Source: a virus. From it: a stretch of 22,354 nt of DNA. The notes under the pieces were generated by a model. The model was not told where the DNA came from. It ran no database searches and saw only the letters and a list, made by a program, of their open reading frames with translations. Position 1 is the stretch's first letter; each line of letters starts with the position of its first letter. Both the position numbers and the translations under genes were made by a program. The stretch spans positions 1 through 22,354 of the IMG/VR virus record IMGVR_UViG_3300034068_000810. The stretch is one strand, 5' to 3'. Shown in pieces: positions 1 to 22,354 of this stretch.

Positions 1-1817
1 ATCTTAGGGGCTCTTTCAAATGGAATATGAATCTCATCCTTATTCTTCTTCTCAAGCGTTATTCCTTCAGTGATGATAGAGAACAACCTCTCGAAGTCAA
101 AACCCTTGCTAACGTCATCAAACACTAACACTTGAGTGTCTACCTGAACTCGTTGGTATGGGAATGACTTCTGAAAACTAAATCCCTTACCATCAATAAC
201 AACCATCTTCTTCATGTGACTGACTGACTTAACGAATATACCTTTACCAGTACCACCTTCGGGATTGTCCGATATGACCTCATCGTTCAATATGACAGCT
301 GGACAGTAGCTTGCTGGCTTATGACTGTGCATCAGATAGCCAATTGTTGACTCAACGGATTTAATTCGTTCCTTCTCACTGCCAGATATGTTACTGATAA
401 ATTTGATAAACTCGCACTCCTCAAAGGAGGTCTCACTAAAGTCTCTATTTATACGCTGATCTTTCCAAACAAGTCCTTTTAAGTCCTTATAGTCAATCAA
501 ATTAATTCCATTTCTGGTGATCTTAACAGCACAATTATTGTAATACAAGTAAGCTATATCATTTGTATCCATCATAAAATTAGCTTCTATTTTAGGTAAG
601 AAATTAAGAAATCCTTCAGTAAAGAACTTAGTGTTAACTGCAAAGAAGTTATAGATAGACATATCTCCAGTACTGTACAAGTACTCAAGTATATAGTCTT
701 TAATAATATCCTCGTTGGCATCACTAATAATGTTATCTACAACTCTAATGAACACAAAGTTTACAGATCCTTCAGGATAGTACTTATAGAATCCATTATC
801 TTGTAGATACAACCTAAACAAGTGAGGAACTAACTCAACCTTACCCTTGCTAGATTTGGTCCAGAATGTATTAAAGTCTTCATCTGTATCAGTGAAATCA
901 TCAACAACATCGCTACCATACTTATCAGCTACTTGTTCTATTGGAATACCTGACTTAATCTCGTTCTGTATAGCAATAGTTTTGTCAATGTCTTCATAGA
1001 ACTTAGTGTTATGTGAGGATGTATTTCTGTATGAACTCTCAATGATATTAACAATCTCTCTTGACATATCACCATCGGTATCATAAGAATCTAATACTTG
1101 CTTAGCTGTCTGTCTGTCTATACCGAACTCATTTAATGCACAAGCCAATACAAAAAGATTATTATTACGCTGTCCTGGAATCATTCCGTAATTCTTAGCC
1201 CACCACAATGTTAACCTTCTTGTTATCTCATTGGTGTCATTGACCTTTATCATCGGTCTATCATCCTTCTTGAACTCCTCAATACTATCCATGTCAGACC
1301 AAATAAACGACAACTCGTTTACATAAATGTATGGATCATAAGACTCGTAACATACACGACTGATGTTTTTACTTGTGGTATCAAACTCTTCACAATCGTA
1401 ATGTTTTTCAAGAGCATTGAAATACTTCTTGTGATTCATTGGATCTTTAGGTATTCTAACAAGAACCTTTAGACCATCACCAGATGGTGAGATGAATACA
1501 CAGTATGAATAATTATCATTGATCAACTCCTCACGCTTAGAGAACAAATGTTGCTCATCTCTAAATCCATCGAAGTCAATGCATATAATTCCACTGTGCT
1601 CAACAATACAGTTGTCGGCACGCTTGGAGAACTGACCTGAGAAACAGATCGCTGGAAGCTTCTTCTTGCGTTCATTACGAAGGTCTTTAGAGACCTCGGA
1701 ACGCACCGCCTCAACTAACTCCTTAGATTTACCACTTTTGATTCTTTCTATAGCGACACTTACATCAACATGAAATGGTGTTGTGGTGTCATTGATGGAT
1801 TTGAAATAGGTTATCAT
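1..1817 (-). CDS. VirE-N/BT4734-type primase fused to SF3-like helicase (C-terminus cut by window edge)
   Basis: Likely primase-helicase of phage replication. 605 codons are visible and the C-terminus lies beyond base 1. Residues 75-175 look like a VirE N-terminal/BT4734-type domain, with CIDFDG at 79-84 (candidate metal-binding D81 and D83) and SPSGDGLKV at 110-118. The C-terminal part has a Walker A-like GGTGKG at 521-526 and a Walker B-like VLVFDDV at 563-569, as in D5/SF3 helicases. Start chosen at 1817 (MITYFKS), overlapping the DnaA-like gene upstream by 29 bp. No Shine-Dalgarno is visible, as expected in Bacteroidota. Family assignment is by motif and architecture; primase activity is inferred. 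Confidence 0.85.
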   Translation of the reverse strand, partial: MITYFKSINDTTTPFHVDVSVAIERIKSGKSKELVEAVRSEVSKDLRNERKKKLPAICFSGQFSKRADNCIVEHSGIICIDFDGFRDEQHLFSKREELINDNYSYCVFISPSGDGLKVLVRIPKDPMNHKKYFNALEKHYDCEEFDTTSKNISRVCYESYDPYIYVNELSFIWSDMDSIEEFKKDDRPMIKVNDTNEITRRLTLWWAKNYGMIPGQRNNNLFVLACALNEFGIDRQTAKQVLDSYDTDGDMSREIVNIIESSYRNTSSHNTKFYEDIDKTIAIQNEIKSGIPIEQVADKYGSDVVDDFTDTDEDFNTFWTKSSKGKVELVPHLFRLYLQDNGFYKYYPEGSVNFVFIRVVDNIISDANEDIIKDYILEYLYSTGDMSIYNFFAVNTKFFTEGFLNFLPKIEANFMMDTNDIAYLYYNNCAVKITRNGINLIDYKDLKGLVWKDQRINRDFSETSFEECEFIKFISNISGSEKERIKSVESTIGYLMHSHKPASYCPAVILNDEVISDNPEGGTGKGIFVKSVSHMKKMVVIDGKGFSFQKSFPYQRVQVDTQVLVFDDVSKGFDFERLFSIITEGITLEKKNKDEIHIPFERAPK

Positions 1818-2112
1818 ATTCTTTGGTATCGTTTAAATATTTTTTGTCATTAAGGTATATGTCATTCATTGCTAGACCATGCATTACAGTTGCATGATCT
1901 CTTCCAAAATATTCACCGATCCTTTGTAATGGCATTCCTTTATCTCTCATCTTTCGGTATAGATAGCATCTCTTATGCTTTAATGATTCTTTTCTTGAAG
2001 GACCATTAAGACCATCTTTCTCTACCAATACCGATACTTTTTTTAATAGCTCAGCAATACTAATATCCGTTATCACTGAGCCACAGTGGCTACATATCTC
2101 CATACTTATCAT
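1789..2112 (-). CDS. Stand-alone DnaA domain IV-like DNA-binding protein
   Basis: 107 aa. Residues 62-80 (LQRIGEYFGRDHATVMHGL) match the DnaA domain IV signature that reads DnaA boxes; the AAA+ ATPase domains of DnaA are absent. The N-terminus has CSHC at residues 7-10 plus C49, possibly a small zinc site. It lies directly upstream of the primase-helicase and overlaps it by 29 bp, which fits a replication-initiation or helicase-loading role, but its DNA target is unknown. Domain call is strong; function is inferred. Confidence 0.8.
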   Translation of the reverse strand: MISMEICSHCGSVITDISIAELLKKVSVLVEKDGLNGPSRKESLKHKRCYLYRKMRDKGMPLQRIGEYFGRDHATVMHGLAMNDIYLNDKKYLNDTKEYDNLFQIHQ

Positions 2113-2299
2113 TATAATATTGTTTTGCTAACTCAGGAATAAACTCCATGCTACTAAATGGTTTTGGCATCCACATGGCAGCATTTATTATCTGTTGTTG
2201 TTCGATTTGTTGTGCTTGCATTATTAATCCAAGTACTTCCATAAATGTCATATCAGATTGAATTTTATCTTCTAACCACTCTACTGCTGTTTTCTCCAT
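2090..2299 (-). CDS. Small protein with N-terminal TAVEWL motif
   Basis: 69 aa, stop TAG. It begins MEKTAVEWLEDKI, a motif shared at the N-terminus with four other small genes here (starts at 5950, 8469, 8717 and 10154). A Q-rich helix (residues 28-38) follows, and the end is YYNDKYGDM. Small TAVEWL proteins are common in Bacteroidota phages, but I know of no function. It overlaps both neighbours, so translation is probably coupled. Confidence 0.75.
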   Translation of the reverse strand: MEKTAVEWLEDKIQSDMTFMEVLGLIMQAQQIEQQQIINAAMWMPKPFSSMEFIPELAKQYYNDKYGDM

Positions 2300-2658
2300 T
2301 CTATTTCTTTTTTAATTAATTCTAAATGCCAATCAGCACCTCCGTAATCAAGTACTGCTTCCAGATGGTCGTCAGTCATGTTACATAATGGTATCCATGT
2401 AAGCGGTTCATCGCCATTTACTCCTCTACTGCCACGATTGGCATACTGTCTTACAAGTTGGAAGTCATCATCTGCATATATGGTGTACAAAGAAAGTTTT
2501 CTCATATCTTTTCCACCGTATCTCAGATAAGCTGTTCCACCATCTACCATCGTTTCGTTCTTACAACCGCACGTTTGGTAGTCGTGTCTATGGTAGCTTA
2601 CTAATGTTTTTAAACACTCTAAACAAGTTACCGAGTTATATACTATCTGGTCGTTCAT
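2281..2658 (-). CDS. Hypothetical protein with putative zinc ribbon
   Basis: 125 aa, stop TAG. C12-x2-C15 and C30-x-C32 could bind one zinc ion near the N-terminus. The rest is acidic and aromatic, ending in an amphipathic helix (ELIKKEIEWRK). It overlaps the downstream TAVEWL gene by 19 bp and the upstream gene by 4 bp, so it is part of one transcript. Not recognised as a named family. A second protein with CxxC plus CxC spacing is encoded at 7140-7451. Confidence 0.75.
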   Translation of the reverse strand: MNDQIVYNSVTCLECLKTLVSYHRHDYQTCGCKNETMVDGGTAYLRYGGKDMRKLSLYTIYADDDFQLVRQYANRGSRGVNGDEPLTWIPLCNMTDDHLEAVLDYGGADWHLELIKKEIEWRKQQ

Positions 2659-2846
2659 CGCTCCAAAGCATTAAGTAATTTATCAGCCAACTCAATAGAC
2701 ATATAGATGACTTCATCTGAACTCATGTCACTATGTATCAACGACTTCATTGCCTCAATAGCAATATGTTCTCTCTTTGTAAATCCAGGATTGAATTTCG
2801 ATGTTGTACTCACTGGCATTGCGCCTTTGTTTCCGTTTGGTGTCAT
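2655..2846 (-). CDS. Small hypothetical protein
   Basis: 63 aa, joined to both neighbours by 4-bp ATGA-type overlaps, which supports it as real and co-translated. The N-terminus is low complexity (PNGNKGAMPVSTTSKF). The second half is helical (EHIAIEAMKSLI, then IELADKLLNALER). No recognisable domain and no function proposed. Confidence 0.65.
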   Translation of the reverse strand: MTPNGNKGAMPVSTTSKFNPGFTKREHIAIEAMKSLIHSDMSSDEVIYMSIELADKLLNALER

Positions 2847-3220
2847 AATTTATTGATTTTAGTTATATACTCTTCTTGAATACTTGTGTTTGCTCCTATG
2901 TAATATCCTTCTCTCATTTTGAATGCCCGATATTCAAATGGCTGATCTTTATAATTTGTATATACAATGTACTGATTATCAGGATCAAATCGTGCGTGGA
3001 ACACTTGAGTGTCTTCTTGTTCTTCTAAACTTTTCTTGTACCACTCACTTTTGTTCATCCAATCGAACAATCTTTCTCTCTCATCTTCAGTCATCTGATG
3101 CCAATATTTACTGGTGAGGTGTTGCCAAAACATAGCCCTAGCTATTGGTCTTGGTGGTATGCAAGCCTCAGCTAAAAAAGCTAGCTCAAAGAAATCAATT
3201 TCGAATTTGCTCATGTCCAT
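2843..3220 (-). CDS. Hypothetical protein
   Basis: 125 aa. Residues 10-60 are rich in aromatic helices (MTEDERERLFDWM); the C-terminal half looks beta-rich (DNQYIVYTNYKDQPFEYRAF). It overlaps the next gene upstream by 26 bp and the gene downstream by 4 bp. No known domain was recognised. Its place in the replication block suggests an accessory early protein, which is inference only. Confidence 0.7.
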   Translation of the reverse strand: MDMSKFEIDFFELAFLAEACIPPRPIARAMFWQHLTSKYWHQMTEDERERLFDWMNKSEWYKKSLEEQEDTQVFHARFDPDNQYIVYTNYKDQPFEYRAFKMREGYYIGANTSIQEEYITKINKL

Positions 3221-3491
3221 GATATTTTAAAAATAAATACTCCGCCTGATCGGTAACCGTATAACCATTCAAGTGGTCAGTTATCACAATCATGGCTTGC
3301 CTTAGTAATTCTTCTTGTTGAGATAACTTCTCGAGATATAGGATGGCATCCATCAATTCTTGCTTCATGTGAATCTGCCATTCTAACGTACTTAAATCCT
3401 TTCGGTCTAAGGTTGTGTTGTACTTCTTAATTCCAACGGCTGAGCGTTCTCTAAACTGCTCAATGACCGACTCTACTACTGTGTCTTTCAT
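3195..3491 (-). CDS. MazG-like / dNTP pyrophosphohydrolase-like small protein
   Basis: 98 aa. Residues 13-56 follow the phage all-alpha NTP-pyrophosphatase pattern: a basic GIKKYNTTLDRKDL segment, then a helix QELMDAILYLEKL whose E45 and D48 sit where metal ligands occur in MazG-like enzymes. Phages use such enzymes to adjust dNTP or (p)ppGpp pools. The acidic motif is sparser than in classical MazG, so catalysis is not assured. It is the first gene left of the structured RNA island, directly after a terminator-like hairpin. Confidence 0.5.
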   Translation of the reverse strand: MKDTVVESVIEQFRERSAVGIKKYNTTLDRKDLSTLEWQIHMKQELMDAILYLEKLSQQEELLRQAMIVITDHLNGYTVTDQAEYLFLKYHGHEQIRN

Positions 3492-3512
3492 TTGATTTAA
3501 TTATTAGTTAAT

Positions 3513-3535
3513 AAAAACGCTTGTCTTTCCAAGCT
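3513..3535 (-). terminator. Intrinsic terminator-like hairpin ending the RNA array
   Basis: On the minus strand, GCTTG-GAAAGA-CAAGC forms a 5-bp stem with a 6-nt loop (3534-3519), followed by GTTTTTATT. It sits after the structured RNA island and 22 nt before the gene starting at 3491, so it may end the tRNA-like transcript or attenuate readthrough. The loop GAAAGA also occurs in two hairpins in front of the tRNA-like genes. Confidence 0.6.
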
Positions 3536-3591
3536 GTCAATTGACTTTAAGTATTCAATCAGTAGCATCAGCTACACTATCTATCAAGGAC

Positions 3592-3637
3592 GGTAATATC
3601 CCATAGACATTGTGGCTTCTATATTACCCATACCACA
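3592..3637 (-). ncRNA. Predicted H-type pseudoknot downstream of tRNA-like gene
   Basis: Read on the minus strand, TGTGG (3637-3633) can pair with CCACA (3615-3611), and GGTAATAT (3628-3621) with ATATTACC (3599-3592). The two stems interleave, giving a classic H-type pseudoknot of 5 and 8 bp. It starts 6 nt after the 3' end of the tRNA-like gene at 3644. A TATGGGTAATA plus TATGGGATA pair of motifs here recurs at 3943-3922. Folding is deduced from complementarity only. Confidence 0.45.
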
Positions 3638-3643
3638 AAAGTG

Positions 3644-3731
3644 TAGCAAGGATAGGATTCAAACCTATTTCGTCCTTCCAGTCCTTTCAGACCTGATAAT
3701 GAAGGGTGTTACCAATATACACCACCTTGCT
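3644..3731 (-). tRNA. tRNA-like gene with a 22-nt anticodon loop (identity unclear)
   Basis: 88 nt. All tRNA arms are present: acceptor AGCAAGG/CCTTGCT (7 bp), D arm GTGT-ATATTGGTA-ACAC, anticodon stem CCTTC/GAAGG, variable loop ACGAA (5 nt), T arm ATAGG-TTTGAAT-CCTAT, discriminator A and no encoded CCA. The loop between the anticodon stem strands (3700-3679) is 22 nt instead of 7. It holds a possible weak inner helix (CAGGT/GACTG, one mismatch) that would present CTGAAAG with GAA (Phe) as anticodon. Base 26 is missing. It could be a spliced tRNA, a decoy, or a degenerate gene. The tRNA fold is well supported; function is not. Confidence 0.6.
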
Positions 3732-3735
3732 ATGT

Positions 3736-3752
3736 AGCCGTCTTTCCGAGCT
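3736..3752 (-). ncRNA. Repeat hairpin with GAAAGA loop in front of tRNA-like gene
   Basis: Minus strand AGCTCG-GAAAGA-CGGCT, a 5-bp stem with one bulged T. It ends exactly 4 nt (ACAT) before the tRNA-like gene that starts at 3731. The upstream TTGACAGCT is shared with the terminator-like hairpin at 3534. This may be a processing signal in the 5' leader. Confidence 0.5.
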
Positions 3753-3800
3753 GTCAATAGTTTAACCGTTCTTCTCGAACGATCGACATCACTATAAGTG

Positions 3801-3892
3801 TCAAGTGAGTAAGATTTGAACTTACAATTGGACAGAATGAATGATTCCAACCTTAGACATTCTTTTGCGTCTACCAGTTCCGCCATCACTTG
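3801..3892 (-). tRNA. tRNA-Leu-like gene with enlarged anticodon arm
   Basis: 92 nt. Acceptor CAAGTGA/TCACTTG, a leucine-type D arm (TGGCGGAACTGGTAGACGC), T arm GTAAG-TTCAAAT-CTTAC, discriminator A, no encoded CCA. Between base 26 and the T stem there are 40 nt, against about 27-33 in normal class II tRNA-Leu. Two pairings are possible: GAATG/CATTC with a 14-nt loop, or AGAATG/CATTCT with an 18-nt loop. No ordinary 7-nt loop gives a good stem. The loop contains GTCTAAG, which would place CTA (amber) after U33, or TAA (Leu) after C33. Identity as a Leu-type fold is fair; the anticodon is unresolved. Confidence 0.6.
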
Positions 3893-3896
3893 ATTT

Positions 3897-3912
3897 ACCA
3901 GTCTTTCCTGGT
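3897..3912 (-). ncRNA. Repeat hairpin with GAAAGA loop in front of tRNA-Leu-like gene
   Basis: Minus strand ACCAG-GAAAGA-CTGGT, a perfect 5-bp stem. It ends exactly 4 nt (AAAT) before the tRNA-Leu-like gene that starts at 3892, the same arrangement as the hairpin at 3752-3736. The stem sequence differs while loop and spacing are kept, which points to selection on structure. Confidence 0.5.
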
Positions 3913-3963
3913 CGTCACCCCTATCCCATAGGTATTACCCATATCGTAGTAAAGCTTGGGAGG

Positions 3964-4134
3964 CTATTTAGTTAAAGACATCCAGCTACCAACATAGAAT
4001 GGCATCATAGCCCATCCAAATGTTATAGATAGTAAAAATTTTAATGCGACATTAACGATACCATCAGTCTCGTTATGAGTTACTCCCAGCGTAAATAACG
4101 CTGAGAATAACATATAAATTACTACACCTAACAT
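3964..4134 (-). CDS. Small two-helix membrane protein
   Basis: 56 aa, MLGVVIYMLF to GSWMSLTK, stop TAG. Two hydrophobic segments (about residues 2-18 and 30-50) predict an inner-membrane hairpin. Its ATG overlaps the TGA of the SSB-like gene (TGATG), which supports the start and coupled translation. It is the last coding sequence before the structured RNA island. Function unknown. Confidence 0.65.
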   Translation of the reverse strand: MLGVVIYMLFSALFTLGVTHNETDGIVNVALKFLLSITFGWAMMPFYVGSWMSLTK

Positions 4135-4478
4135 CAGAACGGTAATGCATCGTTAGCTACTGGAGTAGGGTTACTTGGAGCTGGACTGCTACCATTCTTC
4201 TCAATTCTAAAAGCTTGTAGGCTATTAAAGTACTTAACGTCACCAGTTGGACTAACCCACTCACGACCACGAAGATTGAAGCTTACCTCAACCTCTTGAC
4301 CTTCCATAAAGGTATCAAGCAAGGCAACCTTGTCTTGAGTAAACTCCATCTGAATATCTTGAGGGTATTGAACCTCAGATAGATCTGTTACAACGAACTC
4401 TCTTTTAGAAAAAGTCGGTGACACTTGCTGTGTCGGCTTGATCACCTTGATCACGCCATTTAGTTTAAATGAACTCAT
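4134..4478 (-). CDS. DUF3127-family, SSB-like OB-fold protein
   Basis: 114 aa. Residues 36-46 (QYPQDIQMEFT), 60-74 (GQEVEVSFNLRGREW) and KYFNSLQAFRIEK match the Bacteroidota DUF3127 pattern, an OB-fold family related to single-stranded DNA-binding proteins. After a flexible S/P/N linker the protein ends DALPF, resembling the acidic DDDIPF tip by which bacterial SSB recruits partners. It overlaps the nuclease gene by 4 bp (ATGA). It probably coats ssDNA in replication or recombination. Confidence 0.8.
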   Translation of the reverse strand: MSSFKLNGVIKVIKPTQQVSPTFSKREFVVTDLSEVQYPQDIQMEFTQDKVALLDTFMEGQEVEVSFNLRGREWVSPTGDVKYFNSLQAFRIEKNGSSPAPSNPTPVANDALPF

Positions 4479-5245
4479 TTGTTTTTATTATTTAATTGTT
4501 GATAATACTCATTTGCATACTTAATTGCCACCTCAACACGACCTTCAATCTTCTTGATGTCAGCGTCAGTTAACTCAACCTCGCATACTGTTACTCTAAG
4601 GTTGTCATCCAAGTTGTCAGCGTAGTGTAGACTGTCGTTCTCCCATTCAGGTTTTATATCCTCTGGAGTTGTTACTAACACATGAGCTACCTCACCATGT
4701 CTCCATTGTTCGCCAGTCATTTTAGTTAAGATGTATAGATATGTCTTAACTTGCCACTGGTATCCAATATCGTAAGCTTTCTCTTTTGTTTTCGGGAACG
4801 TTTTCTTTGTCCATGATGACTTAATGTCAATCACTCTTTTGTTCACTACATCGACAACGTCAGGATGACCTTTCAATATACCATACTCTAATTCGTAATA
4901 CTGATCTCCTTCTACTAACTTCTTGTGATCCGTAAAGAACAATCTGTTGTAGATCTCAATTGAAGCATCCTCTACAGCCCATCCTTTCTGAGTCTTTGGA
5001 TTGGAGAAGTCCTCGTAATAGTCGTAGACAACCCTATCGACATACTCCTCGATCAGCGTCTTCGCCCCAGCCGATAATTCCACTGGAGCGTCACGCTTCA
5101 CAATCAGCTCGTCTCTCTTCTCTGCTTGCTTCTCAGTTAGCTTGATCTTATTCATTAACTCATCAAGCATCTCTGCTTGCTTGTCTGTTAGCCCATCTTC
5201 ACCTAGGAATACTGGACTACATGATGATGGTCTAAGCTTCAGCAT
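4475..5245 (-). CDS. PD-(D/E)XK (RecB/Cas4-like) exonuclease
   Basis: 256 aa. It has the core of this nuclease fold: GHPD at residues 126-129 and VIDIKSSW at 138-145 (catalytic D129, D140, K142), followed by the QWQVKTYLYI helix seen in phage recombination nucleases. The N-terminus has an LRPSSC motif and two related LTxKQAE segments (residues 19-26 and 36-42). It lies between the SSB-like gene and the gene at 5232-5729, a usual neighbourhood for a phage DNA-end resection system. Confidence 0.85.
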   Translation of the reverse strand: MLKLRPSSCSPVFLGEDGLTDKQAEMLDELMNKIKLTEKQAEKRDELIVKRDAPVELSAGAKTLIEEYVDRVVYDYYEDFSNPKTQKGWAVEDASIEIYNRLFFTDHKKLVEGDQYYELEYGILKGHPDVVDVVNKRVIDIKSSWTKKTFPKTKEKAYDIGYQWQVKTYLYILTKMTGEQWRHGEVAHVLVTTPEDIKPEWENDSLHYADNLDDNLRVTVCEVELTDADIKKIEGRVEVAIKYANEYYQQLNNKNK

Positions 5246-5729
5246 CCTTCAATTGTTTTAACTGATCAGCCGTTAACTTGTACTGACCAACAATCTTAGC
5301 AACCGTTGTTGCTTTTGACTTAACTGAATCAATTGCTACTTGCAACTTATCCTCTGGTAATGATGGTAGCTCATTCTTTGGCAATGGTCGTGTGCTGAAT
5401 CGTAATGCCTCAACCATACCTTGTGGACTCTTAACCTTCTCTGTTCCAAGAACGATCTGCTTACCTACATAGTCGTCAGGGTTGAACGAGTTAAAGAACG
5501 TCTCAAGACGTTTGAAGTTTGTTCTGTTGGATACCATGGACTTAGTGAACTCCTTAAGCTTAATGAAAACCTTTTGTTCCTTACCCATCTCTCCAACGAA
5601 TTCGCCTTGATAGATCTTCTCAATGGTGACCACTCTTGGATCGTATTTACCATTTACCTCCAGATCCCATGCTCCGAGATACTTATTGTCGGACATCATG
5701 TTCCGCCAATGTGTTTGTTGTGTACTCAT
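5232..5729 (-). CDS. Conserved phage protein, probable recombination partner of the nuclease
   Basis: 165 aa, stop TAG. It begins MSTQQTHWRNMMSDNKYLGAW, followed by a beta-rich region (residues 20-120, VFIKLKEFTKSMVSNRTNFK) and a helical C-terminus (LTADQLKQLKDAEA). Proteins of this look are common beside nuclease and SSB genes in Bacteroidota phages. It overlaps the nuclease gene by 14 bp. A ssDNA-binding or annealing role is plausible but not shown by any motif I can name. Confidence 0.65.
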   Translation of the reverse strand: MSTQQTHWRNMMSDNKYLGAWDLEVNGKYDPRVVTIEKIYQGEFVGEMGKEQKVFIKLKEFTKSMVSNRTNFKRLETFFNSFNPDDYVGKQIVLGTEKVKSPQGMVEALRFSTRPLPKNELPSLPEDKLQVAIDSVKSKATTVAKIVGQYKLTADQLKQLKDAEA

Positions 5730-5950
5730 TTTATTTGATTTGATTTTGTTACTTGATTGTAGTACTCTCGAGCATCTGTAAGATATGCTCTGTTCTCATT
5801 ATTAAACATCTCACCAATCTCTGTACCTTGCATATAGGCATCTATGATCTCTTGCTTATGCATCTCTATCGCCTTGTTGTATGCTTTTTTGAATGATGGA
5901 GCTAACTGATCCCCAAAGTATTCATGTATTAAATAGTCTACTGCTGTCAT
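5726..5950 (-). CDS. Small TAVxxL-motif protein
   Basis: 74 aa. It begins MTAVDYLIHEYFG and ends REYYNQVTKSNQIK, matching the TAVEWL small-protein set at both ends (N-terminal TAV-x-x-L, late YYN). The middle (FKKAYNKAIEMHKQEIIDAY) is helical. It overlaps the downstream gene by 4 bp. Function unknown. Confidence 0.75.
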   Translation of the reverse strand: MTAVDYLIHEYFGDQLAPSFKKAYNKAIEMHKQEIIDAYMQGTEIGEMFNNENRAYLTDAREYYNQVTKSNQIK

Positions 5951-5955
5951 CTGAT

Positions 5956-6330
5956 TTAAAGTTGGGCGTCAAAGTTAACTAACATTTGTTGAAATTCCAA
6001 TAATTTTTCATTATTTTTTTCAACTCTTTTTCTAAGCATCTCTTTATCAACAGCTTCTGTGGTTAGCAAATACTCCTGAAGACCTATCTTCTTTTTAAGT
6101 ACATCAATGTTTACAGTTATACATCCAACCTCCCAGCCAAGGTCATTGAAGACCTTGAGCTGATTAGCTGTTACCCTTTCAAAATTCTCTGATGGTGTCA
6201 TTGTATTCTTTATCTCTATTCTGCCATCCTTATCGAACCGTTCGATCTTTACACCCATGTCAATGTAGTACTCACTGTTGTTGGTTTGGTATGGTTTTAC
6301 CTTACTCAATAAATCATTCCATGCTTTCAT
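5956..6330 (-). CDS. Hypothetical protein with C-terminal coiled coil
   Basis: 124 aa. The first 75 residues are mixed alpha/beta (IERFDKDGRIEIKNTMT); residues 75-118 are a charged helix likely to form a coiled coil (DKEMLRKRVEKNNEKLLEF). Five bases separate its stop from the TAVxxL gene. Not recognised. Confidence 0.65.
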   Translation of the reverse strand: MKAWNDLLSKVKPYQTNNSEYYIDMGVKIERFDKDGRIEIKNTMTPSENFERVTANQLKVFNDLGWEVGCITVNIDVLKKKIGLQEYLLTTEAVDKEMLRKRVEKNNEKLLEFQQMLVNFDAQL

Positions 6331-6331
6331 A

Positions 6332-6715
6332 TCATTCGTATGTTAGTTCTACAATAACACCATCGTTGTCAATCACGTCAAACAAATGGTTTTTCTTTTT
6401 CTTAATAGTGGCAAACAAGATGTCATACTTACCCTCAAACCTTACAATAACACCAACGTTTACCATGCCTTTAGCATTAGACTTGAAGGAATCAAAGATT
6501 ACTGGATTGTTACCCCAATTTATAACCATAGATGTTGTGTCACACCCATTCATATCAACTATCGCCCTATATCTCTCAACTGCCTCCTTTTCCGTTTTGA
6601 CCGTCAACATGTACGAGCCATCATCAAAAACCTCAAAGCCAGATAATCCAACAATCTGGGTGAATGCCGTAATGTTGATACTCAACATGACAGCAATAAT
6701 TACTAAATTTTGCAT
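6332..6715 (-). CDS. Hypothetical protein with N-terminal hydrophobic segment
   Basis: 127 aa. Residues 2-19 (NLVIIAVMLSINITAFTQ) look like a signal peptide or membrane anchor. The rest is beta-rich and ends in a lysine run (IKKKKNHLF) and VIVELTYE. Its ATG lies inside the end of the small membrane gene upstream (13-bp overlap), so the pair may act together at the membrane. A long plus-strand frame across this region is its antisense shadow. Function unknown. Confidence 0.65.
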   Translation of the reverse strand: MQNLVIIAVMLSINITAFTQIVGLSGFEVFDDGSYMLTVKTEKEAVERYRAIVDMNGCDTTSMVINWGNNPVIFDSFKSNAKGMVNVGVIVRFEGKYDILFATIKKKKNHLFDVIDNDGVIVELTYE

Positions 6716-6873
6716 ATTACAACGTATAAAATGTTTAAAAATGATAATAACATTATTGGTAAACTTACCAATAAAACAACCGTCCGAATAACGTGGTTGT
6801 TTATCTTACAAGCCATCATAAGTACCTCGTACATTAAGAATGGGAATAAAATGGTTAAGATGATAAAATACAT
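6703..6873 (-). CDS. Small two-helix membrane protein
   Basis: 56 aa, MYFIILTILF to LYVVICKI, stop TAG. Hydrophobic segments at about residues 2-22 and 30-55 are separated by a short polar loop (CKINNHVIR). No alternative in-frame start exists before an upstream stop. It overlaps the next gene by 13 bp and follows the other membrane gene after 45 nt. Composition and overlap support it, but it is short and unrecognised. Confidence 0.5.
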   Translation of the reverse strand: MYFIILTILFPFLMYEVLMMACKINNHVIRTVVLLVSLPIMLLSFLNILYVVICKI

Positions 6874-6918
6874 ACATAAAGAATTTGATTGTGAACATTC
6901 GCCTTGGCTATGGCATCC

Positions 6919-7143
6919 TCATAACTTGATGCCTCTAATGTTATACCAGTGCATAGCTCGTCTGATATAGCGTAACAGATGTGATACCTTTTCATAAATT
7001 TGAAAGATTAAAATTAATAATATGACTATCCACCCAAATAGAATGGCTATAATATATGTTTCCCAATTATACCTAATCGACAAACCTGATTCCATGCATA
7101 CCAAAATGGATAGCAAGAATGAAATAATAAAGTAGTACATCAT
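6919..7143 (-). CDS. Small membrane protein
   Basis: 74 aa. Two predicted membrane helices (about residues 3-17 and 29-50) are followed by a basic cytoplasmic tail (HLLRYIRRAMHWYNIRG). It overlaps the zinc-ribbon gene upstream by 4 bp. It forms a cluster of membrane genes with 6703-6873 and 6332-6715. Small phage membrane proteins may act in superinfection exclusion or lysis control, but nothing here decides this. Confidence 0.65.
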   Translation of the reverse strand: MMYYFIISFLLSILVCMESGLSIRYNWETYIIAILFGWIVILLILIFQIYEKVSHLLRYIRRAMHWYNIRGIKL

Positions 7144-7451
7144 AGGTCTCTAAGTTTAGCTGCAAACTCATAGTCCTCTACATCTACCGCCCTCTGTAGT
7201 GCCTTGTCCTTGTCAGCAAGCAACACGAACTCATCTGTAGGTGTCCACATCATACCGCCAGTGTGTAACATCGTACCGCACTTACACTTAACAGCTTGAA
7301 AGTTAGTACGTTGTCCTATGTTTATTAAATGACGCAAACAATATATACAGTGAGTGGTCTCATTAACTAAGTACACACTACCCTTTCGCCTAAATTGACT
7401 CTGCTCATTCGGAGCGTCCGACAGAGCGATTACTTTATCTCCTTGTTTCAT
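7140..7451 (-). CDS. Zinc-ribbon protein with C-terminal UVR-like motif
   Basis: 103 aa. C35-x2-C38 and C56-x-C58 form a likely zinc site. Residues 88-103 (AVDVEDYEFAAKLRDL) match the UVR motif of UvrB and UvrC, a helical hairpin for protein-protein contact that also occurs in ClpC-associated McsA-type zinc proteins. It could be an adaptor that contacts host repair or protease machinery; that is inference. It overlaps both neighbours. Confidence 0.7.
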   Translation of the reverse strand: MKQGDKVIALSDAPNEQSQFRRKGSVYLVNETTHCIYCLRHLINIGQRTNFQAVKCKCGTMLHTGGMMWTPTDEFVLLADKDKALQRAVDVEDYEFAAKLRDL

Positions 7452-7629
7452 GTTCCCTAAAATTATAGTGAGGTCGCATTACCTCATCTCTGTTAATACC
7501 ATCGAGGTAGCCTTGAACATACCCAGTGTTCACATCCAAGGCTCTCTGCCTATTCTCTATCTGATAGAGCTTATCTTTAAGCTCATTATTCGTGATTTGT
7601 AGCTCACGAATGAGCTCATCTACAACCAT
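7435..7629 (-). CDS. Small coiled-coil protein
   Basis: 64 aa. Residues 1-32 (VDELIRELQITNNELKDKLY) have heptad-like leucine spacing and should form a coiled coil; the rest is polar and ends HETRR. It overlaps the zinc-ribbon gene by 17 bp and the small gene upstream by 10 bp. Function unknown. Confidence 0.6.
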   Translation of the reverse strand: MVVDELIRELQITNNELKDKLYQIENRQRALDVNTGYVQGYLDGINRDEVMRPHYNFREHETRR

Positions 7630-7754
7630 GTTATTGATTTTATTTGGCTACCAACATACTTATTGACAATATAGTCATAAGCCTTCGAAATAGTGCTGTT
7701 CTCTAAGGTCGCTCTTCTTACCTCTCCTTTGTATTTATATATTATCTCTATCAT
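7620..7754 (-). CDS. Very small basic hypothetical protein
   Basis: 44 aa, MIEIIYKYKGEVRRATLENS onward, stop TAG. It fills the gap between two overlapping genes, sharing 20 bp with the gene upstream and 10 bp downstream, as typical for this block. It looks like a small alpha/beta protein (EIIYKYKGE strand, SKAYDYIVNKY helix). Not recognised. Confidence 0.55.
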   Translation of the reverse strand: MIEIIYKYKGEVRRATLENSTISKAYDYIVNKYVGSQIKSITWL

Positions 7755-7995
7755 ATTGTTTAATTAAGTCCGACTGCTCCTGAATTCTTTTATCCTTATG
7801 TCTCAACTTGGCTGACTTCCTAAACGAGTCAGCGTGCAAGTCCTTTAGGTTTTCTAATAGACTATCAAAACGAGCTCTGAGCCTAATGTTTTTCTCGTAC
7901 TCCATCTCATTTTTCTTCTTAAATTCAGCCAATAGCCGAAGCGTGATTGCATTACTGACTATCAGCAATACAATTAAACCTGTTTCTATGTTCAT
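7735..7995 (-). CDS. Membrane-anchored coiled-coil protein (spanin- or Rz-like in shape)
   Basis: 86 aa. Residues 5-21 (TGLIVLLIVSNAITLRL) form one N-terminal membrane helix, then a long charged helix (residues 24-84) with coiled-coil character. This N-anchor plus periplasmic coiled coil resembles i-spanins such as Rz, but no holin or endolysin is nearby and the gene sits in the early block, so a lysis role is only one option. It overlaps the upstream gene by 4 bp. Confidence 0.6.
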   Translation of the reverse strand: MNIETGLIVLLIVSNAITLRLLAEFKKKNEMEYEKNIRLRARFDSLLENLKDLHADSFRKSAKLRHKDKRIQEQSDLIKQYDRDNI

Positions 7996-8207
7996 ATTAT
8001 TTGTTTATAGCGAGACATCTTTATCCCATGTTTATTTATTTTGTGCAACCCTAATTCTGAATTTAATTTTCGTGTTTCTTTATTTTGCATTCTTGATGGT
8101 GTTACAACCCATACATCATCATTGCCATCAATTATGTTTATGTTTTGACTATGTAAATATTCTGAAATATCTTTCATGGCAATTCTGGCTGAATAACTTT
8201 CTTGCAT
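7992..8207 (-). CDS. Small hypothetical protein
   Basis: 71 aa. N-terminal helix (ARIAMKDISEYLHSQ), then IIDGNDDVWVVTPSRM, and a basic C-terminus (KINKHGIKMSRYKQII). One base separates it from the TAVEWL gene upstream, and it overlaps the next by 4 bp. Its DNA is noticeably more AT-rich than the genes to its left. Not recognised. Confidence 0.6.
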   Translation of the reverse strand: MQESYSARIAMKDISEYLHSQNINIIDGNDDVWVVTPSRMQNKETRKLNSELGLHKINKHGIKMSRYKQII

Positions 8208-8208
8208 A

Positions 8209-8469
8209 TCATTCTGATTTAAAGGTTTCTTTGTAGTATTGTTCTGCTCTTTCTTTTGAAACTAAATATTCTTCATCTGATATTTCTCCATCTTCATATA
8301 GTGTTAAATCAATTAATGCTTGACTATAACTATTACATATTTGCTCTTTTTCTATTTTTTTGGCTTGTTTAATTAGTTTTTTAATTGTAAAATTTCTAAG
8401 ACTTATTTCTTCAATTTTATAAGCTATTGCTAATGCTTCAGCTAACCATTCTACTGCTGTCTGTTTCAT
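8209..8469 (-). CDS. Small TAVEWL-motif protein
   Basis: 86 aa. It begins MKQTAVEWLAEAL and ends EQYYKETFKSE, very like the typical TAVEWL small proteins of flavobacterial phages. The middle is a lysine and isoleucine-rich helix. It is encoded in strongly AT-rich DNA. Function unknown. Confidence 0.75.
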   Translation of the reverse strand: MKQTAVEWLAEALAIAYKIEEISLRNFTIKKLIKQAKKIEKEQICNSYSQALIDLTLYEDGEISDEEYLVSKERAEQYYKETFKSE

Positions 8470-8480
8470 TTTATTGTAAT

Positions 8481-8717
8481 TTAAAAGTTAAATAATCTTT
8501 GTAAAAAACTTTTCGGTTGTGTTTTTTCAAGTATTGCCACAATTATTTCTGTATTTACTTGCTCTTGACCAGCAGGTAATGTTGTAAACCAATCTTCACC
8601 TAAAAAATGGTTTGTTAATATTTTAAATGCCTCTTCTGATGTTGTAGGTGGAGGACATATTCCATAGTCAATTTTTGACTTTTTTCTTTGTTCTTCTAAA
8701 AATTGTTCTGCTGTCAT
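8481..8717 (-). CDS. Small hypothetical phage protein with TAExxL start
   Basis: 78 aa. It begins MTAEQFLEEQRKK, a diverged form of the TAVEWL start. The region PPPTTSEEAFKILTNHFLGE followed by GQEQVNTEIIVAIL resembles a small protein I recognise from Bacteroidota phages without a known role. Its start is one base after the stop of the 31-aa gene upstream. Confidence 0.7.
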   Translation of the reverse strand: MTAEQFLEEQRKKSKIDYGICPPPTTSEEAFKILTNHFLGEDWFTTLPAGQEQVNTEIIVAILEKTQPKSFLQRLFNF

Positions 8718-8718
8718 C

Positions 8719-8814
8719 TTATTTCTTTTTAAATTTCCTAACTATTATTACTACTGCATAACACATTAACAAACCAATAAACATTCCTTCAAATCCTCCA
8801 ATTATTTGTTTCAT
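8719..8814 (-). CDS. 31-aa single-pass membrane peptide
   Basis: MKQIIGGFEGMFIGLLMCYA then VVIIVRKFKKK, stop TAA. It has one hydrophobic helix (about residues 9-25) and a basic C-terminus. It fits exactly between two genes with 1-bp gaps, and both junctions carry the repeated AATTTAAAAAGAAATA block, which supports it as a real reading unit. Too short for a family call. Confidence 0.45.
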   Translation of the reverse strand: MKQIIGGFEGMFIGLLMCYAVVIIVRKFKKK

Positions 8815-8815
8815 A

Positions 8816-9592
8816 CTATTTCTTTTTAAATTGTTCAAACCATTCTTTAAATGCACCAAAATGTTTGAATTCTTTTTCACCAAATGTATAAGCATCTCTT
8901 ACTATTTTTTCAACTTCTTCCTCACTATACATTCTTTCTTGTTGCCATTTAACACCTGCAATAAATAAAGTTTCATCTTTGAATAACCCACTATTTACTG
9001 CTCTTTTTGATGCTTCTTCTAATGTTTCACTAACAGGTGGCTCCCATACTTTACCTGTATATGGTATATGTTTAGTTTCTTCTTTAATAAGCTTTCCTTG
9101 ATTATCAAAAAATAATTGATTGCCATTTTCAGAAAAAACAAGTGGGTGTTTATATTCTTCTTCTTGTGGAATTATTAGTTGATAACTATAGTGAGTGCTT
9201 GGATTTCCTTCTTTCCATATATCTGCAACCTCAACACTCTCACAACTATTGTTATCAACAAACCATTCTAAAAACTTATCATCAATAGATTGAACACCAT
9301 CTGCAATTAAGTCTTGGTCTGTTGTTAGGATGATTTTAGAACCTTCATTATTAAAATCAGTATATAAAAGTAAATCTTCTTTAGTTACTTTATGAACCCA
9401 TTCTTTATCTATGTGTTTCACAAATAATTTAACCCAATCACCTTCTTTAATTTCTTCTGAATTAGTGATGTATAAGTTTTGGTTTGTGCAATCTGAATAA
9501 GACTTTGCTTCCATACTTAAAAATAAAGTATTGTGTCTATTTATTTGTAACCTACTTGGTTTCTCCGTTGGTAATAAATGTATGTTTTTCAT
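8816..9592 (-). CDS. Conserved Bacteroidota phage protein (MKNIHLLPTEKPSRL type)
   Basis: 258 aa, stop TAG. The start MKNIHLLPTEKPSRL, then TNQNLYITNSEEIKEGDWV, IILTTDQDLIADGVQSIDD and FLEWFVDNNSCESVEV form a pattern I recognise from many hypothetical proteins of flavobacterial phages; no biochemical role is known to me. The C-terminus is a charged helix (SEEEVEKIVRDAYTFGEKE) ending EQFKKK. The next gene downstream starts one base after its stop. Confidence 0.8.
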   Translation of the reverse strand: MKNIHLLPTEKPSRLQINRHNTLFLSMEAKSYSDCTNQNLYITNSEEIKEGDWVKLFVKHIDKEWVHKVTKEDLLLYTDFNNEGSKIILTTDQDLIADGVQSIDDKFLEWFVDNNSCESVEVADIWKEGNPSTHYSYQLIIPQEEEYKHPLVFSENGNQLFFDNQGKLIKEETKHIPYTGKVWEPPVSETLEEASKRAVNSGLFKDETLFIAGVKWQQERMYSEEEVEKIVRDAYTFGEKEFKHFGAFKEWFEQFKKK

Positions 9593-9593
9593 A

Positions 9594-10154
9594 CTATTTC
9601 TTTTTAAATTGTTTACAACTTTTCTTAGCTTCTTTTTCTTTTTGTTTTTGTTCTATAATTTCAATCAACTTCTCAAGACAAACAAGGTCTGCTTCTTCAT
9701 AAGTTGCTGTGTTAGATACTCCAATTTCTAAATATTCATTATCATTAATCCAAATGTAAAAGTCATAACTTTTTTTACCTGTTATAATTTGTGGTTTTAG
9801 ATATGAATCTAAATTATACTTCTCTCTAAACCATCTAAATGCTTGTGAGTATGTTGGTGCTGCAACTCTAAGTGAATTAAAATCGTTGACATAAAACTTG
9901 CTGCTTTGAGTACCATTAATTCTAAATCCTGAAGAATACAATCTTACCATATCTGTTACACTAAAATTTTGTTCATCAAATCCTGACCACATAGCAAAAC
10001 ATGATCCATCATATCTAAGTTGCTTCATTCTTAAAGCTAACTCGTAAGGTATAAATTCTTTTTCCATTTCTTTGGCTTCTGCTAATTCATTAGAGTATTT
10101 ACAAACATCTTCTAAAGACATTTTCTCAATTAGTTGGTCTACTGCTGTTTTCAT
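9594..10154 (-). CDS. Conserved phage protein with TAVDQL start
   Basis: 186 aa, stop TAG. It begins MKTAVDQLIEKM (the TAV-x-x-L motif). The middle contains APTYSQAFRWFREKYNL, a segment I associate with hypothetical proteins of Bacteroidota phages, followed by a beta-rich part (YDFYIWINDNEYLEIGV) and a helix ending KQFKKK. It overlaps the metallophosphoesterase gene by 4 bp. It may be a TAVEWL module fused to another domain. Function unknown. Confidence 0.75.
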   Translation of the reverse strand: MKTAVDQLIEKMSLEDVCKYSNELAEAKEMEKEFIPYELALRMKQLRYDGSCFAMWSGFDEQNFSVTDMVRLYSSGFRINGTQSSKFYVNDFNSLRVAAPTYSQAFRWFREKYNLDSYLKPQIITGKKSYDFYIWINDNEYLEIGVSNTATYEEADLVCLEKLIEIIEQKQKEKEAKKSCKQFKKK

Positions 10155-10669
10155 AAGTCCTCAATGCTTTTTGGTTTATAATTCATTAAATGTGCGTCAA
10201 CGTTAAAGTATTTTCTCAATGTAGGTGTCGGTTTGCTACCCTCATCCAAGTAACTGTCGTTCACAATCACCTCCTCAAGTCTGTTGATATGATGGATGTG
10301 AGCATGGATATTCCCCCTATAGAATTGTGCCTCGTTAGGATGGATAGGTACATGCGTCAATATAAATCCCTTGTAGTCAACAGCACCAGCTACACTATCT
10401 ACATACTGTAACAAATGCTTAATGTCCTGGTGTCTATCATGGTTACCCAACACAACTATCTTCCTACCTTTCAGCATGTCTAACTTATAATAACTCCTCG
10501 CCCTCTCCATCGTTACATCGCCTATAATATAGGTAGTATCTCGCTTATTGACAACGCTGTTCCACTGACTTATCAAATGGTTGTCATGCTCCTCCGCACT
10601 ACTGAAACCTCGGTACTTAGCAACGCTCTCATGCCCTAAATGTAGGCATCCTAAAAATCTAACTATCAT
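10151..10669 (-). CDS. Calcineurin-like metallophosphoesterase with altered first motif
   Basis: 172 aa. Motifs in order: GCLHLGH at 7-13 (usually D-x-H-x-GH), IGD at 49-51, GNHD at 75-78, H106 in LTHVP, and H122-x-H124 in NIHAHIH. The family hydrolyses phosphoesters with two metal ions. Here the first metal-ligand Asp is Cys8, so metal use or activity may differ. Phage relatives are often found among nucleotide or DNA-repair genes. It overlaps both neighbours by 4 bp. Confidence 0.8.
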   Translation of the reverse strand: MIVRFLGCLHLGHESVAKYRGFSSAEEHDNHLISQWNSVVNKRDTTYIIGDVTMERARSYYKLDMLKGRKIVVLGNHDRHQDIKHLLQYVDSVAGAVDYKGFILTHVPIHPNEAQFYRGNIHAHIHHINRLEEVIVNDSYLDEGSKPTPTLRKYFNVDAHLMNYKPKSIEDL

Positions 10670-10926
10670 AGCTCTAATTTTATGTTATTGATTAATTGAT
10701 TGTCGTACTGCTGATTTACAGAATCGTAAGCTTGCAACATATAGCTCAACCATTCTTTCTGACTACCGAAATTATTTCTAGGCTCGTAGTCGAAGTGAAC
10801 GAAAATTCTCATCTCGTTGATTGTTACCTCCGCCCATTCATCTAAGTCTGTGAAGAATACATCTACTTCTTCATCACCACCAAACAAGGTTGCCTGACGT
10901 GTGATTGGATTTAATATTGCTTTCAT
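10666..10926 (-). CDS. Small acidic hypothetical protein
   Basis: 86 aa. Beta-rich N-terminus (TRQATLFGGDEEVDVFF), then a helix (EWLSYMLQAYDSVNQQYDN). Strongly acidic between residues 18 and 35. It overlaps the phosphoesterase gene by 4 bp, so the two may be co-translated. Not recognised. Confidence 0.65.
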   Translation of the reverse strand: MKAILNPITRQATLFGGDEEVDVFFTDLDEWAEVTINEMRIFVHFDYEPRNNFGSQKEWLSYMLQAYDSVNQQYDNQLINNIKLEL

Positions 10927-10948
10927 ATTTATAAATTTTAATTTATAA

Positions 10949-11146
10949 TCATTTTTTTAGTTTTCGGACAATAAACTCATGCATAAACTCCTCAAAGCTC
11001 TCATCCTCCCAAGTGTTATCTTGGTCGTATGTCAGTACGAACTCATCCGCTAACTCAATAACTCGGTCAATCTCTTGCCATACCGACTGGCTGTGATAGC
11101 CTCCCCAAAAGTAGAAGGCTATGAATAACTTCTTGTCTCTTTCCAT
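10949..11146 (-). CDS. Small acidic hypothetical protein
   Basis: 65 aa. Aromatic N-terminus (KLFIAFYFWGGYHSQSVW), then an acidic helix (WEDESFEEFMHEFIVRKLKK). Its ATG begins one base inside the TAA of the gene upstream (TAATG overlap). No family recognised. Confidence 0.6.
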   Translation of the reverse strand: MERDKKLFIAFYFWGGYHSQSVWQEIDRVIELADEFVLTYDQDNTWEDESFEEFMHEFIVRKLKK

Positions 11147-11364
11147 TAGTCTAAGTTTTGAAAATAATCAATACGCATGAATAAAGGCTCTAAATACTTG
11201 TTCACCCTATCGTACACCATGTCATCGAAGAAACCTCCGACAACGTCATCAAAGTCATCACCCAATAAATCTCTTACGATATTCTCATATACCGCATCTG
11301 AATTTTTATTTATTAAGATAGGAGTATCCATTACTCCATCTCTTGTTATAATTATTGAATCCAT
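11146..11364 (-). CDS. Small acidic hypothetical protein
   Basis: 72 aa. It has a run of aspartates (DLLGDDFDDVVGGFFDDM, residues 33-50) and a low predicted charge. Short overlaps at both ends place it in the same transcript. Acidic small phage proteins sometimes mimic DNA, but that is only a thought here. Confidence 0.6.
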   Translation of the reverse strand: MDSIIITRDGVMDTPILINKNSDAVYENIVRDLLGDDFDDVVGGFFDDMVYDRVNKYLEPLFMRIDYFQNLD

Positions 11365-11579
11365 TAGTCCTTACGTGTTAAATTGTCCATACTACCAAAC
11401 TCATCTATTGAATACCAAATCTGCTCCATCGTTTGTTCGTTAGTCATTGAAGCTAACAATACCTCTTGTGCCTCCTCATCGGTACATTCGAACATTTCTT
11501 GAACGTCCGTTACATTCCATAAATTGTCCACGAAATAACCATTATCTCGTAATACTTGCTTTGCTTGTTCGATTGTCAT
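11364..11579 (-). CDS. Conserved small Bacteroidota protein (MTIEQAKQVLRDNGY type)
   Basis: 71 aa. MTIEQAKQVLRDNGYFVDNL, then FECTDEEAQEVLLASMTNEQ, then MEQIWYSIDEF, is a pattern I recognise from hypothetical proteins in Bacteroidota conjugative elements and phages. All-helical and acidic. The start is preceded by TAGAACTTATGA, in which the TAG is the stop of the gene upstream. Confidence 0.75.
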   Translation of the reverse strand: MTIEQAKQVLRDNGYFVDNLWNVTDVQEMFECTDEEAQEVLLASMTNEQTMEQIWYSIDEFGSMDNLTRKD

Positions 11580-11584
11580 AAGTT

Positions 11585-11770
11585 CTAATCTTTAAGGTTA
11601 CAGAAAAAGTCCTCGTCAACGAAATAGATGCCACCGTAGTGCTTCTCCATCATTTCTCTCGTTATGTCGGACGGATGATTAATCATCATGCCGTTCTCAA
11701 GTAATTCGTAGTAATACGAGTCTTGCAACTCATAATACTCGTTCTCGGTCAATTGTGTTATTGGTCTCAT
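11585..11770 (-). CDS. Small hypothetical protein
   Basis: 61 aa, stop TAG. Rich in Tyr and Glu at the N-terminus (ENEYYELQDSYYYELLENG), then SDITREMMEKHYGGIYFVD. It overlaps the upstream gene by 4 bp. Its stop is part of the recurring TAGAACTTATGA junction. Function unknown. Confidence 0.65.
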   Translation of the reverse strand: MRPITQLTENEYYELQDSYYYELLENGMMINHPSDITREMMEKHYGGIYFVDEDFFCNLKD

Positions 11771-12306
11771 AATTTCTCGTATATTGTTTCACCATTACTA
11801 AATGTACCCACTACCTTTAGTGGCATACTTACTTGCTCAAACACTTGCTCGGTAAGAGCGATTAATTGGTCTTTTGCTCTATCTACCCATCGCTCCGCAT
11901 GACGTTGTTGTATCTTTAATAAACCTTGATTCATGCATGAACAATTGTTACCGAACAAATTCTCAACCGAATTGTCGCTATCGCTGAACTCATAGCCATC
12001 GAAGATTGTGAACTCAAAGTCTAAACTCGCTCCCTCATAGTACCCCGAACGCATCTTTGCAACTATCTGCAACTCGACCTCTAGGTCGCCATACCATTTG
12101 CTTATTTTGTAGCTGAATAGATTGGATGCATTGTAATTCCTATCTCTATCGCTACCGTCCTCTTTACTGTACTGAATATCTTTTGGTGCGCTCTCCTTTG
12201 CTACCTCTCGAACGAAATCTACGAAGTCTTCAACGTCATCTTGCTCATCCATTAATACGGCAAATACTCTACTTGTATTTCCTCGTGCAAAATTACTTGT
12301 TCCCAT
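11767..12306 (-). CDS. Conserved acidic hypothetical protein (MGTSNFARGNTS type)
   Basis: 179 aa. The start MGTSNFARGNTSRVFAVL looks familiar from proteins of Bacteroidota mobile elements and phages. The body has acidic stretches (DEQDDVEDFVDF; DGYEFSDSDNSVENLFGNN), a CSC pair near residue 122 and a helical region (QRHAERWVDRAKDQLIALTE). It overlaps the 54-aa gene upstream by 14 bp. No function known to me. Confidence 0.7.
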   Translation of the reverse strand: MGTSNFARGNTSRVFAVLMDEQDDVEDFVDFVREVAKESAPKDIQYSKEDGSDRDRNYNASNLFSYKISKWYGDLEVELQIVAKMRSGYYEGASLDFEFTIFDGYEFSDSDNSVENLFGNNCSCMNQGLLKIQQRHAERWVDRAKDQLIALTEQVFEQVSMPLKVVGTFSNGETIYEKL

Positions 12307-12457
12307 GTCTTTCTATTTTAATTAATTTCCATTCATAATTAATACCATTCTCAAAATGCTTTACAATAGCACCCAAATTACTTTGAGGTATTTCTTGATT
12401 GATAACCTTCTCTATTAAACAGAAAGAGAAGGTATCTTCAAATGTTAGTTTAGTCAT
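12293..12457 (-). CDS. Very small hypothetical protein
   Basis: 54 aa, MTKLTFEDTFSFCLIEKVIN to IKIERHGNK, stop TAA. It overlaps the next gene by 14 bp. It is the first coding sequence on the leftward side of the origin-like repeats, and its start lies at the edge of the repeat region. Amphipathic and mildly basic. Not recognised. Confidence 0.55.
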   Translation of the reverse strand: MTKLTFEDTFSFCLIEKVINQEIPQSNLGAIVKHFENGINYEWKLIKIERHGNK

Positions 12458-12826
12458 AATGTTGGTTTTTGTTAAAATAGGTTAAAAAATGTTGGTTTTG
12501 TGTCGGTTTTGTGTTGATTTTGAAGCATACTGAAAGAGCTATCTATCTATATATTAGTTAGTTAGCTATTTTTAGTGTTGAAATGTTGATTTTTCCTCTT
12601 ATATTTTGAAAAAAAAAAAATATATATATATAATAGTAATAGTAGTAGTAATATATAAAAAATAAATTCTGCGTTTTTTTGGGGTGAAAATCAACATTCC
12701 GACACTAATCTTTTTTAAAAGATTGATAGTCATATTGTTAGCTGTTTTGATAGGTCTAAAAATCAACACAAAATCAACATTATTTGTCAAAAATCAACAC
12801 TAATCCCTAATTTCCGACATTTTTGC
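12441..12826. repeat. Iteron-like inverted repeat families around an AT-rich core (candidate replication origin)
   Basis: About five copies related to AATGTTGATTTTT lie in plus orientation on the left (12458-12470, 12488-12500, 12500-12511, 12511-12522, 12582-12594). About four lie in reverse on the right (12687-12698, 12758-12769, 12770-12781, 12789-12801), plus GTCGG variants near 12501, 12699 and 12814. Between them, about 12595-12680 holds a poly-A run, TA repeats and TAG repeats. Repeats flanking an easily melted core are typical of iteron origins, and the phage encodes a DnaA domain IV-like protein. The stretch has no convincing gene. Operators are the alternative. Confidence 0.55.
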
Positions 12827-13046
12827 TTAATTGGATGCCTACAGGTAGCATTTCAAATTCAGGACGTTCTTTTGACGGAACGATTAATAGGTCTAAAAGT
12901 TGTGCGACCTTTGACATCTGCCGACTTGTCGATTGTGAATAAATTCCATGAAGGACTAAACGTCTCTTGTCTATTGTTGCCACATGGGTGACATAGCTGA
13001 TAACCTTGTTACCGTCCAAGAATACATTGTTGAATAATTTTATCAT
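12807..13046 (-). CDS. Conserved small hypothetical protein of Bacteroidota elements
   Basis: 79 aa, stop TAG. NVFLDGNKVISYVTHVATID followed by STSRQMSKVAQLLDLL resembles small proteins from Bacteroidota mobile elements, role unknown. Its 3' end runs into the origin-like repeats, so the stop lies within that region. It overlaps the upstream gene by 4 bp. Confidence 0.65.
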   Translation of the reverse strand: MIKLFNNVFLDGNKVISYVTHVATIDKRRLVLHGIYSQSTSRQMSKVAQLLDLLIVPSKERPEFEMLPVGIQLSKNVGN

Positions 13047-13342
13047 AGCCTATGGTTTTTAAGAGCTTCAATTAGCTCGTTAGTTAATGATTCTTTTACG
13101 TCCCTTGATATGCGCTGTTTGTTGTTGGTAACTTTCCATTCGTTAACGAGCTTCGCTCTCTCTTCTTCTATTCTAAGATAAACAGCTTGCTTCATAACAG
13201 ATTGGAAAGCGTAACTCTCCCACGTTCTGTTAATATAGTGCGCTGAATTTTTCATCTCTAAGATGCCGTCAATAAACATTTGTGTATCGTGCGCAAATCC
13301 ACCTCGTGTATTTCGTGCGCTATTTTTAAATTCTATTTTCAT
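13043..13342 (-). CDS. Conserved small basic hypothetical protein
   Basis: 99 aa. MKIEFKNSARNTRGGFAHDT followed by INRTWESYAFQSVMKQAV is a pattern I recognise from Bacteroidota phage and conjugative-element hypotheticals. Basic overall, with a helical C-terminal half (SRDVKESLTNELIEALKN). Linked to both neighbours by 4-bp overlaps. Function unknown. Confidence 0.7.
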   Translation of the reverse strand: MKIEFKNSARNTRGGFAHDTQMFIDGILEMKNSAHYINRTWESYAFQSVMKQAVYLRIEEERAKLVNEWKVTNNKQRISRDVKESLTNELIEALKNHRL

Positions 13343-13581
13343 AATTCGTTTAGCATTAATTGATATTTTTTAGGTAATTTATTGTACATAGTAATTGTAT
13401 GGGTGCTACTCCATTCGTTTTGAAATCTTTCTTGAATAACGGCTGTTTTTAAACCGTCACCAAAACAGATGGTCGTACCGTAGCCTAAGCTACCTTGTAC
13501 GATTTCAATTGCGACTTCACCGCCACGTTCAACGTAGCGGTTGATTAAGTCTTCGACTGCTGATAATCTGTAGTGTTTCAT
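13339..13581 (-). CDS. Small hypothetical protein
   Basis: 80 aa. Helix (LSAVEDLINRYVERGGEVAI) followed by a beta-rich part (GYGTTICFGDGLKTAVIQE). Its ATG overlaps the TGA of the gene upstream (ATGA), supporting the start. Not recognised as a family. Confidence 0.65.
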   Translation of the reverse strand: MKHYRLSAVEDLINRYVERGGEVAIEIVQGSLGYGTTICFGDGLKTAVIQERFQNEWSSTHTITMYNKLPKKYQLMLNEL

Positions 13582-13994
13582 AAGTTGTCTATTTGAAAGT
13601 TAATAAAGCTTTGTTGTTGTGTCATCGTGCCTGTTTTTTGAGGCGTAGGAAGATATAAACTCTCTTGTGCTATTACGTCATATATTGCGAGTTGTTCGTT
13701 CTTGTATCCCTCTCTAATCGCATCGCTTCGCTTTGCAAAGTTGTTGCTAACATCAAGGTATAAAACACCCTCATCTATCCACGCACCCATAAAGTTCTCT
13801 ACCTCGTACAATTCGAAGCCAAATTCTTTGATAAATTGACATACCGCTTGTGTTACGTCAACTTCTTGAAATTTCATTTCAAAGCCTTTCTTACTAACCA
13901 TATAGCCTTTATCAACAGTTCCTCCGTTAGCTAAATTGTACGTTGCACCACCATTCTCGATGATAGCTGCAACAAATTCTTTTAAGTTCTTCAT
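13578..13994 (-). CDS. Conserved hypothetical protein of Bacteroidota elements
   Basis: 138 aa. MKNLKEFVAAIIENGGATYN, GYMVSKKGFE and FMGAWIDEGVLYLDVSNNF follow a pattern I recognise from hypothetical proteins of Bacteroidota phages and conjugative elements, where it is usually one of a run of small genes of unknown role. The C-terminal 25 residues are polar and Q-rich. It overlaps the downstream gene by 4 bp. Confidence 0.7.
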   Translation of the reverse strand: MKNLKEFVAAIIENGGATYNLANGGTVDKGYMVSKKGFEMKFQEVDVTQAVCQFIKEFGFELYEVENFMGAWIDEGVLYLDVSNNFAKRSDAIREGYKNEQLAIYDVIAQESLYLPTPQKTGTMTQQQSFINFQIDNL

Positions 13995-14020
13995 AGTTTA
14001 TAGTTTTTATTTGGTTAATA

Positions 14021-14512
14021 TTATCCTTTAGTAAATACAATACCATAGTTTATGCTACGAATAGTCATCCATTCTCTTGCTTCTTTGGTAGTACCAATCA
14101 TTACTTCTTCACCCTTAGCGGAATCATAGAATTTACCATACTCAATATCGAATACAGATGGATTCATTAGTTCACTATATATTCTATGAATGTCACTATG
14201 TTTATTGATGAAATCCATATCATTGTAAGTAAAACCATCCTTGGTTACAGGGCTCTTGTCTAGTCTAAAAAATCCTCCGTTGGTCATTGATTCGCTATAA
14301 CTGAATCTCTTGAATAATCTAAGCCCATCGTCTAAAGTATACTCAATAAAGTATCTATCGTATTGATACATATTATCTTTATTAACTTTGTAGAATATTA
14401 CATTGCTGTATTTGTCTAGCATTCTTTTAATTTTGCTCTCCCATACTTGTGGATTGTAATTACAACCATCGCTGTTGCGAATTTCATCTGCTGTTAAAAT
14501 GTATGCTCTCAT
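14021..14512 (-). CDS. Hypothetical protein
   Basis: 163 aa. MRAYILTADEIRNSDGCNYN, then alternating aromatic and charged segments (YDRYFIEYTLDDGLRLFKRF) and a C-terminal TTKEAREWMTIRSINYGIVF. It starts right after the TAGAACTTATGA junction. 26 bases separate its stop from the next gene. No domain recognised. Confidence 0.65.
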   Translation of the reverse strand: MRAYILTADEIRNSDGCNYNPQVWESKIKRMLDKYSNVIFYKVNKDNMYQYDRYFIEYTLDDGLRLFKRFSYSESMTNGGFFRLDKSPVTKDGFTYNDMDFINKHSDIHRIYSELMNPSVFDIEYGKFYDSAKGEEVMIGTTKEAREWMTIRSINYGIVFTKG

Positions 14513-14517
14513 AAGTT

Positions 14518-14832
14518 CTATTTTTTGTTGGTTAGTCCTGCTACTTTTCTTATTCTTTCATTAGTAAACATTAATGACGCTCTATCCATGTAGTACCAAT
14601 CAATACATGTTTTATGATTGGATTGAAAGTGATACTTATCTATTAAGTGCTTCTTATATTCTACATCATCTAACATTTCATTGACTATGTCTGCACACAT
14701 ATCGTAGAAGTGAGCCATACCATAATTATCTAAGTATTCTTCCTTGTTCTTTTTTGCCCAATCAAATAACTCTATTGTTACGGCTGATAAGATAAACATT
14801 TTATCTTTCATTTTTCTTTCATTTGCTTTCAT
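14518..14832 (-). CDS. Hypothetical helical protein
   Basis: 104 aa, stop TAG. Mostly helical (LSAVTIELFDWAKKNKEEYL; MCADIVNEMLDDVEYKKHLI) with an aromatic, Cys-containing stretch (CIDWYYMDR). Both its start and its stop take part in the recurring TAGAACTTATGA junction. Not recognised. Confidence 0.65.
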   Translation of the reverse strand: MKANERKMKDKMFILSAVTIELFDWAKKNKEEYLDNYGMAHFYDMCADIVNEMLDDVEYKKHLIDKYHFQSNHKTCIDWYYMDRASLMFTNERIRKVAGLTNKK

Positions 14833-14837
14833 AAGTT

Positions 14838-15035
14838 CTAGTTTTTACAAAACATTAAACATACTGCAATTATTGTAACATAAGCTACAAGAAAGTACAA
14901 CAAACAGAAGAGCGTCCAAACGCCACTTCGCCCATAATACCACAATTTCCCACTTATTTTTTTGCCGTCCTTTGCTATTAAGTCGTAAACTGCAACGATT
15001 GTCATTAAGACAAATACTACTATTAAAATTGTCAT
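14838..15035 (-). CDS. Small membrane protein
   Basis: 65 aa, stop TAG. Two hydrophobic segments (residues 2-20 and about 40-62) are separated by a basic loop (AKDGKKISGKLWYYGRSG). Its start follows TAGAAATAATGA and its stop begins TAGAACTTATGA. An overlapping longer frame is a shadow. Function unknown. Confidence 0.6.
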   Translation of the reverse strand: MTILIVVFVLMTIVAVYDLIAKDGKKISGKLWYYGRSGVWTLFCLLYFLVAYVTIIAVCLMFCKN

Positions 15036-15055
15036 TATTTCTAGTTTTTAAATTG

Positions 15056-15199
15056 TTAATACCAAACCTCATCTAAGGTATATTTGTATTTATTTTTAAC
15101 GTAAGCGATGAAGTTATTCAAGTGTTTTTCATCGCTGAATTCTTTTGTCATGTTTACATATTTTCCGTATGCATCCATGAATTGTAGTGTAGCTTTCAT
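15056..15199 (-). CDS. Very small hypothetical protein
   Basis: 47 aa, MKATLQFMDAYGKYVNMTKE to YTLDEVWY, stop TAA. Its ATG overlaps the TGA of the 36-aa gene upstream (ATGA), which supports both. Charged and aromatic with one helix (DEKHLNNFIAYVKNKY). Not recognised. Confidence 0.55.
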   Translation of the reverse strand: MKATLQFMDAYGKYVNMTKEFSDEKHLNNFIAYVKNKYKYTLDEVWY

Positions 15200-15306
15200 C
15201 GGTTAGTAAATGGAACACGTAATTTTTTAGTTTTGATTAAAGTTCCTTGTAAAAAGAATCCCCAAATTTCAAAGCCATTCTCGATTTTAATTATTTTAGT
15301 TGTCAT
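15196..15306 (-). CDS. Very small basic peptide gene
   Basis: 36 aa, MTTKIIKIENGFEIWGFFLQ to LRVPFTNR, stop TGA. It starts right after the junction TAGAAATCATGA and overlaps the next gene by 4 bp, so it fits the gene pattern of this block. It looks like a short beta hairpin. Function unknown. Confidence 0.45.
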   Translation of the reverse strand: MTTKIIKIENGFEIWGFFLQGTLIKTKKLRVPFTNR

Positions 15307-15311
15307 GATTT

Positions 15312-15497
15312 CTATTTTTTAGATGTTAATTGAATTGTAATTGTACCTATCATCGCAAGAGCTCCGCATCCGAAGAATAAGAGCGCAACAATGCTTTCAT
15401 AGTTAGTCATAATGTTTTGGTCGTTGAAAGAAACGATTGGTGTAGCTATGCTTGTTAATCCGCTTAAGATTGTAAAGCCAATAATAATTGCTCTCAT
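15312..15497 (-). CDS. Small membrane protein, first gene of the leftward block
   Basis: 61 aa, stop TAG. Two hydrophobic segments: residues 3-21 (AIIIGFTILSGLTSIATPI) and about 36-57. It is the first gene after the long structured leader, about 415 nt behind the nearest leftward promoter. An overlapping frame on the same strand is a shadow. Function unknown. Confidence 0.6.
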   Translation of the reverse strand: MRAIIIGFTILSGLTSIATPIVSFNDQNIMTNYESIVALLFFGCGALAMIGTITIQLTSKK

Positions 15498-15520
15498 AAT
15501 AATTAAATTTAAAGGTTAGC

Positions 15521-15566
15521 GCTGTTGTGCGTATCGCTCGCATAAATAGGACGTTCCTACAACAGC
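15521..15566 (-). ncRNA. Multi-branch RNA element 1 in leader
   Basis: Outer stem GCTGTTGT/ACAACAGC (8 bp) enclosing AGGA-ACG-TCCT and TGCG-AGCGATA-CGCA (7-nt loop). It lies 24 nt before the first leftward gene and is paired with a similar element at 15579-15623. Confidence 0.4.
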
Positions 15567-15578
15567 TAATATTTTGTT

Positions 15579-15623
15579 GCCTTGCACCGCATTTATATAG
15601 GTAGAATCGAACTACCACAAGGC
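15579..15623 (-). ncRNA. Multi-branch RNA element 2 in leader, contains a tRNA T-arm-like hairpin
   Basis: Outer stem GCCTTG/CAAGGC (6 bp) enclosing GGTAG-TTCGATT-CTACC, which looks exactly like a tRNA T arm. A matching acceptor stem could not be found, so it is not called a tRNA. On the plus strand the element is followed by a T run. Confidence 0.4.
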
Positions 15624-15918
15624 TAATTTTTTTAGCTTTCTTTTCGCCTCATACCTTTGGTTATGTATTTTAGCGGAAACGTATCGTTAACGTCCAACGG
15701 TTTTTCGGTAATTAACCACCTGATTTTCTTCAGTTACGAAATTAGTACCTTCGTAGGAGGAGTGACCTTTTTTAAATTATAGTGTAAAGTTGCCTATCTT
15801 TCACTCGTAGCTTACAACTAAGTTGTTAAAAACATTGCATCCAATGTGAGATAACGTTTGTTGTATAGAACAATTTTTAATTCTTATTAATTAATCTCGT
15901 TTGATTAACTTGATGAAA

Positions 15919-15951
15919 CAAAGGTAAAAACTAATTTTGATATATGCAAGC
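15919..15951 (-). promoter_or_regulatory. Leftward Bacteroidota-type promoter
   Basis: Minus strand GCTTGC, 19 nt, then TACCTTTG, fitting the Bacteroidota consensus (TTTG or TTG near -33, TAnnTTTG near -7). It would start the leader of the leftward block. The spacer contains TCAAAAT, shared with the second promoter at 16145-16176. Confidence 0.65.
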
Positions 15952-16144
15952 TTTTTAACATTTTTTTATTGAAAACCTACTTTAAACCATTTTAAACCTT
16001 TATAGTTCCTCGAAAGGTAAACGTTTAATATTTTATTGTTTCAGTTACTTGTTAGTATAATAGTTCATCACTTTAACGAAGAACAAGTTTCAATAATGTC
16101 AAAAATCAAATGTCAAATTTTGTTTTCAGCTCGTTTGCTTATTG

Positions 16145-16176
16145 TAAAGGTACTACAAGTTTTGACAATAGCAAGC
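16145..16176 (-). promoter_or_regulatory. Second leftward promoter, similar to the first
   Basis: Minus strand GCTTGC, 18 nt, then TACCTTTA (one mismatch to TAnnTTTG). The spacer shares TCAAAA with the promoter at 15919-15951, and both are followed by CAAACGAG. It looks like a diverged copy. It may be a weaker or differently regulated start. Confidence 0.45.
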
Positions 16177-16739
16177 GTTTTGAACAAAAATTTATCGAAA
16201 AGTAGCTAATTTATAATGATTCTAAATAATATGACAAGTAAAAGGAGCGAATTAATAGGGTTAAGTAATTGAATATTAGTTAGTTAGCTTAGTATTATAT
16301 TAATGAATTGAAATTTATTTAGATTGAAATAAATTGAGGAGGTTTAACCCAAACACTAAGAAAGCGCAACAGAATTAAAAGTTTGCCGTTTCATAGGTCG
16401 GTCGGTTGGTAGGCTGTATGGTTGTTTGGTATTAATTAAGAGCGTTCTATTTAACATAATGTAAATTATACTACATAGGTATATTAACAATGGGTGCAAC
16501 ATAGCGGACGACATAACGACATACAGAACTAAAGGAGGGCGGGCGTATCGCTGTATCAGTCTAGTGTATTGGTATTAATACACGGCAGGCAGGCAGGCAG
16601 GCAGGCAAAAAGCCAAAAAATCGGGCGCAAAAATCCAAAATGCACACCCCCCACCCAAATTACAAACCGTTTTCCCTTCGCTAAAGTTTTCGTCCAATGG
16701 GGGTATTACCCAACACCTCCACATATCTAAAAAAATATT
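16177..16739. other. Rest of the divergent intergenic region, no gene seen
   Basis: No convincing gene on either strand. It contains simple repeats (TTAGTTAGTTAGC near 16277, GGTCGGTCGGTTGGT near 16397, six GGCA units at 16584-16607) and C-rich stretches near 16645. A 73-aa minus-strand frame at 16575-16796 is made largely of the GGCA repeat and is not believed. The region separates the leftward and rightward gene blocks and could hold regulator sites. Confidence 0.5.
16584..16607. repeat. Tetranucleotide microsatellite (GGCA) x 6
   Basis: Six perfect tandem GGCA units. Such runs are prone to slipped-strand length change. It lies about 150 bp before the start of the lysine-rich gene, outside any believable reading frame. 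Confidence 0.9.
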
Positions 16740-16747
16740 TATCTTTG
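16740..16747 (+). promoter_or_regulatory. Rightward promoter -7 element TATCTTTG
   Basis: A perfect TAnnTTTG element ends 12 bp before the ATG at 16760, so the mRNA would have only a few leader bases. No clear -33 TTTG is seen, which may mean dependence on an activator. Confidence 0.5.
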
Positions 16748-16759
16748 TAAGAAAAAGGT

Positions 16760-18052
16760 ATGGCACTAATGAAAATGGGTAGGAAGGGTGATCCACCTAT
16801 CAAGAAAAAGAAGGCAACAGACACTAAGGAAGTAACTGTATCTGCTGATAAGCCAGTAGCTAAGTCTACTTGGGCTGATGTTGATTATAATGAGGCAGCT
16901 AAAAAAACAAACGCTAATGCGTTATCTACTTATGATAAACAATCTAAGTTTTATAATGAATCTCAGAAATCTGGATCTAAGGATTTAAAGACTATGTTTT
17001 CAGGAGGTGGTAGATATTTAAATACTGACGAGTTAAAGAGATGGAATTCTGAGAATTCTAATAACTCTGAAGATCGTGCTGGATTAGCTGCTGAAAAAAT
17101 ATATGTGCCTAAAGGATTTAAGTATGATGCTCCTAATACAGATAAAAAGGGTTCTGCTATTGAAGGTTATAAATCTAACGGTCCAGTTTATCACGAGTTT
17201 TTAAATAAACCTATTAAACCAAAACCGTTACCAGAGAAAAAAATCAATACAAACGACTTAGATCCTGGTAAGTTATCATTGTTAAAACCAAATCCATTAC
17301 CGACTAAAAGAGGCAGTTTAAAGGAAGCTCCAGAAAAAGAAAAACCTGAAGATTGGTCAATCAAGAAAACAAGTAGATTTAGCGGTAAATCGATAAGTGA
17401 CAGTGCTCCTAGTTTGAACAGACGTAAAGCTGTTAAGGGTGAAGATAATGTTAAATTTGGACAAGGTGTTGAAAATAGACGTGGTGAAAAGGCTGGAATT
17501 AAGAAATTAGCTTACGCAGCAGTAGCTAATCCATTACAAAGAGCTCGTTTCAATAAGGAGGTAAGACAAGGTAAAGCTTATTTTGGTTCTAATGAGGGAT
17601 CTACTTCGGGTGATTTGGCTACAAAAAGATCAGGTTTAAAATCAGACAAGGCTGGATTAAAAACAGCTATTAAGGAAGTTCGTAAAGATAAAGCTTTGCC
17701 TTCATCATTAACTAAGTCTGAACGTATTAAGGGTTATAGAGCTGAGATTGGAAATGTAAACAAAGATTTAAGGACTACAAATAAAGCTAGTAGATATTTA
17801 AAAGACTTAGGTCAACCTTCAGCTAATAGTAAAATTACTGAATACAAAACAAGTGCTGGTGATGTTAAAAAAATAAATACTGGAAAGATACAGTACGCAA
17901 CTCCTGGTGATTTTGAGGGTTACGCTGACTCTCCACAAAACAAGAGAGTTGACAAGTTGGCAAACCTAAGAATTAACCCAGCAAATAGAAATACCATTGA
18001 GTTACAACTCAAAACAAATAAAAAATCAAGCAATAAATTAAAAAATAGATAA
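16760..18052 (+). CDS. Large lysine-rich protein of unknown function
   Basis: 430 aa, very basic (ends NKKSSNKLKNR), rich in Lys, Ser, Asn and Gly, low in hydrophobic residues, with no visible domain or membrane segment. It looks largely disordered. Repeated themes include RYLNTDELKRW and SRYLKDLGQP. It is a single-gene unit between a TATCTTTG promoter element and a strong terminator, next to the chaperonin operon. Candidate roles are a virion-packaged DNA-binding or scaffold-like protein; neither is shown. MALMKMG has three possible Met starts; the first was chosen. Confidence 0.75.
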   Translation: MALMKMGRKGDPPIKKKKATDTKEVTVSADKPVAKSTWADVDYNEAAKKTNANALSTYDKQSKFYNESQKSGSKDLKTMFSGGGRYLNTDELKRWNSENSNNSEDRAGLAAEKIYVPKGFKYDAPNTDKKGSAIEGYKSNGPVYHEFLNKPIKPKPLPEKKINTNDLDPGKLSLLKPNPLPTKRGSLKEAPEKEKPEDWSIKKTSRFSGKSISDSAPSLNRRKAVKGEDNVKFGQGVENRRGEKAGIKKLAYAAVANPLQRARFNKEVRQGKAYFGSNEGSTSGDLATKRSGLKSDKAGLKTAIKEVRKDKALPSSLTKSERIKGYRAEIGNVNKDLRTTNKASRYLKDLGQPSANSKITEYKTSAGDVKKINTGKIQYATPGDFEGYADSPQNKRVDKLANLRINPANRNTIELQLKTNKKSSNKLKNR

Positions 18053-18057
18053 ATAAG

Positions 18058-18080
18058 CCCTCCAATCGGAGGGTTTTTTT
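18058..18080 (+). terminator. Intrinsic terminator after the lysine-rich gene
   Basis: CCCTCC-AATC-GGAGGG, a perfect 6-bp GC-rich stem with a 4-nt loop, followed by seven T. It starts 5 nt after the stop codon. The end of its T run doubles as the -33 TTTG of the chaperonin promoter. Confidence 0.92.
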
Positions 18081-18109
18081 GTTTTATGTCACATTTATTA
18101 CTAAATTTG
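18078..18109 (+). promoter_or_regulatory. Chaperonin operon promoter
   Basis: TTTG (18078-18081), 20 nt, TAAATTTG (18102-18109), a near-perfect Bacteroidota promoter. It shows that the groEL start is 18127, since an in-frame ATG near 18079 would lie upstream of transcription. It overlaps the preceding terminator's T tract. Confidence 0.8.
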
Positions 18110-18126
18110 TGTCAAAATATAATAAA

Positions 18127-19689
18127 ATGATAGTAAAAGAGATCCATTTTGGCGATGAAGGTCAAAAAAAGCTTAAAAGCGGCATCAAAAAGATTGCTGG
18201 AGCGGTAAAAAGCACATTAGGTGCAAGAGGTAGGACTGTTTTGATTGAGTCCGAGAATCACGTAGGTGGTTTAACAGTTACAAAGGACGGTGTAACGGTA
18301 GCTAAGTCTATCAATCTGTATGATCCGACTGAAAACTTGGCTGTAATGATGATGAGACAAGCTGCTGAGCGCACTGCTACGGTTGCTGGTGATGGAACTA
18401 CAACATCAATTGTATTAGCTGAGGCTATTATTGATGCGGCTGATGATTTTTTAACACCAGAGGACAATGTAACGGAGGTAATTAGAGAGATCAACCAGAT
18501 AACTTCTCAAGTTGTCAACCAACTAGACAAGTCTTCAAAGAAACTTAGTGGAAAGAAGTTATTGGATGTCGCTACAATATCTGCAAATAACGACAGAGAG
18601 GTCGGTAAGATGATCGCTGATTCATTCAAGGAGGTCGACATGGTTACTGTTGAGAACAGCATGACAACATCAACGTATGTTGAGATCATTAAAGGTATGA
18701 AGATCGACAGAGGATTTACCTCAAAGTATTTTATCAATGACCACAAGAAGCAAGAGTGTGTGTTAGACAATCCGTACATTTTGATTAGTGATCACGAGAT
18801 TAACAACCTTCAAAACTTGGAGCGTATATTAATTCCTATCATCCAGAACGAACGTTCGTTGCTTATCATTGGTGAGTTAGGTCAGAATGCATTGAACACA
18901 TTAAATCTTAATGTTGCTCAGGGAAAAATTAAAACGTGTGCTATTATGCCGCCATCGTTTGGTTACAGACAGAAAGACTTGTTGAGTGACTTGGCTGTGG
19001 CATTGGGTGGTACATACTTCTCTGAGGATACTGGGGATGACTTATCGTTGATTGATTTGGACCACTTGGGTTCAGCGTCTAAGGTTATCGTAAGTAAGGG
19101 TATGACAGTGTTTATGCACAAGGCTAGTCAGGAGGATGCGATCAATGGTCGTGTTGAGGAGTTAAAAGAGTTGAGAGCTGAGACATCTAATGCTGAGGAC
19201 AAGGCGTTTTTAAATGAGCGAATTGCTAATCTATCTGGTGGTGTTGGTGTTATCTATGTGGGAGCATTGAGCGACATTGAACAGAAAGAAAAGAAGGATA
19301 GAATTGACGATGCTGTGTGTGCTGTTCAAGCCGCTTTAGAGGACGGAATACTTCCAGGTGGAGGTGTTGCATTGCTTAACTGTGTACCATCTCTTAAATT
19401 AGATAATACGGCTAATAAGATAATGGCAGCTGCGTTATTCGCACCATTCTTCCAGATTGTAATAAATGCTGGCAAGGATGCTGGAGATATATATGGTGGT
19501 ATTGATGGAACAACTGGTTACGGTTATGACGTTAAGAACGAGCAGTATGGTGACATGATCAAGCTTGGTATCATTGATCCAACGAAGGTAACTAAGAACG
19601 CACTATTGAATGCTGTGTCTGTTGCTACAACAATTATGAGTACAAATGCTATTATAACAAATGTAAGAGATTATGAAGGTTCTAAATAA
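18127..19689 (+). CDS. groEL: Phage-encoded GroEL-type chaperonin
   Basis: 520 aa, start MIVKEIHFG chosen after the promoter. Conserved equatorial motifs: KDG at 53-55, DGTTT at 89-93 (catalytic Asp), the D398 equivalent D395 in RIDDAV, PGGGVALL at 410-417, DPTKV at 484-488. Apical domain about 185-370 with KGMKIDRGFTSKYF. The C-terminal GGM-rich tail of bacterial GroEL is missing; it ends VRDYEGSK. GroEL folds proteins in an ATP-driven ring with GroES. A phage copy suggests capsid or other virion proteins need a tailored chamber. First of a two-gene operon. Confidence 0.95.
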   Translation: MIVKEIHFGDEGQKKLKSGIKKIAGAVKSTLGARGRTVLIESENHVGGLTVTKDGVTVAKSINLYDPTENLAVMMMRQAAERTATVAGDGTTTSIVLAEAIIDAADDFLTPEDNVTEVIREINQITSQVVNQLDKSSKKLSGKKLLDVATISANNDREVGKMIADSFKEVDMVTVENSMTTSTYVEIIKGMKIDRGFTSKYFINDHKKQECVLDNPYILISDHEINNLQNLERILIPIIQNERSLLIIGELGQNALNTLNLNVAQGKIKTCAIMPPSFGYRQKDLLSDLAVALGGTYFSEDTGDDLSLIDLDHLGSASKVIVSKGMTVFMHKASQEDAINGRVEELKELRAETSNAEDKAFLNERIANLSGGVGVIYVGALSDIEQKEKKDRIDDAVCAVQAALEDGILPGGGVALLNCVPSLKLDNTANKIMAAALFAPFFQIVINAGKDAGDIYGGIDGTTGYGYDVKNEQYGDMIKLGIIDPTKVTKNALLNAVSVATTIMSTNAIITNVRDYEGSK

Positions 19690-19930
19690 GTTTATATTAA
19701 TAGAAAAGTCTAGTGCTCCGAATGAGAGAGCAAGCGGTCTATTGATGACGTTTGACGATACTAAAGAATTAAGATACCACAAAGCCAGCGTTATTGACGT
19801 TGGCAGTATGGTTAGTGGTATCGTTGCAGACGACACTATCTATTTTGATAAGTCTGCTGGGTATGATGTTTTAATGAATGAAAAGCGATTTACTGTAATT
19901 CAAGAGAAGGACGTTGTTTGCGTTCTTTAA
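19673..19930 (+). CDS. groES: Short GroES-like co-chaperonin
   Basis: 85 aa (E. coli GroES 97). Residues 14-27 hold a mobile-loop-like segment with GLLM at 22-25 in place of GIVL, the GroEL-binding tripeptide. The roof hairpin is shortened: about 8 residues lie between VGS and DTIYF, against about 14 in GroES, reminiscent of T4 gp31, which lacks the roof and encloses a bigger cavity. It overlaps groEL by 17 bp, giving the order groEL-groES, reversed from bacteria. Confidence 0.88.
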   Translation: MKVLNKFILIEKSSAPNERASGLLMTFDDTKELRYHKASVIDVGSMVSGIVADDTIYFDKSAGYDVLMNEKRFTVIQEKDVVCVL

Positions 19931-20399
19931 GATCATCATTAAATTTATTAACAGCTATTGCAAGCACCTTATGATTATAGGGTGCTTTTTTTCTTAGTAT
20001 CTTACTTCTCCTTTGGGACGATGGTATTGGTTCTAGTCCTAGCAGTTTTTTGTACATTGAGTTAACCATCTTTTTGGCTTTATAGGTAAGCTCATATAAA
20101 TTTGCTTCATGCATATTTCCTTTTCTCCATACATAAATCCATTCCTCTCTAAGTAGTTTATTGAATCTAGTGCTATCCCAGCTTATAAAATTTTCTTGAT
20201 CTCTAAATTGTTGTCTTGTAAAAAGCTTCTCTGAGTATAAGAAAAGAAGTGTATCTACTTCTGCTGGATTTAAGTTGTTATTTATTTGAGTCCATTTCTT
20301 TACTACTGACCAGTATTTAAGAAAATCGTAATCCCCTTGTGTTCTATTATATACTTTTTCTTTTCTGTGTGTAACTTTCTTTTTTACCTTTGGAATCAT
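19890..20399 (-). CDS. Winged-helix (MarR-like) putative transcription regulator
   Basis: 169 aa, start MIPKVKKKV chosen; a longer frame to 20567 would run back over the rightward gene at 20431. Residues 40-115 look like a winged helix: LNPAEVDTLLFLYSEKLFTR, SWDSTRFNKLLREEWIYVW, then a wing and YELTYKAKKMVNSMY. Both ends are basic. It stands alone on the minus strand among rightward genes, converging with groES (41-bp overlap) and diverging from the next operon through overlapping promoters. A regulator of these operons is a reasonable guess. Confidence 0.65.
   Translation of the reverse strand: MIPKVKKKVTHRKEKVYNRTQGDYDFLKYWSVVKKWTQINNNLNPAEVDTLLFLYSEKLFTRQQFRDQENFISWDSTRFNKLLREEWIYVWRKGNMHEANLYELTYKAKKMVNSMYKKLLGLEPIPSSQRRSKILRKKAPYNHKVLAIAVNKFNDDLKERKQRPSLELQ
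19963..19992 (+). terminator. Intrinsic terminator of the chaperonin operon, inside an opposite gene
   Basis: AGCACC (19963-19968) pairs with GGTGCT (19981-19986) across a 12-nt loop, followed by seven T (19986-19992). It lies 32 nt after the groES stop but within the coding sequence of the leftward winged-helix gene. Confidence 0.75.
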
Positions 20400-20404
20400 T
20401 TTAT

Positions 20405-20412
20405 TATATTTG
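20405..20412 (+). promoter_or_regulatory. Rightward promoter -7 element TATATTTG
   Basis: Perfect TAnnTTTG, 18 bp before the ATG at 20431. No well-spaced -33 TTTG is seen. It would drive the operon of small basic proteins. Its predicted start site overlaps the opposing promoter at 20424-20431. Confidence 0.55.
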
Positions 20413-20423
20413 TAGTTCAAATA

Positions 20424-20431
20424 CAAAGTTA
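20424..20431 (-). promoter_or_regulatory. Leftward promoter -7 element TAACTTTG
   Basis: Perfect TAnnTTTG on the minus strand, about 24 bp before the ATG of the winged-helix gene at 20399. It faces the rightward element at 20405-20412, with only 11 bp between them, so the two polymerases cannot bind at once. Confidence 0.55.
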
Positions 20432-20583
20432 TGAAAAATAAAATCGAAAGATTAAAAGTTAAAGAAAATAAACTTGTTGCTAGAGGCAACAAAGCTGTTG
20501 ATGAAGGTCGAGAAAAAAAGGCTGACAGATTATTAGGAAGAGCAGCAAGAGTAGAAAATCGTATCATAAGAAAAACAAAATGA
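20431..20583 (+). CDS. Very small basic helical protein
   Basis: 50 aa, MKNKIERLKVKENKLVARGN to RIIRKTK, stop TGA. Almost entirely Lys/Arg/Glu helix. First gene of the right-hand operon, overlapping the next by 4 bp (ATGA). A small nucleic-acid-binding or virion peptide is possible. Not recognised. Confidence 0.6.
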   Translation: MKNKIERLKVKENKLVARGNKAVDEGREKKADRLLGRAARVENRIIRKTK

Positions 20584-20717
20584 TAAAAGAAAAGAAAACT
20601 GGCGAAAAATACGCTAGTAAATCAGCGAAAGCTAAGCACGAAAAAAAAGAGTCTAAAAAAGAGATGATCAAAGAATACGGCATGAAAGCCGCTATGAAGA
20701 AGATGGCTAAAAAATGA
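20580..20717 (+). CDS. Very small basic helical protein
   Basis: 45 aa, MIKEKKTGEKYASKSAKAKH to MKKMAKK, stop TGA. About half lysine or arginine in its helical core. It is linked to both neighbours by ATGA overlaps, so translation is probably coupled through the operon. Not recognised. Confidence 0.6.
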   Translation: MIKEKKTGEKYASKSAKAKHEKKESKKEMIKEYGMKAAMKKMAKK

Positions 20718-21016
20718 AAGACCCTCGTTTAGAACGTGCTGGAGTTGAAGGTTTTAATAAGCCTAAACGAACACCTGGTCATTCGACCAAGAGTCATATT
20801 GTTGTAGCTAAAGTTGGTGATCAAATTAAGACAATTCGTTTTGGTCAGCAAGGAGTAAAGACCAATCAAACGGTTGGTCAGAGAGAGGCATTTAAAAGTC
20901 GTCACGCTAAGAACATTGCTAAGGGCAAAATGTCAGCGGCATATTGGGCTGACAAAGCGAAGTGGTCTCCTAGTAAAACAGCATCACCTAGCAAGAAATG
21001 GGTTAAAGGAAGTTAA
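20714..21016 (+). CDS. DUF6321-like small basic phage protein
   Basis: 100 aa. GFNKPKRTPGHSTKSHIVVA, KTIRFGQQGVKT and RHAKNIAKGKMSAAYWADKA follow the DUF6321-type pattern found in many phages and some large eukaryotic viruses. No enzymatic role is known to me; the high charge and its place before virion genes suggest a nucleic-acid-associated or virion protein. The ATG overlaps the stop of the previous gene. Confidence 0.75.
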   Translation: MKDPRLERAGVEGFNKPKRTPGHSTKSHIVVAKVGDQIKTIRFGQQGVKTNQTVGQREAFKSRHAKNIAKGKMSAAYWADKAKWSPSKTASPSKKWVKGS

Positions 21017-21017
21017 A

Positions 21018-21407
21018 ATGTCCGTAGCAAAAAAGAAAAACCCAGCGTTATGGGATCGTGTTGTATCTAGTGTAAAATCTGGTAGCAAAGGTGGTGATCC
21101 AGGACAATGGTCAGCTAGAAAAGCACAACTAGCTGTAGCTAAGTATAAGGATGCTGGAGGAAGTTACGTAGGTAAAAAGTCCGAGTCAAACAGCTTGTCC
21201 AAATGGACAAAGCAAGAGTGGAGAACCAAGAGTGGTAAACCTAGTAGTGAGACTGGCGAAAGGTATTTGCCTGAGAAGGCTATTAAGTCATTGAGTAGCA
21301 GTGAGTACGCTGCAACAACTAGATCAAAAAGACAAGGTGGTGGTACTGGAAGTGTTGTTAGGCAACCGAAAAGTATTGCCAATAAGGTTAAAAAATATAG
21401 AGATTAA
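21018..21407 (+). CDS. DUF5872-like small basic phage protein
   Basis: 129 aa, start at 21018 (MSVAKKKNPALWDRV) rather than an in-frame ATG at 20874 inside the previous gene. PGQWSARKAQLAVAKYKDAG, SLSKWTKQEWRTKSGKPS, ETGERYLPEKAIKSLSSSEY and AATTRSK are the hallmarks of DUF5872, often found beside DUF6321 in phages. Very basic, no known catalytic role. Confidence 0.85.
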   Translation: MSVAKKKNPALWDRVVSSVKSGSKGGDPGQWSARKAQLAVAKYKDAGGSYVGKKSESNSLSKWTKQEWRTKSGKPSSETGERYLPEKAIKSLSSSEYAATTRSKRQGGGTGSVVRQPKSIANKVKKYRD

Positions 21408-21667
21408 TGGGAACAAGTAAAACATCAAAATACTACGCAGATCACCCAGAGGCTGCTGAGAAGAGAAGAAAGTATCAGAGAGAGTTGAATGCTACTCCTG
21501 AGAGAAAGAAATATAGGTCAGACCATACTAAAGCTAGACGAGAAGCTGGTATAGATGGTAAGGGTGGTCCTGATATGAGTAAGAAAAAAAATGGTACTTT
21601 TGTAAAAGAAAGTCCATCGGTTAATAGAGCCAGAAATGGAGCAAACGGAAAAAGTACAAAAAAATAA
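21407..21667 (+). CDS. Small basic phage protein (YYADHPEAAEKRRKY type)
   Basis: 86 aa. SKYYADHPEAAEKRRKYQRE, TPERKKYRSDHTKARREAG and VKESPSVNRARN form a pattern I recall from marine phages and large algal viruses, usually near DUF5872 genes; function unknown. Its ATG overlaps the TAA of the DUF5872 gene (TAATG). Confidence 0.75.
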   Translation: MGTSKTSKYYADHPEAAEKRRKYQRELNATPERKKYRSDHTKARREAGIDGKGGPDMSKKKNGTFVKESPSVNRARNGANGKSTKK

Positions 21668-21670
21668 GAT

Positions 21671-22018
21671 ATGCAAAGAAGAAAGACCAATCAGGTAGCA
21701 ACAATTAACGGAGTAGCTACCATAACTTTTGATGCTTCGGTTGACTTTACAACTGATATAATTGAGTTTCCAGAGAGTATTCCTTGGGCTGTTCAGTTTG
21801 ATGAATGGGATGTTACAGGATCTCCTACAGCTACAATTTTATGTTCAAACAGTCAGTTTGGTGATTTTTTACCATATAACGTTGATTCAACAGATGCTGA
21901 TTTGACTGATTCTGCTAATAGAATTTTATATGATTCTATTTTTTCACCTAGATATATGAAGGTTCAATATACTGCTGTTGACGCTGTTGGAGATTTTAAC
22001 CTAATAATTAGTAAGTAA
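21671..22018 (+). CDS. Putative virion structural protein
   Basis: 115 aa, beta-rich, acidic, no Cys apart from one (ILCSNSQFGDFLPYN). The composition (many Thr, Asp, Ser, Phe; VQYTAVDAVGDFNLIISK at the end) is like small tail or decoration proteins, and it is directly followed by a tail-fibre-like gene (TAATG overlap). The fold is not recognised, so the structural role rests on context. Confidence 0.6.
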   Translation: MQRRKTNQVATINGVATITFDASVDFTTDIIEFPESIPWAVQFDEWDVTGSPTATILCSNSQFGDFLPYNVDSTDADLTDSANRILYDSIFSPRYMKVQYTAVDAVGDFNLIISK

Positions 22019-22354
22019 TGGCAATAGATTTAAGAGGTAGATTAGTATCGTTTTATGACGATATATCACTTTTCCCAACTGTAGGTTCTTTAAATACCTT
22101 GTATGTAGATAGAGGTAATCTAAATATATATATTTGGAATGGATCTGCTTATGAGCAATTTGCTGATGGAACAGTTACAAGTGTAGCAGCATTAACATTA
22201 GGTACTACTGGAACAGACTTAACATCAACTGTTGCAAATAGCACAACAACACCAGTAATTACATTGAACGTACCTACAGCTTCGGCTACTAATAGAGGTG
22301 CATTGAGCTCAGCTGATTGGACTACATTCAATGACAAGGTGGCATCAAATACAG
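22018..22354 (+). CDS. Tail-fibre / receptor-binding-like protein (N-terminus only)
   Basis: 112 complete codons are visible, then the window ends. It begins MAIDLRGRLVSFYDDISLFP, with an N-terminal part describing a small beta domain (LYVDRGNLNIYIWNGSAYEQ), then VTSVAALTLGTTGTDLTSTV and TNRGALSSADWTTFNDKV. The last segment is a repeat unit very common in tail fibre and collar proteins of Bacteroidota phages and prophages. This supports virion genes continuing to the right. Confidence 0.75.
   Translation, partial: MAIDLRGRLVSFYDDISLFPTVGSLNTLYVDRGNLNIYIWNGSAYEQFADGTVTSVAALTLGTTGTDLTSTVANSTTTPVITLNVPTASATNRGALSSADWTTFNDKVASNT

What the first reader, a model, noticed from the sequence alone, without database searches (positions are those of the whole stretch)
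3644..3892. Two tRNA-like genes with oversized anticodon loops
Both genes fold convincingly in the acceptor, D and T arms, yet neither allows a normal 7-nt anticodon loop. The first has a 22-nt loop closed by a perfect 5-bp stem; the second has 14 or 18 nt depending on pairing. Random decay would usually hit stems too. Possible meanings: short inserts removed by an unknown splicing step, decoys that resist or bait host anticodon nucleases, or non-translational tRNA mimics.
Basis: partly seen in the sequence, partly recalled or inferred. Interest (0 to 1): 0.75.

Follow-up and report, generated by a model that had tools for sequence, protein, structure and literature searches.

The report
Phage tRNA bodies with swapped anticodon arms
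These two phage genes make RNAs that keep the outer body of a tRNA but replace the code-reading arm with another folded RNA, and the same trick, with more than a hundred unrelated inserts, turns up across many uncultured phages, so they look like a natural version of the engineers' 'tRNA scaffold' rather than broken tRNAs.

Summary
Both genes (3644-3731 and 3801-3892, minus strand) pass the Rfam tRNA threshold, keep acceptor, D and T arms, and have no normal anticodon arm. They are not decaying. Against two relatives, tRNA2 changed 6 of 7 acceptor pairs and 2 T-stem pairs with pairing intact, while its middle stayed almost identical. At the same locus, relatives carry tRNA bodies whose middle is 9 to 113 nt; some keep only a minihelix. 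136 distinct inserts form 122 sequence families. The inserts are enriched for pseudoknots (z 6.5) and show no trace of a split anticodon stem (z 0.1), which rejects introns. Flanking bases U-1 and C74 match ordinary tRNAs on the same contigs, suggesting tRNA-type processing. Best reading: natural tRNA scaffolds; the tRNA body gives processing and stability, the insert is the functional payload (tRNA2 a pseudoknot, tRNA1 a long hairpin). Payload function is unknown; a decoy or protein-binding role is inference. Closest known RNAs: phage T4 rnaC, tmRNA, engineered tRNA scaffolds. I found no published description, but only open-access papers were searchable.

The parts
3801..3892 (-). tRNA2: non-decoding tRNA-bodied RNA, Leu-like (type B) D arm, A73, C74 encoded, no encoded CCA
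   Evidence: RF00005 36.5 bits; relatives in L004 and L005; 26 of 26 pairs kept with 8 double changes
3826..3866 (-). tRNA2 insert in place of the anticodon arm: H-type pseudoknot, S1 3858-3863/3834-3839 (AGAATG/CATTCT), S2 3846-3850/3828-3832 (TTGGA/TCCAA)
   Evidence: insert nearly invariant in three phages while the acceptor changed; the same layout is enriched in 117 other inserts
3644..3731 (-). tRNA1: non-decoding tRNA-bodied RNA, GTGTA..GGTAACAC (type C) D arm
   Evidence: RF00005 35.7 bits; same body type with a 35-nt middle in L023 6929-7012
3669..3705 (-). tRNA1 insert: CCTTC/GAAGG stem (3701-3705/3674-3678), 22-nt loop that can form an inner hairpin, then 5-nt variable region ACGAA
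   Evidence: sequence, fold; no other copy of the loop sequence in IMG/VR
3897..3916 (-). GAC..GGAAAGAC.. hairpin copy 1, just upstream of tRNA2
   Evidence: three copies in the window, 0.04 expected
3736..3755 (-). GAC..GGAAAGAC.. hairpin copy 2, just upstream of tRNA1
3515..3538 (-). GAC..GGAAAGAC.. hairpin copy 3 followed by GTTTTT: terminator-like end of the noncoding region
3558..3643 (-). structured linker downstream of tRNA1 with covarying helices (TTGTGG/CCACAA, GGTAATAT/ATATTACC)
   Evidence: homologous element follows the type A RNA in L015, with TTGCAG/CTGCAA and GGTGACA/TGTCACC

Best explanation
Both genes encode non-decoding tRNA-bodied RNAs: natural tRNA scaffolds. The acceptor stem, D arm and T arm fold as a tRNA elbow, and host tRNA enzymes would cut and finish the ends (RNase P, RNase Z, CCA addition), giving a compact, nuclease-resistant RNA. 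The anticodon arm is replaced by an unrelated folded payload, which is what selection preserves. In tRNA2 the payload is an H-type pseudoknot, in tRNA1 a long hairpin. Shown by sequence: tRNA body kept by compensatory change, replacement of the anticodon arm, payload structure and conservation, tRNA-like processing context, spread across phages. Inferred: actual processing by RNase P and RNase Z, stability, and payload activity. The most likely payload role is binding or mimicking a partner such as a host protein or RNA, for example an antitoxin-like or decoy RNA, because inserts are diverse, structured and often not shared between phages. That last step is speculative (about 0.3).
For: Compensatory acceptor and T-stem changes in tRNA2 (8 double changes, 100% paired) with a near-invariant insert. 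Relatives at the same locus have middles of 9-113 nt, and some are reduced to an acceptor+T minihelix. Class: at least 120 viral and 38 genome stretches; 135 of 163 pattern matches have an acceptor of at least 6 of 7 pairs; 136 inserts in 122 families, and several insert families kept while the acceptor stem was replaced with pairing intact; 66 distinct acceptor stems, about 82-97% Watson-Crick at each pair. U48, not in the descriptor, in 145 of 150 distinct middles. C74 in 159/168 and U-1 in 129/168, against 133/138 and 92/138 for ordinary tRNAs on the same contigs. Pseudoknot enrichment z 6.5; helix ending at the T stem z 7.7. Engineered counterpart: acceptor, T and D arms kept, anticodon stem-loop made the insertion site (PMC3753655).
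Against: No expression, processing or stability data exist for any of these RNAs. tRNA1 has no close homologue, so its insert cannot be tested for conservation. Pseudoknots are enriched but not universal (57% above threshold against 26% in shuffles). The payload role has no direct evidence. Forms without a payload (9-nt middle) show that in some phages the body alone is kept, which favours a pure processing role there.
Confidence: 0.72

Rival explanations
1. Processing punctuation: the tRNA bodies serve only as RNase P and RNase Z cutting sites that release the structured RNAs lying between them and around them; the middle is spacer.
For: Armless (9-13 nt) and minihelix forms exist at the same locus; each body is followed by a structured linker or terminator; processing-context bases are conserved.
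Against: Inserts are conserved while acceptors are replaced and are structured beyond chance; a spacer need not be. Many class members elsewhere were not checked for flanking RNAs.
Confidence: 0.15
2. Ordinary tRNAs carrying short introns in the anticodon loop, removed by an unknown splicing step.
For: The insert sits where tRNA introns sit; ARAGORN's intron mode proposes Val and Asp.
Against: No split anticodon stem across 117 inserts (z 0.1); armless relatives; only 1 of 117 has a canonical anticodon arm; inserts of 40-113 nt are far shorter than group I introns (general knowledge).
Confidence: 0.03
3. Decaying tRNA pseudogenes whose anticodon arm was hit by insertions.
For: Phages often carry degenerate tRNAs (general knowledge); L005 has one bulge and an end mismatch.
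Against: Eight double compensatory changes in tRNA2, 66 different intact acceptor stems over the class, near-invariant insert.
Confidence: 0.04
4. Decoys for host anticodon nucleases or other tRNA-targeting defence.
For: Phages do alter anticodon loops to escape such nucleases (the eLife 2023 paper listed among the references of PMC10865867).
Against: No anticodon loop is kept; the loop region is absent or unrelated between phages.
Confidence: 0.05

Closest known systems
Engineered 'tRNA scaffold' for recombinant RNA expression (PMC3753655)
   Same: Keeps acceptor stem, D arm and T arm; anticodon stem-loop replaced by a foreign RNA; meant to be recognised and processed like a tRNA and protected from degradation
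   Different: Man-made; here the arrangement is natural, phage-encoded and present with many unrelated inserts
Phage T4 rnaC (species 1 stable RNA, NC_000866 70908-71046)
   Same: Phage stable RNA in a tRNA cluster, T arm CCGGG-TTCGAAT-CCCGG near the 3' end, large structured middle, function unknown (PMC9697503)
   Different: No recognisable D arm; only partial acceptor pairing; not detected as tRNA by Rfam
tmRNA (RF00023)
   Same: tRNA-like ends with an insert containing pseudoknots
   Different: No tag reading frame, no G3-U70, D stem present, far shorter; not matched by RF00023, which does find a tmRNA in L274
Canonical phage tRNA-Leu
   Same: D arm GCGGAAYTGGTAGACGC, A15-U48, A73, T arm, processing context
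   Different: No anticodon arm or anticodon; middle of 40 nt or more with unrelated fold
Eukaryotic mascRNA/MALAT1 tRNA-like RNA (general knowledge)
   Same: Non-decoding tRNA mimic recognised by RNase P and RNase Z
   Different: Small reduced anticodon arm, no payload diversity, eukaryotic

Membership tests
Canonical elongator tRNA (RF00005) | 7-bp acceptor, D arm, T arm with TTC(R)A-type loop | tested here: met
Canonical elongator tRNA (RF00005) | 5-bp anticodon stem with 7-nt loop and U33 | tested here: not met
   no such arm in either gene; 1 of 117 class inserts
Intron-containing tRNA | Exon halves of the anticodon stem flank the insert | tested here: not met
   z 0.1 across 117 inserts
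Intron-containing tRNA | Bulge-helix-bulge motif or group I core | tested here: inconclusive
   No Rfam intron family matched; bulge-helix-bulge not modelled
tmRNA (RF00023) | RF00023 match, G3-U70 | tested here: not met
   no RF00023 match at E up to 1 in the window region; position 3 pairs are A-U (tRNA2) and C-G (tRNA1) by sequence
tRNA scaffold (works like) | tRNA body with the anticodon arm replaced by an independent RNA fold | tested here: met
tRNA scaffold (works like) | Ends matured by tRNA enzymes; stable in the cell | not testable with these tools
   only the context bases U-1 and C74 could be checked
T4 rnaC-type stable RNA | T arm and acceptor-like end without D arm or anticodon arm | tested here: not met
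   window RNAs keep a full D arm and a 7-bp acceptor; T4 rnaC does not
Type III antitoxin RNA (ToxI-like pseudoknot) | Match to a known antitoxin RNA family in Rfam | tested here: not met
   No Rfam match other than tRNA at the elements of the loci scanned

The most novel reading that the evidence does not exclude
A phage-wide class of modular RNAs in which a constant, tRNA-processed body carries a fast-changing, mostly pseudoknotted payload that acts on a host partner, for example as a decoy or antitoxin-like RNA in the contest between phage and host.
Probability: 0.35. Interest if true: 0.95.

Novelty: new variant of a known kind. Interest (0 to 1): 0.85.

Why it matters
If right, phages use the tRNA body as a general chassis for small functional RNAs, something so far known to me only as a laboratory design. 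Default ARAGORN finds 15 of 117 class members, so such RNAs are probably under-annotated. The payloads would be a set of structured phage RNAs with unknown targets, and the long-standing puzzle of T4 rnaC could be approached as a possible distant relative.

Tried and rejected
Megablast and blastn of the window or its tRNA region against 50,697 cultured-phage records: no match. The AGTCAGG-type body in the same collection: only short pieces, annotated as tRNA-Leu where annotated at all. Pattern for armless type A RNAs in IMG/VR: only six contigs, all from this phage group, so armless forms of that type are rare. Pattern for the tRNA1 loop: none. Pattern for the 86-nt payload: six contigs, all inside tRNA bodies. 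Rfam: no family but tRNA at the elements scanned. Intron model tested and rejected. Attachment-site remnant considered and rejected because both halves of the acceptor are kept. Paper searches found no description of natural tRNAs with a replaced or missing anticodon arm in phages.

Full report
What is there. The window is a whole 22,354-base IMG/VR fragment of a phage. Its proteins include a BT4734/VirE-type primase, an SSB-like protein (PHROG), a PD-(D/E)XK nuclease, a DnaA-C-like protein and a GroEL/GroES pair; its relatives in the cultured-phage collection are mainly flavobacterial. On the minus strand, between a small membrane-type ORF (3964-4134) and ORF 3195-3491, lie two tRNA-like genes. 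Both pass the tRNA threshold (35.7 and 36.5 bits against 29), and neither has an anticodon arm of normal size.

tRNA2 is constrained. Two relatives with 88-90% identity in their main DNA alignments to the window (L004, L005) hold the same RNA. In the alignment the insert is almost invariant, while six of seven acceptor pairs and two T-stem pairs changed on both sides. All 26 proposed pairs form in all three phages; sliding the partner by 1-3 columns leaves 30-44%. The 18-nt 'loop' is not open: TTGGA pairs with TCCAA after the stem, an H-type pseudoknot. The only variation in its helices is A-U against G-U at one pair of each. With three sequences this is little covariation inside the insert itself; the case for the insert's fold rests on the class.

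The locus in relatives. Proteins of the same neighbourhood brought in about 140 loci. The noncoding region between the neighbouring genes is about 290-1040 nt long in about 20 relatives. It holds tRNA bodies whose middle, from D stem to T stem, is 9, 13, 40, 50, 86 or 113 nt; in further relatives such bodies with middles of 35, 62, 67, 72 or 76 nt lie elsewhere near these genes. Ordinary tRNAs have 22-23 or about 32. Other relatives have ordinary Tyr, Lys or Arg tRNAs near the same genes. In L011, L019, L021, L061 and L088 only a minihelix like AGTCATGGTA..TACCATGACT remains at the same place, followed by the same conserved downstream RNA with a terminator hairpin. Shuffled controls give 0.67 descriptor hits against 30 distinct observed.

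A large class. Of 163 matches, 135 have at least 6 of 7 acceptor pairs and a T stem, although neither was in the pattern; by my estimate about 1% would do so by chance for the acceptor alone. Two bacterial examples sit near terminase genes in apparent prophages (L331, L320). The 136 inserts of 40 nt or more form 122 sequence families. In several families the insert is kept while the acceptor stem is replaced with pairing intact: L192/L329/L331, L043/L071, L236/L231 and, less clearly, L274/L207, plus the window/L004 pair. This is the strongest sign that the insert is the cargo and the body the chassis.

What the inserts are. Over 117 nonredundant inserts, crossing helices whose last strand ends next to the T stem score 18.4 on average against 12.9 in dinucleotide shuffles (z 6.5), and a single helix ending there gives z 7.7. 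In 27 of 59 strong cases the last strand ends exactly two bases before the T stem. An intron model, with an anticodon stem split between the two ends, gives z 0.1. One insert of 117 holds a canonical anticodon arm. tRNA1 does not fit the pseudoknot layout: it is a 5-bp stem with a 22-nt loop that can form an inner hairpin, and no second copy of its loop was found, so its case rests on the class and not on its own relatives.

Processing context. Bases outside the descriptor behave as in true tRNAs on the same contigs: C74 in 159 of 168 against 133 of 138, U at -1 in 129 of 168 against 92 of 138. U48, the partner of A15, is found in 145 of 150 Leu-type middles. Both window genes have U-1, A73 and C74. 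RNase P and RNase Z recognise acceptor and T arm (general knowledge), so loss of the anticodon arm should not prevent maturation. This is inference; no RNA data were available.

Mechanism and rivals. I favour a tRNA-scaffold model: the body for maturation and stability, the payload for function. A pure processing role is the main rival and fits the armless forms best; both may be true in different phages. Introns, pseudogenes and anticodon-nuclease decoys are disfavoured for the reasons given.

Known relatives. The engineered tRNA scaffold has the same architecture (PMC3753655). Phage T4 rnaC, a stable RNA of unknown function (PMC9697503), has a tRNA T arm at its end and a large structured middle, but no recognisable D arm and only partial acceptor pairing. 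tmRNA fails the features tested. A review of non-canonical tRNAs contains no such class in the passages I searched (PMC7609411). The library holds open-access papers only, so earlier description cannot be excluded; the novelty rating is kept one step below 'categorically new' for that reason and because tRNA-like RNAs as a kind are known.

Limits. The pattern fixed the D and T arms, so conservation of those arms in the class is partly by selection; acceptor pairing, U48, C74, U-1 and insert structure are not. In one search acceptor pairing was required, but U-1 and C74 were not. Genome contigs other than those of L331 and L320 were not checked for prophage context.

Noticed in passing
L015:3090-3185 and the same place in L008, L011, L012, L017, L019, L021, L050, L061, L088: A strongly conserved RNA of about 95 nt (GTTCATGGTGAACAACAGTTATAGTTCTGTGGTTAACCC..) with a terminator-like hairpin lies directly downstream of the tRNA-like element; possibly an sRNA released by its 3' cut.
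   Followed up: partly
window 3515-3538, 3736-3755, 3897-3916 (minus strand): Three copies of a GAC..GGAAAGAC.. hairpin, each just before a tRNA-like gene or ending the region as a terminator; similar hairpins precede the elements in L016, L044 and L161.
   Followed up: partly
window 3558-3643 and L015:2917-3000: Linker RNA with covarying helices (TTGTGG/CCACAA against TTGCAG/CTGCAA) that look pseudoknotted; no Rfam match.
   Followed up: partly
L044:2059-2194, L050:5520-5655, L062:2519-2654: An 86-nt payload in a Ser-like tRNA body with compensatory pairs (ATGCGAC/GTCGCGC against ATATGAC/GTCATGC); L007, L008 and L015 have the same body with only 9 nt.
   Followed up: partly
L161:1501-1622 and L044 around 2200-2400: tRNA bodies with an extra hairpin inserted in the D loop as well as a replaced anticodon arm.
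   Followed up: no
window 18079-19689 and 19673-19930: Phage-encoded GroEL and GroES pair with overlapping reading frames.
   Followed up: no
L274:2643-3056, 2090-2488 and 5911-9369: A viral contig with GOLLD RNA, a tmRNA, about a dozen tRNAs and expanded or shortened tRNA bodies.
   Followed up: no
L192:6614-6684: A Pistol ribozyme on the same contig as a class member whose insert is shared with Sphingobacterium genomes.
   Followed up: no
L342:1409-1547 (T4 rnaC): T4 species 1 RNA ends in a perfect tRNA T arm and folds far better than shuffles (z -4.4); it may be a distant member of the same idea.
   Followed up: partly
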